Positions 1 through 64,000 of a DNA stretch of 64,000 nucleotides are shown piece by piece. Source of the stretch: Pseudomonadota bacterium (lineage in GTDB: Bacteria > Bdellovibrionota > UBA1018 > CAIMNF01); contig JAIXOQ010000005.1 of NCBI GenBank assembly GCA_027486675.1, positions 434,001 to 498,000 of the forward strand. Reading direction: 5' to 3'. The translations under genes and the position numbers were made by a program. Below the pieces are notes generated by a model. The model saw nothing but the letters and a program-made list of their open reading frames with translations, ran no database searches and had not been told where the DNA came from. Within the stretch, counting starts at the first letter, position 1, and every line of letters starts with the position of its first letter.

Positions 1-386
1 CGGCGCTTTCTGTCGAGCGGGCTTTTTTCGCAAAAAATGTGAATTCAGCGATGAAGCTCGGCCAGGTGCGCGGAGTGATTTTAGTCTTGGGCGCTTTGCA
101 TGGCATGACGATCCATGAGTACAGCGCGACTGAGGTGAAGCGTGCGATCACAGGCCACGGGGGCGCAGAAAAAGAATCTGTCGCAAAGATTTTGCAGATC
201 CTTCTTGGAAGGCAGGATTTTCAATCGGCCGATGCCAGTGATGCGTTGGCGTTAGCCCTAGCGCATTCCCTGCTTTCGCACTCTCCACTTGTGGCTGGCC
301 ACGGCAAGGGTGGCGGTACGGGGCGCAGTAAGACCAAACGGGGATCCATGGCTGAGGCGGTCGCGCATCGGGTCGGGAAGCGTTAG
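1..386 (+). CDS. ruvC: Crossover junction endodeoxyribonuclease RuvC, C-terminal part (5' end outside window)
   Basis: RuvC is the dimeric nuclease that cuts Holliday junctions moved by RuvAB. The frame is open from base 3 and reads ALSVERAFFAKNVNSAMKLG, a conserved RuvC segment, then HEYSATEVKRAITGHG and DASDALALALAH, which carries the last two acidic metal ligands. The start lies left of the window, so only about 128 residues are seen. The tail after the catalytic core is Gly/Lys/Arg-rich and probably disordered. ruvA-ruvB lie 6.2 kb downstream with unrelated genes between, so the usual ruvCAB cluster is split here. Confidence 0.93.
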   Translation, partial: ALSVERAFFAKNVNSAMKLGQVRGVILVLGALHGMTIHEYSATEVKRAITGHGGAEKESVAKILQILLGRQDFQSADASDALALALAHSLLSHSPLVAGHGKGGGTGRSKTKRGSMAEAVAHRVGKR

Positions 387-476
387 CTCGCTGACCTATT
401 TTCTTGGCACTCAACTTAGCATGTAGATAATAGGATTAACTGGATCAAGAGTTAGTTATTTGCTAACTTCCGAGGC

Positions 477-1304
477 ATGTTTAGATTAGAAGTTCGTTTT
501 TTGTTTGGCAGTCTGTCTGCCGTTTTATTGGTATTTGGATTTCAAGCTTTAGGGGCTAAAAAAGAGAAAGATCCTTGCGTCGACATGTCGGTCGGCGGAT
601 TCCCCTCCCTGAGAGAAGTCACTATTTCCGATCCGTTTTCTCATCATAACCAACAGCTCGCCTTGGGCGCAGTGAAAGACTTGTCTAAAGGAGATCCTGA
701 AAAGGTTGCGCAAACTCTTGATAACTTGATCGGTTATATCGCTTTCTTAAAAATTACGGGCGGCGTTCCAAATCAATTGAAGCGCGCCATCCGTTATGAG
801 GCTTCCGTCCGTAAGGGGGTCACGCTTTCCCCAAGCATAGCGGCCGCCAGACTTCTTTTGGCCGCGACGGCCCGTGAAAATTCAGCAAATCAAAAAATGG
901 CTATAGATTTACTCTTCAATCCTTCACGGGACATTGCTTGGAACGCTTTTAAACTTCTCGCTGAGGTTAAAAAAAAGACGCCAAAGATCATCAATTATCT
1001 TCGAACTAAAAGTGCGTACCTCAATGAGTTGAGCGATGAAAAGAATTCTGTGATGGATAGTCCTGGAATAGCCTACGGGCGTCTGTTGCTTGGTTTCTTG
1101 GAGCCAGACACTAAAGCTGCACAACTCAATATCTCTTCTGTACTAACGGTCGACGACAAGCGGATCAATTACGTTGCTTCTCAGGCTCTGATTGCGATTG
1201 GAGTGGCTGTCCCCGGGAACGAGGCCTTAAAGAGAGAGCAGTTGATTCGCGATGGAGTTGACCCAAGCTGGTTTAAGTCTAAGTGGATCCGTTTTTTCGA
1301 CTGA
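477..1304 (+). CDS. Secreted protein of unknown function, paralogue 1
   Basis: No known family was recognised. The 275-residue protein starts with a hydrophobic signal peptide ending near LGA, followed by a charged KKEKDPC segment. It is clearly paralogous to the next gene: both share DPC/HPC near the new N-terminus, IRYEA, QKM-DLLF-P-RDIAW and a YGRLLL segment, in the same order. The rest looks mostly alpha-helical and could be HEAT-like, but that is a guess. The 24 bases ending in the start codon resemble those before the second copy. No strong Shine-Dalgarno is visible. The single Cys near the mature N-terminus is kept in both copies. Confidence 0.7.
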   Translation: MFRLEVRFLFGSLSAVLLVFGFQALGAKKEKDPCVDMSVGGFPSLREVTISDPFSHHNQQLALGAVKDLSKGDPEKVAQTLDNLIGYIAFLKITGGVPNQLKRAIRYEASVRKGVTLSPSIAAARLLLAATARENSANQKMAIDLLFNPSRDIAWNAFKLLAEVKKKTPKIINYLRTKSAYLNELSDEKNSVMDSPGIAYGRLLLGFLEPDTKAAQLNISSVLTVDDKRINYVASQALIAIGVAVPGNEALKREQLIRDGVDPSWFKSKWIRFFD

Positions 1305-1311
1305 GCTAAGC

Positions 1312-1332
1312 TTCTGATAAAAACGATCAGAA
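1312..1332. repeat. Hairpin-forming dyad between the two paralogues
   Basis: TTCTGAT and ATCAGAA form a perfect 7-bp stem around a 7-base loop, 8 bases after the first paralogue's stop. No T-run follows, so it may be an RNA-processing or weak termination hairpin rather than an intrinsic terminator. Confidence 0.4.
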
Positions 1333-1373
1333 CAGTCTGGTAATGGATATATTTATTTGCTAACTTTCCAGCA

Positions 1374-2261
1374 ATGTTTCCCTCCCAGGCCCCGACGATG
1401 CTCTTTCTGATTTCCTCCTTATTATTGTTGCCTGCGCTGCAAGCGTTTAGCGCTAAAAAGCATCCTTGTGTAGAAGTCTCTGAAGGGACGCTCCCTAACC
1501 TCGGGGAGGTCAAATTTGATGACCCGCTCTCTCGCAACAACCAAGTGTTGGCTTTAAATGAGTTAAGAATTCTTATAGGCGAGGATTCCGAAAAGTCAGA
1601 AGCCGCATTTCTCAACCTGAAGAGATACGTTTCCCTAGCTCGGCGCGCTGGGGGGGTGCCCTTAGAAGTGAAGAAAGTAATTCGCTATGAGGCTGCTGTT
1701 AAGGGTGGAATTGCCAGCTCGAACAAGGTGGCCTATTCAAGACTATTGCTTGCTTCCATGTCACCTGAGAAACCAGCCAGTCAAAAAATGTTAGTTGATC
1801 TTCTGTTCTTTCCAACACGCGATATCGCGTGGGGGGCATTCACGATGCTTGCATTGGCGGAGAAAGAGTCTCCTCAAATTCTTCAATATCTTCGGGAAAG
1901 ATGTGCATATCTTGATCCATCAGAAGATGGAAAAAATACGATGGTGATTGGGGCCGGAGTTGCCTATGGACGTCTTTTGCTTGCATTCCATGAGCCCAGG
2001 TCTGAGGCCGCTGTTGTTAACGTAGCTTCCGCATTGTCGGTGACTGATGCACGAATTAATTACCTCGCTCTGAACTCGAATATCATTCCTCGAGATAGCT
2101 TCTATTCTTCCCCCATGATCGCGGCTCAGATCGGAATCCGGAATCGGACAATGAGAGTAAGCGCTTTGGATGTTCAAGCCTATGTTGCAGAGGTGATGAA
2201 ACACGACGTAATGGAGCCTAGATGGTTCAGAGACCCATGGCTCTTGAAACGCTTCAACTGA
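1374..2261 (+). CDS. Secreted protein of unknown function, paralogue 2
   Basis: This 295-residue protein is the tandem paralogue of the preceding gene. A signal peptide (about 25 residues, ending near AFS-A) is followed by KKHPCVEVSEG. Shared blocks include IRYEA, ASQKM, LLFFPTRDIAWGAF, LQYLRERCAYL and YGRLLLAF. It differs by an insertion of about 30 residues near the C-terminus, around NSNIIPRDSFYSS. The two genes arose by local duplication. An intrinsic-terminator-like structure follows, so the pair may be its own transcription unit. No function can be inferred beyond export across the inner membrane. Confidence 0.7.
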   Translation: MFPSQAPTMLFLISSLLLLPALQAFSAKKHPCVEVSEGTLPNLGEVKFDDPLSRNNQVLALNELRILIGEDSEKSEAAFLNLKRYVSLARRAGGVPLEVKKVIRYEAAVKGGIASSNKVAYSRLLLASMSPEKPASQKMLVDLLFFPTRDIAWGAFTMLALAEKESPQILQYLRERCAYLDPSEDGKNTMVIGAGVAYGRLLLAFHEPRSEAAVVNVASALSVTDARINYLALNSNIIPRDSFYSSPMIAAQIGIRNRTMRVSALDVQAYVAEVMKHDVMEPRWFRDPWLLKRFN

Positions 2262-2268
2262 GCTGGGT

Positions 2269-2304
2269 CCCAGAATTCGTATATTCGAATTGGGGTCGAT
2301 TTTT
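2269..2304 (+). terminator. Likely intrinsic terminator after the paralogue pair
   Basis: AATTCG (2274-2279) pairs with CGAATT (2286-2291), and CCC (2269-2271) pairs with the GGGG at 2292-2295. A run of five T follows at 2300-2304. It sits 8 bases after the stop codon of the upstream gene. Confidence 0.5.
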
Positions 2305-2386
2305 GCTTCATATGTAGCCTGATGACGATAGTTGATTAAAATGGTTTTTTATGGGATACTCCGTCTGTCTCAAAACGGAGGCCCAA

Positions 2387-4003
2387 GTGATCAGGACCCA
2401 GAGCAGACTCATTGTCTTCTGCATAGCACTAATCGTGTCGGCCGCCCTATCGGGTTGTTCCAAAAAAGGGTCTCAGCCTTCCTTAAGCATTGTTCAGGAC
2501 CATGGAAATCAAAAATCAGGGTCCGATGTCAGTGGCACTCCAAGTACTGCTAACAGTACCAAGACTGAACAGAGCAATACTTCTACCCGGAGTGCCGACG
2601 ACTTCACGGGTCAAGCCCGTGGACTCGGAAACCTACTGGATGGGATTGATCTTACGGCCGCATTCGAAGAAGCCAGCAAAAACCCGAAACAATCGATCTC
2701 ACAGCCATTGAAGACACGAATCCAATCACTTCTGACACATGTCCAGAAGACCAAAGAAGTTCCGAGTGATGCGATTGCAAATATCTACTTTGACTACCTC
2801 GTTGAGCTTTCCTCAGACAAAAAGCGTGATTATGAACAGGCGCGAACATTTCTAAAAAGCCTCGGTCCAGTCGAGTTCACTGAGCTTAAACCTACGATTG
2901 AAAAGAAACTCAAGGGAATGGGCCGCGTGCTTACCCGCCAACTCTCTACCCCGGAGCCGCTTGAGCAATATTTTTCCGGCACAATATCCACTCTCTCATC
3001 GACCATTTTCCTGAATGCTGCACGTCTTTATGCGTCGCAGAACGAAAAAGATGCATTTCTCGGAATGAATCGAATGTTTGCAAGTGCGGGGCGGCACCTC
3101 ATAGATCCGAGTAAAAAAAGCGGATATCGTACGCAGCTCATCAAGGATGAAGAGGGCCCGGGCAGAGTTCTATCAGAGCTTGGAGATCTATCCCGTGCAG
3201 GCGACAAGTTCGGCTACCTGATACTCAATGCTGACGTCTACACGCTTCTGATGCTCGTGATGTCCCAGCAGGATGAATTTTTCCAGCCGGATCTGATCCT
3301 CAATGCGCTTAGCAATCACGCTCGCGCTTATGGATTAAATCCGAGCGACGCCAGCGCACTGTTTAAGAAATTAAAATCTGAGCGAGAGGAGGGCATGAAA
3401 GCGAATGAAGGCGGGATGCCGCAAATTGCCTTTTCCCCTCGGACTTATTTTAAGCCTGTGATGCCCCTCGGAGTTGGAGAGCATCCATTCCATTCGAAAA
3501 CCTTCTATGATGAAGATGGCAATCAATTAGTGGATGGCCTGGATTCGAAAAAGGAAAAGCCTTTTTTGGCAAATGTCCTGAAGAATCAATCGTACGAAAC
3601 TGAGGATGGATTTGAGCGCGGCTTCGATTTGATTTTTGAGGACGGGGAAGAAATCTCGACTGGAATTCCGCGCAGTGTTTATCAGCGGTGGGCACTTTTA
3701 GAGAGCGTTCTCCAACCTGTGGCATTCAGGGGCGCAGGAACCAGAGGTTACTACGTATTAGACCTTAACGGAGCAACCTCCAATTGGGATTTGCCGGAAG
3801 CAGCAAGCGAATGTCTCATTTCTATGACGAGCAAAGACAAGATGCTGCGCTGGGAATGGGAGCAGGAGAAACCGGGATCGTCAGTGTATATTTTCCGAAA
3901 ATTTAAGAACTCCGGAACAGCTGAAGTACCCAATTGGTTGGTGGACCCTTCTCATAACCCAAAATCCCTCCAGATGGTTTCTGAGGATGTGCTTCAGGAT
4001 TAA
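2387..4003 (+). CDS. Putative lipoprotein of unknown function
   Basis: The best start is the GTG at 2387, with CGGAGG five bases upstream. It gives a compact signal peptide ending in the lipobox LSGC. An upstream in-frame ATG at 2351 would add 12 residues and has no comparable ribosome binding site. The mature protein of about 515 residues begins with a Ser/Thr/Gln-rich linker, as is usual for outer-membrane lipoproteins, then appears helical. Near the C-terminus it holds a more globular part with several Trp (RWALLES, NWDLPEAAS, RWEWEQEK). No family was recognised. It is followed by tandem palindromes and then a convergent gene. Confidence 0.75.
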   Translation: MIRTQSRLIVFCIALIVSAALSGCSKKGSQPSLSIVQDHGNQKSGSDVSGTPSTANSTKTEQSNTSTRSADDFTGQARGLGNLLDGIDLTAAFEEASKNPKQSISQPLKTRIQSLLTHVQKTKEVPSDAIANIYFDYLVELSSDKKRDYEQARTFLKSLGPVEFTELKPTIEKKLKGMGRVLTRQLSTPEPLEQYFSGTISTLSSTIFLNAARLYASQNEKDAFLGMNRMFASAGRHLIDPSKKSGYRTQLIKDEEGPGRVLSELGDLSRAGDKFGYLILNADVYTLLMLVMSQQDEFFQPDLILNALSNHARAYGLNPSDASALFKKLKSEREEGMKANEGGMPQIAFSPRTYFKPVMPLGVGEHPFHSKTFYDEDGNQLVDGLDSKKEKPFLANVLKNQSYETEDGFERGFDLIFEDGEEISTGIPRSVYQRWALLESVLQPVAFRGAGTRGYYVLDLNGATSNWDLPEAASECLISMTSKDKMLRWEWEQEKPGSSVYIFRKFKNSGTAEVPNWLVDPSHNPKSLQMVSEDVLQD

Positions 4004-4063
4004 GAGAGCTCCCTCACGGCTATTTAAGAACGTTAAATTTCGCGCCTTCAGCGGGGCTAATAT

Positions 4064-4106
4064 TTAGAAGGTTGACCTTCTAATTTTAGAAGATTGATCT
4101 TCTAAA
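4064..4106. repeat. Two tandem palindromes between convergent genes
   Basis: Dyad 1 (4064-4083) has arms TTAGAAGGT and ACCTTCTAA around TG. Dyad 2 (4085-4106) has arms TTTAGAAGAT and ATCTTCTAAA around TG. The dyad centres are 22 bp apart. The only core difference, GGT/ACC against GAT/ATC, is symmetrical, so pairing is preserved. Dyad 1 is followed by TTTT on the plus strand. It may act as a bidirectional terminator or a two-site operator. Confidence 0.6.
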
Positions 4107-4120
4107 TCAGGATCGTCCCT

Positions 4121-5119
4121 TTACCTCTGCGCATTTGCAATCATCGCAATCAACTCAAAGACCGCTCTGCTTTCATGGATGGCGCTCTTCACCGAGAAAT
4201 GCGAAGTGCGTTCAACTGAGGTCGGCAATAGCCAACCGTATTTCTGAGGATCGATAAGATCTAAGGCCAGCTGTTCACGACGATCTTCAAAAATCCGCTG
4301 CACAATCGGTGCTGCAGCTGACTCTAACAAACCCTCTGCTTCCATTGTGTGTACGCGCGTCGCAATCCAGTACACCCAGAGGGCGAGCTCTCTTTCTTTG
4401 ACTGTCCGGAGCTCAAGTTCTTCCATGAAGAAGCGATGGAATTTTTTGAGCTGCGCTCGATCCACCCACACCTGCTGAGCTTTTAATTGGGTCTGTGCGT
4501 ATTTCAATCCTTCCGCAAATAGCTCGTCGGGCTGGACGTCCTTTCCGCAACGCTGCACTGGACCGCTGACCAGGGGCAACGACTCCGCTCCCATTGCGAA
4601 ACTCTGCACCTCTGAGACCACTGAAACTTCTGGGCCTTCAACCCAAGGAAACAAAATGATCTTTGGAAACTGATCGATCAAAGACTGAAGCATTGCCTCG
4701 TTGATCGGGGTCCTTTTGTCAGGCGACGTAAGTATCCTTGCAAGTTTTGCGTTGAATCGGATCCACCAGGCGTAGGTCACTTTGTTTTTCTTGCGCGTTT
4801 TTAAGGCCTCGGCCTCCAGAGCTTTGAACTCTGCGGCCCACGGCCCTTCGGGCGGAGTAAGCTTTTTCACAGATTCCAGGTGCGGTTCAACAAGGTTTGA
4901 AAGAATTGGAAGGTGCGTGTCGTTGGGGATGACTTTAGTTACCTGCGCGTGGCGAACCAATTGATCCATGTTCCCGCGCTTCTCTCTCGCTCGCTTATAG
5001 GATTCCGGAAGGCCTCCAGCGAGGTAACAAAGATTTGCGGAAGCGACTGAACTCATGAAAAAGCAGGCCAAAAGCGGGAAAATAAAACGGAATCGAGCAC
5101 TGCCCCTGAGATTCAGCAT
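4121..5119 (-). CDS. Secreted protein of unknown function
   Basis: The frame extends to 5206, but the signal peptide begins at the Met whose codon ends at 5119: an Arg-rich start, a hydrophobic stretch FIFPLLACFF and a cleavage site near VASA. The mature protein starts NLCYLAGGLPESYKRA and is about 305 residues, largely helical, with several Trp. No domain was recognised. It lies directly downstream of another secreted-protein gene on the same strand; if the longest start were used the two would overlap by 23 nt. No clear Shine-Dalgarno supports any of the three possible ATG starts. Confidence 0.65.
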   Translation of the reverse strand: MLNLRGSARFRFIFPLLACFFMSSVASANLCYLAGGLPESYKRAREKRGNMDQLVRHAQVTKVIPNDTHLPILSNLVEPHLESVKKLTPPEGPWAAEFKALEAEALKTRKKNKVTYAWWIRFNAKLARILTSPDKRTPINEAMLQSLIDQFPKIILFPWVEGPEVSVVSEVQSFAMGAESLPLVSGPVQRCGKDVQPDELFAEGLKYAQTQLKAQQVWVDRAQLKKFHRFFMEELELRTVKERELALWVYWIATRVHTMEAEGLLESAAAPIVQRIFEDRREQLALDLIDPQKYGWLLPTSVERTSHFSVKSAIHESRAVFELIAMIANAQR

Positions 5120-5183
5120 GGGCAGGTTTTGAAGCTTTGCATCATGAAAGTCAAGCTGGGTTCCACTCATTCGGCCGCACTGA

Positions 5184-6209
5184 CTAATGTTGGTAGCCAC
5201 GCCCATCCAAGGGCGGCATTCGTTGAAGATCCACTATGATCTTGCATGGGTCGAATGAGATAACGCCCTCATTGCGTCTCGCCATTTGATAAAGCTCTTT
5301 GGTCAAATCCACCTGTGCTAACACTGCTTGCAGGTCACCCTGCTGATAGCGATCAAGAAACGTTTTGTAAACATCAGGCAAAGAGATCTCAAAAGGTAAC
5401 GCCTTTGCTCGAATCGAAAGCCAAATCCGATTGAGTTCAGTGATGCCTTTCCGATCAAGTGCGTTCTCAAGCCAGTCCTGAGTGGGAGGGAATTGTGGGG
5501 TAGTGAAGGAGATTCTGGCAAGGAGTTGGTCATCTACGGACTGAACCAGGACAAGAGGTACCTCCATCCCAAAGACTTCGTTCAGTTTCACCTGTATGGA
5601 GTACTGTGAGCTCCCCGGCCCAGTCCGCAAATTACTCATCAGATGATCAAAAGCCACCTGGGATGGTTCTGCTTCATCTGATGGAAGATAGTAAGCGAAA
5701 AAGCCTTCCGTGTTGGCAGCGTCCTTCCTATAAGAATATGGCTTAAGCATCAGTACTGACAGTTGCCCACGGGTATTATTTAAATTCATCCGCGAAACAG
5801 AGACTTGCTCCGGTCCTAGATCTAAATTGCGCGCTGAGAATTTAGGTTTCGTGGCCACTTGCATCACTCCGTCTTGCGTGATGATGGCGGGTCCAAGCTC
5901 GGTCAGAATATGAATGTGGGTGGGCGCGACATTTTCCTGAGGCCTTCCATAGGTAATGTTGTGTTTCCTGAAGCCCGCTTTGTCGTCTTTGTAATTCAGT
6001 TCGACAAAGGTGATTTTTGCTTCCTGGTAGGGATCAGGAATGCGCAGCCCCATTTCGTGATAATACTTGGTTAGGAATCGAAGATGACTCACTGACTTCC
6101 CGCCGATGACAAGTGTGCTGCCATTGGAGAATTGAACGCGCTCATCGCTGCCTGCGAAAGCCGCCGGGCTAGCCACACTCCAAGTGATTATTAACAACAG
6201 GTACTTCAT
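5184..6209 (-). CDS. Secreted protein of unknown function
   Basis: The 341-residue product has a clean signal peptide (KYLLLIITWSVASPAAFAG). The mature part opens with FSNGSTLVIGGKSV and has a beta-rich stretch including TELGPAIITQDGVMQV. That stretch resembles TEFGNITLRQDGVVRL in the secreted protein at 9411-9980, which suggests distant homology. The C-terminal third (YKTFLDRYQQGDLQAVLAQVD) looks helical. It is likely cotranscribed with the downstream secreted-protein gene. The function is unknown. Confidence 0.65.
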   Translation of the reverse strand: MKYLLLIITWSVASPAAFAGSDERVQFSNGSTLVIGGKSVSHLRFLTKYYHEMGLRIPDPYQEAKITFVELNYKDDKAGFRKHNITYGRPQENVAPTHIHILTELGPAIITQDGVMQVATKPKFSARNLDLGPEQVSVSRMNLNNTRGQLSVLMLKPYSYRKDAANTEGFFAYYLPSDEAEPSQVAFDHLMSNLRTGPGSSQYSIQVKLNEVFGMEVPLVLVQSVDDQLLARISFTTPQFPPTQDWLENALDRKGITELNRIWLSIRAKALPFEISLPDVYKTFLDRYQQGDLQAVLAQVDLTKELYQMARRNEGVISFDPCKIIVDLQRMPPLDGRGYQH

Positions 6210-6596
6210 AGGCAGTGGTCCTTTTTGCTCGCGTTTTGCAGGAAGCTAGCATGAAATACGCAGCATTCCAAATTGCCTGTAGCAGTCCACTCATTTCCTT
6301 CATGGGTCGCATTTGTACTCTTGTGAGTCATTACAACCTTGCGAATCACACAGTCAGCAGTCGGTTATGAATGAGTTAAGAATGGTAGTATCTCGCAGAA
6401 GTGACTAACGAGTGAATCCTACGATCGTCAAATTTGCTATGTAGTGAATTCTACGCGACAGCCAAATAATGGCCTATGAGCTCAATCACGCACGAGCCAG
6501 AGGGAGTCGTGATACACGCTCTAAATAGTCTACAAATAAAATTCGAGAGAACTCGCTTTGACCTAAAGCCCCCCATTCCCGCAACATAGGCACACC
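6210..6596. other. 387-bp intergenic region with a short direct repeat
   Basis: This region lies between the divergent secreted-protein gene and ruvA. No credible coding frame was found. It contains two near-identical 13-mers, AGTGAATCCTACG (6411-6423) and AGTGAATTCTACG (6443-6455), 32 bp apart, which could be regulator sites. No strong sigma-70 promoter could be fixed by eye. ruvA has no obvious Shine-Dalgarno. Confidence 0.4.
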
Positions 6597-7226
6597 ATGA
6601 TCGGCGCAATCAAAGGAACCATCTTAGACAACGATTCAGGTTATATCCTCTTAGCAGTGGGCAGCGCGGACGACGCTTACGTCGCATACACGCTCCGTGT
6701 CCCGACCCACGCGCGCTACGCGCACCTGGCCTTAGGTTCCAAAGAGTCCTTCCACGTTCACACCCATGTGCGGGAAGACGTGCTCGATCTTTACGCATTC
6801 ATTTCACCGCTTGAAAAGCAGGTGTTCACCACAGTGCTTCAAGTAAACGGCATCGGTCCCAAATTAGCGCTGACCCTTCTTTCACATTTTTCACCGGATC
6901 AGCTGACGTCCGCGATTCTTTCTTCAGACACAGCCCGGATTACTGAAGTTCCTGGCGTTGGAAAGAAAACAGCCGAGCGTATCGTGCTGGAACTAAAAGA
7001 TTCATTGCAAAAGAAAATCGAGCAAGGCCGCATCAAAGCATCGCCTACCGGCGCGACATCCGCTGGACCTGCGCTTGCGATTGCGCCTGCAATCGAAGCG
7101 TTGCTTGCGCTACAGAGTTTGGGTTTCCGTGAACATGATGCAAAACGTAAAATTGATCAAGCAGTTGCAAAAGATCCTGGGGCGAAAACAGAAGAACTCA
7201 TTCGCATAGCACTTCAACAGGCCTAA
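6597..7226 (+). CDS. ruvA: Holliday junction branch migration protein RuvA
   Basis: RuvA binds four-way DNA junctions as a tetramer and loads RuvB. The 209-residue protein has the N-terminal OB-fold ([19 protein letters not shown]), two helix-hairpin-helix motifs ([16 protein letters not shown] near 80-95 and [20 protein letters not shown] near 115-135), a flexible linker and a C-terminal three-helix domain ([18 protein letters not shown]) that contacts RuvB. Its length is normal for the family. ruvB follows after 19 nt, so the two form an operon. Confidence 0.96.
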
Positions 7227-7245
7227 CAGAAACGAGGGGTTCACG

Positions 7246-8280
7246 ATGAACGAAACAGATCGCTTGTTAGATGCTCACTTGATACCCAATGAACCCACCG
7301 ATGACCGGGTGATCGAACAATCCCTACGTCCTCAGTATTTAAACGAATACATAGGCCAGCCCTCCGCGCGTGAAAAAATGGGGCTTTTCATCGAAGCCTC
7401 CCGGCAACGCGGGGACGCGTTAGATCACGTGCTGCTTGCGGGCCCGCCGGGTTTAGGAAAAACCACGCTTGCGCAAATCATCGCGCGCGAAATGGGTTCT
7501 CAGATTCATGTGGTCACTGGTCCCAACGTAGAAAAAAAGGGCGACCTCGCAGCGGTATTGACGAATCTTCAGCCAAAAGATGTTCTCTTCATCGATGAGA
7601 TCCACCGCTTAAATGTTGCGATCGAAGAAGTTCTTTACAGTGCGATGGAGGACTACAAGCTCGATCTCATTTTAGGGCAGGGCCCAAGTGCGCGAACGAT
7701 CCGAATCGATCTTCCGAAGTTCACGCTTGTGGGCGCAACCACTCGAACGGGGCTGCTCACAGGGCCTTTGCGCTCCCGCTTCGGTGTCGAACTCAGGCTT
7801 GATTTCTATCCTGTAGAAGACCTCGCAAAAATTGTGACCCGCACATCGCAGTTGCTCGGTGTCAGCATCAATGCAGAAGGTGCGCTTGAAATTGCGCGCC
7901 GCTCGCGAGGCACTCCAAGGATTGCAAACCGACTCGTTCGACGTGTGCGTGACTTTGCGCAGGTAGAGTTGAAGCGCGTCGAAGGCATTCTTGTCGATCA
8001 AGACATGGCTTCGCGTGCGCTTGATCTTTTTGAAATCGATAAACGCGGCTTAGACGCGATGGACCGGAAGCTCCTGATTTCCATCATCGAAAAGTTTGAT
8101 GGCGGGCCTGTGGGCATCGAAACGCTATCGTCTATGCTTTCTGAAGAACGCGACACCTTAGAAGAAGTCTATGAACCCTTCTTGGTTCAAGAAGGCTTCT
8201 TGCAGCGGACTCCGCGGGGTCGTATGGCAACACACTTGGCATATACCCACCTGGGAGTGCCTCCAAAAACGCTGTTCTAA
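7246..8280 (+). CDS. ruvB: Holliday junction branch migration ATPase RuvB
   Basis: RuvB is the hexameric AAA+ motor that drives branch migration with RuvA. The 344-residue sequence has Walker [10 protein letters not shown] near residue 65, Walker B FIDEIHRL near 114, sensor 1 LVGATTRTG, the arginine-finger region GPLRSRFG and a C-terminal winged helix ending in [19 protein letters not shown] upstream of the ATG is a good ribosome binding site. It is the second gene of ruvAB. Confidence 0.97.
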
Positions 8281-8436
8281 TCGCCCCCGGGTGTCTTCTT
8301 TTGCATACAGTGGGCGAGCGCCCGTCTGCCTAAAAAGAGACTATTTCCGTCCAATTTAGTCCATAATTAAGGGGCTATTAGACCTCTAAGTATTTGATAT
8401 TAAACTGGAATTTATAAATTGCAGTTTGCGCAATCA

Positions 8437-8452
8437 TGGCACAAGCCTTGCT
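8437..8452 (+). promoter_or_regulatory. Candidate sigma-54 promoter before lpxC
   Basis: TGGCAC (8437-8442), five bases, then TTGCT (8448-8452) matches the -24/-12 consensus, with the GG and GC elements 12 bases apart as required. Transcription would begin near 8463, about 14 bases before the lpxC ATG. An ATTGC...GCAAT dyad lies just upstream. Confidence 0.5.
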
Positions 8453-8476
8453 TTACTTTAGGTTGTGGGTGGACAG

Positions 8477-9394
8477 ATGCAAAAAACAATAAAACACGAA
8501 ATTCGTATTGAGGGCGTAGGTCTTCATTCCGGGCGTTCAGCGCAGGTCTTGATTCAGCCAGCGGGTCCAAATTCTGGGATCTTCTTCGTTCGTAGCGACA
8601 TTCCGAACTCACCAAAAATTCCTGCAAGCTTTGACTGCGTGACCCAAACCCGCCTTGCCACTACTTTGGGCATCCGCGGTGTAGAGGTTTCAACTGTAGA
8701 ACATCTTTTAGCTGCGTTGAAATTGTCCGGTGTTGATAACGCTGTGATTTACGTCAATTCTCCTGAAGTTCCCATTTTAGATGGCTCGGCTCTTCCTTTT
8801 TTAGAAGCGATTCATGATGTGGGCACGGTGGATCAGCCGGTTGCTCGTCGGTATGCGCGCCTGGTTCGTGCAGTAGAAGTGATGCGTGATGGAAAAATTG
8901 CACGTATCGAACCATCAGATGTTCTTAAGATCGATGCAGTCGTGCGCTGGGATCACCCGATGATCGGCGAACAAAGACTTCATTTTGAACTCGGCAATGA
9001 CAGTCCCCTGAAGATTGCTTCCGCTCGTACTTTTGGTTTTTTTGAAGACGTAGAGGCGCTGCAGCGCATGGGGTTGGCTCGCGGCGGATCCCTTGCGAAC
9101 GCAGTCGTCTTAGATGAGACAGGTGTGATGAACCCTGAGGGCTTGCGCTTCAAAGATGAATTTGTGCGTCACAAAGTTTTAGATGCGATTGGTGACTTCG
9201 CACTGGCCCCGGTTTCTTTTGTTGGCCGCGTGAAACTTTACAAAGCGGGCCATGAATTGCACCGCGATCTAGTCCGCGCTATTTTCTCAGACGCCGCAAA
9301 TTTCGTGATCGAATCAGACGGCGCTCTGGTAGAAGGTCTTGCGATCGCAACACCTTGGGAAATCGCACCACTCGAGTGGGCTGAGTCTTACTAA
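8477..9394 (+). CDS. lpxC: UDP-3-O-acyl-N-acetylglucosamine deacetylase LpxC
   Basis: LpxC is the zinc enzyme that commits UDP-GlcNAc derivatives to lipid A synthesis. The protein begins QKTIKHEIRIEGVGLHSG, the conserved LpxC start. A GTG at 8465 would add four residues, but the ATG at 8477 fits homologues better. Zinc ligands are the His in STVEHLLAAL and the His and Asp in RHKVLDAIGDFAL; the family hallmark ILDGSALPFLEAI is present. At about 305 residues it is normal length. It stands alone as a lipid A gene, behind a sigma-54-like motif, and faces a convergent small gene. Confidence 0.95.
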   Translation: MQKTIKHEIRIEGVGLHSGRSAQVLIQPAGPNSGIFFVRSDIPNSPKIPASFDCVTQTRLATTLGIRGVEVSTVEHLLAALKLSGVDNAVIYVNSPEVPILDGSALPFLEAIHDVGTVDQPVARRYARLVRAVEVMRDGKIARIEPSDVLKIDAVVRWDHPMIGEQRLHFELGNDSPLKIASARTFGFFEDVEALQRMGLARGGSLANAVVLDETGVMNPEGLRFKDEFVRHKVLDAIGDFALAPVSFVGRVKLYKAGHELHRDLVRAIFSDAANFVIESDGALVEGLAIATPWEIAPLEWAESY

Positions 9395-9412
9395 AATACG
9401 AGCTCAGTTTTT
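9381..9412 (+). terminator. Weak intrinsic terminator candidate after lpxC
   Basis: CTGAG (9381-9385) pairs with CTCAG (9403-9407), followed directly by TTTTT. The 5-bp stem with a 17-base loop overlaps the end of lpxC, so it would be a weak terminator. Confidence 0.3.
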
Positions 9413-9980
9413 AGTGGAGCCCTTCCGCTCCCGAAGTTCCGCTATCAATGTCATATCCGCCGCGCTCAGGGATCCCATCGCTTTCGAAGTTTCTTGGATA
9501 GATCGCACTATTTTGCCCAAGTCCTACTCCGGTGGCTCCGCCTTTGGTCACCTGATGGCAGGTTTCTGACGCTGATCGTTCAGAGAGTTCTGATGGCACT
9601 TCGGCCTCATTTGCCGCGCGAGACTTGGCTTTAGCAGAAATAGACAAGAGTCGAACTACACCATCCTGTCTCAGGGTGATGTTGCCAAATTCAGTGCTAA
9701 TCCCAAGCGTTTCGGGACGATAGACTTCAGGCATATAATGAACTTTAGCCATTTTTAGTCCATCGCCATAGCCACTGAATATCCTTTCCTCGACTCCCTT
9801 TGCCGTGGTGAAAATGAACTCGTCGACAATAAACTCACGTCCTACTGGAAAGCTAAGGAAAGCGCCGTTTTTAAAATATAGGTCCATGAAATTATCGCTT
9901 GGTCCAGCATCCGAGTTTTTTACAAACCCCAGGACGATGAAAGTAATGACTATGGATCTTAAAGAATTCAAGCGAACCAT
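9411..9980 (-). CDS. Small secreted protein of unknown function
   Basis: The 189-residue product starts with a signal-like segment (SLRSIVITFIVLGFVKNSDAG). The mature part opens FMDLYFKNGAFLSFPVG and contains TEFGNITLRQDGVVRL, echoing FSNGSTLVIGG and TELGPAIITQDGVMQV in the 5184-6209 protein. The last 60 residues are Ser/Gly/Glu-rich and probably disordered. It is convergent with lpxC. The shared blocks suggest a small exported family, with this copy shortened. The function is unknown. Confidence 0.55.
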   Translation of the reverse strand: MVRLNSLRSIVITFIVLGFVKNSDAGPSDNFMDLYFKNGAFLSFPVGREFIVDEFIFTTAKGVEERIFSGYGDGLKMAKVHYMPEVYRPETLGISTEFGNITLRQDGVVRLLSISAKAKSRAANEAEVPSELSERSASETCHQVTKGGATGVGLGQNSAIYPRNFESDGIPERGGYDIDSGTSGAEGLH

Positions 9981-10139
9981 GCGAGACTCCTGGGCCCATG
10001 GGCCAGCGGAGTATTTAACTCAGAAAGAGCATAGCTGCAAGCAATCGGATTAATTGTAGTTTGTCTCTAAAACCGCCAGGCAGTTGAGGAGCGAATTGCT
10101 CGTTGCTGCTTCGACGAAGGGCGCGCACCCTAAAGAAAT

Positions 10140-11183
10140 ATGATCCCAACAAAAGGTTACGCAGCTCAGAACGCCACATCACCACTGACCCCCTTCACGT
10201 TTGAACGTCGCGACCCACGCGCGGACGACATCACTATAGAAGTCGATTTCTGCGGCATTTGCCATTCTGACATCCACACCGCTCGAAGCGAGTGGGGCCC
10301 AACCGCTTATCCATGCGTCCCAGGACACGAAATTGTTGGACGTGTAGTTCAGGTAGGAAAAAAGGTAAAACGCTTCAAAAAGGGCGATTTAGCAGGCGTG
10401 GGTTGTTTTGTGGATTCCTGTGGAAAGTGCAGCAACTGCAAAAAGAATGAACAACAGCTCTGCGAAAAACAAACCGCTTTCACCTACAACAGTATGGAAC
10501 TAGACGGGAAGACTCCAACCCAAGGCGGCTACTCCCGTCACATCACAGTGAAAGAGTCCTACGCGCTGAAGATCAAAAAGGGTCAGCCCCTCTCCCGCAT
10601 CGCTCCGCTGCTTTGTGCCGGTATCACGACTTACTCACCCTTGAAGCGTTACGGAGTAAAAAAAGGTCACAAAGTCGCAGTTGTGGGCTTAGGCGGTCTC
10701 GGGCATATGGCGGTGAAGATCGCAAAAGCGATGGGTGCAGAAGTAACAGTTTTCAGCACGTCTCCATCCAAACAACCGGATGCAAAGAAGCTCGGTGCTA
10801 AGCACTTTGCTTTATCCAAAGATCCCGCATCCTTTGAAAAGCGTGCTGGATATTTTGATCTCATTATCAACACAGTTTCGTCTAAACACGATCTGACTCC
10901 GTACTTAGAAGTGCTTAAGATCGATGGCACGATGGTCCTGGTCGGCGCCGCACCGGAACCAAGTGAAGTCTCAGCATTCGCTTTGATCTTTGGCCGCAAA
11001 AAACTCACAGGCTCATTGATTGGTGGAATCAAAGAGACGCAGGAGATGCTCGACTATTGCGCAAAGAAGAAGATTTTTGCCGATATCGAACTCATCCCAG
11101 CTGTCAAAATCAACGAAGCCTACGAGCGTACTTTGAAGAGTCAGGTGAAATATCGCTTCGTGATTGATGCAGCGACGTATTAG
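10140..11183 (+). CDS. Zinc-dependent NAD(P) alcohol dehydrogenase, YahK/cinnamyl-alcohol type
   Basis: This medium-chain dehydrogenase oxidises alcohols or, more likely in vivo, reduces aldehydes. The 347-residue sequence has the catalytic zinc region CGICHSDIH...PGHEIVG near residues 40-70, the four-Cys structural zinc site CGKCSNCKKNEQQLC, and the Rossmann motif GLGGLGHMAVKIAKAMGAE followed by STSPSK. Ser after that motif is typical of NADP-preferring members. The closest recognised relative is E. coli YahK. The substrate cannot be told from sequence. No Shine-Dalgarno is evident. Confidence 0.9.
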   Translation: MIPTKGYAAQNATSPLTPFTFERRDPRADDITIEVDFCGICHSDIHTARSEWGPTAYPCVPGHEIVGRVVQVGKKVKRFKKGDLAGVGCFVDSCGKCSNCKKNEQQLCEKQTAFTYNSMELDGKTPTQGGYSRHITVKESYALKIKKGQPLSRIAPLLCAGITTYSPLKRYGVKKGHKVAVVGLGGLGHMAVKIAKAMGAEVTVFSTSPSKQPDAKKLGAKHFALSKDPASFEKRAGYFDLIINTVSSKHDLTPYLEVLKIDGTMVLVGAAPEPSEVSAFALIFGRKKLTGSLIGGIKETQEMLDYCAKKKIFADIELIPAVKINEAYERTLKSQVKYRFVIDAATY

Positions 11184-11200
11184 TCGTTAAACTATCCAAG

Positions 11201-12190
11201 ATGCGTCTTTTGCTTCTTGGGTTCCTGCTGCTGCCACTCGTGTCCTTTGCCGATAACGCATCTTTAAACGTTCAGTCGCAGAAGGGTTCAGATGCTCTTT
11301 CAGGGCTAAAGCTTGAACCCAAAGTAACCGTCGAAGAGAAGGCCTATCGCATCTATGGGACTTTCAAGCTTGAGGGTTGGCAGCTGATCGTCGACCGAAA
11401 GACTCCCGTCGAACTAGACGAAAAGCTTCGCTTTGAGATCCTGCACCCGAAAGACTCACCCAATGGACTCGAGTTCGAGCTCACCGCTATTTCTCCTACC
11501 GGCAAAGTAAAGTCCAATATTATTCAAATTCAGGTGCAAAGGACGGTCTTGCTGGATGATGGTGAAGTTGCTGGCCGCTACACATTCAAGGCGGGCCTAT
11601 CTCTCACAAGCGTGAGTTATTCGCAGTCTGATTCACAAACCCTGTATCAGCTGACCCCTTCGCTGAAAGGTTCTGCACGCTATGTTTTGGTCCCTCATCA
11701 ATGGGATCTCGGCGTCAGTGGTTACACAACCACGCTGCCTCTGATTTCCAGTACATCTGCTGGCGCTTTGCTTTTTTACGGTCTGAACGCCAGAGCGGGC
11801 TATCGTCTGATTTTGCCTGAATATCCAGAGTGGGTTTTCACTTTCTCGGGTGGGCTCTATGTCCTATCTACCATTGGTCGCACCGATATTGGATATTCTG
11901 GAGTCTTTGGGCCGCAAGCATTCCCGTCAGCTCAGTACACCTTCAGTACAGGTGAAAAACTCGTTGGTTACCTTAAGTTTTCACCCGTAGCGACCGCAGT
12001 TTCAGAACTTCGTTTTGATAGTAATGAGTTCGCCTTTGGTTTTGATTTCACGCCGGTCGCACCGAAGGAGGGCTTTTTTGCGCAATATCCCATTTCTTAC
12101 GCGCTTGATTTTAGCTTCCTCAGTCTCAAGACTGGAAACCTTTCAGCATCCAGCCATACGGTCGGTGCTGGCGCAACGATCGCGTTTTAA
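11201..12190 (+). CDS. Putative outer-membrane beta-barrel protein
   Basis: The 329-residue product has a signal peptide (RLLLLGFLLLPLVSFA). A soluble N-terminal part of about 100 residues is rich in charged beta strands. From about residue 115 there are alternating aromatic/small strands typical of a barrel, ending in Phe (GAGATIAF), as expected for BAM-assembled proteins. It starts 17 nt after the dehydrogenase gene, so the two may be cotranscribed. Its stop overlaps that of convergent murA by 4 nt. The function is unknown. Confidence 0.65.
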   Translation: MRLLLLGFLLLPLVSFADNASLNVQSQKGSDALSGLKLEPKVTVEEKAYRIYGTFKLEGWQLIVDRKTPVELDEKLRFEILHPKDSPNGLEFELTAISPTGKVKSNIIQIQVQRTVLLDDGEVAGRYTFKAGLSLTSVSYSQSDSQTLYQLTPSLKGSARYVLVPHQWDLGVSGYTTTLPLISSTSAGALLFYGLNARAGYRLILPEYPEWVFTFSGGLYVLSTIGRTDIGYSGVFGPQAFPSAQYTFSTGEKLVGYLKFSPVATAVSELRFDSNEFAFGFDFTPVAPKEGFFAQYPISYALDFSFLSLKTGNLSASSHTVGAGATIAF

Positions 12191-13455
12191 TTCTCACGTT
12201 CTCTGTAGACCTCAGCGCCTAAAGACTTAAGCTTTAGGTGTAAATCTTCATATCCGCGATCTAAGTGATAGATCCTGCGGATCTTGGTTTCACCTTTTGC
12301 GGCGAGGGCCGCGATGATGAGGGATGCACTCGCGCGCAGGTCTGTTGCCATGACGATTGCCCCTTGAAGTGCTGAAGGGCCTTCGACATCGACATGGTTT
12401 CCACGAATGCGAAGTCTCGCTCCAAGACGGATCAACTCCGGCACGTGCATGAACCGATTCTCAAAGATGGTCTCTTCGATTTCAGAATGACCTTCGGCCT
12501 GGGTCAGTAGGGCCATGAGTTGTGCCTGCACATCGGTTGGAAATCCTGGAAAAGGCGCTGTTGTAATTTTCACAGGACTGAGTCCACCCCTGTTTGCGAC
12601 CTCAATACAATGATCCTGTGTCTCAGAGACCTGAGCACCAGCATCTCTAAGAACGCTGAGAACTGAAGTAAGAAATTCCCCAGTAATCTCTGCTGATACG
12701 TTCCCACCTGTGATCAACCCGGCCATCAGATAAGTGGCAGCTTCTATGCGATCAGGGATCACACGATGAGCCTTGGTCGGCCTGAGTTTTGCGCCCGTGA
12801 TGGTCAGCTTTGAGCTTCCCATTCCTTCAATTTTTGCCCCCATGCTGACCAGCAGCATCGAAAGATCTGTAATTTCGGGTTCGCGTGCAGCGTTGTGGAT
12901 GACAGAAGTACCAGTGGCTGCCGCACACGCCATAAGCGCAGTTTCTGTCGCGCCTACACTCGGGAATGGAAAATGAATTTCAGAGCCTAGAAAACCGCCG
13001 CTTTTAAGCGTTCCGTGGACATAGCCGTTTTCTAAATTGAAAGTGGCACCGAGTGCCTCCAAGGCCATGAGATGAAGATCCACGGGCCTTGCCCCAATCG
13101 CGCAGCCACCAGGAAGACTGACGCGCGCTTCGCCCACACGGGCAAGCAGTGGGGCAAGAATGAGAATAGAGGCGCGCATGGTGCGTACCAGGTCATACGG
13201 CGCTTCACAGGATGTGACCGCCGGACAGAATACAGAGACCGTTTTCTTAAGTTCGTTGAACTCCACTTCAGCACCAACGCCTTCAAGTAATCGCAGGGTC
13301 GTGTGGATGTCTGAAAGATTTGGAATATTTTCGAACTGAAGCTTCTTGTCGGTAAGCAGTCCTGCAAAGAGTAAAGGCAGTGCTGCGTTCTTAGCTCCAC
13401 TTAAGCTGACCTTGCCTGAAAGTCTTTGGCCACCCACAATCCGTAAACAATCCAT
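12187..13455 (-). CDS. murA: UDP-N-acetylglucosamine 1-carboxyvinyltransferase MurA
   Basis: MurA transfers enolpyruvate from PEP to UDP-GlcNAc, the first committed step of peptidoglycan synthesis. The 422-residue protein shows the GAKNAALP substrate site near residue 20 and the flexible loop GGCAIGARPVDLHL with the active-site Cys near residue 117. That Cys predicts fosfomycin sensitivity. It is the last gene of the rho-prfA-prmC-murA block, 51 nt after prmC. A perfect 17-bp dyad lies one base upstream of its ATG in place of a Shine-Dalgarno. Confidence 0.96.
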   Translation of the reverse strand: MDCLRIVGGQRLSGKVSLSGAKNAALPLLFAGLLTDKKLQFENIPNLSDIHTTLRLLEGVGAEVEFNELKKTVSVFCPAVTSCEAPYDLVRTMRASILILAPLLARVGEARVSLPGGCAIGARPVDLHLMALEALGATFNLENGYVHGTLKSGGFLGSEIHFPFPSVGATETALMACAAATGTSVIHNAAREPEITDLSMLLVSMGAKIEGMGSSKLTITGAKLRPTKAHRVIPDRIEAATYLMAGLITGGNVSAEITGEFLTSVLSVLRDAGAQVSETQDHCIEVANRGGLSPVKITTAPFPGFPTDVQAQLMALLTQAEGHSEIEETIFENRFMHVPELIRLGARLRIRGNHVDVEGPSALQGAIVMATDLRASASLIIAALAAKGETKIRRIYHLDRGYEDLHLKLKSLGAEVYREREN

Positions 13456-13456
13456 A

Positions 13457-13473
13457 CGAACTACGGTAGTTCG
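13457..13473 (-). promoter_or_regulatory. Perfect dyad abutting the murA start codon
   Basis: CGAACTAC (13457-13464), one base, then GTAGTTCG (13466-13473) form a perfect inverted repeat one base upstream of the murA ATG. In RNA it folds to a 7-bp stem with a 3-base loop covering the ribosome landing site; on DNA it could be an operator. Confidence 0.4.
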
Positions 13474-13506
13474 AAGGAAACAGTAAGGTCTACCCAGAAA
13501 AATTCT

Positions 13507-14334
13507 TTAGGGCTGATAACAGACCTTTAGGACGCGCGGGCGTCCAGTGAGATCCATACAGAGATGCGTTTCAAAGCCAAAATTGACGAAAATATCTGAA
13601 ATTTCAGATGCACGGTTGTGTGGGATCTCAAAGAATCCTGCCCCTTTCAAGATCACAAGTGATCTCAAATTTTTTGCCGCGTTCCTATAGAAAGAATTAA
13701 GATCCTCCCTCGAAAAAAGAGCTAACTCAGGCTCGTAAGCTGAAACCCCACGGCCGAGTTCATCGCTGAAAGTAAGATACGGCGGGTTTGAAACAATGAA
13801 ATCAAAAGGTCCGTGAGGCAAAAAAATCTCGAACTGTTCGCCCAAAGATTTTAAGAGCTCTAAACGCTCAAGGCGAATCCCGTGGAGTTCCGCATTTTGA
13901 TGCGCCACTTGCAAAGCACCGGTGCTGACCTCACTAGCGATCATCTTAAGTTTAGGTATTTCTAAAAGAAGCGAGAGCGAGATGCAGCCTGACCCAAGTC
14001 CCAGTTCCGCTCCACGTAAGGTTCGGCCCTTCGCCCAAGACAACACTTCGTTCACCAGGATTTCCGTCTCCGGTCGTGGAATCAAAACATCGGGAGTGAC
14101 TTTAAAATATCGGCCAAAAAAGGGCGCATCACCCAAGATGTATTGCAGAGGCTCCCCAAGCGCCCGTCGCCTCATGCGCGAAGTCAGTAATTCTAACTGA
14201 TCACCGGCAAGCTCCCGATCCCGCGTGAGTCTTTGTTCCGCGGGGGAAATCCCAAGGGTTTGTTCTAAGATTTGTTCGGCTTCATGAGCGGGGATGAATC
14301 GTTTCGTGAATGAGAGCCAATCACGCGCTTGCAT
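13507..14334 (-). CDS. prmC: Release factor glutamine methyltransferase PrmC
   Basis: PrmC methylates the Gln of the GGQ motif in release factors. The 275-residue protein has an N-terminal helical substrate-binding part, PQYILGDAPFFGRYFKV, the SAM-binding GLGSGCISLSLL and the catalytic NPPY motif (VSNPPYLTF). Its start overlaps the end of prfA, which encodes its substrate RF1, by 14 nt, so the two are translationally coupled. This is a common bacterial pairing. Confidence 0.94.
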   Translation of the reverse strand: MQARDWLSFTKRFIPAHEAEQILEQTLGISPAEQRLTRDRELAGDQLELLTSRMRRRALGEPLQYILGDAPFFGRYFKVTPDVLIPRPETEILVNEVLSWAKGRTLRGAELGLGSGCISLSLLLEIPKLKMIASEVSTGALQVAHQNAELHGIRLERLELLKSLGEQFEIFLPHGPFDFIVSNPPYLTFSDELGRGVSAYEPELALFSREDLNSFYRNAAKNLRSLVILKGAGFFEIPHNRASEISDIFVNFGFETHLCMDLTGRPRVLKVCYQP

Positions 14335-15397
14335 ACCCAGCCCGCTTCAATTCCTCGGTCTGATAATGCGTTTGCAGGGCATTTAAAAGATCGTCGACTC
14401 GGCCTTCCATGACATCAGGGAGTGAGTGAATCGTGAATCCAATACGATGATCCGTCAGGCGCCCTTGTGGGAAGTTGTAAGTGCGAATGCGTTCGCTGCG
14501 ATCCCCGGTGCCGACCATGCTGCGCCTTGCTTCAGTCTCAACGCTCTTCGCCTTGGCCTGTTCCACTTCAAGGACGCGAGAACGCAAAATTTTCATTGCT
14601 TTCGCCTTGTTCTTTAACTGCGATCTTTCATCCTGACACGCCACGACGGTGCCCGATGGAATGTGAGTGATCCGCACTGCAGAGTCCGTAGTGTTGACGC
14701 TTTGTCCGCCCGCGCCGCCCGACCTAAAAACATCAATGCGAAGATCGGCTGGGTTAATCTGCACATCGACTTCATCGGCCTCAGGCAGGATCGCCACGGT
14801 CACCGTGGATGTATGCACTCGCCCTTGGGTTTCAGTCTTTGGCACTCGCTGAACGCGGTGCACGCCGCCTTCATACTTCAAGCGGCTGTAGACCTTGGTC
14901 CCTTCGATAGAACCAATGATCTCTTTCACGCCTCCCATTTCAGCCTCACTCATCGATAAGATGTCGAATCTCCAGCCCTGGCGTTCTGAAAACCGTTGGT
15001 ACATGCGGAACAATTCGCCTGCAAACAATGCGGCCTCTTCACCGCCTGCGCCGGCACGAATTTCAATCATGATGTTGCGGTCGTCGTTTGGATCTTGTGG
15101 AAGCAGCAGGAGTTGAAGACGTTTTTTGACTGCCTCGATTTCAGGCTCAATTCGGCGCATTTCCTCTTTGGCCATGACCGAAAAGTCAGCATCCCCTGAA
15201 TCTAGAAGTTCCTTATTGTCGCGGTATTCAGCGTCGATGCGGCGATAGAGTCGAAACTCGTCCACGAGCTCCTGAAGGGCAGAATGCTCCTTGCTGAGTC
15301 GCCGAAGCTCCTCAGGGCGTTCCGCCAAGCTAGGGTCAGCCAGCTTGCCTTCTATTTCTAAGAAGCGGCTTTCAACGGCCGCTAGTTTATCGAGCAT
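14321..15397 (-). CDS. prfA: Peptide chain release factor 1
   Basis: RF1 recognises UAA and UAG and triggers peptide release. The 358-residue sequence has the PxT codon-recognition motif as PKT in RVQRVPKTETQGR, the GGQ motif in SGGAGGQSVNTTDSAVR and the conserved RIRTYNFPQGRLTDHR. PxT rather than SPF identifies RF1 and not RF2. It follows rho by 20 nt and overlaps prmC. Confidence 0.97.
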   Translation of the reverse strand: MLDKLAAVESRFLEIEGKLADPSLAERPEELRRLSKEHSALQELVDEFRLYRRIDAEYRDNKELLDSGDADFSVMAKEEMRRIEPEIEAVKKRLQLLLLPQDPNDDRNIMIEIRAGAGGEEAALFAGELFRMYQRFSERQGWRFDILSMSEAEMGGVKEIIGSIEGTKVYSRLKYEGGVHRVQRVPKTETQGRVHTSTVTVAILPEADEVDVQINPADLRIDVFRSGGAGGQSVNTTDSAVRITHIPSGTVVACQDERSQLKNKAKAMKILRSRVLEVEQAKAKSVETEARRSMVGTGDRSERIRTYNFPQGRLTDHRIGFTIHSLPDVMEGRVDDLLNALQTHYQTEELKRAGYASA

Positions 15398-15417
15398 AAA
15401 ATCCTAGAGCCGCGAAC

Positions 15418-16878
15418 TTAGCTGCTCATCGACTTGATGAATTCTTCGTTGGTCTTGGTGTTTTGCACTTTATCGAGCAAGAATTCCATCGCGTCCACCG
15501 TGTTCATCGGATGGAGGACTTTGCGTAAGATCCAGATCCGGTTGATCACTTCTTTTGCAAGAAGCAGTTCTTCTTTACGGGTGGCGGATTTATTGATGTC
15601 TAAGCAAGGGAAGATCCGTTTTTCCATCAGCTTACGATCCAGGTGGATTTCTGAGTTCCCTGTTCCCTTGAACTCTTCAAAGATCACTTCGTCCATTCGG
15701 GATCCAGTGTCCACAAGTGCAGTAGCGATGATGGTCAAGGAGCCACCTTCTTCAATGTTTCGAGCAGCACCGAAGAAACGTTTTGGCTTATGAAGTGCAT
15801 TAGAATCCACACCACCGGAAAGGATTTTTCCAGATGGAGGAACCACCGCGTTATAAGCGCGCGCTAAACGTGTGATCGAATCCAGCAAAATAACAACGTC
15901 GTACTTGTTTTCGACCAGGCGCTTTGCTTTCTCGATCACCATTTCCGCAACTTGGACGTGCCGGGAGGCTTGCTCGTCAAAGGTCGAGCTGATGACTTCG
16001 CCCTTCACAGAGCGTTGCATGTCGGTGACTTCTTCTGGACGTTCGTCGATCAGAAGAACAATCAACTTCACGGCTGGGTGATTGGTCGTGATTGCGTTGG
16101 CGATATCTTGCATGAATACAGTCTTACCTGCGCGGGGAGGTGCAACGATCAAACAACGTTGGCCCATTCCGAGTGGAACCATAAGGTCCAAAATTCGGGT
16201 GCTGTAGCCGGTAGGTTGATGTTCAAGCGTCAGTTTGCGCTGTGGGTAGAGCGGGGTGAGGTTATCGAACAGAACTCTTTCTGAGTTGAGTTCGGGTAAC
16301 TGGAAGTTCACTTGCTCGACTTTTAAAAGTGCAAAGTAACGTTCACCCTCTTTAGGTGCACGCACGGAACCGCTGACGGTATCCCCCGTGCGAAGTCCAA
16401 ATCGACGGATCTGGGAAGGGGAGACGTACACATCGTCAGGACCCGGAAGGTAATTGTATTCAGGGGCTCTTAAAAATCCGAAGCCATCGGGTAAGCATTC
16501 AACAACCCCGTCGGCGTAGATGTGTTCGTTTTTCTCTGCCTTGCGCTGAAGGATGGTGAAGATCAAATCTTGCTTGCGCATATTCCCTGCGTTTTCAACG
16601 CCGAGTGTGTGTGCCATCTCTACGAGCTCACTGATCTTGCTGTCCTTGAGTTGTTTCAAGTGCATGGAGGCGCGTTCATTGGGCGCCGCGTTCGATTCGT
16701 CAGTCGTTGGGTCGCTGCCCATCGGAGCCGCGCTCTCGGCTGCCTCGGCCGTCACTGGGGAGTCCTGCATTTCCATGCCGTCGTCGGTCATTGGAGCAGC
16801 CTGGCGTCTTCCTGCGCCTCCAGGACGTACTGGGTTACGTTTAATTGGTCGGCCGCTTTGCTGGTTGTTCATGGTCAT
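15418..16878 (-). CDS. rho: Transcription termination factor Rho
   Basis: Rho is the hexameric RNA-dependent helicase that ends transcription of untranslated RNA. The 486-residue protein is longer than the E. coli form because of an N-terminal extension of about 70 residues rich in Ala, Asp, Glu and Pro. Then come the Rho N-terminal domain ([20 protein letters not shown]), the cold-shock RNA-binding domain ([20 protein letters not shown]), Walker A APPRAGKT near residue 248 and Walker [18 protein letters not shown]. Two adjacent ATG codons could serve as start. It heads the minus-strand rho-prfA-prmC-murA block. Confidence 0.96.
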
Positions 16879-17026
16879 TTCAGGTTTCTTCGTGGGTTGG
16901 TTTTCATTCAGGAATTAGAGCTGTCAGAAAATTGTGATTTTTGAGTTTGATGAGGCTTGCGAAGCTTAACTGGTCCGCTATTAGAGTCACGATTAACAAA
17001 AGCGATTAGGTGAGTAAAGGCATTTT

Positions 17027-18109
17027 GTGCAACGAACAGATTCAACTTCAATAATTGTCTTACTGAGTATCGCGTTCATCTTGTTTGTGTTGGGTGCTGG
17101 GGCATGGTTTGCCTTCACCCCATTCACTTCTGTCCCTGAACAGAAAAAGATCCTTTTTGAGGTCGAGCGGGGAAAAACTCCGAAGCAGTTTTGCGCAGAA
17201 CTAGAGGCGCGAGGCATCGTGCGCAGCGGTGAGGCCTTGTTTTGGTTAGGTCGTGTGACCCGAACCTGGATCAAAATGAAGTCTGCGGAATACGAATTTG
17301 CGTCTTCACTTTCGCCATCGGAAATATTGCATCAACTTCGCGCCGGCAAAGGCTTTCAGCGCTCACTGCTCGTGCGTGAAGGCGAAAACATGTATCAGAT
17401 TGCCGATCGGTTAGCATTGCAGAAAATCACAGATCGAGCGACCGCCCTCAGCTGGATGCGAGACCAGAATTTTATGGATCAGCTGGGTATACCCCGGCCA
17501 CTTCCCACTTCCTTAGAGGGTTACCTTTCACCCAACACCTATAACTATTCTCGGCAGGATCCCGTAGAACTCGTTTTAAAGCGAATGGTGCAGCGTTACT
17601 TTGCAGTGTGGAAACCAGAATGGTCCAAACGCGCAGAAGAAATTGGGCTGACCCCATTTGAAGTGCTGACGCTTGCGTCCGTCATTGAAAAAGAGACGGG
17701 TGCTGCATGGGAACGCAAACGCATTTCAGCGGTGTTTCACAACCGCCTCAAAAGACGAATGCGTCTGGAGAGCGACCCGACCACAATTTACGGCATTTGG
17801 GAAAACTACAGTGGGAACTTAAAGCGCGCTGATCTACGGAATCCCTCGGATTATAATACTTATACGGTGCCTCGGCTGCCCATTGGTCCGATCTCAAATC
17901 CAAGCCCTGCCGCGATCGAGGCCACCTTGTACCCAGAGGAAACCGACGCAATATTTTTTGTTTCCAGAAATGATGGGACGCACGAGTTTTCTGCTACCTA
18001 TGCCGACCACCAACGTTGGGTGAACGAGCTTCAGCGCAACGCTAAAGCCCGGCAGGGGAAAAGCTGGCGTGATTTGAAGAAAGACCAGGAAACAGAAGCG
18101 AATGAGTGA
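17027..18109 (+). CDS. mltG: Endolytic murein transglycosylase MltG
   Basis: MltG cleaves nascent glycan strands near the inner membrane and may set glycan length. GTG is the start, with AAAGG six bases upstream. The 360-residue protein has one N-terminal transmembrane helix (about residues 9-30), a LysM-like part, and the catalytic region ASVIEKETG near residue 220 holding the conserved Glu, followed by ESDPTTIYG and the C-terminal Asn/Pro-rich block typical of YceG proteins. It is divergent from rho and 47 nt upstream of dnaX. Confidence 0.93.
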   Translation: MQRTDSTSIIVLLSIAFILFVLGAGAWFAFTPFTSVPEQKKILFEVERGKTPKQFCAELEARGIVRSGEALFWLGRVTRTWIKMKSAEYEFASSLSPSEILHQLRAGKGFQRSLLVREGENMYQIADRLALQKITDRATALSWMRDQNFMDQLGIPRPLPTSLEGYLSPNTYNYSRQDPVELVLKRMVQRYFAVWKPEWSKRAEEIGLTPFEVLTLASVIEKETGAAWERKRISAVFHNRLKRRMRLESDPTTIYGIWENYSGNLKRADLRNPSDYNTYTVPRLPIGPISNPSPAAIEATLYPEETDAIFFVSRNDGTHEFSATYADHQRWVNELQRNAKARQGKSWRDLKKDQETEANE

Positions 18110-18156
18110 TGATTTCTTGATCCAATGCCGAGCGTTCGGGTACCTTTGCAGGACGC

Positions 18157-19815
18157 GTGAGTTCCTACCTTGTTTTAGCTCGTAAGTACCGTCCACAGCA
18201 GTTCCCAGACATTGTTGGTCAAGGGTCCGTTGTGAAGACGCTCATGAACTCGATTCGCCTGAATCGGGTGCACCACGCATTTATATTTTCGGGCTCACGC
18301 GGCATTGGCAAAACCTCGATTGCAAGAATCTTTGCTCGGGCATTGCGTTGTGGGAATGCCCAAGAAAAAGACGGCGTGCTTCTTTCCTGTGGAACCTGCT
18401 CCGATTGCACAGAAATCTCATTGGGGCAGTCGATGAACGTCACCGAAGTGGATGGTGCCTCGAACAATGGTGTCGATGAAATCCGCGAGATCCGTGAAAA
18501 CGTTCGCTACATGCCAAGTTCCGGGCGCTACCGAATTTACATCATCGACGAAGTGCACATGCTCACTTCAGCAGCTTTCAATGCATTGCTGAAAACGTTA
18601 GAAGAGCCACCTGAGCACGTGATCTTTATTTTTGCGACGACCGAAGTGCACAAGATTCCTGAAACGATCTTGGGCCGCTGTCAGCGCTTTGATTTTCAGC
18701 GCGCAACTCAAGCCGAGCTGGTCTCCCGGATGGAGTATGTCTTAGGGCAGGAGAAAATATCCTACGAAGCCCCGGCCCTCATTGCGATTGCACGTTCCGC
18801 CGAAGGCAGCATGAGGGACGCCCTGTCTATTTTGGATCAGGTGATTTCTTTTTCCGGTCTTCAAGTCACGTTAACCGCCGTGCGCGAAAGTTTAGGAATT
18901 TTAGGGCAAGAGCGCGTCAGCGAGATCGTGCATGCTGTCCTTGCTCGGGATGTAAAAAAGGGTCTTGAGCTTTCCGGGCAGGCCTTCGATGCTGGCGTGG
19001 ATTTAAAAGAAATTTTAAAAGGGATCGTCGAAACTCTCTACGCCGTGATTCTTCTGAAGGTGGGTGTGACTCCTCAGAATTCGATGACCGAGGATGAGGT
19101 TCAGTGGCTGAAAGGCTGTGTTGCTCTTCGTGAACTTGAGGACATAGAGCTCATCTTCCAACTTTTTAACCACGGACTCGACTGGGTTTCGCGCTCCCCA
19201 CATCCAAAGATTCTGTTCGATACCATTTTGATCAAAGCCAGCCTGGCCGAGGGTCTAGCGCCTGTGGGTGAATCGACGGATGTCGAAGAAGTAAAAGCCC
19301 CAAGTCTGCCGCCGCGCCCAGCGCCGGTTCAGTCTAAGCCGGTTGAAGTCAAAGTTCCTGTGCCTTCACCTGTGCCTGTTGCTCCACCTGTAGAGCGTGA
19401 GCGCACTTGGGAGGATATGATTCAAAGTGCTTTTGCGCAGGCTCCTGTCGTTTCAGTACTTCTCGAGTCTGCCGTTCGTGCCGAGCTTCCTACCGACTCC
19501 AAAAGAGAGCTCCATGTGTTCTTTAAAAACGAACAATCCGCTATTGCCGATCAGCTCAAGCAAAAGGCGTTTCGCGAATCGATGAATAACTTTCTATTGA
19601 GTTATTTTGGATACCCAGTGGTTGTCACCGTGTCGGCCTCAGAAACCACCGGAGAAAGCATTGCCGAGCGGACCAAGAGGGAAGAAAAAAATTCTTACGA
19701 TTTGAAGCTGAAGGCTATGCATGCTCACCCTGTGATTCAGGAAGCGAAATCCTTGTTTGGTGCGGATTTGACAGCTCTCCATTTCACCGATGAAGGCAGT
19801 GGTGCTATTCCGTGA
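18157..19815 (+). CDS. dnaX: DNA polymerase III subunit gamma/tau
   Basis: DnaX is the ATPase of the clamp loader that places the sliding clamp on primed DNA. GTG is the start, with AGGA upstream. The 552-residue protein shows LARKYRPQQFPDIVGQ, Walker A GSRGIGKTS near residue 47, a four-Cys zinc site around CGTCSDC, Walker B IIDEVHML and sensor 1 FIFATTEVHKIP. A Pro/Val-rich linker follows near residues 380-415, then a tau-like C-terminus. An in-frame A-AAA-AAG heptamer occurs at 18954-18960, far earlier than in E. coli. It overlaps recR by 4 nt; the ybaB gene usually between them is absent. Confidence 0.95.
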   Translation: MSSYLVLARKYRPQQFPDIVGQGSVVKTLMNSIRLNRVHHAFIFSGSRGIGKTSIARIFARALRCGNAQEKDGVLLSCGTCSDCTEISLGQSMNVTEVDGASNNGVDEIREIRENVRYMPSSGRYRIYIIDEVHMLTSAAFNALLKTLEEPPEHVIFIFATTEVHKIPETILGRCQRFDFQRATQAELVSRMEYVLGQEKISYEAPALIAIARSAEGSMRDALSILDQVISFSGLQVTLTAVRESLGILGQERVSEIVHAVLARDVKKGLELSGQAFDAGVDLKEILKGIVETLYAVILLKVGVTPQNSMTEDEVQWLKGCVALRELEDIELIFQLFNHGLDWVSRSPHPKILFDTILIKASLAEGLAPVGESTDVEEVKAPSLPPRPAPVQSKPVEVKVPVPSPVPVAPPVERERTWEDMIQSAFAQAPVVSVLLESAVRAELPTDSKRELHVFFKNEQSAIADQLKQKAFRESMNNFLLSYFGYPVVVTVSASETTGESIAERTKREEKNSYDLKLKAMHAHPVIQEAKSLFGADLTALHFTDEGSGAIP

Positions 19816-20429
19816 ATCAGCGCGTTGATCCTCTTTCGCGGTTGGTGTTTGAACTCTCCAAGCTCCCAGGCGTTGGAGAAAAAACCGCGACTCGCTTTGC
19901 CTACTACATCCTCAATCAGGATGCAGAATACGCAACGGCCCTCAGCCGAGCTATTGAGGAAGCAAAAACAAAGATCCACTTCTGCAACTTGTGCTTCAAC
20001 CTCACCGAAGAAACCCTCTGCCAGTACTGCTCGGACCCGCGTCGCGATTCGAAGCTGATTTGTGTTGTGGAAAGGCCGAGCGACATCGGTTCCTTAGAGC
20101 GATCAGGGCATTTTAAAGGGCGCTACCACGTGCTTCACGGGGTGCTGTCGCCCATGGATGGCATTGGACCGGACGCGATTCGAGCAAAACCTTTGTTGGA
20201 GCGTCTCAGACCAACCGACGTAGAGTCCGTGGATGAAGTTATTTTTGCCTTAAATCCCACCGTCGAATCAGAAGCCACGGTATTGTATCTTTCGCGCCTC
20301 ATTCGTCCGTCTGGTATTCGCGTCACGCAAGTTGCGTATGGTTTACCGATGGGTGGCGCAATTGAGTTTTCAGATCGACACACCTTGGCACGCGCCTTAG
20401 ACCACAGAGTAGAAGTGAGTTCCCGATGA
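19812..20429 (+). CDS. recR: Recombination mediator protein RecR
   Basis: RecR works with RecF/RecO to load RecA at single-stranded gaps. The 205-residue protein has the helix-hairpin-helix LPGVGEKTATRFAYYIL, a four-Cys zinc finger (CNLCFNLTEETLCQYC) and the Toprim domain (LICVVERPSDIGSLERSG), ending with the usual YGLPMGG-IEF-D--TL--AL block. GTG is the start; its GTGA overlap with the dnaX stop couples translation. It in turn overlaps the mglA start by 4 nt. Confidence 0.95.
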   Translation: MNQRVDPLSRLVFELSKLPGVGEKTATRFAYYILNQDAEYATALSRAIEEAKTKIHFCNLCFNLTEETLCQYCSDPRRDSKLICVVERPSDIGSLERSGHFKGRYHVLHGVLSPMDGIGPDAIRAKPLLERLRPTDVESVDEVIFALNPTVESEATVLYLSRLIRPSGIRVTQVAYGLPMGGAIEFSDRHTLARALDHRVEVSSR

Positions 20430-21022
20430 GTTTTGTGAATTCCGTCACCAAAGAAATCCACTGCAAGGTTGTCTATTGCGGGACGGGCCTGGGCGGAAAG
20501 ACTACGAATGTGCAGTACATCTACGAACACACCAATAATGGTGAGCGGGCGAACAAGCTGGTCAATCTCAGCACTGAGAACGAGCGCACATTGTTTTTCG
20601 ATTTTTTACCGCTCTTTGTAGGGGAGGTTGCTGGGTTTAAAACTCGATTCCATCTCTACACCATTCCAGGACAGACATTCTACGAAGCTTCCCGTGATTT
20701 TATTTTAAAAGGCGTGGATGGAATTGTTTTTGTTGTGGACTCAGATCCGGAGCGAATGGAAGCAAATCTTGAAGCTTTTGATAGCCTAAAGCTTGCCTTG
20801 GAACGACAAGGTTACGATCTTACAAGGATTCCGCTTGTGTTTCAGTACAACAAAAGGGATCTTCCCCATGCTGTCCCAATTCAGGAACTCGAGACGACCT
20901 TTAACCCAGGTCGGCTTCCCAGTCTTGAGGCAGCAGCCCACCAGGGCATCGGAGTCATGGAGACATTGCAACGTGTTGGAGAACTCATCATTGACTCACT
21001 TAAGCGAGGGAGAACACCGTGA
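20426..21022 (+). CDS. mglA: MglA-type Ras-like GTPase
   Basis: MglA is a small GTPase that marks cell poles. In Myxococcus it controls gliding reversal, and in Bdellovibrio it is linked to prey invasion. The 198-residue protein matches MglA end to end: P-loop GTGLGGKTTN near residue 19, LSTENERTLFFDFLPL, FHLYTIPGQTFY (switch II), FVVDSDPERMEAN and the base-specificity motif QYNKRDLP. The Myxococcus P-loop Cys in GPGLCGKT is Gly here. No MglB GAP gene adjoins it. ATGA overlap with recR and GTGA overlap with the next gene place it in a coupled operon. Confidence 0.93.
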   Translation: MSFVNSVTKEIHCKVVYCGTGLGGKTTNVQYIYEHTNNGERANKLVNLSTENERTLFFDFLPLFVGEVAGFKTRFHLYTIPGQTFYEASRDFILKGVDGIVFVVDSDPERMEANLEAFDSLKLALERQGYDLTRIPLVFQYNKRDLPHAVPIQELETTFNPGRLPSLEAAAHQGIGVMETLQRVGELIIDSLKRGRTP

Positions 21023-21405
21023 GGAAGGCTGACCTTCAGAAATTTAAGAAAGTATTTGTTCAACAGCGGGAAGAAATTCTTGCCAACGCCAAGCTGCTCG
21101 ACGAAGGCTTCGTCATTCGTGACGACGTTCAAGACGATGCAGATCAGGCGACCAGTGGCATCGAGCTGTCGATGCGCGCACAAATGAAACGCCGTGAGGT
21201 CGCCATGTTGCGACGCATCGATGAGGCTTTAAAGCGCCTCGGCGATGGCACCTTTGGCCAGTGCAAGCGATGCGAAGAAAGTATCGAGCTGCGTAGGCTT
21301 CAGGCCCGCCCAACAACTGGGCTGTGCATCCTCTGTCAAGAGGAGGCCGAAAAAGAGAGCGCCACCTCTTCCGTAGGTCGCACGGGCGATCATCTACTGA
21401 ACTAG
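21019..21405 (+). CDS. TraR/DksA-family zinc-finger protein
   Basis: DksA-like proteins bind the RNA polymerase secondary channel and tune promoter response to ppGpp. This 128-residue protein has a helical N-terminal part (LQKFKKVFVQQREEIL), an acidic stretch DDVQDDADQATSG at the coiled-coil tip, and the C-terminal zinc finger CKRCEESI...LCILC. GTG overlaps the mglA stop by 4 nt, so it closes the dnaX-recR-mglA operon. A second member of the family lies 0.5 kb away on the other strand. Confidence 0.88.
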   Translation: MRKADLQKFKKVFVQQREEILANAKLLDEGFVIRDDVQDDADQATSGIELSMRAQMKRREVAMLRRIDEALKRLGDGTFGQCKRCEESIELRRLQARPTTGLCILCQEEAEKESATSSVGRTGDHLLN

Positions 21406-21452
21406 GTCAGTTATTCTTTTCATCCGTTTCAAGACTTCTTCACGATCTACCT

Positions 21453-21480
21453 CCCTTCTATTTTTTTGGTAAAATAGGGG
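21453..21480. repeat. A/T-rich hairpin before the hibernation factor gene
   Basis: CTATTTT (21458-21464) pairs with AAAATAG (21471-21477) around TTTGGT, with CCC and GGG flanking. It may end the upstream operon, though no T-run follows. It overlaps TAAAAT (21470-21475), a possible -10 element for the next gene. Confidence 0.35.
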
Positions 21481-21508
21481 GTGTCTGATCCAGAAGGAGA
21501 ACTAACAG

Positions 21509-21829
21509 ATGAAAATCGAGTTCAGTTTTAGACACATGCAAACCAGTGAGGCGGTCCGCCTCCATGCAGCTCACCAAAGTGATCGACTGAAGAAGTATTT
21601 TGACGGGCGAATCCACGTCCGTTGGAACTTCGTGGTCGAACGGGGCGAAGAACACATCGCCCACTGCCATGTCACGGGAAGCCATATGGATTATTTCGCT
21701 GAGGCTTCATCTTCCATGATGCAAACCTCAATCGATGAATGCATCCATCGCATCGCGCGTCAGGTGCAGAAGAAGAAAGAGATCGTGAAGAACCGTCTAC
21801 ATGCGGAGCGCATCCTGCCCTCCTTGTAG
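21509..21829 (+). CDS. hpf: Ribosome hibernation-promoting factor (HPF/RaiA family)
   Basis: HPF binds the 30S decoding centre of idle ribosomes and favours dimers. The 106-residue protein has the family's beta-alpha-beta-beta-beta-alpha layout: KIEFSFRHMQTSEAVRLHAA, then a helix and RWNFVVERGEEHIAHCHVTG, then a helix with Arg/Lys-rich tail (RIARQVQKKKEIVK). It is the short form without the dimerisation domain. AGAAGGAGA upstream is a strong ribosome binding site. It is followed by an intrinsic terminator. Confidence 0.85.
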   Translation: MKIEFSFRHMQTSEAVRLHAAHQSDRLKKYFDGRIHVRWNFVVERGEEHIAHCHVTGSHMDYFAEASSSMMQTSIDECIHRIARQVQKKKEIVKNRLHAERILPSL

Positions 21830-21849
21830 CACTCCATTCCTCAACCAGC

Positions 21850-21898
21850 CCCGTCGGTTGATGCCCTCATCCTTGGGGGCCAGACGACGGGTTTTTTT
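21850..21898 (+). terminator. Intrinsic terminator after hpf
   Basis: CCCGTCG (21850-21856) pairs with CGACGGG (21885-21891), with a smaller C/G-rich pairing inside. Seven T follow at 21892-21898. The T-run runs into the stop codon of the convergent DksA-like gene. Confidence 0.75.
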
Positions 21899-22265
21899 AT
21901 GCGATCTGAAGTCTTCGTTTTGCTTCCCACTCGGTCGCCTCTTGGCAGCCGAGACAAAGAATCGCCGTTGGTTTTGCTTCGAGCCGTCCTAGCTCAATTT
22001 CTTCGGAGCATTCTCCGCAGCATCCGAAAGTTCCGCGTTCCATGCGTGCAAGTCCATCGTCGATTTGTTTCAGCATCATGAGCTCACGCCCCTTAAGCTG
22101 CAGGCTCATGCTTTGAGCAAGTTCGGCAGAGCTGAGGTCCATCTCATCCGCTAAATCATCCGTGCTTAGCGCCAGGCCTTCCATAGCCCATTTTTTTGAA
22201 GAGGTGACCTGGGCGCGCTGCTCGAGAAGTGCTTTCTTAAACCGGGCTACCATTTCACTCTTCAT
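21897..22265 (-). CDS. DksA/TraR-family transcription factor, second copy
   Basis: The frame is open to 22355, but the ATG at 22265 has AAGGAG about nine bases upstream and begins MKSEMVARFKKAL, like other short DksA proteins, giving 122 residues. It has an acidic coiled-coil tip (DDLADEMDLSSAEL) and the zinc site CGECSEEIELGRLEAKPTAILCLGC with four Cys. It resembles the gene at 21019-21405 (FG-C--C-E-IEL-RL-A-PT--LC--CQE), so the two are paralogues. A sigma-54-like promoter lies 58-74 bases upstream. Confidence 0.85.
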   Translation of the reverse strand: MKSEMVARFKKALLEQRAQVTSSKKWAMEGLALSTDDLADEMDLSSAELAQSMSLQLKGRELMMLKQIDDGLARMERGTFGCCGECSEEIELGRLEAKPTAILCLGCQEATEWEAKRRLQIA

Positions 22266-22322
22266 ACTCTGTTGCTCCTTTTTTTGTGTGGATCGAATCC
22301 TTCGTCCCACGCCAACCCTTTG

Positions 22323-22338
22323 TGCGAGAGTCGTGCCA
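22323..22338 (-). promoter_or_regulatory. Candidate sigma-54 promoter for the second DksA-like gene
   Basis: On the minus strand TGGCACG, four bases, then TCGCA matches the -24/-12 consensus with one mismatch in the -12 box. GG and GC are 12 bases apart. Transcription would start near 22312, about 47 bases before the ATG at 22265. Confidence 0.45.
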
Positions 22339-22491
22339 AGTTTTTGGCTTTGCAAAAGGATCGACTAATATTCATTAAAAGTGATTAATTACAATGAGTT
22401 AACACTTATCAGCGTCAAGTACGCTCCCGAAACGGATCAGGTGGTGCCATTGCGCGCCTTGAAAACTTGGGCATTGTGACGCGGGAAGCTA

Positions 22492-22497
22492 TATAAT
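22492..22497 (+). promoter_or_regulatory. Consensus -10 box (TATAAT) close to a start codon
   Basis: TATAAT lies 12 bases before the ATG at 22510, so the transcript would have a leader of only about six bases. The best -35 (TTGGGC, 22467-22472) is 19 bases upstream and weak. Confidence 0.45.
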
Positions 22498-22509
22498 GGG
22501 CCCCTGCCT

Positions 22510-23082
22510 ATGTCACGCAGCAATAAACCACCTATCACTTTGGAATCTATTAGTTTTGTTAGCCCAGAACAGAGGCTTTTACGCTTCTTGATGAGCGAGC
22601 CAACAACCTCCTTCACCCCTCGGGTATTGTCCTCGAAGTTAAAGGGCGTGCGGGGTTTAGGTGGGATTGAAGGGATCACCGAGATCTTAAAACAGCTCCA
22701 GGACCTAGAGCTCGTCATCTTCTTAAACAACAATCGCGAAATCTGCCTGCAGAACGAACATCCCGCAGTCCAAGTGATGAAAGCCTACACGGCCGTTTGT
22801 GATTTAGATGGCTTGCGAGCATTGTTGCCGCCCATCGCCTCTAAAGGGATTCTTTTCGGCAGCCGTGCAACGGGCAAATACCGAAGCGACAGCAATTACA
22901 ACATTTTGATCGTGAGCGATGTCGCAGATGAGGCTTTAAAGATCGTCAAAGGTCACCCGTTCGCCAAAAAGATCGAACCTATGATCATGAATGCCGACGA
23001 GTTCGCCCACCTTGAGACCAAGAAGCCAGAACTTGCACGCAAGGTAAACGCCGGCGTCGTTCTTTGGGGATCTTCTTGGTAG
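22510..23082 (+). CDS. Winged-helix plus degenerate nucleotidyltransferase-fold protein
   Basis: The 190-residue protein has an N-terminal winged-helix-like part (residues about 15-85: LLRFLMSEPTTSFTPRVLSSKL) and a C-terminal nucleotidyltransferase fold with GILFGSRATGKYRSDS near residue 118. The metal-binding Asp-x-Asp after this motif reads Asn-Tyr-Asn, so catalysis is unlikely. Such pseudoenzymes may act as DNA-binding regulators or antitoxin-like proteins, but that is inference. A TATAAT box close to the ATG suggests a very short leader. lspA starts 10 nt downstream, so it may head that operon. Confidence 0.7.
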   Translation: MSRSNKPPITLESISFVSPEQRLLRFLMSEPTTSFTPRVLSSKLKGVRGLGGIEGITEILKQLQDLELVIFLNNNREICLQNEHPAVQVMKAYTAVCDLDGLRALLPPIASKGILFGSRATGKYRSDSNYNILIVSDVADEALKIVKGHPFAKKIEPMIMNADEFAHLETKKPELARKVNAGVVLWGSSW

Positions 23083-23092
23083 CGTTAGAGGA

Positions 23093-23599
23093 ATGAAGCG
23101 TAAGCTCGGATTTTTTCTTCTCTCACTTCCGGTAATCCTTGTCCTAGATCAATGGACTAAATACTTAGTCTTGGGTCGTTTCCAGTACGGGGAAAGCATT
23201 CCGATCATTGAGGGATTTTTTAATCTCACCTACGTGCGGAATACCGGTGCCGCATTTGGTTTGTTGGCATCCGCCGATCCCGCATTTCGAGTTCCCTTCT
23301 TTCTGATCGTTCCAATGGTGGCGCTGATCGTTTTAGGACTTTTGTACAAAGAGCTTCCAGCGAGTTCCAAGTACCGAGCGACGGCGCTATCGCTGATTAC
23401 AGCCGGGGCGCTTGGGAATTTGCTGGATCGGGTGCGTTTTGGGTATGTGGTCGACTTTTTAGACTTTCACCTGCGTGAAACCTACCACTGGCCTGCATTT
23501 AATGTCGCAGATGCAGCGATCTCGAGCGGTGTCATTCTCCTTCTGATCGCTGGCCTCATGGAGAAAAAAGGAAAAATCGATGTTACCCACACTGTTTGA
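23093..23599 (+). CDS. lspA: Lipoprotein signal peptidase (signal peptidase II)
   Basis: LspA cleaves the signal peptide of diacylated prolipoproteins in the inner membrane. The 168-residue protein has four hydrophobic segments, DQWTKYLVL near the N-terminus, VRNTGAAFGLL, and the two catalytic Asp in GNLLDRVRFGYVVDF and FNVADAAIS. Its end overlaps lgt by 20 nt. With Lgt it forms the first two steps of lipoprotein maturation. Confidence 0.95.
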   Translation: MKRKLGFFLLSLPVILVLDQWTKYLVLGRFQYGESIPIIEGFFNLTYVRNTGAAFGLLASADPAFRVPFFLIVPMVALIVLGLLYKELPASSKYRATALSLITAGALGNLLDRVRFGYVVDFLDFHLRETYHWPAFNVADAAISSGVILLLIAGLMEKKGKIDVTHTV

Positions 23600-24365
23600 A
23601 TTCAACATTGGTTCGCTTACGATTCCGATTCATACCTATGGTTTGATGATCGCCATTGGTTTTATTCTCGCGGTGAAGCTCATGCGCAGTCTGGCAGTGC
23701 GGGAGAAGATCTCCCCCGATAAAATTGCTGATCTCGCTTTCTGGTGTTTGGTCAGCGGCCTTGCGGGTGGGCGTATTCTTTTTGTGATCACGCGCTGGGA
23801 ATACTTTTCAGAGCATCCGATGGATATTCTAAAGATTTGGCAGGGTGGGCTCGTGTTTTTTGGTGGCCTAATCGGTGCGACATTGACGGCGCTTATTATT
23901 TTACGGGCGCAGAAGCTTTCATTCTGGCGTGTCGCGGACGTCATGCTGCCCGGACTTACCTTATCCCATGTATTCGGACGCTTTGGCTGTTTTGGAGCCG
24001 GCTGCTGTCATGGCAGCGCAACCGATGTGCCTTGGGCAGTGAAGCTCAACTCGGAACTCGTCGAGCCCGCGCTTCGGAATGTTCCGATCCATCCCACGCA
24101 ACTCTATGAGTCTTTCTCGCTTTTGTTATTGCTCGGGATTTTGTTGATCGTATTTCGCAGAAAGAAGTTCGACGGGCAGGTCGCGCTCACCTACTTCATG
24201 CTCTATCCCATTTTAAGATCCGTAATTGAAGTCTACCGGGGTGATTCTATCCGTGGATTCTTGATTGAGGATGTGTTGTCCACCAGTCAGGCCATTTCTA
24301 TTGTCGTATTCTTAGCCGCACTTGGAGTTGCTGTATGGCGGTCAAATCATCCGCGCGCACGATAG
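23580..24365 (+). CDS. lgt: Prolipoprotein diacylglyceryl transferase
   Basis: Lgt attaches diacylglycerol to the lipobox Cys. The 261-residue membrane protein has about seven transmembrane segments and the family blocks IPIHTYGLMIAIGFIL, GGLIGA and HVFGRFGCFGAGCCHG, which corresponds to the Lgt signature around the essential Arg, then HPTQLYES. AAGGA upstream of the ATG is a good ribosome binding site. It overlaps lspA and, by 31 nt, the following binding-protein gene. Confidence 0.95.
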   Translation: MLPTLFEFNIGSLTIPIHTYGLMIAIGFILAVKLMRSLAVREKISPDKIADLAFWCLVSGLAGGRILFVITRWEYFSEHPMDILKIWQGGLVFFGGLIGATLTALIILRAQKLSFWRVADVMLPGLTLSHVFGRFGCFGAGCCHGSATDVPWAVKLNSELVEPALRNVPIHPTQLYESFSLLLLLGILLIVFRRKKFDGQVALTYFMLYPILRSVIEVYRGDSIRGFLIEDVLSTSQAISIVVFLAALGVAVWRSNHPRAR

Positions 24366-25180
24366 TCTTCCAAACACTCGTTTTAGTGGTAGGGCTGTTT
24401 GTGAGTGCTGCGAATGGCGTCAGGGCAGAAGAGTCCCCGCACATTGTTTGTCTAACACCCATGGTCTGTGAGTGGACGGGGTTATTACTTGGGGAAGCCT
24501 TAGGCCAGAAACTGATTGTGGGCCGGGTGGAGCATGCAAATCAGCCCGAGTGGCTGGGCAAAATTCCGGCCTTTGGCACTTACGTGAAACCGGACTTAGA
24601 GCGCGTCTTTCGCGCAAAACCGCATCTTGTTTTAGCTAGCGATGAAGGAACCCCGAAGGATTGGATCAAAAGACTGCGCGGGCTTGATGTCCGCGTGGAG
24701 ACTCTGGCTAATCCTAGACCCGAGCAAATGAAAAATTGGATCTCTGATCTTGCGGCACTGTTGCAGGTCTCTGCGGTGAAAGTGCTTCAGCGTTGGGAAT
24801 CCGAGTGGAATGCGATTCCTAAGGGCGCACGGAAGACTGTAGTCGTAGTCGTATCGACAGATCCTCTTTGGGTCGCAACCACAAGCAGCCTGTACGAATC
24901 AGCGATAAATAAAATCGGCGCAACGTTGATTGCGCCTCCTGGGGACAATGGATATTCCAAACAGTCTGTGGAGTGGCTGGTGCGGAAAGATCCAGAGGCA
25001 TTAGTTGTGCTGGGTATGGGAACTGGCGCGCCACAGCTTCCGGAGCGCTTAAAATCCCTCCGCGCAGTGAAGACGGGAAACGTCGTTCATATGGATGGAG
25101 ATCAGTTTGCCCGTCTGAGTTTTCGTTTCTTAGAATCTCTGCATTTGATTCATGACCGCTTGAAGGGTGTCGCGCATTGA
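24335..25180 (+). CDS. Periplasmic substrate-binding protein, BtuF-like
   Basis: This type III binding protein belongs to the vitamin B12/siderophore group. After a signal peptide (LVLVVGLFVSAANGVRAEE) come HIVCLTPMVCEWTGLLL, VKPDLERVFRAKPHLVLAS and VSAVKVLQRW, matching the two-lobed BtuF layout with a connecting helix. There is no lipobox Cys, so the protein is probably free in the periplasm. Cobalamin is the best guess because of the BtuF/BtuC resemblance, but no cobalamin riboswitch was seen. It overlaps lgt and the permease gene. Confidence 0.8.
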   Translation: MAVKSSARTIVFQTLVLVVGLFVSAANGVRAEESPHIVCLTPMVCEWTGLLLGEALGQKLIVGRVEHANQPEWLGKIPAFGTYVKPDLERVFRAKPHLVLASDEGTPKDWIKRLRGLDVRVETLANPRPEQMKNWISDLAALLQVSAVKVLQRWESEWNAIPKGARKTVVVVVSTDPLWVATTSSLYESAINKIGATLIAPPGDNGYSKQSVEWLVRKDPEALVVLGMGTGAPQLPERLKSLRAVKTGNVVHMDGDQFARLSFRFLESLHLIHDRLKGVAH

Positions 25181-26103
25181 AGAAATTCACTTTTGGTTCC
25201 GTGGCGCTCCTGTTGTTAGGTGCGTCTGTTCTTTGTGGCTATGATTTGGGTGCGTCTCCGGGCGAGGTGTTCGTGAACTTCCGCCTTCCAAGATTACTTG
25301 GAGCCGTTTCAGCTGGAGTCATTAGTTTTTTAAGCGGCATTATCCTTCAAACGCTTTTCTTAAATCCAATTGTAGATTCTGCGGTGCTTGGGATTGCGTC
25401 TTCGGCTTCCTTAGGTGCGGTCCTGGTTGGTTTTGCGTTCTTTGGGGCGTCTGTTTTAAGTGTGCCGATCGGGGCCATGATCGGAGTTTCGGGAGCAACT
25501 TTGCTTTTATTGCGCACTTCACATCGCGTGAGGTCTTCTAGCTCTTTGCTTCTGGTGGGTGTGGCGCTTGGAACGTTTACCTCTGCAGGAACAGTGCTCG
25601 CATTAACTTTCTTGAATCCGGAACAGTCCGGTTCTTTGCTTCAGTGGATCTTAGGGGATTGTTCCAGGGTGACGACATCGCAGGGTTTAGCACTCCTTAC
25701 GGTTTCATTGGCGGCTTTTTTTTGGTGTTTATTTCATGCTACCGCGTTGGATCAGATGATGTTTGGAGAACAGCATGCTGCAACGTTTGGTTTAGATGTT
25801 AGATCGTTGCGCTTACAGGGGATCGCTGTTGCGTGTATCGCGACAGGCTTACTGGTTGCTTGGGTGGGCGTGATCGCATTTGTGGGTGTGTTGATTCCGC
25901 ATTTCACCCGGCGTTTTGTTGGTCAGCGGCATCAGCCTGTGTTGATTGCAGGTGTGCTTGCATCTGCAGCCTGTGTAGTGCTTGCGGATGCTGTTTCTTT
26001 GGTCAGCGGATCTTATCGCAGTGAACTGCCGCTCGGCGCGTTGCTTGCGGTGATGGGCGCGCCACTGTTTGCATGGGTGCTGCTGCGGAGTGGGCGGGGA
26101 TAG
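25177..26103 (+). CDS. ABC importer permease, FecCD/BtuC family
   Basis: The permease forms a homodimeric channel that takes substrate from the BtuF-like protein. The TTG start overlaps the stop of that gene. The 308-residue protein has about nine hydrophobic segments and the family blocks RLPRLLGAVSAGVISFLSGIILQ, NPIVDSAVLGIASSASLGAV and the C-terminal coupling region WVGVIAFVGVLIPHFTRRFVG, ending GALLAVMGAPLFAWVL. The cognate ATPase is not next in line but lies on the opposite strand 1.2 kb away. Confidence 0.9.
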   Translation: MKKFTFGSVALLLLGASVLCGYDLGASPGEVFVNFRLPRLLGAVSAGVISFLSGIILQTLFLNPIVDSAVLGIASSASLGAVLVGFAFFGASVLSVPIGAMIGVSGATLLLLRTSHRVRSSSSLLLVGVALGTFTSAGTVLALTFLNPEQSGSLLQWILGDCSRVTTSQGLALLTVSLAAFFWCLFHATALDQMMFGEQHAATFGLDVRSLRLQGIAVACIATGLLVAWVGVIAFVGVLIPHFTRRFVGQRHQPVLIAGVLASAACVVLADAVSLVSGSYRSELPLGALLAVMGAPLFAWVLLRSGRG

Positions 26104-26167
26104 CAACCGACTGGCGTGGTTGCACGGCCGGACTGCCTCCGGCAGTGTCTACTGCGGCGGCGCCGCC
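26103..26167. repeat. Cluster of G/C-rich hairpins after the permease gene
   Basis: Three dyads follow one another: GCAACC/GGTTGC (26103-26108, 26118-26123), ACTGCC/GGCAGT around TCC (26132-26146) and the perfect 12-bp palindrome GGCGGCGCCGCC (26156-26167). An alternative pairing GCCGGA/TCCGGC (26127-26143) overlaps the second. No T-run follows. It resembles a REP-like element or a termination/stability structure. Confidence 0.45.
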
Positions 26168-26210
26168 TCTTGATCCTTAAGAAAAACCGTCAAAGATCCG
26201 ATAGGTCGGT

Positions 26211-27296
26211 ATGGGATGGGCGACAAAAGGCGCATTCGAGCTGCTTCTGTTAAGCACGCTCTCAGGTTGCGCTTTTGTGATTCGGACGGCCCCTGTCCTG
26301 CTATCTGATTCCACCAGCGAAGAATCTTTCGGTTTAAGGCAGTTGGGTTTAGGAACTTTCCCCCGTTCTGGGCCCTATGACTCTTTTGGCGACGATATTT
26401 GCCAGACTATAACTCGGGACGCGTCTAACAACGTTTACTGCGGTGGATACACCTATGGCGCCTTAGGCGAAGCGAATGGTGGCGATGGGGATGCCTTCAT
26501 CGCAAAGTACGATTCCTCTGGAGTTCTTCAATGGGTGCGGCAACTCGGATCAGTGAGTGCTCCTTTGGGTGCTTCGAGTGGGGATGACTATTGCCAAGGA
26601 ATCACAACTGACACTTCCGGGAACGTTTATTGCGGAGGGTATACCACTGGCTCTTTAGGCGAAGCGAATGGCGGGAGTGCCGACGCGTTCATTGCAAAAT
26701 ATAATTCTTCTGGAACCCTTCTGTGGGTTCGGCAGTTAGGATCCGTGAGTGCTCCTGCCGGTGCTTCCAGTGTGAATGAGATTTGCAACGGAATCACAAC
26801 AGATTCTTTCGGCAACATCTACTGCGGAGGGAATACGAATAGCTCTTTAGCCGAAGCGAATGGCGGTGGTAGTGATGCCTTTATTGCGAAATACAACTCC
26901 TTGGGAATTCTTCAATGGGTACGGCAGTTAGGGAGCATGAGTGCTCCGTCAGGTGCGTCCGGTGGAAATGACTCATGTAATAGCATCGCAACTGACACGT
27001 CCGGCAACATTTACTGCGCAGGGCAAACCTACGGCTCTTTAGGCGAAGCCAATGGGGGCCTTTTCGATGCCTTTATTGCAAAATACAATTCATCCGGAAC
27101 TCTTCAGTGGGTGCGGCAGTTGGGATCAGTGAGTGCTCCTTCAGGTGCGTCCATTGGAAATGACTCATGCAATAGCATCGCAACTGACACGTCCGCGAAT
27201 GTTTATTGCGGCGGGTATACCACTGGCTCTTTAGGCGAAGCGAACGGGGGTAGTGCTGATGTCTTTATCTGGGGGATTCAAGCTTCAGATTTGTAA
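26211..27296 (+). CDS. SBBP-type beta-propeller repeat lipoprotein, 3'-truncated
   Basis: The 361-residue product has a lipoprotein signal (LLLLSTLSGC) and then repeats of exactly 64 residues (192 nt). Each contains a CxxI-TD-SGN-YC-G-T segment, a GEANGG element and DAFIAKYNSSG-LQWVRQLGS. The Asp-Ala-Phe element begins at 26490, 26682, 26874, 27066 and 27258, a perfect 192-nt spacing. The fifth copy breaks off after DVFI and the frame ends within 10 residues in unrelated sequence, so the gene looks truncated. This family is extracellular or outer-membrane. It separates the importer's permease from its ATPase. Confidence 0.75.
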   Translation: MGWATKGAFELLLLSTLSGCAFVIRTAPVLLSDSTSEESFGLRQLGLGTFPRSGPYDSFGDDICQTITRDASNNVYCGGYTYGALGEANGGDGDAFIAKYDSSGVLQWVRQLGSVSAPLGASSGDDYCQGITTDTSGNVYCGGYTTGSLGEANGGSADAFIAKYNSSGTLLWVRQLGSVSAPAGASSVNEICNGITTDSFGNIYCGGNTNSSLAEANGGGSDAFIAKYNSLGILQWVRQLGSMSAPSGASGGNDSCNSIATDTSGNIYCAGQTYGSLGEANGGLFDAFIAKYNSSGTLQWVRQLGSVSAPSGASIGNDSCNSIATDTSANVYCGGYTTGSLGEANGGSADVFIWGIQASDL

Positions 27297-27304
27297 GTCT
27301 CGTT

Positions 27305-28045
27305 CTACCCGCGCGTTAAATCCGCTAAGGATTCGGGCCTAGCCCGGGGATAAAGCTTCGACAGCAATTCTTTCGTGATCACTGATTTTGGGGCGCCGTC
27401 AGCGATCACGCGTCCTTCCCTTAAAACGATGACTTTGGCTGCATTTCTTAAAACCCAGCGCACATCATGAGTGACCACCAGTACACCTGCTCCGATGTCG
27501 ATGAGTTTACGGAGAACATCTTCTGCAAACGCAAGTGAGCCCGGATCTAGCTGCGAGAGCGTTTCATCCAAGATAACCCAATCTGCTTTTTGGTAAAGTG
27601 CGCGCACAAGAAGGAGCCGCTGCTTTTCTCCGGAGCTCAGACTTGCCACTGGGCGGTGTCGCATGTTTGTTAGATCAGCATTGAGTAGAACTTCATCGAG
27701 TTCGATCTCGGTTCGAACTGAAAGCGAGTTTGCAACGATCGCAAGGTATTCATCAAGAGTGTGATCAAAAGGTGCATGGATTGCCGAACCCAAACAGAGA
27801 ATACGTTGCGCGCGTTGATGAGGGCTTAGGCTATTTGCGGAGGCGGCATGGATTGAGAATTGGCCAGTCACTTCCAATGCATGCGTGTTGGTGAGGGATC
27901 CTTGAAAGAAATGTAGCAATGTCGTTTTTCCAGCACCATTGGGTCCGTAAAGCGCATTGACTTGGCCGGACGGAAATTTCCCACTGACGGAGAGCAGGAG
28001 GTTTTGGTTCTGAGCGCTGACGATGACATCACTGAACTCGAGCAT
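27305..28045 (-). CDS. ABC importer ATPase, BtuD/FepC family
   Basis: The ATPase powers an importer, probably the BtuFC-like pair on the facing strand. The frame extends to 28162, but the first 39 residues are not ABC-like; the Met at 28045 (MLEFSDVIV) gives a normal start and about 246 residues. Motifs are Walker A GPNGAGKTT, signature LSSGEKQRLLLVRAL, Walker B WVILDETLSQLD and the switch His in VVTHD. No good Shine-Dalgarno supports either start. It is convergent with the repeat lipoprotein, stop codons 8 nt apart. Confidence 0.85.
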   Translation of the reverse strand: MLEFSDVIVSAQNQNLLLSVSGKFPSGQVNALYGPNGAGKTTLLHFFQGSLTNTHALEVTGQFSIHAASANSLSPHQRAQRILCLGSAIHAPFDHTLDEYLAIVANSLSVRTEIELDEVLLNADLTNMRHRPVASLSSGEKQRLLLVRALYQKADWVILDETLSQLDPGSLAFAEDVLRKLIDIGAGVLVVTHDVRWVLRNAAKVIVLREGRVIADGAPKSVITKELLSKLYPRARPESLADLTRG

Positions 28046-28310
28046 TTCAAAAACTGTGCGCTGGAAATGGCGTGGGGTCAAAGCTCGCGGTGGGGAAAAA
28101 AATAGCAGGATCATTTTTAGTGTTGACGGATTCTTGAAGGAGCCAATTTCAAGGCCGGACATCTGCTATTAGATCGGGCCGATCGTCAGCTAGAAGAGGC
28201 AAGAGAGGCCCTGAAAAGGATTGCGAGGCGTTTTTCCTGAATCGCCTCATTTGAATCGTTTATAAGCCATTCTAGGCTTCAAAAAACATGGGGTTACACT
28301 TATATATGTC

Positions 28311-29271
28311 ATGAAAAACCTCAAAAAAACTCTCGGACCATGAACTCTTAGCTCAAACCCAAATAGCGGCAAAAAACGAAAAGGCCGCTACCCTTGTGCT
28401 CTTGGATCATCTGCTTCTAGTCGACCAACGACGGGCCTATGCCACTCAGTCCTATTCCAGTCTTTTTGATTACCTAGTTCGTGGACTGGGATACTCCGAA
28501 ACGCAGAGTGCAGAACGCGTTGCCGCAGTGCGCTTGATGCGGACAAGCCCTGAGGTGAAAGACCATCTAGCGAAAGGTGACCTAACCCTGACTTCGGCCG
28601 CTCAGATTCAAAGACACATTTTCTCTGAGAAAAAACTGAACTCAGCTTTGCCGGCAAAGGAGACGCAGTCCTTAATCCACGAGTGCTTAGGTCATTCCAA
28701 ACGAGATGTAGAGAAGATTTTACTTAAACATGCAAGTCAGCCGGTTCAAGTCGCAGCCCAAGAAAGACTCAAACCCATTACGGAAGAGCATTCAGAGCTT
28801 AAGATTGTGATCGATGAGGAGACCCGTGAACTGTTGAATCGGGCGAAGGAGCTATCGCAGACACAAACGACAGCCGAGCTGCTGAAGCAAACACTGAAGA
28901 CCTTCATCGAGCAGCGGGAGAAACAGATGGGGAAGGTTTTATCGGCAAAAGATCATAAGAGATCGACCCATGTTGTCCCATCCACTCTGCCTGATGTGCA
29001 TCCCACGCAGTCAAGCGATCCATACTCCCGCTATATCCCGGTCCATATGAAAAGGGCTATTTTCGCCCGCTCAAGCGACCAGTGTGAGCATCGCGCTCCG
29101 CACACAGATGTGCGCTGTCCATCAAAGGCGCATCTGCAAATGGATCATGTGATCCCTCTTGCTGTGGGCGGCAAAACAGAGCTCAAAAACCTGAGGCACC
29201 TTTGCCCGACGCACAATCTTAAGGCCGCGCAGGTGGCTGGGATTTTTCTGGAACGCAGTCGCCCAGCTTAG
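28311..29271 (+). CDS. HNH endonuclease-domain protein with N-terminal frameshift
   Basis: The C-terminal third carries an HNH nuclease fold: CEHRAPHTDVRCPSK, then LQMDHVIPLAVGG and NLRHLCPTHN. The upstream two thirds are helical, with YSSLFDYLVRGLGYSE and a DEETRELLNRAKEL helix. The long frame is open only from about 28330, with a GTG at 28396. Upstream, the ATG at 28311 reads MKNLKK and then hits a stop; removing one A from the seven-A run at 28323-28329 gives MKNLKKLSDHELLAQTQ joined in frame to the rest. One A is therefore extra relative to an intact gene. Type could equally be pseudogene. The family is multicopy in bdellovibrios, to my knowledge. Confidence 0.75.
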
Positions 29272-29272
29272 A

Positions 29273-29315
29273 TTTAGGGGCTGGAGTTAGCTTCGTCGCG
29301 GGAGACGCCCCTAAA
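29273..29315. repeat. Hairpin between convergent genes
   Basis: TTTAGGGGC (29273-29281) pairs perfectly with GCCCCTAAA (29307-29315) over a 25-base loop, spanning the HNH stop and the stop of the facing gene. No T-run follows on either strand. Confidence 0.45.
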
Positions 29316-30132
29316 AAAAGATCGTCATCGACACAGAATTCGCAGTCGTAAACGCCTGGCCGATGTCAGTCACCATCGTGCGATGCAAGGCGTAATCGAA
29401 CGCAATCTTAGGACCGATCCATCCAGCGCCAAAACCAAAACCTGTACCCCGCGCATTCATGTAAGCAATCGGGGCATTCAGTGTGCGACCTAAACGCAGG
29501 TAAAAATCAGTCATCACCTGAAGTTCTGCACCGAAACGCGCTCCTGCCTTTTTTCCAAGCCGATAGTCGGGCGAGTAGTGCGGATCCATAAACAAAGTGA
29601 TGGAATCAAACACCGTAAGACGTGTGCCTAAAATAAAATCCCGCGCGTTTCCAAAGTCGCGCATCAGGTTGTTCTGCACTAAGTTGTCGATCAAAAATGA
29701 AACCGTCGCTTCACGGGTGATCAGCACCGTGCCCGAAAGTGAAAAATCTTGGGTGAGTCCACCGCCATCCGGCATGTAGAACTTCGCCCCTAAGCCGACA
29801 CCGAAACGCTCTAGAAACCCGCGACTCGCACCCACGTTCACAACACCAAATCCTTCGCGCCGGGTGAACGCAAGGCCTGCTTGGAATAGTTCGGTCCTTG
29901 AATCCTGGACACCCACAGAATAATTCCGCCCCTGATCGCTCCAGAGGTAGCCACCCGATACTGAGTAAACAGGAAGCATCGACCCCATCGATGGATTTAA
30001 GAACACTGCGTCACTGATCAGCGGAGCCGCATGCCCTGCGCCACCCAAGCCTAAGGTCCTTGGCGACTGATAGTCGCTCGCAAAGCTTTGGGTTCCAAGG
30101 GACAGAGCAAGAATATGGTAAATTTTAAGCAT
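29311..30132 (-). CDS. Putative outer-membrane beta-barrel protein
   Basis: The 273-residue product has a signal peptide (KIYHILALSLGTQSFAS) and opens YQSPRTLGLGGAGHAAPLISDAVFLNPS, which resembles the N-terminus of FadL/PorV-like barrels. Alternating strands rich in Gly, Tyr and Phe follow, and the protein ends TIFF, a BAM recognition-like C-terminus. It is divergent from galU with 29 nt between starts, so the two share a promoter region. Its substrate is unknown. Confidence 0.7.
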   Translation of the reverse strand: MLKIYHILALSLGTQSFASDYQSPRTLGLGGAGHAAPLISDAVFLNPSMGSMLPVYSVSGGYLWSDQGRNYSVGVQDSRTELFQAGLAFTRREGFGVVNVGASRGFLERFGVGLGAKFYMPDGGGLTQDFSLSGTVLITREATVSFLIDNLVQNNLMRDFGNARDFILGTRLTVFDSITLFMDPHYSPDYRLGKKAGARFGAELQVMTDFYLRLGRTLNAPIAYMNARGTGFGFGAGWIGPKIAFDYALHRTMVTDIGQAFTTANSVSMTIFF

Positions 30133-30161
30133 CGTTCCTAATTGTAGAAGGAGACCGGAGC

Positions 30162-31046
30162 ATGTCTAGCCGAATTCGGAAGGCCGTCATCCCAAGCGCA
30201 GGTTGGGGAACACGGTTTCTTCCTGTGACGAAGTCGATTCCCAAAGAGATGATCCCACTCGTCGACACTCCGATGATCCAATTCACGATCGAAGAAGCAG
30301 TGAAAAGCGGTATCGAGCAGATCATCTTCGTGACCTCCCGCCATAAGTCAGCCATTGAGGACTACTTCGATCGCCATGTCGAACTGGAAGCACTTCTTAA
30401 AGCATCAGGGAAATTAGACCTCTTGAAGTCGATTGAGGACCTTCGAAATCGATGTGAGTTCGTGGCGGTCAGGCAAGCGGAGATGAAGGGCTTAGGTCAT
30501 GCTGTTTGGACAGCAAAACAGACCGTCGGCGATGAACCTTTTGCAGTACTCCTCGGGGATGATCTCATTTTTGGCGAGCCACCTTGCACGAAGCAGCTCA
30601 TTCGAGTCTTCGAAGAGCGAGGCACCTCAGGTGTGGGTGTGATGCAGGTGGCTGCAGAAGAAACACAAAAATACGGGATTGTGGATGTTGCAGCAGGACC
30701 AGGTCCCACCTACAGCGTGAAGGGAATGATCGAAAAACCATCCCCGAAAGACGCGCCAAGTCGTTTTGCAGTGCCAGGTCGTTACGTGCTGACCCCAGAG
30801 ATTTTCGCGATCCTTGAGACTCTTTCCCCGGGCCGTGGCGGAGAGATCCAGCTCACCGATGCATTAGCGGTTTTAGCGAGTAAGAATCAGCTTTGGGCGC
30901 ATGAATTTGAAGGTCGTCGCTTTGACACTGGAGATCGTCTAGGCTTCTTAGAGGCGACGATTCATGTCGCACTCAGTCGGCCGGAGCTCAAAGGTCCTGT
31001 GCGCGCGATGTTAGAGCGCAAACTTCAAGAAGAAGGTACTTCGTGA
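30162..31046 (+). CDS. galU: UTP-glucose-1-phosphate uridylyltransferase
   Basis: GalU makes UDP-glucose for surface polysaccharides. The 294-residue protein has the nucleotide-binding start VIPSAGWGTRFLPVTKSIPKEM, in which the usual GLGTR reads GWGTR, plus QFTIEEAVKSGIEQIIFVTS, ALLGDDLIFG and the C-terminal block LTPEIFAIL...GGEIQLTDAL. GAAGGAGA about ten bases before the ATG is a good ribosome binding site. Its stop overlaps the next gene by 4 nt, giving a galU-hypothetical-priA-TPR operon. Confidence 0.95.
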   Translation: MSSRIRKAVIPSAGWGTRFLPVTKSIPKEMIPLVDTPMIQFTIEEAVKSGIEQIIFVTSRHKSAIEDYFDRHVELEALLKASGKLDLLKSIEDLRNRCEFVAVRQAEMKGLGHAVWTAKQTVGDEPFAVLLGDDLIFGEPPCTKQLIRVFEERGTSGVGVMQVAAEETQKYGIVDVAAGPGPTYSVKGMIEKPSPKDAPSRFAVPGRYVLTPEIFAILETLSPGRGGEIQLTDALAVLASKNQLWAHEFEGRRFDTGDRLGFLEATIHVALSRPELKGPVRAMLERKLQEEGTS

Positions 31047-31654
31047 TGATTTCTTTTTTAATCGCGCTTTCCGCGCAAGCTTACATTCCTTCTGCAGCCT
31101 GGGTTGCCAGTCGCGCAGCAGCAGGAAGAAAACCCTTTCGCGGAATTCACGCTCGCATTGAAGTGAAGGGCCAAGTGCTTCCAGGCTACTTTGTCGAGCG
31201 ACTTTCATTTCCAACTTCGGATTCGCTGCTTTCCCAATCCGAAGAGCTTCGTAAGAAAAAACTGAAGGAACTAGGATTTTTCGGGAAGAGCTGGATCATG
31301 ACTGGGTACCTGGCATCTAACATCTTAGACTCCAGCCGTGCAGTGGTGACCTTAAGCCGATCTGACAAACGCCCTTGCTGGCGGCTCACATTAGGCGAAA
31401 AAAGTCTCTGTTTTGCAAAAGACACAGGTAACTGGATCGAGTCGGTGGACGGGGAGTCCATGCTGCTGGTCCGCAGTTATAGTTCTGAGCTCGCAGTTCA
31501 AAGAATGCCCAAGGAACTTGAGTTCTATCGGGGTGGTACGAAGAGATGGGCCGCTCGAGTCTTAGAAGTGCAGTTCATCCCATTCCAAGAAGACTTAGGT
31601 GAATCTTCTTCATCCCGTGATCTTTGGGATGAATACATGCTGACGGTGCGGTAA
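31043..31654 (+). CDS. Hypothetical exported protein
   Basis: This 203-residue protein was not recognised. The N-terminus (MISFLIALSAQAYIPSAAWVA) looks like a short signal peptide. The rest has mixed strands with several Trp and a Cys pair (RPCWRLTLGEKSLCF), which could form a disulphide in the periplasm. It overlaps galU by 4 nt and ends 4 nt before priA, so it is translationally linked to both. The context gives no functional clue. Confidence 0.65.
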   Translation: MMISFLIALSAQAYIPSAAWVASRAAAGRKPFRGIHARIEVKGQVLPGYFVERLSFPTSDSLLSQSEELRKKKLKELGFFGKSWIMTGYLASNILDSSRAVVTLSRSDKRPCWRLTLGEKSLCFAKDTGNWIESVDGESMLLVRSYSSELAVQRMPKELEFYRGGTKRWAARVLEVQFIPFQEDLGESSSSRDLWDEYMLTVR

Positions 31655-31657
31655 GTC

Positions 31658-33637
31658 ATGCTGGCCGTTGAGGTCGCCATCCCCCGCCCTTTGTATAGTC
31701 TTTACACCTATACTTGGGGCCTCCCTGATCCACCGGTTCCCGGAGACTGCGTGCAGGTGTCCTTTCACCACAAAGAAGTCACTGGCGTTGTCACTCGGGT
31801 CCTTGAAGAGGCGCCCGAGGGCTTCAAGCTGAAACCGGTCCTCAGAAAAATTGATGAAGGATTCCGTGTCCCCAAGGAGACGCTCTCGCTTTCCCTTTGG
31901 AGTGCAGAGTATTTTAGCGCCCCTCCAGGTGAAGCGATGGCCGCTGCAATTGCGCCCAAGCTTTCTTCTTGGAAAGGCAAAAGAAAAAAACTAAAAGCCC
32001 CTAAGCTTGTAGATCCCGACCTCAATCCCTTAAATACAGAACAACAAGCGGCCATGCAAAAAATCACGCATGAGTGGCTTAAGCCAGACGCGAGGCCTGT
32101 TCTTTTACATGGAGTCACAGGAAGCGGAAAGACTGAGGTGTATCTGCATCTTGCGCGAGCTGCACTCGATCAAGGTCAGTCGGTCCTCGTTTTAGTTCCA
32201 GAAATTGCGCTCACCCCCCAACTGCGTGAGCGATTCGAGCGCGCACTCGGCACTCAAGTGGATCTCTGGCATTCGGCCGTCGCGGATGGGCAGAGACAAA
32301 ATCAATGGCTCTGGGCCAATGAGGGTACGACCAGGGTGATTGTCGGTGCGCGGTCGGCGGTGTTTGCGCCGCTGAAGAACTTGGGTCTTATTGTGGTGGA
32401 TGAAGAACACGACGGATCCTACAAACAGGCGGAACGATTTCGATATCAAGCCCGTGATCTTGCTTTCGTGCGGGCATCCCAATCGAAAGCTCAATTGATC
32501 TTAGGTTCAGCGACTCCAAGCATGGAGACCTGGATGAAGGCAGAGGAGGGTAGAGTCCTTCTTGCAACACTTAAGCAACGCCACAAAGGAGCCGAACTTC
32601 CCGAGATAGAAATAGTGACACTCAAAAAAGACGATGGCATCGCACGCGGCGAGGTGTTGCTTTCAAAGCAGGTCGTTCGCGAAGTGACGGATGCACTTGC
32701 GCGCGGCGAACAAGCAATTTTCTACTTAAATCGACGGGGATTTGCGCACTACATCACCTGTATGCCTTGTGGATGGGTGAAAGAATGTGGTGCTTGTTCG
32801 GTGTCTATGACTGTCTACCGCAGGAGGGGTGCTCTTCAGTGCCATCAGTGCGGGAGGGAAGAGCGCATCTCAGAAGTGTGCGGTGAGTGTGGATCCACTG
32901 AACTCGGAACAGTCGGATGTGGTACTGAGGCGCTTGAAGATCAGCTTCCGAAAATCTTTAAAGAAGCAAAAATTGTCCGCTTAGACCGCGATGTGATGAC
33001 CAGTCACACACGCTTAGAAGAGGCGCTCGAGCTGTTTCGATCGGGTCAGGCCAATGTTCTAGTTGGGACACAGATGGTGGTGAAGGGCCATGACTTCCCA
33101 AAGGTCACCCGTGTTGTGGTCACACACGCCGACTCTTTGTTTCGATGGCCCGACTTTAGGGCCGAAGAGCGGGCAGTGCAGACTTTGCTTCAGGTGTCGG
33201 GGCGAGCCGGACGCGCAGAACTTCGCGGGAAGGTCCTGATTCAGACGCTCTGCCCGGATCATCCGGTTTTACAAGTGGCGACAGGCCAGCGGACTTGGGA
33301 GGCATGGGCCAAGGATGAGCTTTTGCTTCGAAAAGAGGCCTCTTACCCGCCTTTTTTGCGTATGTTACGCATGCGGGTTTTTGATGCAACACTTGAGGCC
33401 GCCACGATCAGTTTGGAGCGCTTACGGGATCGTTTGCAGGAAGAGTTACCGAATGTTGAGCTCCTTGGCCCGTCTCCTAGTCTCATCGACAAAGTAGAGA
33501 ACAAATACCGTGTTGACCTTTATTTGAAGACCGCTTCAGTTGCTGATTTGATGAAGTCTTCACACTGGTTGGCTGCCGCAGCAGAAAGTATGAAGATCGA
33601 ATTTGCGCTAGACGTTGACCCGCACTCGGTCGTGTAG
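31658..33637 (+). CDS. priA: Primosomal replication restart helicase PriA
   Basis: PriA rebuilds replication forks by loading the primosome at abandoned sites. The 659-residue protein has the N-terminal DNA-binding part (AIPRPLYSLYTYTWG), Walker A GVTGSGKTEVYL near residue 155, the DEEHD motif near 248 and ILGSATPSMETW. The eight-Cys zinc region lies near residues 370-430 (CMPCGW...CGACSV...CHQCGR...CGECGS), followed by helicase motifs V/VI (LVGTQMVVKGHDFP, QVSGRAGR). It is slightly shorter than E. coli PriA. It sits mid-operon after galU. Confidence 0.95.
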   Translation: MLAVEVAIPRPLYSLYTYTWGLPDPPVPGDCVQVSFHHKEVTGVVTRVLEEAPEGFKLKPVLRKIDEGFRVPKETLSLSLWSAEYFSAPPGEAMAAAIAPKLSSWKGKRKKLKAPKLVDPDLNPLNTEQQAAMQKITHEWLKPDARPVLLHGVTGSGKTEVYLHLARAALDQGQSVLVLVPEIALTPQLRERFERALGTQVDLWHSAVADGQRQNQWLWANEGTTRVIVGARSAVFAPLKNLGLIVVDEEHDGSYKQAERFRYQARDLAFVRASQSKAQLILGSATPSMETWMKAEEGRVLLATLKQRHKGAELPEIEIVTLKKDDGIARGEVLLSKQVVREVTDALARGEQAIFYLNRRGFAHYITCMPCGWVKECGACSVSMTVYRRRGALQCHQCGREERISEVCGECGSTELGTVGCGTEALEDQLPKIFKEAKIVRLDRDVMTSHTRLEEALELFRSGQANVLVGTQMVVKGHDFPKVTRVVVTHADSLFRWPDFRAEERAVQTLLQVSGRAGRAELRGKVLIQTLCPDHPVLQVATGQRTWEAWAKDELLLRKEASYPPFLRMLRMRVFDATLEAATISLERLRDRLQEELPNVELLGPSPSLIDKVENKYRVDLYLKTASVADLMKSSHWLAAAAESMKIEFALDVDPHSVV

Positions 33638-33652
33638 CGACACTATACGAAC

Positions 33653-34366
33653 ATGGCAGAAAACTTTAAGTCCAATGCAAAACGCAGGGCTCAACAGATG
33701 TCTGAACGCGCTCAGCGCGAGCGCCAGGAGGAGATGGTCAAGCGACGCATGATTTTAGCGCGTGAAGGCACGCTTCTTTATCAGGGTGGAAAGTATCAGG
33801 AAGCCATGGATCGTTTCGCCCGTTACTTTGGAATCGTCGAAGACTGGAAAGGCGTGACTTCAGGCACGCTCCATCCGAGTCACTTCGATGGAAAAAAAGA
33901 TTCTGCCGAACTGCTTCTGATCACGGGAATTTATTGGGATATTTCCCGCCTTTATGACCGCTCAAAGCGCAAGGAATCTGAGGTTCAGCTGAAGAAGTAC
34001 CTGGATTGTTTTGTGCTCTTTTCTAAAGGCATGCCTTACCAGCATCTCTGTTCAGAGATGCTGAGGAAGTACCTCACCCAAGATAAACCTGTGCACCGTG
34101 GGCCATTTAAGGATGCGTACGCTGCGCTGGGCGGTGGAAAGTGTTTCATCGCAAGCAGTGTGAATGAGTGGGCGGATCCAGCGACACTGGGACGTCTGCG
34201 CGGTTTGCGGGATCAGGTCCTTTTACCGAATCGTTTAGGTCGCGTGCTGGTGCGGATCTATTACGGACTTGGTCCGATTGCCGCAGGCGTTATGCGACGC
34301 ATGCCTGTTTTTACGCAGAAGATCCTTGCAAGACAGATTGACTCGCTCGCTCGAGTGCTTACTTAA
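33653..34366 (+). CDS. TPR-like protein with a degenerate CFI-box C-terminus
   Basis: The 237-residue protein begins with a charged coiled coil (residues about 5-35: RAQQMSERAQRERQEEMVKR), then TPR-like helices (EGTLLYQGGKYQEAMDRFARYF). The C-terminal 75 residues start CFIAS and continue LRGLRDQVLLPNRLGRVLVR IYYGLGPIAA. This matches the so-called CFI-box (CFIATAAYG...LR-FRD--L) but lacks the AAYG part, reading SSVNE instead. It starts 15 nt after priA and overlaps the end of convergent lepB by 8 nt. The role of the box is not known to me. Confidence 0.65.
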   Translation: MAENFKSNAKRRAQQMSERAQRERQEEMVKRRMILAREGTLLYQGGKYQEAMDRFARYFGIVEDWKGVTSGTLHPSHFDGKKDSAELLLITGIYWDISRLYDRSKRKESEVQLKKYLDCFVLFSKGMPYQHLCSEMLRKYLTQDKPVHRGPFKDAYAALGGGKCFIASSVNEWADPATLGRLRGLRDQVLLPNRLGRVLVRIYYGLGPIAAGVMRRMPVFTQKILARQIDSLARVLT

Positions 34367-35129
34367 GGATCGTCCCGATGCGCTCTGGCCTAAAGGTCAT
34401 CGTGCTTTGATCGAAATCAAGCCAAATGGAGAGCCAGATCACTACGGCGCGCCCTTTAATTTGGTCAAAGTCCACAAAGCCCCAAAAACGGCTGTCTTGT
34501 GAATCATCACGGTTATCACCCATCACAAAGTACTTATTTTCAGGGATTTTTGTCGGAGCTTGATTCGCAGCGAAGCTATACGCGCGCTTGTCTTCCATGA
34601 TGATCCCGGTTTTATCTTCCCGAAACTTCTCATACATGACCGTCATCTGATCTTTTGGGTAGCGCGGGTTATTCTCAAGATCCGTGAAAATGGCATCAAC
34701 CTTGTCTTGCTCGACCGGCTTTCTTTCTAAGGCCTGCCCATTGATGAAAACCTCTTTGTTCCGGACCTCTACAGTGTCGCCTGGGGTGCCGACGATCCGC
34801 TTGATGTAGTAGAAATCTGGGTCTACGGGATACTTAAAAACGATGATGTCGCCACGTTTCGGCGGGTCAAAGTGGAAAAAATACCGTGGTTTCTCACCAA
34901 TCCAGTCCGTGAATGGCACCCGTAAGCCATAAGAAGCCTTGTTCACAAAGATCTGATCCCCCACGTACAGGGTTGGAATCATCGATCCCGAAGGGATTTT
35001 AAAGGGCTCTATGAATGTGGAGCGAATCGCAAGCACAAAGAGCAGGGCCGAGACCAATGAAAGAGTGCCTTCGAGTGCCCAGTGACGAGGTTTTTTCCTC
35101 TGTTGGACCGCAGTTTTCCCGTCTGTCAT
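34359..35129 (-). CDS. lepB: Signal peptidase I
   Basis: LepB removes signal peptides from exported proteins. It has one N-terminal membrane segment (LSLVSALLFVLAIRSTFIEPF), the catalytic Ser in IPSGSMIPTLYVGD, the catalytic Lys in YYIKRIVGTPGD and the C-terminal signature MGDNRDDSQDSRFWG. The frame reaches an ATG at 35159, but that codon overlaps the start codon of divergent lptF, so the ATG at 35129 (MTDGKTAVQQ, 256 residues) is preferred. About 50 residues between the Lys motif and the Asp box form a family-variable insert. Confidence 0.93.
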   Translation of the reverse strand: MTDGKTAVQQRKKPRHWALEGTLSLVSALLFVLAIRSTFIEPFKIPSGSMIPTLYVGDQIFVNKASYGLRVPFTDWIGEKPRYFFHFDPPKRGDIIVFKYPVDPDFYYIKRIVGTPGDTVEVRNKEVFINGQALERKPVEQDKVDAIFTDLENNPRYPKDQMTVMYEKFREDKTGIIMEDKRAYSFAANQAPTKIPENKYFVMGDNRDDSQDSRFWGFVDFDQIKGRAVVIWLSIWLDFDQSTMTFRPERIGTILK

Positions 35130-35157
35130 AATAGAGTTCGAGGTTACCCCAAGTCCC

Positions 35158-36231
35158 ATGCAGATCCTAGCGCGTTACCTAGCAGAGAGTTTTGTGAAGA
35201 ATCTTCTTCTCGCGCTCACCGGTTTGTGTGGTTTGTTCTTCTTCCAATCCTTGATCTCACAGGTCAATGAATACCCATTTTCGCAGCTCTTGATTTTAAC
35301 TCTCTATGATCTGCCTCAAATGCTGGTGATGGTAGCGCCTCCGGCTGCGATGACTGCAACAGTGCTCACACTTTCTTCCTTCGCAAAAACCTCTGAACTC
35401 GTCGCGATGTTTTCAATCGGTGTGAGTGTGAAGCAAATCGCCTCAATCATTCTCCCGCTTGTGCTTGTTTTGAGCTGTTTTTCCCTGGCCGTGCAGGACC
35501 GCGTATTGCCCAGTTTTTTTGAGAAGAAGACTTTGTTCTACATGCGGGAGATTAAACAGCGACAGGACTTCTATTTGGATGTTGCGAAAGAAAAAATTTG
35601 GTACCGATCCGATTCTCTGATCTACAACATCCGTACTTTTGATCCGAAGTTAAAAAAAATCATTGGGTTAGACATCTACGAGCTCACCCCTGAATTCACT
35701 TTGGCAGGGGTGCTTCATGCAAAAGAAGCCGTCTATCAGGATTCTTCGTGGGTCCTCAAAGAGGTGAAACGCACTCGTTTTGATCCAAAAACCGGTTATC
35801 CCTACAATGAAGAAGTTGCGGAGCAGCCGATTGCGCTGAATGAGAAGCCTGAGGACTTTCAGATGATTGAGCGCGAAGTGGATCGTTTGCGGATTAAGCA
35901 GCTCATCAAGTTCATCGATCTCAATCGGCGAAGCGGGATCGACTCCAAGGGATATGAGGTGAAGCTGCATTCTAGATTTAGCTTGGCCATCATTCCCCTT
36001 GTGCTGGCGATGGTTGCGATACCTTTCTCGGTCGGCCATCACCGCCAGGGTCGACTTGCAAAGGATATGGGCATTGTCTTTGCAATCACCTTTGTTTACT
36101 GGATGAGCTTCTCCGTGGGCTTATCGCTGGGAAAGAACGGCTCAATTCCGCCATTTGTCGGGGCATGGTCGCCTACTGTATTGTTTGGATTGTTCGCTCT
36201 CTTCAAACTTCGATTTCTCAGAAACGCATAA
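35158..36231 (+). CDS. LPS export permease, LptF/LptG family
   Basis: LptF and LptG form the membrane part of the ABC complex that extracts LPS from the inner membrane. This 357-residue YjgP/YjgQ-family protein has three N-terminal transmembrane helices, a periplasmic domain (about residues 120-265) and three C-terminal helices. It opens ILARYLAESFVKNLLLALTG and has MVAPPAAMTATVLTLSSFAKTSE. Whether it is LptF or LptG cannot be settled here; no second copy is in the window. It leads a plus-strand run into def, fmt, rpe and hutH. Confidence 0.87.
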   Translation: MQILARYLAESFVKNLLLALTGLCGLFFFQSLISQVNEYPFSQLLILTLYDLPQMLVMVAPPAAMTATVLTLSSFAKTSELVAMFSIGVSVKQIASIILPLVLVLSCFSLAVQDRVLPSFFEKKTLFYMREIKQRQDFYLDVAKEKIWYRSDSLIYNIRTFDPKLKKIIGLDIYELTPEFTLAGVLHAKEAVYQDSSWVLKEVKRTRFDPKTGYPYNEEVAEQPIALNEKPEDFQMIEREVDRLRIKQLIKFIDLNRRSGIDSKGYEVKLHSRFSLAIIPLVLAMVAIPFSVGHHRQGRLAKDMGIVFAITFVYWMSFSVGLSLGKNGSIPPFVGAWSPTVLFGLFALFKLRFLRNA

Positions 36232-36247
36232 GGTAACGAAAGTAAAA

Positions 36248-36838
36248 GTGGCTAAGTTAAAGATCTACAAATTCCCCGATGTCGTACTCGCGAAGCGCGC
36301 AAAGCCCATCGAGCGTGTGGAGAAAACTTTCTATAAAGTCGCAGACGACATGCTTGAGACGATGTACTACGCGCCAGGCATTGGACTTGCCGCAAATCAG
36401 GTCGGTCTTTTAGAGCGCATCGTTGTCATCGATACGGATTACGACTCCTATGATCCTGAGGAAGGCGAAGTTCCGCCCGAACATCAAAGAGAAGGCAGCG
36501 AGGTCATCAACGGCAAGACAGTCGTTGGGAAGAACCCCATTGTTTTGATCAATCCTGAAATCATCTACCGCGAGGGTATTAACGCGATTGAAGAAGCTTG
36601 TTTGTCCGTGCCGGACTATGCAGCTGAAGTCCAAAGAGCTGAAAAAATTCGGGTGAAGTACAAAAATATTGATGGCCTTGAAAAAGAGCTTTCTGCTGAA
36701 GGGCTGCTAGCAATTTGCATCCAGCACGAGCTCGATCATTTAGATGGGCGACTCTTTATTGATCGGTTAAATCCCTTAAAGCGAGATAGCGCAAAGCGGA
36801 GGCTCCTTAAAAATCGTAAGGAGCAGGACGAAGAGTGA
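36248..36838 (+). CDS. def: Peptide deformylase
   Basis: Def removes the formyl group from nascent proteins using a bound metal. The GTG at 36248 (VAKLKIYKFPD) is the sensible start; the open frame extends upstream into lptF but that part is not Def-like. The 196-residue protein has the three motifs GIGLAANQVG, EACLSVP (metal Cys; the usual Gly is Ala) and HELDHLDG. An insert of about 30 acidic residues (YDSYDPEEGEVPPEHQRE) sits between motifs 1 and 2. Its stop overlaps fmt, the partner that formylates initiator tRNA. Confidence 0.95.
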   Translation: MAKLKIYKFPDVVLAKRAKPIERVEKTFYKVADDMLETMYYAPGIGLAANQVGLLERIVVIDTDYDSYDPEEGEVPPEHQREGSEVINGKTVVGKNPIVLINPEIIYREGINAIEEACLSVPDYAAEVQRAEKIRVKYKNIDGLEKELSAEGLLAICIQHELDHLDGRLFIDRLNPLKRDSAKRRLLKNRKEQDEE

Positions 36839-37782
36839 GAGTTGCCTTCTTAGGTACGCCAGACTTCGCAGTGCGTGCGTTAGAGGAAGTATCCAAACAC
36901 CATGAAGTTGTTGCCGTCTACACGCAGCCTGATCGCCCTGTAGGACGGGGCTTGTCAGTGACTCCATGCCCCGTTAAGAAGCGGGCACTGGAGCTGGGTC
37001 TATCTGTATTCAGTCCGGAAAAGATATCAGATCCAGAAGAAGCAGCGCGGTTTACGGCCCTCAAGTTAGATGCAGCCGTTGTCGTCGCTTACGGACAAAT
37101 CTTAAAAAGAGCCGTCATCGATGCACCCAAACATGGATGCATTAACATTCACGCTTCCTTGCTGCCTCGGTGGCGTGGGGCTGCGCCCATCCAATGGTCT
37201 ATTCTTGGGGGAGATCAAGAAACAGGAATCACGACCATGAGAATCGTGCCGCGCTTAGATGCGGGCGACATGTTACTCAGGTCCGTTACCTCAATTTCTC
37301 CAAGCGATACCGCTACGACTTTGCACGATCGGCTTTCAGAGATGGGTGCCACACTGATTGTTGAAACGTTACTCCGACTTCAGGCAGGAGATCTTTTGGC
37401 CGAGGTGCAGGATGAATCAAAAGTTACAATCGCTTCAAAACTTACTAAGGAGATGGAGCGCCTCGAGTGGTCAAAATCTGCTGAAGAAGTCGATCGTCAG
37501 GTGCGTGCATTAAATCCTTGGCCTGGGACGCGGATTCGTACGGTGGATGGAATGAAACTTAAAATTTTGTCAGGCCGCCCCCATAGTGCAGCCCGTAAGG
37601 TTGGGACCTTAAGTGAAGAAATGGGCGCCATCTACATCGGTTGCGGAGTGGGCTCATACGAAGTGACTCGCATTCAAGAAGAAGGTAAGAAGCCAGTAAC
37701 AGCCTCTGAATTCTTTAACGGCACACGGAGTCGTGGAATTGCGCTTCCACTCCAATTGTTACCAGGAGCAGATTGGATATGA
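36835..37782 (+). CDS. fmt: Methionyl-tRNA formyltransferase
   Basis: Fmt formylates Met-tRNA for initiation. GTG is the start, overlapping the def stop by 4 nt. The 315-residue protein has VAFLGTPDFAVRALEEV, YTQPDRPVGRG, the catalytic block NIHASLLPRWRGAAPIQWSI and the folate-site DAGDMLL. The C-terminal OB-like domain (ALNPWPGTRI) is complete. It overlaps rpe by 10 nt. Confidence 0.96.
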   Translation: MRVAFLGTPDFAVRALEEVSKHHEVVAVYTQPDRPVGRGLSVTPCPVKKRALELGLSVFSPEKISDPEEAARFTALKLDAAVVVAYGQILKRAVIDAPKHGCINIHASLLPRWRGAAPIQWSILGGDQETGITTMRIVPRLDAGDMLLRSVTSISPSDTATTLHDRLSEMGATLIVETLLRLQAGDLLAEVQDESKVTIASKLTKEMERLEWSKSAEEVDRQVRALNPWPGTRIRTVDGMKLKILSGRPHSAARKVGTLSEEMGAIYIGCGVGSYEVTRIQEEGKKPVTASEFFNGTRSRGIALPLQLLPGADWI

Positions 37783-38438
37783 ATACTTTTCACATCGCAC
37801 CGTCCATCCTTTCCGCAGATTTTTCAAAACTAGAGTCTGAGGTGCGTGAAGTGGAAGCAGCAGGGGCGAGTTGGATTCATGTGGATGTCATGGATGGGCA
37901 TTTTGTTCCAAATCTCACATTTGGTCCGGATTTAGTCAGAACCTTGAAGAAGTTTGCGCAAGGCAGTTTAGATTGCCATCTGATGGTACAGAACCCAGAA
38001 CGCATGGTGCCTTGGTTCATAGAGGCGGGCGCACACGGGATTACGATTCATGCCGAAGCAACGGCTGATGCTAGCGCTCTTCTAAAAGTCATTCGTGCCT
38101 CAGGTGTGCGGGCGGGCGTTTCTTTAAATCCCGACACGCCGCTTTCTTCAATCGAAGCTTTACTGCCCGAATTGGACCTAGTGCTTGTGATGAGCGTTTT
38201 CCCGGGCTTTTCCGGGCAAAAATTTATGCCTGAAGTTTTAGAAAAAGTACGAAAGCTTAAGGCGATAAAAAAGAGTCACGGTTATTCGTACCTCATTGAA
38301 ATCGACGGGGGCATTGGGCCTTCAACGATTAAGTCCGCGACTGATGCTGGTGCTGAAATTTTGGTTGCTGGCTCTGCGGTTTTTGGTGCAACCGATCGCG
38401 CAGCAGCAATGAAAACACTTATGGAGAATGGCCGTTGA
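37773..38438 (+). CDS. rpe: Ribulose-phosphate 3-epimerase
   Basis: Rpe interconverts ribulose-5-phosphate and xylulose-5-phosphate in the pentose phosphate pathway. The 221-residue TIM barrel shows IAPSILSADFSKL, HVDVMDGHFVPNLTFGP with catalytic Asp and metal His, CHLMV, MSVFPGFSGQKF and EIDGGIG. The start overlaps fmt and the end overlaps hutH by 4 nt, so translation is coupled on both sides. Confidence 0.96.
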   Translation: MDMNTFHIAPSILSADFSKLESEVREVEAAGASWIHVDVMDGHFVPNLTFGPDLVRTLKKFAQGSLDCHLMVQNPERMVPWFIEAGAHGITIHAEATADASALLKVIRASGVRAGVSLNPDTPLSSIEALLPELDLVLVMSVFPGFSGQKFMPEVLEKVRKLKAIKKSHGYSYLIEIDGGIGPSTIKSATDAGAEILVAGSAVFGATDRAAAMKTLMENGR

Positions 38439-39934
38439 AAACTTTTAATATTGGTTCCCGTAAGCTCGACTCGTTTGATGTTTACAGTGCTGCCAGGTCG
38501 GAGACCAAGCTTGCTCTATCGGCGGGTACGAAGAAAAAAATTATCGCTGCTCATGCCCACCTGGATCAGGTCGCTGCTTCGGACGACGTTGTTTATGGCG
38601 TGAATACGGGTTTCGGAAATTTAAGTGGTGTGCGTATCCAGAAGAAAGATCTTGCGAAGCTTCAGATCAACATCTTAAGGTCCCACGCGGTTGGCACCGG
38701 TGAACCGATCTCGGATGAACGCGCAAGAATGATGCTGCTCCTCCGAATTATCACTCTATGCCAAGGGCATTCTGGAGTGGCGCTCACTACAGTTGAGGGC
38801 CTGATTGAAATGTTCAATGAGCGGGTCATCCCCTGGATCCCAGAACAAGGGTCGGTGGGCGCATCGGGTGATCTTTCGCCGCTTGCACACCTGGCTTTAG
38901 TTTTGATTGGTGAAGGGAAGGCCTACTTTGGGGGACACCTCATGTCTGGCGGGGAGGCGCTCAAAAAAGCAAAGATCAAACCCCGCAAGCTTGGGCCCAA
39001 AGAAGGGTTAGCCCTGATTAACGGCACCCAGTTTATGTTGGCCTTGGGGATTGACGCTTATGTGGAGGCATCGCACTTATTAGAGCAGGCCAACATCGCA
39101 GGCGCCCTTTCGTTAGAAGCGTTGCGTGGAACAGTCACCGCTTATGATCCAAAGATTCATAAGGCACGCCCGCATCCCGGTCAGGGCATCATCGCACACG
39201 ACATGCTTGCCATCTTAGGAGGCAGAAAACGCAGCGAAATCGCTGAAAGTCATCGTGACTGTGAGCGCGTCCAAGATCCGTATAGTTTGCGATGCATCCC
39301 TCAAGTTCACGGGGCAGTTTACGATGTTCTGAAGTTTGTGCAGGGTGTTTTAGATCGCGAAGTCGAGAGTGTGACCGACAATCCTTTGGTATTTCCGAAG
39401 GAGCGGCAAATCTTAAGTGGTGGGAATTTTCACGGGGAGATCCTTGCCTTTGCGCTCGATTTCTTAGCAATTTCTGTTGCTGAACTTGCGAGCATCTCAG
39501 AGCAAAGAATTGAAAAGCTCATGAATCCCACATTTTCGGGACTGCCTATGTTCCTGGTCCCAAACAGCGGTGTGAACAGTGGTTTGATGATTGTGCAGGT
39601 TGCGGCTTCAAGCCTGGTGAGTGAGAACAAAACCCTCTGCCATCCTGCAAGTGTTGATTCCATCCCAAGTCAAAATGACAAAGAGGATCACGTCAGCATG
39701 GGGGCTTGGGCCGCCCGTAAGGCGCTGAAAGTGGTGGAGAACACCCGCCGCGTTTTGGCGATGGAGTACCTTTGTGCAAGCCAGGGAGTGGACATGCTTC
39801 GGCCTCTGCGTACTTCTAAAACGTTAGAACAAGTGATGGAGTCCTTGCGTGAACAGGTGCCGTTTATCTCAGAAGACCGTGAGTTTCATATCGATATTGC
39901 GAAGATTGAAGAGTGGCTTAAGGCAGTGAGTTAG
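38435..39934 (+). CDS. hutH: Histidine ammonia-lyase
   Basis: HutH converts histidine to urocanate, the first step of histidine breakdown. TTG is the start, overlapping the rpe stop. The 499-residue protein has the catalytic Tyr in VYGVNTGFGNLS, the Ala-Ser-Gly triad that cyclises to MIO in GSVGASGDLSPLAHL, and the active-site blocks YSLRCIPQVHG and FHGE. No other hut genes are nearby, so urocanate use here is unexplained; the lyase family also includes tyrosine and phenylalanine enzymes, but overall motifs favour HutH. Confidence 0.88.
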   Translation: MKTFNIGSRKLDSFDVYSAARSETKLALSAGTKKKIIAAHAHLDQVAASDDVVYGVNTGFGNLSGVRIQKKDLAKLQINILRSHAVGTGEPISDERARMMLLLRIITLCQGHSGVALTTVEGLIEMFNERVIPWIPEQGSVGASGDLSPLAHLALVLIGEGKAYFGGHLMSGGEALKKAKIKPRKLGPKEGLALINGTQFMLALGIDAYVEASHLLEQANIAGALSLEALRGTVTAYDPKIHKARPHPGQGIIAHDMLAILGGRKRSEIAESHRDCERVQDPYSLRCIPQVHGAVYDVLKFVQGVLDREVESVTDNPLVFPKERQILSGGNFHGEILAFALDFLAISVAELASISEQRIEKLMNPTFSGLPMFLVPNSGVNSGLMIVQVAASSLVSENKTLCHPASVDSIPSQNDKEDHVSMGAWAARKALKVVENTRRVLAMEYLCASQGVDMLRPLRTSKTLEQVMESLREQVPFISEDREFHIDIAKIEEWLKAVS

Positions 39935-40694
39935 GGGAGGAGAGGGATCTGACTCTTTTCCAATAGTTTCTCCTGAGTGCTTCTATTGCTGGGCTGAGCC
40001 GCACATCTAAGATTCCAATGTTGGTTTTTACCTCACTTAAACGGACAAGATCACCGGTCTTTTCAAAAGCCTCGATCGCCGATTGATTCATCGGACCAGA
40101 ATACTGATTTGCCCAAGCCAAAGCAGCGGTAGCCTGTTGGCTAATTACTGTTCCGCTGATGAGAGAAAGCTGCGTAAGCGCCTTAGAAATGAAGTGGCAA
40201 GATACGGTGTTATATCTTCGTAAGCTGGAACTTGTCCGCGCTCTACTTAAATTGTCTGAGCTGAGGAAGGATCTGGCGGTGAGGATCTGAGTTTCATAAT
40301 CGGCCTGAATCGACCGAATAATTTGTAGAGTGAGACTAAGGTTTTGAATTCCAATCAACTCTGAATAGAACTCGAGTGTACCTTGGTTCGCGGGTGGCAG
40401 GGGTGCGGTCGTGCCTATATTTCTAAAGTGATTCCCCCAATATTCAAACTTTAATACCGGCATGATTGCCGGAGAGGAGGGATCTCCTGAAGTGATCTGC
40501 CGGAGCGGCCGAAGAACCTCATCTTCAATGTCGGTCGGATGCTGCGTTACATGGGCAGCAAATCCAGAAAGATCTGCAATGATCCCGCAGGGATCCCACT
40601 TTGTGGCATGAGCGCTCAAAGGCGTACCAGCTAAAAGCAGGGGGATTAACAGTCGGACTCCGGGGGGGCTCACTGCTGGGAGGATTGCCTGCAT
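39918..40694 (-). CDS. Secreted protein of unknown function
   Basis: The 258-residue product has a hydrophobic N-terminus (VRLLIPLLLAGTPLSAHA) with a likely signal peptidase site after AHA. The mature start TKWDPCGIIADLSGF has one Cys, and a second lies in VSCHFISKAL, so a disulphide is possible. The body is mainly helical. No family was recognised. Its end overlaps hutH by 17 nt on the opposite strand. Confidence 0.6.
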   Translation of the reverse strand: MQAILPAVSPPGVRLLIPLLLAGTPLSAHATKWDPCGIIADLSGFAAHVTQHPTDIEDEVLRPLRQITSGDPSSPAIMPVLKFEYWGNHFRNIGTTAPLPPANQGTLEFYSELIGIQNLSLTLQIIRSIQADYETQILTARSFLSSDNLSRARTSSSLRRYNTVSCHFISKALTQLSLISGTVISQQATAALAWANQYSGPMNQSAIEAFEKTGDLVRLSEVKTNIGILDVRLSPAIEALRRNYWKRVRSLSSPNSLP

Positions 40695-40774
40695 GACCTA
40701 AATAGTCAAGAATTGGAGGATTCAGGAAAAATCTCTGTAGTATCAACAATTTAGGCCGATACACATGAGGCCCT

Positions 40775-41614
40775 TCAATCCCAATATCCGCGCCGCACGA
40801 GCACCCACAGGGTGACGATAACCGTGATCGCCATCAGGCCCATCGCAATCCCAAAAAGCTGTGGGCTATCGAAAGGGATGGCCTGGAAGTTCATGCCCCA
40901 AAAGGAGCACCAAAAAGTCAGAGGTACAGAGATGCTGGCGAGTAGTGTGAGCTTCTTGATTTGCCGATTCGTTTTATTTGCCTGAAGTCCCCAGAAGAGT
41001 TCGATAGTCGTTACGATCTGGGATCGGTAAAGATTGATGCTCCTATAAATTTTTTCACAGTGATCGGCAAGATCCCGAAACTTCCAGGCTAAATCTCCGG
41101 ATGGTTGACAGAGTTTCTGAATCTGTTCGGTCACCGAAGTGAGGTGACCCACAGAATAGTCCATCTGATTGAGCTGCTTCTTCAGCTTCAAGAGTGACTG
41201 CGGATGGACCTCTTTTTGAAAGAGCTGTTGCTCAAATTGATCAACCTCCATAAAAAGTTGCCTCAATTCGCGCCAGGTATGATCCGTCGCGTGGTCTAAG
41301 ACATGATACAAAAAGTGCCAGATGTCCTTGTGGTCATCCGATATTTTTAAGTACTCATGCCAGGTCCCACCCCCGGGTGGAGACTCATGAGGGATTGCAA
41401 CGAGGTAATCCTTAAAAATAAGGAATTGCATTTCATATAACCTATTTTTAGCAAAAATAAACCAGACCAAAAATTGGTGCGTGTCGTAATCATCCAGCTT
41501 GGGTCTTTGATCCCGATGTAAACAATCTTCAAGGGCGAGCGGATGAACCTGAAACTCCTTCGCAAATTGATCCATCGCTTCTTGATCAGTACTTAGGATT
41601 TCTTTCCATTGCAT
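40775..41614 (-). CDS. corA: CorA-type divalent-cation transporter
   Basis: CorA proteins form pentameric Mg2+/Co2+ channels. The frame reaches 41668, but the ATG at 41614 has AAGGAG about ten bases upstream and begins MQWKEILSTDQ. The 279-residue protein has the cytoplasmic funnel, including FQVHPLALEDCL, a long helix and two C-terminal transmembrane helices. The pore signature reads WGMNF in FWGMNFQAIPF (usual YGMNF). The Tyr-to-Trp change before GMN is found in some relatives, so Mg2+ specificity is uncertain. The antiporter-like gene ends 28 nt upstream. Confidence 0.88.
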   Translation of the reverse strand: MQWKEILSTDQEAMDQFAKEFQVHPLALEDCLHRDQRPKLDDYDTHQFLVWFIFAKNRLYEMQFLIFKDYLVAIPHESPPGGGTWHEYLKISDDHKDIWHFLYHVLDHATDHTWRELRQLFMEVDQFEQQLFQKEVHPQSLLKLKKQLNQMDYSVGHLTSVTEQIQKLCQPSGDLAWKFRDLADHCEKIYRSINLYRSQIVTTIELFWGLQANKTNRQIKKLTLLASISVPLTFWCSFWGMNFQAIPFDSPQLFGIAMGLMAITVIVTLWVLVRRGYWD

Positions 41615-41642
41615 TGCCGAGCACTCCTTTGTAGGGACACAC

Positions 41643-42908
41643 TCATAACCAAAAACACACCGCCGCAATTGCAGTCGGTAGCAGCGCTGCCTTTAAAAGC
41701 AAAAATGGGCTGATCCCACCGTTTGAAAATGCAGGACTTAAGATTCCATACCCCGCAGGATTCGGTGCGTTTGCAATAACAGTTAAGCCGCCCCCGACAA
41801 CACTCCCTGCAACCAATGCGTAACGCGCAGATTCCGAAAGCCCCGGAACCAAGGACCCAAGGTATGTCAGGGCCGCGTTATCGGTGACCGCAGTGAGGAC
41901 AATAGATCCGACATAAAGAGGTAGCTCACGCAGTTGTGTCAAAATCGGCGAGAGCCACCATTGCTGGAGTCCTCCAAGCACAATGAGCCCGCTTAAGAAA
42001 AAGGCCACAAGTACTCCGTCACGGAGTTGCAATTTATTTTGGTGCTCTAGGGTCACCTGATGAAAGCCAATGAAGAAAATAAAGATGCCGATGAAAACGA
42101 CAGGATGGTGAGCCATAAATACGGCGGCCACCAGAAAGATTAAATTGATCAGTGAAATCCAAACTGGAGTTTTGATTCGTCTAGCATCCGCTACGTCCGG
42201 AGACGGAAGGTTTATCAGTGCCTTTCTGTGGCTGTAAGTCAAAAGCGATGTTGTGATTGCGCAGGAGAGTACGGCCTTCCAGCCAAACTGACTGAGCATG
42301 AAGTTCAGATCCCAGTTGAATGCATCAGCAACCATAAGAACAGGTGGAGCAGCATAAGGCGTCAGCGTCCCCCCAACCGAGACATTCACGAAAAGAACCC
42401 CAAGAGTTGCATATTTAAGCCGCTCGGAAATAGGGCGATCAAAAATACTCTTGAACAAAATCAGGGCGATGACGGTCATCGCAGCAGGTTCGGTGATGAA
42501 GCTACCCAAGAGTGGCCCTAAGAATAAGACGACCCAAAAGAACGAAATGCTTCGTGGAAGCGGTATCATTTTAGAGACCATCACCAGAGCATGAGTTGCA
42601 AAGTTAAGGATGGGGCGGGTCGCACAAATGCTCATCACCACCAGGACAAACAGTGGCTCGGTGAAGTTCCTGGATTCTAAATAATGCAAAGCCTCAGAGT
42701 TTGATTCAAAGAGCGCAATCAAAACTAAAAGCAGCGCCGCCCACAGGCCAAAAACGACTTCGACATCAGATAACAAGAGGAAGATATTCTTCGCGATCGG
42801 GTTTCGCACGCGACCCGCAAGTTTTTTGATGGGGCCTTCAAAAAACGTGTGAAGAATCGCACTTAGGAACAAAACCGCCGCAATCAGCTCTATAAAATTC
42901 GGATTCAT
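41643..42908 (-). CDS. Putative Na+/H+ antiporter, ion-transporter superfamily
   Basis: The 421-residue protein has about 11-12 hydrophobic segments. Features include the paired re-entrant-like segments FITEPAAMTVIALIL and VSVGGTLTPYAAPPVLM in the first half, with AVTDNAALTYLGSLVPG and GGGLTVIANAPNPAG in the second. This inverted pairing with Asn/Thr/Pro is typical of the ion-transporter superfamily and of the putative Na_H_antiport_3 group. The ion cannot be proven from sequence. It lies between the M48 lipoprotein gene and corA on the same strand. Confidence 0.8.
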   Translation of the reverse strand: MNPNFIELIAAVLFLSAILHTFFEGPIKKLAGRVRNPIAKNIFLLLSDVEVVFGLWAALLLVLIALFESNSEALHYLESRNFTEPLFVLVVMSICATRPILNFATHALVMVSKMIPLPRSISFFWVVLFLGPLLGSFITEPAAMTVIALILFKSIFDRPISERLKYATLGVLFVNVSVGGTLTPYAAPPVLMVADAFNWDLNFMLSQFGWKAVLSCAITTSLLTYSHRKALINLPSPDVADARRIKTPVWISLINLIFLVAAVFMAHHPVVFIGIFIFFIGFHQVTLEHQNKLQLRDGVLVAFFLSGLIVLGGLQQWWLSPILTQLRELPLYVGSIVLTAVTDNAALTYLGSLVPGLSESARYALVAGSVVGGGLTVIANAPNPAGYGILSPAFSNGGISPFLLLKAALLPTAIAAVCFWL

Positions 42909-42920
42909 TTGAAGCTCGTG

Positions 42921-43748
42921 TTACCGAATCGTGTCGCCGAGTCCATACTGAATAGGCGCCTTACTGTATTCAGCCTTCGCGCCTGACATCCACTTCTCTA
43001 GATTTCCGCGCCGTGTATCATCCGAAGGATGGGTTGACATGAACTCAGGAGGTTTCTTTCCGCCCGATGCGCCCATGCGCTCCCAAAGTTTTATGGATTC
43101 AGACGGGTCGTAACCTGCACGCGCCATGTAAAGTTGCCCGCGTTCATCGGCTTCGCTTTCGTTCCCACGCGAATACTTCAAACTAAAGAAAGTTACAGCA
43201 AAGCCCGCAGCAGCACCGCCAAGAGCGGTAAGCGTTTTACAGGTTGAATCTTTGCAAAGCAATTGTCCGCCCACGATCGTCGCTGCGCCAATCAGTAACC
43301 CTGCGGTGTGTTCACGAATGGACCGGGAATAGCTTTGTTTCCCATGTTTTAAAGTGGCGTGTGCAACTTCGTGTCCCATGACTGCGGCAAGCGCGCCTTC
43401 AGTCTTAAGTACAGGCATAATTCCTGTGTAAACGGCCATCTTTCCCCCCGGCATACACCAAGCGTTGGGTTCAGGGTTATCTAAGAGCACAACTTCCCAT
43501 TTGTAGTTTTCACCCGACGCTTTCGCGATTCGGTCTGAAACCCGATTGACCATCGCTGTCCATTCAGCATTTGTGGAGCGTTTGTTTTTAGCCTTCACTT
43601 CCTCGTAGGCTTTCGCCGCTTCGGCATTGATTTCACCATCTGAAATCTCTTTGCCGCCTAATGTCGCGCAGGAGTTTGAAAGAAGGGAGATCACCAGGGC
43701 GCTTGTGAGAAGAGTTTTGGATTTAAGCATGTTCCTTAGGCTTACCAT
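42921..43748 (-). CDS. M48-family zinc metalloprotease lipoprotein
   Basis: M48 proteins such as BepA/LoiP act on envelope proteins in the periplasm. The start at 43748 has AGGTGG seven bases upstream; a Met at 43730 is also possible. The signal peptide ends in the lipobox LSNSC. The zinc site is HEVAHATLKHG (HExxH), with the third ligand in NESEADERG. A hydrophobic loop (HTAGLLIGAATIVGG) follows the zinc helix, as in related proteins. The 5' end overlaps birA by 26 nt. Confidence 0.9.
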   Translation of the reverse strand: MVSLRNMLKSKTLLTSALVISLLSNSCATLGGKEISDGEINAEAAKAYEEVKAKNKRSTNAEWTAMVNRVSDRIAKASGENYKWEVVLLDNPEPNAWCMPGGKMAVYTGIMPVLKTEGALAAVMGHEVAHATLKHGKQSYSRSIREHTAGLLIGAATIVGGQLLCKDSTCKTLTALGGAAAGFAVTFFSLKYSRGNESEADERGQLYMARAGYDPSESIKLWERMGASGGKKPPEFMSTHPSDDTRRGNLEKWMSGAKAEYSKAPIQYGLGDTIR

Positions 43749-44451
43749 CTCCGTCCCACCTAAGTGAACCGGATGTGAAGGACTGGGGTCCATTCTTTGT
43801 TCGAAGGCGTAGGTCACCCCATTCGCCTAAGCCCAGAAGCTCGCCACTATGAACCCTATCGCCGTCTAGAAGCCGCACTTCTGTCCCTAAGGGAGGAATG
43901 TGAATGGATTCCGCAAGCTCAACCAATGTTTGTGGGTCCTCGGCACAAAGATCTTCCAGATGATTTGTCCAACGATTTAAAAACGCAGAAACATCAAATG
44001 CCGCAGAGGTGAGCGCACGGAGGTATGTCGTTTTCTGAGCCTCAAGTTCTGGTCCGGATCCAATATTGAGCCCGACACCAATGATCACTCGCTGTGGATT
44101 TACTCCGCCGATGCGATCGACTAAAATACCGGCAATTTTTGAATTCCCTGAATAAATATCATTCGGCCATTTCAGGCCTAGATCTAACTTTGGATCGATT
44201 TCTTTGAGTGTCTTCCACAAAGCTAAACCCGAAAGCAGCGGCCAGAAAGTCGCACGCGCTAAGCGCTCTTTGAGAACCACACTGAAAGCTAAGTTTCCTC
44301 TCACACCGATCCATTCTTTACCGTTTCGACCGTGCCCTGCGGATTGATGCAAAGTATAGACGCCAAAGGACTCTAAGTCTGGGGCTTGATCCAGACGTGT
44401 CCGTACCTCGGTCTGAGTGGACTCACAGCGCTCTAATCCTTCCCACTTCAT
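43723..44451 (-). CDS. birA: Biotin-[acetyl-CoA-carboxylase] ligase, monofunctional
   Basis: BirA attaches biotin to carrier proteins such as AccB. The 242-residue sequence begins directly in the catalytic domain and lacks the N-terminal helix-turn-helix, so it is not expected to repress biotin genes. Motifs are the biotinyl-AMP loop SAGHGRNGKEWIG, GLKWPNDIY and KIAGILVD, with a small C-terminal domain. Its start overlaps the nadC stop by 4 nt, so nadC-birA-M48 form a coupled unit. Confidence 0.92.
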   Translation of the reverse strand: MKWEGLERCESTQTEVRTRLDQAPDLESFGVYTLHQSAGHGRNGKEWIGVRGNLAFSVVLKERLARATFWPLLSGLALWKTLKEIDPKLDLGLKWPNDIYSGNSKIAGILVDRIGGVNPQRVIIGVGLNIGSGPELEAQKTTYLRALTSAAFDVSAFLNRWTNHLEDLCAEDPQTLVELAESIHIPPLGTEVRLLDGDRVHSGELLGLGEWGDLRLRTKNGPQSFTSGSLRWDGDGKPKEHA

Positions 44452-45320
44452 CGCGTCAGGGTTGCTTCAAGTAAGGAAAGATCAAAGTTTTTAGGCGAGT
44501 GTGTGATGCCACCGACTGAGATGATGTCCACACCAGTCTCTGCAAGGGCAGAAATCGATTCCTCGGTCACGCCTCCGGACACCTCAAGGAGTACTCCAGG
44601 TCTCTTTAAGCTCACTGCTTTCTTGATGTCCTCTATCTTAAAGTTATCGAGCATGATCACTTCAGCGCCTGCATCTAAGGCTTGTGCGTACTCCACAAGA
44701 TTGCGGACCTCGATTTCGATCTTTAGCCCGTGAGGAGCGGTTCCACGCGCTAGGGTGACTGCTTGCAAGATCCCACCCACTGCCGCGATGTGATTCTCTT
44801 TCAGTAATACCCCGCCCGCGAGGTTTACCCGATGCGGATGCGCTCCGCCTAGAATGGCCGCATGAATCGCGAGATCCCGAAAACCGGGAAGAATTTTTCG
44901 TGTTGGGGTAATCCTTGGCGCATGGGTCAAAGAAAGATCGCGGACTCGAGTGACTAAACGATGCGTGGCGGTGGCGATTCCACAGAGGTACCCCATGACA
45001 TTTAAGAAGGGCCGCTCTAAAGCTAAAACGGTGAGGGCCGGTCCGCGGATCTCGATGAGCTTTTGGCCCTTTTCAATCTTAGCCCCATCCACGTGCAAAA
45101 GCTGCGCGCTCAATGCGCGATCGGGCGCAAAATTATGAGCGATAAGCTTTAAGGCGCGCACGCCAGCTTCGGCACAAAGGACCCCATCAGCTTTTGCCAC
45201 GATATAAGCGTGCAGGTCCCTATCCCTTGCAACAGCGCGAGCAGACCAGTCTAAAGCGGCACCGTCCTCGTCGAGGCCTACTTCAAGCAGCTTTTTCCAG
45301 CGAGTAGTGAGAAGATCCAT
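44448..45320 (-). CDS. nadC: Nicotinate-nucleotide pyrophosphorylase (carboxylating)
   Basis: NadC makes nicotinate mononucleotide from quinolinate in NAD synthesis. The frame extends to 45356, but the Met at 45320 (MDLLTTRWKKLLEVGLDEDG) fits better. The 290-residue protein has RPFLNVMGYLCGIATATHRLV, TPTRKILPGFRDLA, HRVNLAGGVLLKENH and EIEVRNLVEYAQALDAGAEVIMLDN. nadA and nadB are not in the window. It is divergent from rph. Confidence 0.94.
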   Translation of the reverse strand: MDLLTTRWKKLLEVGLDEDGAALDWSARAVARDRDLHAYIVAKADGVLCAEAGVRALKLIAHNFAPDRALSAQLLHVDGAKIEKGQKLIEIRGPALTVLALERPFLNVMGYLCGIATATHRLVTRVRDLSLTHAPRITPTRKILPGFRDLAIHAAILGGAHPHRVNLAGGVLLKENHIAAVGGILQAVTLARGTAPHGLKIEIEVRNLVEYAQALDAGAEVIMLDNFKIEDIKKAVSLKRPGVLLEVSGGVTEESISALAETGVDIISVGGITHSPKNFDLSLLEATLTR

Positions 45321-45348
45321 AACGCTCAATCTAACGGGAAAATACTCT

Positions 45349-46041
45349 ATGCGCACATATCGAATCGAATTGGATGTTAATCGTTATGCCGAAGGCTCTG
45401 TTCTTATTGAGGCAGGGTATACCCGGGTCCTATGCACGGCTTCGGTTGAGGACACCGTGCCACCTTGGATGAAAGGGAAGGGTACTGGCTGGGTAACGGG
45501 GGAATATTCTATGTTGCCGCGCAGTACCCACACGCGCATCAAGCGGGAGCGGGAAAAAGTATCCGGTCGCACCCATGAAATTCAGCGCCTCATTGGTCGA
45601 TCGCTTCGGGGTTGCATCAATCTTTCAGCCTTAGGCGAGCGGTCGATCTTAGTGGACTGTGATGTCCTGCAAGCAGATGGTGGGACCAGGACGACTTCCA
45701 TCAATGGGGCGTGCATCGCACTTGCGATGGCACTCAAAAAACTTGGAGTGGTTGGAAAGATCGATCCTAAAAAAGTCTGGATCGACACCATTCAGGCGAT
45801 CAGTGTCGGGATTAAGAACGGTGAACTTCACGTCGATCTGGACTACGACCTAGATAGCACCTGTGATGTGGATATGAACTTTGTGCGCTTAGGCAGTGGC
45901 AAGTTTATCGAAGTCCAAGGCACAGCTGAAAAGCAGGCGTTTGATCAAGCCCAACTTATGAATATGCTGACGGCTGCGAATCAGGCGATGGATCAACTTC
46001 GGGATCAGCAGATGGGTGTACTTCGCCAGATCGGACTCTAA
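45349..46041 (+). CDS. rph: Ribonuclease PH
   Basis: RNase PH trims tRNA 3' ends phosphorolytically. The ATG at 45349 (MRTYRIELDVNRYAEGSVLIEAG) is preferred over one at 45307, which would add residues unlike the family and overlap nadC. The 230-residue protein lacks the usual MRPDGR start but has TRVLCTASVE, GWVTGEYSMLPRSTHTR, RTTSINGACIALAMAL, LDYDLDSTCDVDMNFV and IEVQGTAE. A strong nested hairpin begins 9 bases after the stop. Confidence 0.92.
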   Translation: MRTYRIELDVNRYAEGSVLIEAGYTRVLCTASVEDTVPPWMKGKGTGWVTGEYSMLPRSTHTRIKREREKVSGRTHEIQRLIGRSLRGCINLSALGERSILVDCDVLQADGGTRTTSINGACIALAMALKKLGVVGKIDPKKVWIDTIQAISVGIKNGELHVDLDYDLDSTCDVDMNFVRLGSGKFIEVQGTAEKQAFDQAQLMNMLTAANQAMDQLRDQQMGVLRQIGL

Positions 46042-46046
46042 TGGAG

Positions 46047-47177
46047 TCACAAGATCTTTCCAGACCAAAGGTCTTCCAGAAAGATCTTCCAGGGGAGGTA
46101 GTCTGTGTTGGATCGCGTACCTTTAGATGGAAATCGACCCACAATCATTTTCTTAAATCGTGGGTGATCTTTTGTGAAGGTCTCAAGACCCTTGAAGTGC
46201 TCATCCTTCAGGCTTTTTGAGAATTTGATCTCGATTGCGAGTTCTTTGCCGACGATTAGGTCGACCTCTGCATCTCTTTGACGCCAAAAGCAGGTCTTGT
46301 CGTCTCGACCGTGGTAGCTCAGGTAGGTGCGGACCTCCTGAATAATAAATTGCTCAAAAGCTTGTCCTAAATCGGCATTTCCTTCGGAAAGGGGCAGCTT
46401 TTCAGAAAGGTGATTTGCAACACCGATATCAAAGATAAAAAACTTAGAGCGGGTTACAGCCTTTCTAGACGTCTTTGATCTGAAAGCAGGGAGCTCAAAT
46501 CCCATCAAGGTGTCTTTGAGGACTTCAATGTGATTTTCAATCGTGCGGACCGGTACGCCTGAATCTGATGCAAGCGCAGCAAAATTGAGTTCTTGCGCAT
46601 TTCCAAGCGCCATTGCCTCCAAAAAACGAACGAAACGTTCGATGTCCCTAACGGCTGCTTCGCGACGAATTTCCTCTGACACATAGGTTCTGACATAATT
46701 TTTGAGATCAATTTCTGGTTCTTTTGAAAGATAGATACGAGGGATGCCACCAAAATTGAGGTACCGAAGTAGGTTGAAGTCTGGGATCTCAGCCCAGCTG
46801 AGCGGAAAGAGGCGCGCCTCCCCGGCCCGCCCACCCAGCATATTAGCTCCGTCTTTCCTGAGCTTTCTGGCCGAGCTCCCGGTCAATAAAAATCTGTAGT
46901 CCTTGGACTCGATGAGTCTATGGACTTCATCCAGAATTTTTGGGAGTTTCTGTACCTCATCGATCACGATCAGTTTCTTTGTAGGCCCGACTTTCTCTGC
47001 CAGAGCTACGGGCCTTCGCGCCAGTTCGTCGTAAACATCGTCATTGAGTAGGTCTATGTATATTGCATCCGCCAGTTCTTCCCGAATCAGAGAACTTTTG
47101 CCAACGGATCTAGGACCAAAAAGAAAACAGCTGCGACTTTTGACTAGTTTCCTGAGATCGAGCTTTCTGACATACAT
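46047..47177 (-). CDS. AAA ATPase with C-terminal DUF4143 nuclease-like domain
   Basis: The protein has a P-loop FGPRSVGKSSLI near residue 20, Walker B LIVIDEVQKLP near 90 and LLTGSSARKLR as a sensor. A winged-helix-like segment and DUF4143 follow, with FEQFIIQEVRTYL...FWRQRDAEVDLIVGKELAIEIKFS; the E-VDLI-...-EIK pattern resembles the PD-(D/E)xK nuclease core. The frame opens at a TTG at 47204 inside a palindrome, but the ATG at 47177 (MYVRKLDLRKLV) is the likely start. The family is common and patchily spread in bacteria, with no firm role known to me. Its upstream region holds a perfect double palindrome. Confidence 0.85.
   Translation of the reverse strand: MYVRKLDLRKLVKSRSCFLFGPRSVGKSSLIREELADAIYIDLLNDDVYDELARRPVALAEKVGPTKKLIVIDEVQKLPKILDEVHRLIESKDYRFLLTGSSARKLRKDGANMLGGRAGEARLFPLSWAEIPDFNLLRYLNFGGIPRIYLSKEPEIDLKNYVRTYVSEEIRREAAVRDIERFVRFLEAMALGNAQELNFAALASDSGVPVRTIENHIEVLKDTLMGFELPAFRSKTSRKAVTRSKFFIFDIGVANHLSEKLPLSEGNADLGQAFEQFIIQEVRTYLSYHGRDDKTCFWRQRDAEVDLIVGKELAIEIKFSKSLKDEHFKGLETFTKDHPRFKKMIVGRFPSKGTRSNTDYLPWKIFLEDLWSGKIL
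46051..46088. repeat. Nested hairpin after rph, inside the facing ATPase gene
   Basis: AAGATCTTTC (46051-46060) pairs with GAAAGATCTT (46079-46088). Inside, AGACC (46062-46066) pairs with GGTCT (46070-46074) around AAA. It begins 9 bases after the rph stop and includes the last ATPase codons. It is probably a bidirectional termination or 3'-end hairpin without a T-run. Confidence 0.55.
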
Positions 47178-47199
47178 GAAACCAGGATAACAGGAATTA

Positions 47200-47258
47200 C
47201 CCAATCGGCAACGACTTGCCGATTATGCGGATAAATCGGCAAGTCGTTGCCGATTGGG
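47200..47258. repeat. Perfect 25-bp inverted repeat made of two tandem palindromes
   Basis: The bases 47200-47224 and 47234-47258 are exact reverse complements around a 9-bp spacer. Each half contains its own dyad: AATCGGCAA, four bases, TTGCCGATT (47203-47224 and 47234-47255). The four central bases are CGAC in one half and GTCG in the other, so the whole is symmetric. It lies 23 bp before the ATPase ATG and 9 bp after the DUF1302 stop, both on the minus strand. No T-run follows on either side. Confidence 0.85.
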
Positions 47259-47266
47259 CTGGTCCT

Positions 47267-48535
47267 CTAAAACCCGAATCTCGCCTCAAAGAACCCAGTC
47301 GAAGTGCTTCTGATCCGGCCAAAAAAGCTTAAAGTCGGCCCTGAATACCACTCAATACCCGTGATCAGTTTCCACGAATCGTTGAGGGCATAAGTGACTT
47401 TTGGCCGAACCAAGTGGTCCCCCGTTGTGACCCAGTGAATCCAAGCGACCTCAGACTCAAGCGTCTCATTCATGAATTTTGCACTCGGGCGAATGGATAC
47501 CCCGTGATTCATACCGACCAACTGTTGGGAGGTGATCGCACTTTGAAGTGCAAGAACTCTGGTCGTTGGATCGTTGATCTGGCTGAGGTCTGTAAAACCC
47601 TGAACATAACGATTGAGGTACTGAAGGTTGATCGAGAATTGATCCGTGAAAGAGCGCTCGATACCAAAGACCGTGAACAGGAACGGATTCTGCGCCAAAA
47701 CATTCCGACCACGCGAATCCGGGGTCAGTGTGTATGCACTTTCTACGCGAAGACCGTAACGATCCATGGTCCATGCGGCATCAAATCCAATCGTCTGGAT
47801 CAGCGGGAAGATGAGCTCCAGGTCGACGCCTGATGCAGTGACCTTCGGGCTTAGATCCGGGATTTTTGAATACCCGTGGTAGTAGGAGACGGATGCATCT
47901 AAGCCGCCTGACCCTGTGTGATCCCATTTTAGTGCATACTGCTGAATCGGAGTTTTAGGATCGACGTAAACAAAGTTAAATCCTGGCGCCACTGCAGGAA
48001 AAGGAAACTTCGGACTACGCCATTCAGGAAGCCAGATGGCCTTGATCCTCTCTTCACCTAAGTTCCAGGTCAGCTGTGTTGCAAAGACCCCGTTGCGCTG
48101 ATCCTCGTCGTCGGTCATGAGTCTCCTAAAGTCCCTGACGGAAAGATTGTCGGTTGGATTTACCTTATCCGCGCGGCCCCAAACGATGATCTGTCGGCCG
48201 ACTCTTAAGTCGAAGTCGCCAAAGCTGCGATCCGCATAGACTTCCCGGACTGTGCTGACGTGGGATGTGGACCTTGTCAGGTCCTCTCCTTGGATGTAGC
48301 CATCAAAATAGAACTTAGTGCCTAAGACTTCCTCCGGCCGCAATGTCAGCCAAGCGGAGCCGACTCCGAAATGTTTGTCTTGGGTGAATCTGCGGTCCTC
48401 ACTGAAGTATGCAGCCCGCAGTGATCCAGTGGCACCGAGCGTGTCTTTAATGAAAGATCCCTCAGCATTGGCATTGACGCTGAAGAGTACAGAACCAAAT
48501 GCAATCAGAGTGATGAGTGCAAACGAATGCGTCAT
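47267..48535 (-). CDS. DUF1302-like outer-membrane protein
   Basis: The 422-residue product has a signal peptide (ALITLIAFGSVLFSVNANA). The barrel-like sequence carries AYFSEDRRFTQDK, the block LRVGRQIIVWGRADKVNPTDNLSVRD and the C-terminus ARFGF. The VWG-AD--NPTD motif is typical of DUF1302 proteins, which occur with RND/MMPL permeases and LolA-like proteins. It starts 2 nt after the transporter gene, so the two are cotranscribed. Inferred role: the outer-membrane part of a lipid or hydrophobic-compound exporter. Confidence 0.85.
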   Translation of the reverse strand: MTHSFALITLIAFGSVLFSVNANAEGSFIKDTLGATGSLRAAYFSEDRRFTQDKHFGVGSAWLTLRPEEVLGTKFYFDGYIQGEDLTRSTSHVSTVREVYADRSFGDFDLRVGRQIIVWGRADKVNPTDNLSVRDFRRLMTDDEDQRNGVFATQLTWNLGEERIKAIWLPEWRSPKFPFPAVAPGFNFVYVDPKTPIQQYALKWDHTGSGGLDASVSYYHGYSKIPDLSPKVTASGVDLELIFPLIQTIGFDAAWTMDRYGLRVESAYTLTPDSRGRNVLAQNPFLFTVFGIERSFTDQFSINLQYLNRYVQGFTDLSQINDPTTRVLALQSAITSQQLVGMNHGVSIRPSAKFMNETLESEVAWIHWVTTGDHLVRPKVTYALNDSWKLITGIEWYSGPTLSFFGRIRSTSTGFFEARFGF

Positions 48536-48537
48536 GA

Positions 48538-51500
48538 CTATCGCTCCAGGGAGCGAGCAGTGAAGACGTCATCCTTGATGCCCACGTTGGCTTTGTAATT
48601 CGTGAACTCAATGATGGTTTTATGTTCTGTCTGTACGTTCTGGGTTTCGATTTCCATGGGCTGCCATTTGTTATTCTTGGCATCCACTTTTTCTAATTTG
48701 CGTGCTGAGAATTTTTTAAGCAGTTGTCCATTGAGGTCAAACCATTCACCCTTCACGGCTACAAAACTTTCTTGATCAATCCAGGACACCCTTTTTGAAT
48801 AGCCCGAATTTTCACCCACTTCTGGACGAGCAGGGGTTGATTCCATTTTATAGGCTTTACGTCCTTCGATCGTTTCTTCACCCAATAACTTGTGATTCCA
48901 GTCTTCGACCTTGTGGCCAATGACATCCCCGTAGGAAAAATCTGTGCCTACAAAGGCGTCTCTTTTGTTGGAAGACACCAGCCGGCGTACCTTCTTCATG
49001 GCAGGCAAGTAGATCCAAATATCATCATCGCCTTTAGAATGTTCGATGAGCAGGGTCTTGGTGCCCTTCACATCCGCTGGAGATTCAAAGGTCACTAAGC
49101 GCTGATTGTCTGTTGTTCCAGCGATTAGCTTGGTGGAGCCCTTGGTTTGCCTCACACGGGTTTGGCCTGAAGCATTAATAAGCCTAAAGGTGGAGTCCGA
49201 GGTAGAATCAGCAACCTTTGATACAACGAAGGCCTTTTCTGCGATTTCTTTAGCGGTAAGCGCCGGAGCCGCTTGAGCGACCAAGGCGGTTGTCATCAGG
49301 ATAGCGATGACTGCGGTTGCTGCTAGTTTTGGATTCATCATGTCTTTCTTCCTTCCTTCGAAGATAAATTTTGGTCGCAAAGTAAATACAAGAGATGGGA
49401 ATAGAGTCAGCGCAGTAAACGAGCTCACTAACATTGCAATTCCAATCAGGAACCCCATCCAGACGTGGATCATGAATCCTATCGAAAGCATCAGGACTCC
49501 GAATCCGCCTGCGACTGCAGTCGATACAAAGAGGGCTGCTTTTCCAGCGGAACTAAAGGCCCGTTTTAGCGCTTCCTCTTCGGTACCACCGGCGCGCAGC
49601 TCTTCCCGCATCCGGTAGCTCATGTAGATGCCGTAATCCGCACCAATTCCAACTGCGATTGCGGATACTAGGGCGGTCGCAATTTGGAGAGGGATTCCTA
49701 GAAGACCCATGACACCAAAGTTCACAAATACCGCCGCTAAGAGTGGGATCAGAATCAGTAGCCCGGCCAATAGAGATCTAAAGACGAGTGAGGAGACAAT
49801 AAACACTGCAGTCATGATTTGCAGAATGTTTAAGATCTTCTCTTTGATCATGATCTGATTGAGAGCGACTCCGCCCAAGGCTCCGCCACCGACCGAAATC
49901 TTCACGTCGGATGGAAAAGTCTTCTTTGAGAACTCAACAGCATCATTGGCGATCTTAGTGATGATGCTGGATTGGTCGGTACGAATGAAGGCGGTGATGA
50001 GGCCCCTTTGGTAGGTGTAGTCCACGTAGGAGTCAAAATCTCCGGGCTCGCCTGAGTTTGAATAGAGCAAGAGGTATTGAGCTACCAGGTCCTGGGACTC
50101 TGGAACTTGATAGAAGCTCGCCTGGTCCCCATTCATCGATTGATTCATCTTTTTAATGAAATCAACAATGGAGATCGTCTTGCCGACTTCCTTGTTCTGC
50201 TCGATGTGGCGTTGTAGACCTTCCATTGCTTTTAGAATGTCTGGACGTTTAATTGAATCCTCTGTGACGCCATCCACCACAACATAGATGGGGTTTGTCC
50301 CAGCCATTTTTTGATTGATGACGTCATCGTCCACACGTTCAGGGATAGTTCCGTAGAAATAGCCCTTTTGACTGTTTTCAATCTTGAGCCAAAAGCCGCC
50401 CAAAGAAAGCGCTGTCACTGCGATTGCAGTCCCAATGTATACATTTTTACGGCTGTGGCGTGTCCAGGAATAGAAGCGCAGGGTGAGTCGATCCCAGAAG
50501 CTGATGTGCTGTTCCCGATCCACTTCCCTTTGGGATGGAGGAGGAAGCATCACACGAAGTGCGGGAATAAATGTTAGTTCTAAGATCAGAGCGCTTAAGA
50601 CCCCCGAACCCGCAAATATTCCAAACGTGCGGATGGACTTAATCTCAAACACCATCAAGGAAAAGAACCCTAACGAAGCAACCATGCAGGCGACAAACAT
50701 CACGGGCCCAACCTTAGTGAGTGATCTCAGAACGGCTTCAGTACTGCGTTGATGCGGCGTTAGGCCGGGCTCAGACTTAGAGAGATGCGCATATTCCTCA
50801 TAGTACCGCTTTAAGATCTGGACTGCGTGACCCGCTGCGATCGCTAAAATCAATATGGGTGTTGATGCGTTAAATACATCAAAAGGTTCTTTCAGTAGGC
50901 CGAGTGCTCCGACGGACCAGATCACGGCCAGTAGTGCTGTCACAAGCGGCAGTATCAGAGCCTGTCTGGTACGGAATGCTTCGTAGTGAATCAGACCAAT
51001 GATGAGCAGGGCGATTGGGAAAAGAAATCCCATGCGTCCCGAGAATCTTTCAAGGAGAGCTAAGAATACGGGAAGACCAGAAACGCGGATCTCGACCGTA
51101 TCGTCTAACTCAGGCGCAATGATGGCTTTTGCTTCTGCGGCGATTGCCTGAAAGCCGCCTGGAATTTTCTTAAACTCGGCGACAATCTGAGTTGTCTTTT
51201 CATCTGAGGATGCAAGTAAGCCGGAATACGCAGGATTCTTTGCGATGGCTTCGCGGATGCGGTTAAAGCCAGCCTCATCGGTTGGAACTTTCTCCATCAT
51301 CGGCTCAACGCTCATGCCATCAGCGGTACCGGTGATGTTTTTCGCTTTGCGGGCCGCAATACTGATGATGTTGGCGTGAACAGTGCTTGGGGATTGATTC
51401 AATGCACGCGTAATGCGGGAGACTTTTTCAAGCACATTTTGTTGATAAATAGTGCCTTCCTTTGGACTTACGGCAATCACGACCGTGAAGCGGTTCCCAA

Positions 51501-51678
51501 AGATCTTTTCTACAAAGTTGCCGGTTGCAATATAGGGGTGGGTCTGCGGAAGAGCGCTGTCTGGATCAATGATGACCTGGAGGGAGGAAAGCTGAGCTGC
51601 TAAAACCACCGTGATGACGCCCGTGGCTGCGATCACTGCTTTTCTGTAACGAATTACCCATTGGATCCAAGTCTTCAT
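48538..51678 (-). CDS. MMPL/RND-type transporter fused to a LolA-like domain
   Basis: The 1046-residue protein joins two usually separate proteins. Residues 1-779 are an MMPL/RND exporter with about 12 membrane segments in two sets, each after a periplasmic domain; conserved parts include AGHAVQILKRYYEEY and AVGIGADYGIYMSYRMREEL. From residue 780 a complete signal peptide-like segment (MNPKLAATAVIAILMTTALVAQAA) leads into a LolA-like/outer-membrane-lipoprotein-sorting domain (DIWIYLPAMKKVRRL, FSYGDVIG). A strong AAGGAAGG lies nine bases before the paired Met codons at 49336-49341, so the second part may also be made as its own 267-residue periplasmic protein. Inferred export of lipids or hydrophobic compounds. 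Confidence 0.87.
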   Translation of the reverse strand: MKTWIQWVIRYRKAVIAATGVITVVLAAQLSSLQVIIDPDSALPQTHPYIATGNFVEKIFGNRFTVVIAVSPKEGTIYQQNVLEKVSRITRALNQSPSTVHANIISIAARKAKNITGTADGMSVEPMMEKVPTDEAGFNRIREAIAKNPAYSGLLASSDEKTTQIVAEFKKIPGGFQAIAAEAKAIIAPELDDTVEIRVSGLPVFLALLERFSGRMGFLFPIALLIIGLIHYEAFRTRQALILPLVTALLAVIWSVGALGLLKEPFDVFNASTPILILAIAAGHAVQILKRYYEEYAHLSKSEPGLTPHQRSTEAVLRSLTKVGPVMFVACMVASLGFFSLMVFEIKSIRTFGIFAGSGVLSALILELTFIPALRVMLPPPSQREVDREQHISFWDRLTLRFYSWTRHSRKNVYIGTAIAVTALSLGGFWLKIENSQKGYFYGTIPERVDDDVINQKMAGTNPIYVVVDGVTEDSIKRPDILKAMEGLQRHIEQNKEVGKTISIVDFIKKMNQSMNGDQASFYQVPESQDLVAQYLLLYSNSGEPGDFDSYVDYTYQRGLITAFIRTDQSSIITKIANDAVEFSKKTFPSDVKISVGGGALGGVALNQIMIKEKILNILQIMTAVFIVSSLVFRSLLAGLLILIPLLAAVFVNFGVMGLLGIPLQIATALVSAIAVGIGADYGIYMSYRMREELRAGGTEEEALKRAFSSAGKAALFVSTAVAGGFGVLMLSIGFMIHVWMGFLIGIAMLVSSFTALTLFPSLVFTLRPKFIFEGRKKDMMNPKLAATAVIAILMTTALVAQAAPALTAKEIAEKAFVVSKVADSTSDSTFRLINASGQTRVRQTKGSTKLIAGTTDNQRLVTFESPADVKGTKTLLIEHSKGDDDIWIYLPAMKKVRRLVSSNKRDAFVGTDFSYGDVIGHKVEDWNHKLLGEETIEGRKAYKMESTPARPEVGENSGYSKRVSWIDQESFVAVKGEWFDLNGQLLKKFSARKLEKVDAKNNKWQPMEIETQNVQTEHKTIIEFTNYKANVGIKDDVFTARSLER

Positions 51679-51717
51679 AGTTTGCCTCTTTTGGTTATGT
51701 GAACAACGTTAACTTCA

Positions 51718-51760
51718 GATGTAAACACCGACAACATAAAATTTACTTTGTGTTACCATC
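51718..51760. promoter_or_regulatory. Imperfect dyad between the TetR and exporter genes
   Basis: GATGTAAACAC (51718-51728) and GTGTTACCATC (51750-51760) are inverted repeats matching at 9 of 11 positions, with a 21-bp spacer. They lie in the 99-bp divergent region and overlap likely promoters of both genes, so they are a reasonable operator for the TetR protein. Confidence 0.35.
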
Positions 51761-51777
51761 TCAAATAGGAGTGGATC

Positions 51778-52515
51778 TTGGCTACGAAGAAGAATGTAAA
51801 ATCAGCGCGTTACCACCACGGAAATCTTCGTGGCGCATTGGTGCGTGCTGCAGTGAAATTCCTTGAAAAAAAGTCTGTGGATGATCTATCCCTTCGAAAA
51901 CTAGCCACCGCAGCAGGTGTAAGCCAGGCTGCACCCTACCGGCACTTTAAGGATAAAGAGTCATTGCTGGCTGCTATTTCCCAAGAGGGGTTTGAGCGTC
52001 AGTTCGCCCAGATGTTCCTAGTCCTCAAGACGCATGGCCATGACGGCGTTAGACTTTTACACGCCTGTGCTCGTAGTTATTTCCAAATCGGGCTTGAGCA
52101 CCCGCAGCATTTTCGTCTCATGATGAGTTCCCGGGTGTGCCCGACCGAAGAGCATCCTGCCTTGCAGGGAGCAGCGTTTAAGAGCTATGCGTTGCTGAAA
52201 ATCATTATAGAACGATGCCAAACTCTTGGCGCGGTGGGTCAAGGGGATCCCTACCATAAGGCGCTTCATTGTTGGATTGTGGTGCATGGATTTACGACCC
52301 TCCATGTCGAAGATCGTTTGAGCTGGCTTGGGGTGGCAGATGAAAATGCCAATGAAGCTTTGGCCATCCTTGTGGATCAGTTTCGACTTGGGCACCAGTC
52401 TGTGCTCAGTGTTTCTAAGAAGTTCGCCCCGCTGCAGGGGGCAGCCTTTGCCGCAGAGCGTGAGGGGTTAAAAGGCGCGGAGCAGGCGATTCTAGCTGCG
52501 CTCAACATTCGCTAA
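51778..52515 (+). CDS. TetR-family transcriptional regulator
   Basis: TetR proteins are dimeric repressors released by small ligands. TTG is the start, with AGGAG upstream. The 245-residue protein has the helix-turn-helix region near residues 25-58 (LSLRKLATAAGVSQAAPYRHFKDKESLLAAI). A ligand-binding domain follows with a WIVVHGFTTLHVE segment, as in the WHG-type C-terminal group. It is divergent from the MMPL-LolA/DUF1302 operon and probably controls it. An extension of about 40 residues at the C-terminus is not seen in most members. Confidence 0.9.
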   Translation: MATKKNVKSARYHHGNLRGALVRAAVKFLEKKSVDDLSLRKLATAAGVSQAAPYRHFKDKESLLAAISQEGFERQFAQMFLVLKTHGHDGVRLLHACARSYFQIGLEHPQHFRLMMSSRVCPTEEHPALQGAAFKSYALLKIIIERCQTLGAVGQGDPYHKALHCWIVVHGFTTLHVEDRLSWLGVADENANEALAILVDQFRLGHQSVLSVSKKFAPLQGAAFAAEREGLKGAEQAILAALNIR

Positions 52516-52546
52516 GCATTTCAAGGGTCCCCGCCGATAGGCAGAG

Positions 52547-55500
52547 GTGTTGAAATGCCTCCCTATCCTCCTACTTTCTGTCGTAGCCCTGGGGTCAAGC
52601 CAAGCGGGCGCGCCAGAGTCGCGTGTTCGGCAGCTGAATGCTGCTGCTAATCTTCTCATTTGCAAGACTGAGGGCGCGCGCGAAACCCAGTTGATGAAAC
52701 AGTTGGGCACGATTCAAAGCGCACGGAAGATGACCCAATGTGAGACTTGTGATGGAGTGCGCCTCGGTGATTACCAAGCGGAGGCACTTCGAAGACTCAG
52801 GATGCTTCGCGAAGCACAAACGTTAGAGTCCCTTTTTACTTATGAACTTCTTTATGGCGGCATCAATCCAGGAGCGCCCAGTGCGCGTGCGACACTTTTG
52901 AGCCGTGTGTGTGGAGGCAATCCTTCATTTGCACGCAAGGCCTCAGACTTTGCGATTGAAAGCCGGATACGGGCGTCGAGTCCGGAGCAATTATCTGCCC
53001 CAGGATTTGTGAGTGACTTAAAAAAATTTAATCGAGATCTTTGCGTGGATCCCTCCTTTAAGAAGAGTGCTGAAAAGATTGCAGAAGCCTCTTTGGTAGC
53101 ATTTCAAACTCCGGCAGGCCGTAAAGCAACCAGTGACGTTGGGGCTGGATTGGCGCCGCTCAATACCCTCACGGATGAAATAATAAAGACCTGTAAAACT
53201 GAGAACGAAAATTACCAAAAGAGAATAGCTTCGCCTAAGTCCTATGAACCGAATTTTGCAGCTCTTTCTACCAAAGACACGCCCGTATACCTCTTGAAAA
53301 TTGACCAGCAGAACAAGAAGAAATTTAAGGACGGAATCGAGTTTGGGCGGGCTGCTATTGCTATCAATAAGTCACTTAAGAAGATGGTGGAGAGCCCTTA
53401 TGGCCGACTCCTAATTACACGCTCGTTTCGTAAGACCTTGGGTTTTGATTCGCTCGAGATTAACGCTTCAAACGTCGTCAATGCGTGTTACTCCATCGCG
53501 GGGAAAATCGCGGGTGCCCGAAAGCAAGGGCGTGGCGTCTTCGAGCAAAAGGATGTCGCTTTAGCGATGCATGAACTGCGGACAGGCTTGGCTGAATCCA
53601 TGCAAGACACGTTGCCGTACCGATATCCAAAGGTATTTAAGCCTTCCCGAAGCAAGTTAGAAAAGCAACTTGCTGCAGAGATGCGGGCACAAACGGACCT
53701 GAGTGCGATGTCGGGTCTGCTGAATGAAACCGATCTAGCGAAAGCATCCTGTTCGGCGATGAAGAGTACTGCTGCCGCCGATGCTCACAATAAATATTGG
53801 GCAGAGCGAATCGGGTATGTCCAAGCGGGTATTGGAGTCTTAGGGGGCGCCCTTTCGCCATTCACCGCAGGGGCAAGCCTCTATGTGTCCATGGCTGCGG
53901 GCGCTGGGCTAACATTGATCAGCTCCGATATTTCTTTATCACAAGTGGAGAACGGTTCAATTGATGCACGCCCACAGATGTCTAGTCAGCTTCGGACTAC
54001 TATTGAATCTGAATCTCAAGAGAAACTGGCGTCAAAAGCGGAGGTGGCAAAAAGTGCTAGGGATCAAGTAGCGCAAGAGGAAACCAACAAAGACAGCATC
54101 CGAAAGGACAGAAACATTGCTATTGGCTTGATCGCGGGTGGTGCAGCGGTAGCACGTGCTTCGCAGTTGATCAAACCCACTTTAATGCGAGGTGCTGTAG
54201 AAGTCACAAATGACTACGTCGTGGCGCCGGTTCTCACGAATACCTTTAATACCGGAAGTCTCGCAGAAAGCATTACTCAAGACGTCGTGATGCAAGAAGT
54301 GACCGCTGGCATCACGAAGAAGTTTGGACCTAAGGGCGGGAGATTCTCAGTCGCCGGTCCAAGGGTTCGGAATTTTGATATCAAAACAGCCCGCCTGGAT
54401 AGGTCTACTGATCCTATAAGCCCTCCTCAGAGTGGAGCCGGTGTAGAGGTGCCTCTACGCGCTTCTACGTCATGGCCGGGCGCATCTGAAATGGGAAATC
54501 TTATAAATACTTATAAGCCCGTTCTAGCGGAAGCGAAGGGGCATCCCGATGAAAAAGTAAAAGTAGCCCAGGTCCTTCGGAAATTAGAATTAGAAAAAAA
54601 AGCGTCCGAGGAGAAGGCATCCGACAAAACTGTTGAAGGCATGGCTAACCGCGACCATGCAAAGAGGATCGCCGACTATATAGGAAAGATAAAAAAAGAC
54701 TTTGGAATCGATGCGCAATATATTCCTACGCCTCAGCAAAATACAGAGGTCACTGTGCGCACGCAGAACAGTGACTATTCCAAAAATAAGATTGACGCGG
54801 CAAAGAGAGATGAACCGCATCGTAAATCACTCTCTGACCTCATGGCTCCTCTTCCAAAAGATCAACAAGAGCTCATCAAAAAATATCCGGATGAACCTTG
54901 GGAACAAATGTCTCCGGAAAAACGACAGACTCGTCTAGAAGTCCTGGCGCGAGGTCAGGATGGACCGGATGAATATCTTCCTCAACTTACAGATCATTTT
55001 AATCTAGTTGGAGGTGCAAACGAGGTTCAAAGATATCTTTTGAAAACAAATCAGGGAATTGAGGTCGCCTACGGGAGGGTGGAGCGCGCCAAGAAAGATA
55101 AAATGATCTCGGCCCAGGATGAAATCACGATACTGACAGAAGCAAAGGGTACAGCAGAAGAGACACTAAAAGTGATTCAAAAGCATCTGATAGATCAGCC
55201 ATCAGTAGCGAAAGAGGTTGATGTTAAGGGTACAGAAAAATTGATTAAGAGTACTGCCAATAGAATTGAGCTTCTTAAGCAGGAGTTAGCATGGAGCTCA
55301 AATAAGCAACGTGCAGGAGAAACAAGTAAGGAGACGGAGGCTCGTCTCAAAGCTCGCGATGATTTCGACTCAATGCTTGTGCAACAGGTTAAAAAAGTAG
55401 ATCGATCAGAGCAAAGGCGTCTGGAAGTGATCGCTCTGGGGATGAAGGCTCATGAAACTGGAACTCGCGCGCAGGGGATTAAAGGCCAGCCTGGATATAA

Positions 55501-56458
55501 ACCTCCAAGTCCCGACAAATTGCGAGCCATCGCGGACTTTAAAGCTGCCCTTATCGACATCGGATTCGATCCAGTCACTGCAAAAAATGAAACACTGAAG
55601 TTAAGTAAGGTTGGACAGCTGGGAGAGATAGAAATAAATATCCCTAACATTAAGACCGATCCAAGCGGTGCTGCGACATTGAGCAAGAGACTCAAAGCAC
55701 TTCCAGACGCTGACAAAAAGGAAGATTCGCCTGCCTTGAAGCCCTATCAGGATGAATATATCCGGCTACATGATGAGCGCGTGAAGGTCAGCGAATTACT
55801 CGCGATAGAAGAGAACTCCGGAAAAAGGAATGAGTACAAGAAACAAAGAGAATTGATCGACCAAAAGATTAAGGATGTCGAAGTGATCTATCCAGTCACT
55901 ACGCACATGGTGAAGATTAAGGAAAATATCAAAGGCATTCTAGAGCAGCGTCGCCAACAGGCCGGTTCGGAGGATGCAGCCCGCGTAGCCCAAGAAGAGC
56001 AGGAGCTGCAGAAAGAAAAAGCTGCGAACAGAGAGAACGCGATAAAACAACAGACGTTAGAGGCAGAGTCAGATGCTCGGGCGAGGGCAGAGGCATTCAG
56101 AGCAAATAATAGCGACTATGCAGCAGTGAAAAAGAACTACAACGTTCGTAAAGTCCGTGAGCAAGTTTCAATGATGGCTGAGAATGGTGTAGTTCCTAAG
56201 GCAGGGGAACTTAAGGACTTCATTCAAGATGTAGCCACAGACTACAAGAAGTCGACCTACTCCGAGCGACAACGGCTCGGTGAGGGTTTCAATCAGTTGC
56301 TGAAGAACGCGGATCCATCTGCAGTGAGAAAGGACAAGGGCACGCTCGATCTTCTGAATCAGCTTTCAAATGAACCCGATTATCCTGCTCCAAAGGCTCT
56401 GAAAGAGTGGATCAAGATGAATATCGATTCCGACGTTCCGCGCACTTTGACCGACTAA
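52547..56458 (+). CDS. Giant exported coiled-coil protein, ends at an in-frame TAA
   Basis: The 1303-residue product has a signal peptide (KCLPILLLSVVALGSSQAGA); the start is GTG 52547 or TTG 52550. Residues about 35-410 are helical with several Cys. A hydrophobic stretch (VLGGALSPFTAGASLYVSMAAGAGLTLI, about 425-452) may span or insert in a membrane, and a second short one follows (NIAIGLIAGGAAVA). From about residue 650 the sequence is charged, Lys/Glu-rich and coiled-coil-like. The TAA at 56456-56458 is followed by 58 more sense codons in the same frame and then the next entry, so the two look like one gene of 1743 codons cut by a nonsense codon. No family was recognised. Confidence 0.75.
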   Translation: MLKCLPILLLSVVALGSSQAGAPESRVRQLNAAANLLICKTEGARETQLMKQLGTIQSARKMTQCETCDGVRLGDYQAEALRRLRMLREAQTLESLFTYELLYGGINPGAPSARATLLSRVCGGNPSFARKASDFAIESRIRASSPEQLSAPGFVSDLKKFNRDLCVDPSFKKSAEKIAEASLVAFQTPAGRKATSDVGAGLAPLNTLTDEIIKTCKTENENYQKRIASPKSYEPNFAALSTKDTPVYLLKIDQQNKKKFKDGIEFGRAAIAINKSLKKMVESPYGRLLITRSFRKTLGFDSLEINASNVVNACYSIAGKIAGARKQGRGVFEQKDVALAMHELRTGLAESMQDTLPYRYPKVFKPSRSKLEKQLAAEMRAQTDLSAMSGLLNETDLAKASCSAMKSTAAADAHNKYWAERIGYVQAGIGVLGGALSPFTAGASLYVSMAAGAGLTLISSDISLSQVENGSIDARPQMSSQLRTTIESESQEKLASKAEVAKSARDQVAQEETNKDSIRKDRNIAIGLIAGGAAVARASQLIKPTLMRGAVEVTNDYVVAPVLTNTFNTGSLAESITQDVVMQEVTAGITKKFGPKGGRFSVAGPRVRNFDIKTARLDRSTDPISPPQSGAGVEVPLRASTSWPGASEMGNLINTYKPVLAEAKGHPDEKVKVAQVLRKLELEKKASEEKASDKTVEGMANRDHAKRIADYIGKIKKDFGIDAQYIPTPQQNTEVTVRTQNSDYSKNKIDAAKRDEPHRKSLSDLMAPLPKDQQELIKKYPDEPWEQMSPEKRQTRLEVLARGQDGPDEYLPQLTDHFNLVGGANEVQRYLLKTNQGIEVAYGRVERAKKDKMISAQDEITILTEAKGTAEETLKVIQKHLIDQPSVAKEVDVKGTEKLIKSTANRIELLKQELAWSSNKQRAGETSKETEARLKARDDFDSMLVQQVKKVDRSEQRRLEVIALGMKAHETGTRAQGIKGQPGYKPPSPDKLRAIADFKAALIDIGFDPVTAKNETLKLSKVGQLGEIEINIPNIKTDPSGAATLSKRLKALPDADKKEDSPALKPYQDEYIRLHDERVKVSELLAIEENSGKRNEYKKQRELIDQKIKDVEVIYPVTTHMVKIKENIKGILEQRRQQAGSEDAARVAQEEQELQKEKAANRENAIKQQTLEAESDARARAEAFRANNSDYAAVKKNYNVRKVREQVSMMAENGVVPKAGELKDFIQDVATDYKKSTYSERQRLGEGFNQLLKNADPSAVRKDKGTLDLLNQLSNEPDYPAPKALKEWIKMNIDSDVPRTLTD

Positions 56459-56635
56459 GCCCGCGCTCCATTTCAAGAGCCTCCAACAGCGGCAGAGGTC
56501 GCTGCTGCAAAGAAGTACTTTGGGTCTCTTCAAGATGATGTCGATGGTGCGAAGAAGACCGCTTTTACAGATTTTGAAAAAAATCTCAAGAAAGCAAAAC
56601 TCAGTGATGCCGATCAAGACTACTGGCTTGGACAG

Positions 56636-57778
56636 ATGTACAAGGTCCACAGCACACGCAAGGGCGGGAAGCTGAAAGACGCGCAGCTGTCAGAACTGTA
56701 TAAAAGGCTTGAAACAGCAGGTGTTCCCAACGCACGCAAGCATGTAAAGGCTTTGGCGAAGGAAGGGGTGCTGGGTAAGAAGGCGTCCGAATCAGAGGAT
56801 GGTTATAAATACGATTGGTTCTTTAATTCATTTCCAAACTCAGTTCGAAAGAAGGGATATCCGAACGAACTCGACTTGGCTTACCTCGTGAAAGGTAAGC
56901 CCGTTTATCATTTAGACGAAACAGGGCAATTCAAAGACTGGAAGGGTAAGAGCGAGAAATTAAAGACGACGACTGGATTGGCAAATGAAGGAATATATCG
57001 CGTAACGGATAGTGCGGGTAAAACCACAATTATTAAGGTTTTATCTAGTGCAATGCCAGATCTCAATCCATCGGCACTCGTCAATACTGTGAATGGCTTT
57101 AACATGGTGAGTAAGGAAGGGGGTCCGGCGCTACTCGATTATGGTGTTGTGACTAACGCAAAAGGGGATCGACGTGTTTATCTTCAGATGGAGGATGCAT
57201 TTCCAGGAAGAGAAGTTGACGTCCTAAAGAATAAGGATGGCACTTTGTTGGTGAGTTTAGAAGCATCAGGAAAAAAGGTCTTGCATCAAGTTGGTGAGAA
57301 GTTCGCTGAGGCATATGATCACGGGTATATTCCCCTTGATCCAGATTTTATCTTTTCTGACGACGGTCGTGTCCGCTGGATTGATGGGGAGTGGGGACTG
57401 CAAAGCATGTACGCTTACAGGGCTAACGAAAGATTTGGCCATGCGTTTTGGACGATGCTCGCTACCACTTATCGAAAGTTAGGTAGTGAACCGAGTAAAC
57501 GGGATGAATCAATGAAGTCAATGCTTGCTGGTTTTTTCAAAAAGCTTGAGGAAAGACCAGGCTACCTAAACGAACCAATCATCACTGAAATTCGATATGG
57601 CGAATCTTTCCAATCGCTCACTACAGCTCGATATGATTTTCGGTCTTGGGAGAAGGATGCGATCTATAAGATCTTGGGCGACTATATGGATCATAATCCG
57701 CCAAGAGACTACAGGAGACCAATGTGGTCGTGCCCGGGGTTGAACATTCCAGGTTTAGATCGCTACCCTGGAATGTAA
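56636..57778 (+). CDS. Kinase-like C-terminal part of the giant exported protein
   Basis: This frame is in phase with the preceding gene and is open from 56459; the first ATG at 56636 has no Shine-Dalgarno, so separate translation is doubtful. Residues about 120-265 resemble a protein-kinase fold: YRVTDSAGKTTIIKVL fits the glycine-loop/VAIK region, VYLQMEDA the hinge, and HGYIPLDPDFIFSDDGRVRWIDGEWG the catalytic loop plus DFG region. The HRD Asp and catalytic Asn are not obviously kept, while the Asp of IDGE is. It may be a divergent or inactive kinase. As the tail of a secreted protein it could be an effector domain; that is inference. Confidence 0.6.
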   Translation: MYKVHSTRKGGKLKDAQLSELYKRLETAGVPNARKHVKALAKEGVLGKKASESEDGYKYDWFFNSFPNSVRKKGYPNELDLAYLVKGKPVYHLDETGQFKDWKGKSEKLKTTTGLANEGIYRVTDSAGKTTIIKVLSSAMPDLNPSALVNTVNGFNMVSKEGGPALLDYGVVTNAKGDRRVYLQMEDAFPGREVDVLKNKDGTLLVSLEASGKKVLHQVGEKFAEAYDHGYIPLDPDFIFSDDGRVRWIDGEWGLQSMYAYRANERFGHAFWTMLATTYRKLGSEPSKRDESMKSMLAGFFKKLEERPGYLNEPIITEIRYGESFQSLTTARYDFRSWEKDAIYKILGDYMDHNPPRDYRRPMWSCPGLNIPGLDRYPGM

Positions 57779-57798
57779 AAGCTATTCATCCGATAGCT

Positions 57799-57951
57799 CT
57801 ACGCAAGGTTGCGCCCGGTCTTTCCCCGCAGGACTAACCCCGCAAAAAGCCGATCCGCAGACACAGTCCAGTATTTCGGACCTTCGATCACGCGCTGCGA
57901 ATAACCGCTTGGCTCTGGCATTTCCGGTACGCCGGAATGGAAATGAGTCAT
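57799..57951 (-). CDS. Possible small protein (50 residues)
   Basis: A short frame starting ATG at 57951 encodes a 50-residue product with THFHSGVPEMPEPSG near the start and SADRLFAGLVLRGKTG near the end. Codon choice looks like the neighbouring genes, but no Shine-Dalgarno is visible and no family was recognised. It lies 14 bp downstream of the nucleotidyltransferase gene on the same strand, where a HepT-like partner might be expected; the sequence does not look like a HEPN protein. Low confidence. Confidence 0.25.
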   Translation of the reverse strand: MTHFHSGVPEMPEPSGYSQRVIEGPKYWTVSADRLFAGLVLRGKTGRNLA

Positions 57952-57965
57952 TTTATGCAGAGAAA

Positions 57966-58412
57966 CTACTTCTTCGCGCGACTCAAGAATGCCGCTTCTA
58001 CATCCTCAATCCGATCAACCGGATGCTTGGGATCAGGAAAGAATCGCGACCGACTGCACATGAAATCCGGATACTGCGACATCTGATTCATCTTCCATTG
58101 CAAATGAAGATCACTTTCGGAACAAAACAACAAGCGGCCGGTCTCAAGCACCTGCCAAGCAAAGATTAGGTCGATTGAGTTTAAAGAAACGAGATCGACC
58201 TCAACGCCAAAGGTCATTGTCAGCGCCTCTTGGATTTCTTGAATCCTTGAGAAAGCGGGGACTTTCTTCCAAAAGACCGCAAGGTCAATGTCGCTTTCAC
58301 TGTGAAAGCGCTCAGTTCCCGTCGATCCCAAAAGATAAGCAAATGCGATTTCAGCCGCAGCAAGCTCGGATAGTCGGGCCCCAATATTTTCTGTTGTGAT
58401 GATCGCGCTCAC
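57966..58412 (-). CDS. MNT/MntA-type nucleotidyltransferase-fold protein
   Basis: The 148-residue protein has the minimal nucleotidyltransferase core LLGSTGTERFHSESDIDLAVF near residue 30, with both Asp of the metal-binding SDIDLAV intact, and a third acidic position in VEVDLVSL. In MntA-HepT modules the MntA enzyme AMPylates and silences the HEPN RNase HepT. Here no HEPN gene is adjacent on either side, so this is an orphan antitoxin-like gene or a solitary transferase. It follows, on the opposite strand, the broken giant gene. Confidence 0.8.
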   Translation of the reverse strand: MSAIITTENIGARLSELAAAEIAFAYLLGSTGTERFHSESDIDLAVFWKKVPAFSRIQEIQEALTMTFGVEVDLVSLNSIDLIFAWQVLETGRLLFCSESDLHLQWKMNQMSQYPDFMCSRSRFFPDPKHPVDRIEDVEAAFLSRAKK

Positions 58413-58472
58413 TTTATCAGGCTACTCCGATTCTGCGGCATTTTCATCCGCGCCGTGGTAACCCCTTAATCT

Positions 58473-60176
58473 ATGCGCGCTCTGCGATTCTTCGACTTCC
58501 TCTTTGGGGTCCTCATCGTCTTTCCACTCGTCTTAGGCGGCGCATGGATCTCTAAGCCAGGACTAAAAGTCGAACTGGTCGAGCTTGCAGTTCCAGTCTT
58601 GATCCTTGCCTTTATCGGAGCTCTGATTCATTGGATCGCACGGCCGGAATGGACCAAGTCTTACGCCTTCATCGCATTCACTCGCCTCTGGTCCCGGTGG
58701 GTCGCTTTTAATACAAGAAAGCCCGTTGCTTCCCTTTGGTGTGGGGCCGCAATTGCGGGCGTGATCTATGCATTTGCAGCACTTAGAAGACATTGGGCAT
58801 TCGGTAGCGGTGCTGCAGACCTTGGGATCTTCACGAACGCGATTTGGAACTTGGTGAACGGCAATGGATACGTCTCCTCTGTGAAAGACGGGCTTCCCCT
58901 CTTTGCAGATCACCAGTCTCCGATCTTCTGGCTGTTTGCTCCCGCTTTTGCGCTTCTCCCGCAAGCTGAAACGCTGTTGATTCTTCAGTCCTTTGCACTA
59001 GCTACGACAGGTGTATTTGCAGCAAGACTTGCTACTCAAGCTTTAGGAGATCGCGATCCCATCACCTCTGCAATCCCGCTCATGGTGTGGATCAATCCCG
59101 CCATTCGTGCAGCCAATAGCTTTGATTTTCATCCAGAAGTGACGATGCTTCCGCTCTTTTTGGCAGCGATCCTAGGGATCCAGTCCGCTTCAAAACGAGC
59201 GCAGCTTGGAGGGTGGATTGCATTTCTATTTGCACTGGCCGGAAAAGAATCCGCAGGCCCAGTTGCTGCTGCGATCGGTATCGTATGGCTTCTGACTCCA
59301 AAATTTCACAAACAAGGGATCTTTGCCTTAGTCTTGGGACTGTCTTGGTTTTTGTTTTGTTTGAAAGTGGTTCCGGGCCTTTTCGGAAAGACCTACGCTT
59401 ATGAAGATGCTTACGCCCACTTCGGCGGTGGCCTACTTGGAGTCATCACGGCCCCATTTCGTGATCCAGTTTTTTTCCTCTCCCACATCTTCAATGGACC
59501 AAGAATTTGGTTTCTATTTTGGACACTCGTGCCGCTCGCTTTCTTGCCACTGTTGTCTCCACTCAAGATGATTGCGGCATTGCCTGGATATCTGATGCTT
59601 TTTCTAAGCGTCAGAGATCACCGCGTGAATACGATTTATCACTATGGAATTGAACCCGCAGTAGGGCTTTTGTGGGCGCTTCCCGAAGGGTGGGCAAGAC
59701 TGCGAAGTGGGCTCAAATCAAAACCTCAGCGCTGGCGCTCACTTGCGCCTATTGTGATTCTATTTTTGGTGCTCCTAGAATTTGGGCGATCAGAGATCTC
59801 CCGCATCCGCCGCTATGACGGTACCCAGTGGACGTACTGGTTAAGATCCGAATTGATTCCAGCGGTGACGGCCCAAAAGGTCTCAGTCTCAGGCGCCATG
59901 GTTCCACATTTAGCCGATCGACTTTGGGTGAATCACTTGCCCGATATCACGCTCGCCGACGGTTCCCCCGTGGACTGCGTCATCGAAGATCCCACTGTAA
60001 ACAACTGGCCCATGTCCACCGAAGAGGTGGGCCGTCTTCCGGAAACACTTAAAAATGCTGGGTTTTCGTTAGTGTATGAATGCCAGACGCTCAAGGTGTA
60101 TGAGCGCCCTGTCCCTCAGGGTCAGTGCTTACGGGAGCCACCGAAATGCCCCGATTTGAGAGCCATGCAAAAGTAA
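58473..60176 (+). CDS. DUF2079 polytopic membrane protein
   Basis: The 567-residue protein has about 11-12 transmembrane segments. It matches DUF2079: DLGIFTNAIWNLVNGNGY near residue 115, LFADHQSPIFWLFAPAFAL, NSFDFHPEVTMLPLFLAAI, AGKESAG and HYGIEPAVGLLWALPEG. The family resembles GT-C glycosyltransferases in layout, with the DLGIF Asp placed like a catalytic residue; its true activity is unknown. Its C-terminal 130 residues form a soluble domain. It is followed by an A/T-rich palindrome and a convergent gene. Confidence 0.87.
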   Translation: MRALRFFDFLFGVLIVFPLVLGGAWISKPGLKVELVELAVPVLILAFIGALIHWIARPEWTKSYAFIAFTRLWSRWVAFNTRKPVASLWCGAAIAGVIYAFAALRRHWAFGSGAADLGIFTNAIWNLVNGNGYVSSVKDGLPLFADHQSPIFWLFAPAFALLPQAETLLILQSFALATTGVFAARLATQALGDRDPITSAIPLMVWINPAIRAANSFDFHPEVTMLPLFLAAILGIQSASKRAQLGGWIAFLFALAGKESAGPVAAAIGIVWLLTPKFHKQGIFALVLGLSWFLFCLKVVPGLFGKTYAYEDAYAHFGGGLLGVITAPFRDPVFFLSHIFNGPRIWFLFWTLVPLAFLPLLSPLKMIAALPGYLMLFLSVRDHRVNTIYHYGIEPAVGLLWALPEGWARLRSGLKSKPQRWRSLAPIVILFLVLLEFGRSEISRIRRYDGTQWTYWLRSELIPAVTAQKVSVSGAMVPHLADRLWVNHLPDITLADGSPVDCVIEDPTVNNWPMSTEEVGRLPETLKNAGFSLVYECQTLKVYERPVPQGQCLREPPKCPDLRAMQK

Positions 60177-60219
60177 AGTATGACTTTATTTATACATGTA
60201 AAAATAAAGTACTGCTTTA
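60174..60219. repeat. A/T-rich palindrome with two flanking dyads, between convergent genes
   Basis: ACTTTATTT (60183-60191) and AAATAAAGT (60202-60210) flank a central TACATGTA, making a 28-bp palindrome with one mismatched pair. Two small dyads TAAAG-N5-CTTTA overlap its ends (60174-60188 and 60205-60219). Both facing genes end here, so it probably serves as a shared 3' structure. Confidence 0.55.
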
Positions 60220-60223
60220 GAGC

Positions 60224-61123
60224 CTAAACCGGCGGATTCGAAAGTAACTTGTGGATCTCTTCACGGATCACACGCTCGGCAAGCAATGGAAATTCCCGTG
60301 CTGTGATTTGGGATAAAACCCGCTCGACCTCTGTGCGCACCATCTGTTCCACTTCCGAGCGATCAAACATCTGTTGTCCTGATGGGGCCAAAGTTTGCAT
60401 CCCGCCAAAGTCATTCATCCCAGGCATCGTATTGCCAATCGGCTCCATCGGCGTGATCTCATCAATCGCCATGTGCTGATGCGAAGAATAATTGGACCGA
60501 GAGTCCAGAGTTGGAGTCAGTGCGGGCTCCATGATTCCCCAGCCACCATCGTCAAATCCAGAAAGCTTAAAAGTGTTGTCCGTCAGTGCGCGAACATCGT
60601 CCTGAATCGGCTGCATCGCAGGGAAGGTTTCTTCTGGGATCTCCAAAGGAGGAAAACCTGAGGGTGGTGGTGGAGGCGGCGGGGGTGGCGGTGGCTCAAA
60701 TTCCATTGCTTGTGGAATCGGGGGCACAAATGCTGCCGCTTTTCTGGACTCTACTTCCGTCATCACTTGAAGCAAGGTGCTGCGAAGGTGAGCGGGATCA
60801 AAAGGCTTGATGAGGTGTCCAGAGAACTGAAGCGCATTCATCTTCGTCTCATCTACTTTTTCAAAAGCGCTCGACATTAAAATGAAAGGAATATCAGCCA
60901 AATCCGGCATTCCGGCGAAAGTCTCTTTTAGCTGAAAGGCATCTAATTTCGGTAAAGAAACGTCGATGATGCAGATGTGCGGACGAAAGAGGGACGCCTG
61001 CTCAAGCGCCTCCTGACCATCAGAAACCGTCTGTATTTCATAACCATCCTGGGAAAGCGCCAGGCGGATTACTTTCTGTATCGTCAGGCTGTCGTCAGCG
61101 ACGAGTATTTTTTTCTCACTCAT
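60224..61123 (-). CDS. Receiver-domain protein with proline-rich linker
   Basis: The frame reaches 61162, but the Met at 61123 starts MSEKKILVADDSLTIQKVI, a typical receiver. Residues 1-120 form the receiver with acidic pocket VADDS, phosphorylated Asp in IIDVSLPKLD and Lys in HLIKPFDP. Then come a run of 11 Pro (near residue 143), a linker of about 100 residues rich in Met/Pro/Gln, and a conserved helical tail (RTEVERVLSQITAREFPLLAERVIREEIHKLL). There is no DNA-binding or enzymatic output domain. The layout resembles RomR-like polarity proteins that partner MglA, but the match is only architectural. A 16-bp dyad lies 25 bp upstream. Confidence 0.85.
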   Translation of the reverse strand: MSEKKILVADDSLTIQKVIRLALSQDGYEIQTVSDGQEALEQASLFRPHICIIDVSLPKLDAFQLKETFAGMPDLADIPFILMSSAFEKVDETKMNALQFSGHLIKPFDPAHLRSTLLQVMTEVESRKAAAFVPPIPQAMEFEPPPPPPPPPPPSGFPPLEIPEETFPAMQPIQDDVRALTDNTFKLSGFDDGGWGIMEPALTPTLDSRSNYSSHQHMAIDEITPMEPIGNTMPGMNDFGGMQTLAPSGQQMFDRSEVEQMVRTEVERVLSQITAREFPLLAERVIREEIHKLLSNPPV

Positions 61124-61147
61124 TCTCTTAACTAGTGTGGCAAGCGA

Positions 61148-61163
61148 ATTGCTTAGTAGCAAT
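61148..61163. promoter_or_regulatory. Dyad upstream of the receiver-protein gene
   Basis: ATTGCT and AGCAAT flank TAGT, 25 bp before the ATG at 61123 on the minus strand. It could be an operator or leader hairpin in the region divergent from 6S RNA. Confidence 0.3.
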
Positions 61164-61241
61164 GTTTACAACGACATAGCCACTGAAAGCCCCTTGACAC
61201 GTACACAGTTGGTTTTTGATCCCGCATAGGTGTTATTCTAA

Positions 61242-61420
61242 GGGGGAGCTTGGGACCAGTAAAAATAACATCTGGACCCGACAGTCATAGACCCCGGGAG
61301 CTGTTCCTGGTTGGTGGTGAGCATGCCCGATACTTCGGGAAGCCTAAAGCCAACATACGGCGCCCACTTAATAGATTTAGGGGTTCCAATGGTCTTGCTG
61401 GTTTCCAAGCTCAAAATTTT
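61242..61420 (+). ncRNA. ssrS: 6S RNA
   Basis: 6S RNA mimics an open promoter and sequesters the housekeeping RNA polymerase. The closing stem is perfect in two blocks: GAGCTTGG (61246-61253) with CCAAGCTC (61405-61412), and ACCAG (61255-61259) with CTGGT (61398-61402). The apical half carries GGTTGGTG then AGCATGC, and a hairpin CCCGA-TACT-TCGGG (61326-61339) followed by AAGCCTAAA, closely matching E. coli 6S RNA (GGTTGGTGAGCATGC, then a Cys-rich stem and AGCCTTAAA). The length of about 175 nt is normal. AAAATTTTTT after the stem looks like the 3' end. A weak promoter (TTGGTT, 16 bp, TGTTAT) precedes it. Exact ends are estimates. Confidence 0.87.
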
Positions 61421-61434
61421 TTGGGGGAGTTTCA

Positions 61435-62031
61435 ATGGAAGATCGCGGTTGGATACACGAATTGGCCAGAGCAGAAGTCAATCCGGAGATTGATAGTATC
61501 GCCCACCTCGGGGCAACCGGTCCGCAACAATGGATCGAAGAGAGCAGCGTCGACTTCTTGACTCATCTTCGGGGTCAGGTGCAGGAATATGTTCGTGCCT
61601 TCAATGGATTTTCTGAAAACTCAAATCGTTATCCGGACATCAAAATCTTCAATCTTGCCCAAGGTGCGGCGGATTTTATGCTCTATCGCAGCGGCGTAAA
61701 GCTGGTCTTTACCAATAGCGCGCACGGCATCATTCAGATCGCGTTTCAAAAACATCAGGCACAGGCCACTGTCTACACCCAGGGTTCTGCAAATTCGGTG
61801 GTAGACCAATCCGGCTTGCCTGGGGCGGAAGAGCTGATCGCACAAGTAGGTGCATTCGGGAAGATTCTATGGACCTACCGCGGGGAGAAAGTGAAACCCG
61901 ATGAAGTCGCCCAGTACTTCTTTTCGCAGTTTGCGCGTGTCACCCGCGAAACTAAGAAATTAAAGCCGAATCAACAGCAACTCCTTCAACAAATCAGAAG
62001 TTTGCTCCAGGATCAGGGGCTAGAACTGTAG
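61435..62031 (+). CDS. Conserved hypothetical cytoplasmic protein
   Basis: The 198-residue protein starts at an ATG with GGGGGAG six bases upstream, only about 15 nt after the 6S RNA end. It has no signal peptide or membrane segment. Part of it looks alpha/beta (YPDIKIFNLAQGAADFMLYRSGVKLVFT), and the C-terminus is a Lys/Gln-rich helix. No family was recognised. In E. coli the gene after 6S RNA encodes a folate enzyme (YgfA); this one is unrelated. Readthrough of the 6S terminator may drive its expression. Confidence 0.7.
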   Translation: MEDRGWIHELARAEVNPEIDSIAHLGATGPQQWIEESSVDFLTHLRGQVQEYVRAFNGFSENSNRYPDIKIFNLAQGAADFMLYRSGVKLVFTNSAHGIIQIAFQKHQAQATVYTQGSANSVVDQSGLPGAEELIAQVGAFGKILWTYRGEKVKPDEVAQYFFSQFARVTRETKKLKPNQQQLLQQIRSLLQDQGLEL

Positions 62032-62039
62032 GGGCGCGC

Positions 62040-62804
62040 GTGGGCGTTCCAATTCTCGTTTTTTCTCTGTTTCTATCGACATCTCCGTCCCTTGCCGGGA
62101 CGTTCCCTGCCCGTTCCGCCGCCGTTCAAAAGTTGATTCACTTTTCAAATAAAGGGAACCTGAACCAAGCCCGGGGCAGCTTTGCTCAGAAAGTGAGCGT
62201 CGTCGAGTTCAACTGCATCAAAAAGGGTGACGCCACATCCGTATCGACACGGAAAAAAGTATTCTGGCGGGAAGAGGTCCCAGATCAGATCATTCGGCGC
62301 ATCGTTCAAAAAATAGCCGATCGGGGTCTAGAAACCACAGGCGCTCCGATCTCATTTGGAGTTCCAGGCGATCAAGAAACCGACACCTGCCCGGAGAGAT
62401 TTCAGATTATTGTCAGCACGCAGAGTGATCTGATTGAGGAGCTTCGGATCGAAGGGCAGGCCAAGGACGTGACTATGCCCGAGTCCGAAAAGCTCAGTTC
62501 TTTGGCACCAAAATCAAAACCTAAGATCGCAGTTAAAGTAGGGGCCACCATTCCTGGATGTATCGTTCGCGGTGATCCAAGGCTTTGGAAGCTTGAGTAT
62601 TGTGCCATTCGCCTTGGAACAGATGACTTCCTAGAGGCGGAACAGTCTAAGTGTTTTCGAAAAACAAAGGTGAATACCTGTGCGGATCTAAAAGAGATCA
62701 AGGCTTATTGGTGTGCGCACCGAAAGTCAGGGCGCAGTAGTTCCGGATCAACTGCTCGATGTATCAAGAATGCGGCGATCCTGCCGAATTTTGGTGGACA
62801 CTAG
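62040..62804 (+). CDS. Secreted protein of unknown function
   Basis: The GTG start at 62040, 9 nt after the preceding stop, gives a signal peptide (VPILVFSLFLSTSPSLAG). The mature protein of about 235 residues has a cluster of Cys in the second half (PGCIVRG, LEYCAIRL, SKCFRKTKVNTCADLKE, YWCAHRK, ARCIKN), consistent with several disulphides and export to the periplasm or beyond. No family was recognised. Its end overlaps the convergent SDR-like gene by 4 nt. Confidence 0.65.
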   Translation: MGVPILVFSLFLSTSPSLAGTFPARSAAVQKLIHFSNKGNLNQARGSFAQKVSVVEFNCIKKGDATSVSTRKKVFWREEVPDQIIRRIVQKIADRGLETTGAPISFGVPGDQETDTCPERFQIIVSTQSDLIEELRIEGQAKDVTMPESEKLSSLAPKSKPKIAVKVGATIPGCIVRGDPRLWKLEYCAIRLGTDDFLEAEQSKCFRKTKVNTCADLKEIKAYWCAHRKSGRSSSGSTARCIKNAAILPNFGGH

Positions 62805-63670
62805 CTGCAGAGGAGTTCGATCGATTCTTCGATACTTACAGGTGCTAGTTTGAGCGCCTTGAGTGTGCGGGTGGTATTGAGACTAAAGTCGTCTTTCACC
62901 CCATGGGTTTCGCCTCCTTGAATGAGGCCCTGTTTAAATCCAAAACGCGTGGCGATTTCTACCCCCAAGTCGTATTCCGACAGACGGGTTCCACCCCCAA
63001 CATGCAGAACTGTGTTCTTGATGTCGGTCTCAAGGACTTTGCGTACAATAGCCACCAGCCGAGAAATATGGACCGGACTATGCACCATGCGACGCGACAG
63101 TCCAATGGTCTGTTCCATCGACAAAGCGCGACGCAGCCTATCCCACCAAGATGGGTGGTGCACCGTTCCTCTTCCAAGCAGCGGCGCTGAGCGGATGATC
63201 ACATGATTGAGTGATTTTCCGCGAATGTAGTTCTCAGCGGAAAGTTTTGCTTTCCCCAAGGTTAAAAAAGGAATCGTAGTGTCATCTTCATGAAAGTTCC
63301 CTGTCCTTCCAGAGAATACAAGGTCACTGGAAATATAGATGAACTTCGGCTTGAAGACTTCGGTTGCAGTGAGGATATTCCCGGGCGCACCCGCATGGAT
63401 GGCTTGGGTTAATTTTTCCTCTTTTTCTGCCTCGAACCAGTCGTGCGTTCCCGCGCAGAAGATCACAAAATTCGGATGAGTCATGATCGCGAATCGCTTC
63501 GCACCGTCCTTGTCATTCATGTTCATAGGAACATAAGTGACGCCAGGGATCGGTGTGTAATGCGCATGAAATGTCGAGAACACCTTATAGTCGTTCGCGA
63601 AACTTCTTGCGATCGTAGAGCCAACGAATCCGTTACCCCCTACAATCAGAATGCTCGGCTGGGTCTTCAC
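62801..63670 (-). CDS. SDR-family NAD(P)-binding protein, RmlD-like
   Basis: The 289-residue protein has the extended-SDR Rossmann motif VGGNGFVGS near residue 12, IYISSDLVFSGRTGNFHED (compare YVSTDYVF-G in RmlD), and RSAPLLGRG. Where RmlD has the catalytic YxxxK (PLN-YGRTK), this protein reads PFLTLGKAK, so the Tyr is Leu while the Lys is kept; dehydrogenase activity is doubtful. It may act in sugar-nucleotide or surface-glycan pathways by analogy only. It stands between a secreted protein and flagellin, so a link to flagellin glycosylation is possible but unproven. Confidence 0.78.
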   Translation of the reverse strand: MKTQPSILIVGGNGFVGSTIARSFANDYKVFSTFHAHYTPIPGVTYVPMNMNDKDGAKRFAIMTHPNFVIFCAGTHDWFEAEKEEKLTQAIHAGAPGNILTATEVFKPKFIYISSDLVFSGRTGNFHEDDTTIPFLTLGKAKLSAENYIRGKSLNHVIIRSAPLLGRGTVHHPSWWDRLRRALSMEQTIGLSRRMVHSPVHISRLVAIVRKVLETDIKNTVLHVGGGTRLSEYDLGVEIATRFGFKQGLIQGGETHGVKDDFSLNTTRTLKALKLAPVSIEESIELLCS

Positions 63671-63682
63671 CCCTTAAGCTTA

Positions 63683-63740
63683 ACTCATTTTAGCGCGGGG
63701 GGCCCCCTGTCCTTGGGTTAACCCCGCGCCCCATGAGTTC
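63683..63740. terminator. Long G/C-rich hairpin between flagellin and the SDR-like gene
   Basis: AACTCAT (63683-63689) pairs with ATGAGTT (63734-63740), and GCGCGGGG (63694-63701) pairs with CCCCGCGC (63723-63730); the loop contains the palindrome GGGTTAACCC (63716-63725). It lies 11 bases after the flagellin stop on the minus strand. There is no long T-run, so it may work as a strong 3'-end structure. Confidence 0.6.
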
Positions 63741-63750
63741 GTATAAAATT

Positions 63751-64000
63751 TTAGCTTAAGAGTTTAAGTGAGGCCTGCGCACTTTGATTCGCTTGCGAAA
63801 GAACCGAGATCCCGGCCTGCATCAGAATGTTATTCTTCGTCAGGTCAGAAACTTCCACCGCGAGATCTGCATCTCTGATTCGGCTGTTTGCTGCACTGAG
63901 GTTTTCATCCTGTACAGAGATCGAGTTGATCGTCGATTGAAGCCGGTTCTGCATCGCACCTAAGTCTGCTCGGATGCTGTTTACACGCATCAGGGCGTCA
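63751..64000 (-). CDS. Flagellin, C-terminal part (5' end outside window)
   Basis: Flagellin is the filament subunit. The visible 80 or so residues match the conserved C-terminal D0/D1 region: RADLGAMQNRLQSTINSISVQDENLSAANSRIRDADLAVEVSDLTKNNILMQAGISVLSQANQSAQASLKLL, shown here only as its pattern of heptad-like helices. NRLQS, RIRDAD and the QANQ block are hallmarks. The frame continues past the right edge. Bdellovibrios carry several flagellins, so which paralogue this is cannot be told. The filament would be sheathed in that lineage. Confidence 0.93.
   Translation of the reverse strand, partial: DALMRVNSIRADLGAMQNRLQSTINSISVQDENLSAANSRIRDADLAVEVSDLTKNNILMQAGISVLSQANQSAQASLKLLS

Follow-up and report, generated by a model that had tools for sequence, protein, structure and literature searches.

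The closest described counterpart of the site analysed here is the control region of C.Csp231I, in which two dyads lie on the controller's own promoter, the gene is leaderless and autoregulation is linked to a nuclease (PMC4321490, PMC4824078). Its 15-bp sites are separated by an 18-bp spacer, which makes 33 bp from centre to centre, and the length of this spacer matters but its sequence does not (PMC4321490, PMC4824078). On the protein side, PDC-S01, an ATPase fused to a PD-(D/E)XK domain, is the fourth most common defence candidate in prokaryotes, and experimental validation is pending for most such candidates (PMC12988326). Winged-helix repressors of the SmtB/CzrA type bind dyads on their own promoters as dimers, and Orc1/Cdc6, an AAA+ plus winged helix protein, has ORB boxes beside its own gene.

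The locus described here, found in a window of 64 kb (the whole stretch of DNA that was analysed), resembles each of these systems in part. Like C.Csp231I, it displays two dyads with a long fixed spacing on the presumed controller's own promoter, together with a predicted leaderless transcript. However, C proteins are small separate HTH proteins that regulate a restriction-enzyme operon, whereas the presumed controller is here one domain, a winged helix, of a 376-aa AAA ATPase/PD-(D/E)XK protein without a methyltransferase gene beside it, and each subfamily has an operator sequence of its own. Nor do the neighbours (RNase PH, an outer-membrane DUF1302-like protein and an RND transporter) match what a restriction-modification controller would require. 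By analogy, the system would work like C.Csp231I, yet it is not a member of that family. With PDC-S01 it shares the protein family, the fusion of an ATPase to PD-(D/E)XK and the one-gene organization, but neither regulation nor an operator is mentioned in the relevant sections of PMC12988326, and defence activity remains unvalidated. Winged-helix repressors of the ArsR/SmtB and MarR types (SmtB, CzrA) match the middle part of the predicted structure, although the winged helix is here embedded between an ATPase and a nuclease-like domain. Finally, in contrast to Orc1/Cdc6, no origin features were seen, the paralogues are multicopy with different sites, and the sites overlap the promoter. Our interpretation, which we consider likely in the absence of binding or expression data, is that the palindrome serves as a two-site operator for autoregulation and that the winged helix of the ATPase itself recognizes it.

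The palindrome sits between the end of the RND/DUF1302 operon, which terminates 8 bp before it (stop at 47267), and the ATG of the ATPase gene (47177), all on the minus strand (Table 1). Its arms (47200-47224 and 47234-47258) are complementary at 25 of 25 positions, and it is built from a pair of 22-bp dyads, AATCGGCAA-N4-TTGCCGATT, spaced 31 bp from start to start. The structure is real and not due to chance, since none of 100 sequence shuffles yielded two such dyads, its folding z is -10, and it is the sole perfect inverted repeat of the 64 kb with arms of at least 11 bp and a loop of up to 20. Its predicted RNA fold is very stable (-64.6 kcal/mol). A search of the 2.7-Mb genome with up to three mismatches revealed no second copy, bar one three-mismatch site that is about what chance would give.

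Table 1. Position of the operator, promoter and protein features, numbered along the window.
Feature	Position	Strand	Remark
Whole perfect inverted repeat	47200..47258	.	25-bp arms and 9-nt centre
Distal operator dyad, site A, AATCGGCAA-N4-TTGCCGATT	47234..47255	.	Conserved in 12/12 clade members
Proximal operator dyad, site B	47203..47224	.	Exactly 31 bp from site A; overlaps -35 region
-35-like TTGCCG (right half of proximal dyad)	47206..47211	-	16 bp before -10; position inferred from family promoter pattern
-10-like TATCCT, 6 nt before ATG; predicted transcription start at A of ATG	47184..47189	-	
DUF4143 ATPase gene, 376 aa (AAA_14 + winged helix + DUF4143/PD-(D/E)XK); PADLOC PDC-S01	46047..47177	-	
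AAA_14 ATPase domain, residues 15-131 (Walker A K27, Walker B D73 E74, R117)	46785..47135	-	
Predicted winged helix-turn-helix, residues 199-247	46437..46583	-	AlphaFold2 secondary structure and Foldseek
Predicted recognition helix and N-cap, residues 209-222, clade-specific P209, R211	46512..46553	-	
PD-(D/E)XK-like domain, residues 268-347 (E281, D306, E316, K318)	46137..46376	-	Cf. PMC12988326

A first-pass annotation had described a perfect 25-bp inverted repeat built from two 22-bp dyads without a T-run, and these points held; the palindrome, which it placed 23 bp before the likely ATG, is separated from it by 22 nt (ATG at 47175-47177). Its statement that no known promoter geometry explains the palindrome needs correction, as the region reads TTGCCG-16 bp-TATCCT-6 nt-ATG and the arrangement from -10 to ATG is family-wide. 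Indeed, TANNNT at -12 from the ATG is present in 34 of 113 family genes versus 13 of 323 control genes, and the family genes lack a Shine-Dalgarno signal. Judging from this sequence pattern, these genes look leaderless, with transcripts predicted to start at the A of the ATG. With such a predicted start and a -10 box just before the ATG, the dyads fall within promoter DNA and precede the expected mRNA. Moreover, G-T and A-C mismatches are equally frequent in the dyads (7 and 6, respectively), which gives no sign of selection on RNA pairing. Leaderless promoters and equal mismatches point to a site acting at the DNA level and not to an RNA hairpin. The RNA explanation was rejected on these grounds and for want of any Rfam family at the palindrome, despite the stability of the hairpin.

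The downstream gene belongs to the PDC-S01/DUF4143 family by profile match (PADLOC PDC-S01, E=1.7e-55; Pfam DUF4143, 1.7e-26; AAA_14, 3.8e-23). It has the ATPase fused to PD-(D/E)XK with intact catalytic residues that PDC-S01 calls for, and K27, D73, E74, D306, E316 and K318 are kept in 115-122 of 122 homologues. The genome of the window contains 15 matches to this ATPase, and homologues are present in 48 of the 58 genomes searched. No relatives with a solved structure were found by sequence. The AlphaFold2 model, built from seven sequences, is only fair (mean pLDDT of 66.5, about 67-83 around the winged helix); it predicts helices at 199-206 and 210-222 plus a wing. Foldseek likened the middle part of this model to SmtB/CzrA-type repressors with a probability of up to 0.99 and the whole model, weakly, to Apaf-1/CED-4; E-values were poor, at 8e-3 for the best whole-model match and about 0.1 for the repressors.

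Twelve homologues from many genera form one clade (support 0.886, pairwise identity 0.45-0.67). Allowing mismatches, all 12 carry, shortly before the gene, two dyads of the form WWTCGGCAA-N4-TTGCCGAWW at a spacing of exactly 31 bp. This distance corresponds to three helical turns of DNA. As expected of a two-site operator, the two dyads are alike, keep a constant helical spacing and lie on the predicted promoter of the gene. The sequence of the 9-bp spacer varies among members, the distance from the dyads to the start codon ranges from 27 to more than 70 bp, and the dyads overlap the predicted -35/-10 region in most of them. The neighbours of the clade members are unrelated, except for other DUF4143 genes and one pair common to two loci, and no regulator gene common to these neighbourhoods was found. 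The operator is conserved with the gene and not with the neighbourhood. Since both stay together across unrelated surroundings, the earlier suggestion of a self-contained genetic unit fits. As a separate observation, divergent DUF4143 gene pairs share one intergenic double dyad in L055 (3227-3450) and in the upstream region of L005.

The pattern extends to the family at large. We scored as operator-like any inverted repeat with a score of at least 9, or any direct repeat of 30-33 bp, within 110 bp upstream of the gene. Such a repeat precedes 61 of 122 homologues (50%). By comparison, it was seen in 3 of 121 stretches lying farther upstream, in 8 of 120 downstream regions and before 16 of 357 other genes from the same genomes (4%; Fisher p = 4e-28), the control genes being taken from the window and twenty 20-kb stretches. 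It is still found for 51 of 110 homologues once the focal clade is left out. The direct repeats are mostly spaced by 31 or 32 bp (19 genes), with almost none at other spacings, and the repeat sequences differ between subfamilies (e.g. CCAAATAGAAACTCAGTT, CAGTTTATCGGGATAAAAT and ATCAACC-N7-GGTTGAT). Among the Myxococcota homologues around Hyalangium, an inverted repeat was seen in 19 of 60 cases versus 2 of 60 further upstream (p=3e-5); the 31-bp period was not significant in this group. Single viral-contig homologues with upstream repeats agree with the family pattern, as do plasmid homologues of Treponema, Simkania and Allochromatium, the plasmid of Treponema saccharophilum bearing two identical units 32 bp apart. 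No upstream repeat was seen for two Thermus homologues, and half of the homologues lack an operator at the thresholds used. It is important to recall that start codons were estimated, that many genomes are incomplete, and that phylogenetic dependence was handled solely by omitting the focal clade.

Several side observations concern the same family. A similar CCTTGCA...TGCAAGG palindrome lies just before the DUF4143 start codon on a Bosea plasmid (L274, upstream of 562) and on viral contigs (L265-L267), and one record (L140, 9971-19446) contains five DUF4143-type genes within 9.5 kb. The possibility that private operators are selected against cross-talk between paralogues was rejected, as operators of same-genome paralogues are no more different than those of between-genome pairs.

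An unbiased scan for the exact double dyad over 84,980 species genomes yielded 19 stretches. In all nine Bdellovibrionota-type records (L049, L051, L053, L055, L057, L061, L062, L063 and L066), the double dyad immediately precedes a DUF4143 gene; in L053, the available stretch stops just inside this gene, and its first codons match. The remaining records (Thiobacillus, Methylocaldum, Hyalangium, Novosphingobium and others) have no adjoining DUF4143 gene. With up to two mismatches, the double dyad occurs in 9 of 55 genomes of the window's order, exactly once in each, and a reversed-pattern control gave none in the same 55 genomes. No phage with the same double site was found in IMG/VR. One orphan double dyad (L048, 7834-7880), beside which no DUF4143 gene was found, belongs to a MAG with 20 DUF4143 matches elsewhere; a reading frame on one side of it resembles, by eye, the end of a HipB-like protein. 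A Thiobacillus MAG (L064, 3112-4874) contains six CGGCAA-N4-TTGCCG palindrome pairs in 1.8 kb, an array of the dispersed-repeat type that is unrelated to DUF4143.

The first-pass annotation had proposed that homologues be examined for upstream palindromes with varying sequence and kept symmetry, and the outcome is clearly positive. Of the two results that would have refuted it, an absence of palindromes upstream of homologues was not observed, and a dispersed repeat beside unrelated genes was not encountered in the window's genome or order. Among the functions it listed, a two-site operator for autoregulation is the best supported, without experimental demonstration of binding or repression; a cruciform is not needed, and a role as a DNA mark recognized by the ATPase, beyond autoregulation, is neither shown nor excluded.

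Which protein binds the dyads can only be inferred. Three residues alone (P209, R211 and R348) are fully conserved in the clade and rare outside it (<0.25), and two of them, P209 and R211, begin or cap the predicted recognition helix. In the sister group, whose operator differs, a lysine occupies both 209 and 211 in three of the four members. Considering all pairs and correcting for overall identity, the window of residues 208-214 shows the highest partial correlation with operator similarity among all 7-residue windows. The helix stays first when clade-internal pairs are removed, with 2 of 500 permutations as high for residues 208-214; when all clade genes are removed, residues 291-297 take the lead and the recognition helix falls to eighth place. 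With a partial r of about 0.07, the co-variation is weak, and we regard it as supportive but modest evidence, which backs binding by the gene's own product only indirectly in the absence of binding data.

In the mechanism we propose, a dimer of the DUF4143 ATPase would occupy each 22-bp dyad by means of its winged helix. The two dimers, separated by 31 bp or three helical turns, would lie on one face of the DNA and bind cooperatively across the predicted leaderless promoter. The bound protein would limit its own synthesis, and each subfamily would have its private operator sequence, making gene and operator a portable one-gene unit. The unrelated neighbours and the lack of a second genomic copy favour a single target, the gene itself. 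The dyads, their 31-bp spacing, their conservation in the clade, the change of sequence with kept symmetry and period, and the overlap with the predicted promoter are established; the ATPase as binder, the binding of two dimers and repression are inferences without experimental data.

The best-surviving alternative, which we nonetheless judge unlikely, is that another host regulator, in control of DUF4143 genes, binds the operator. Binding by the ATPase has not been shown, and two dyads three turns apart would suit any dimeric repressor. However, operator sequences differ from one ATPase subfamily to the next and follow the recognition helix best; this genome has no second copy of the operator, and the clade neighbourhoods have no regulator gene in common. 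Somewhat less plausible is a site serving mainly as a recognition target (a DNA mark, an anchor or an origin-like element such as Orc1/Cdc6 with ORB boxes or iterons), with gene control being secondary. The combination of AAA+, winged helix and intact nuclease motif in one protein, and dyads in direct-repeat register beside its own gene, would be compatible with this role, but the sites overlap the predicted promoter, the start looks leaderless in the family, only one copy occurs per genome, and no replication or partition gene was recognized among the identified neighbouring genes.

That the palindrome acts as an intrinsic terminator, or as a hairpin at the mRNA end, for the upstream RND-DUF1302 operon is very improbable and largely refuted. 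The palindrome comes right after the stop codon at 47267 and its RNA fold is very stable, and an incidental action on read-through transcripts remains possible. Nevertheless, a GC-rich hairpin followed by a T-run is not what is found, there being no T-run, and the palindrome is absent from the terminator scan. DUF4143 genes in other neighbourhoods do have the palindrome, and the idea is removed because orthologous RND-DUF1302-TetR operons in two relatives (G002 and G010, RND 68-69% identical) have neither palindrome nor ATPase gene. A dispersed palindromic repeat (REP-like) or mobile-element end, suggested by the CGGCAA-N4-TTGCCG arrays dispersed in Thiobacillus and probably Methylocaldum, is all but excluded and is refuted for this lineage, in which the element is unique in its own genome instead of REP-like in many copies, occurs once per genome in the order, always at DUF4143, and keeps its rigid 31-bp pairing.

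Other attempts and observations concern the surroundings of the locus. An operator of the nearby TetR gene was rejected, as no related dyad occurs elsewhere in the window, and an empty-site comparison provided no clean empty site, the genes around RND and rph being arranged differently in relatives. A single 1046-aa ORF (48538-51678, minus strand) encodes an MMPL/RND transporter fused with a LolA-like domain and adjoins the DUF1302 gene and a divergent TetR gene, with same-order orthologues in two relatives. The window also includes a 6S RNA gene (61243-61416, plus strand; Rfam RF00013, 64.5 bits).

A bolder reading, which we regard as unlikely, would make the private double palindrome an identity tag that diversifies with the recognition helix of a sequence-specific DNA-binding AAA ATPase/nuclease. 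The site would be both operator and address, holding the nuclease inactive, and lost occupancy would trigger synthesis and activity. As part of the same doubtful reading, DUF4143/PDC-S01 would be a very large family of such one-gene systems.

To conclude, the two-site autoregulatory operator remains our preferred reading. No report of an operator for these genes was found in the open-access literature searched (most subscription papers were outside its scope), in which DUF4143 is hardly named and nothing was found on PDC-S01 control. What appears to be new is that the genes of a very common but untested candidate anti-virus ATPase family carry, on their promoter, a private pair of mirror-image sites about 31 bases apart, most likely for control of each gene by its own protein. 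This conserved two-site operator provides a first direct handle on PDC-S01 and names the DNA to be tested for each subfamily. It predicts sequence-specific DNA binding by these ATPases and suggests that they are kept at a low level of expression, as restriction enzymes and toxins are. A family named for its nuclease and ATPase may partly consist of transcription regulators.
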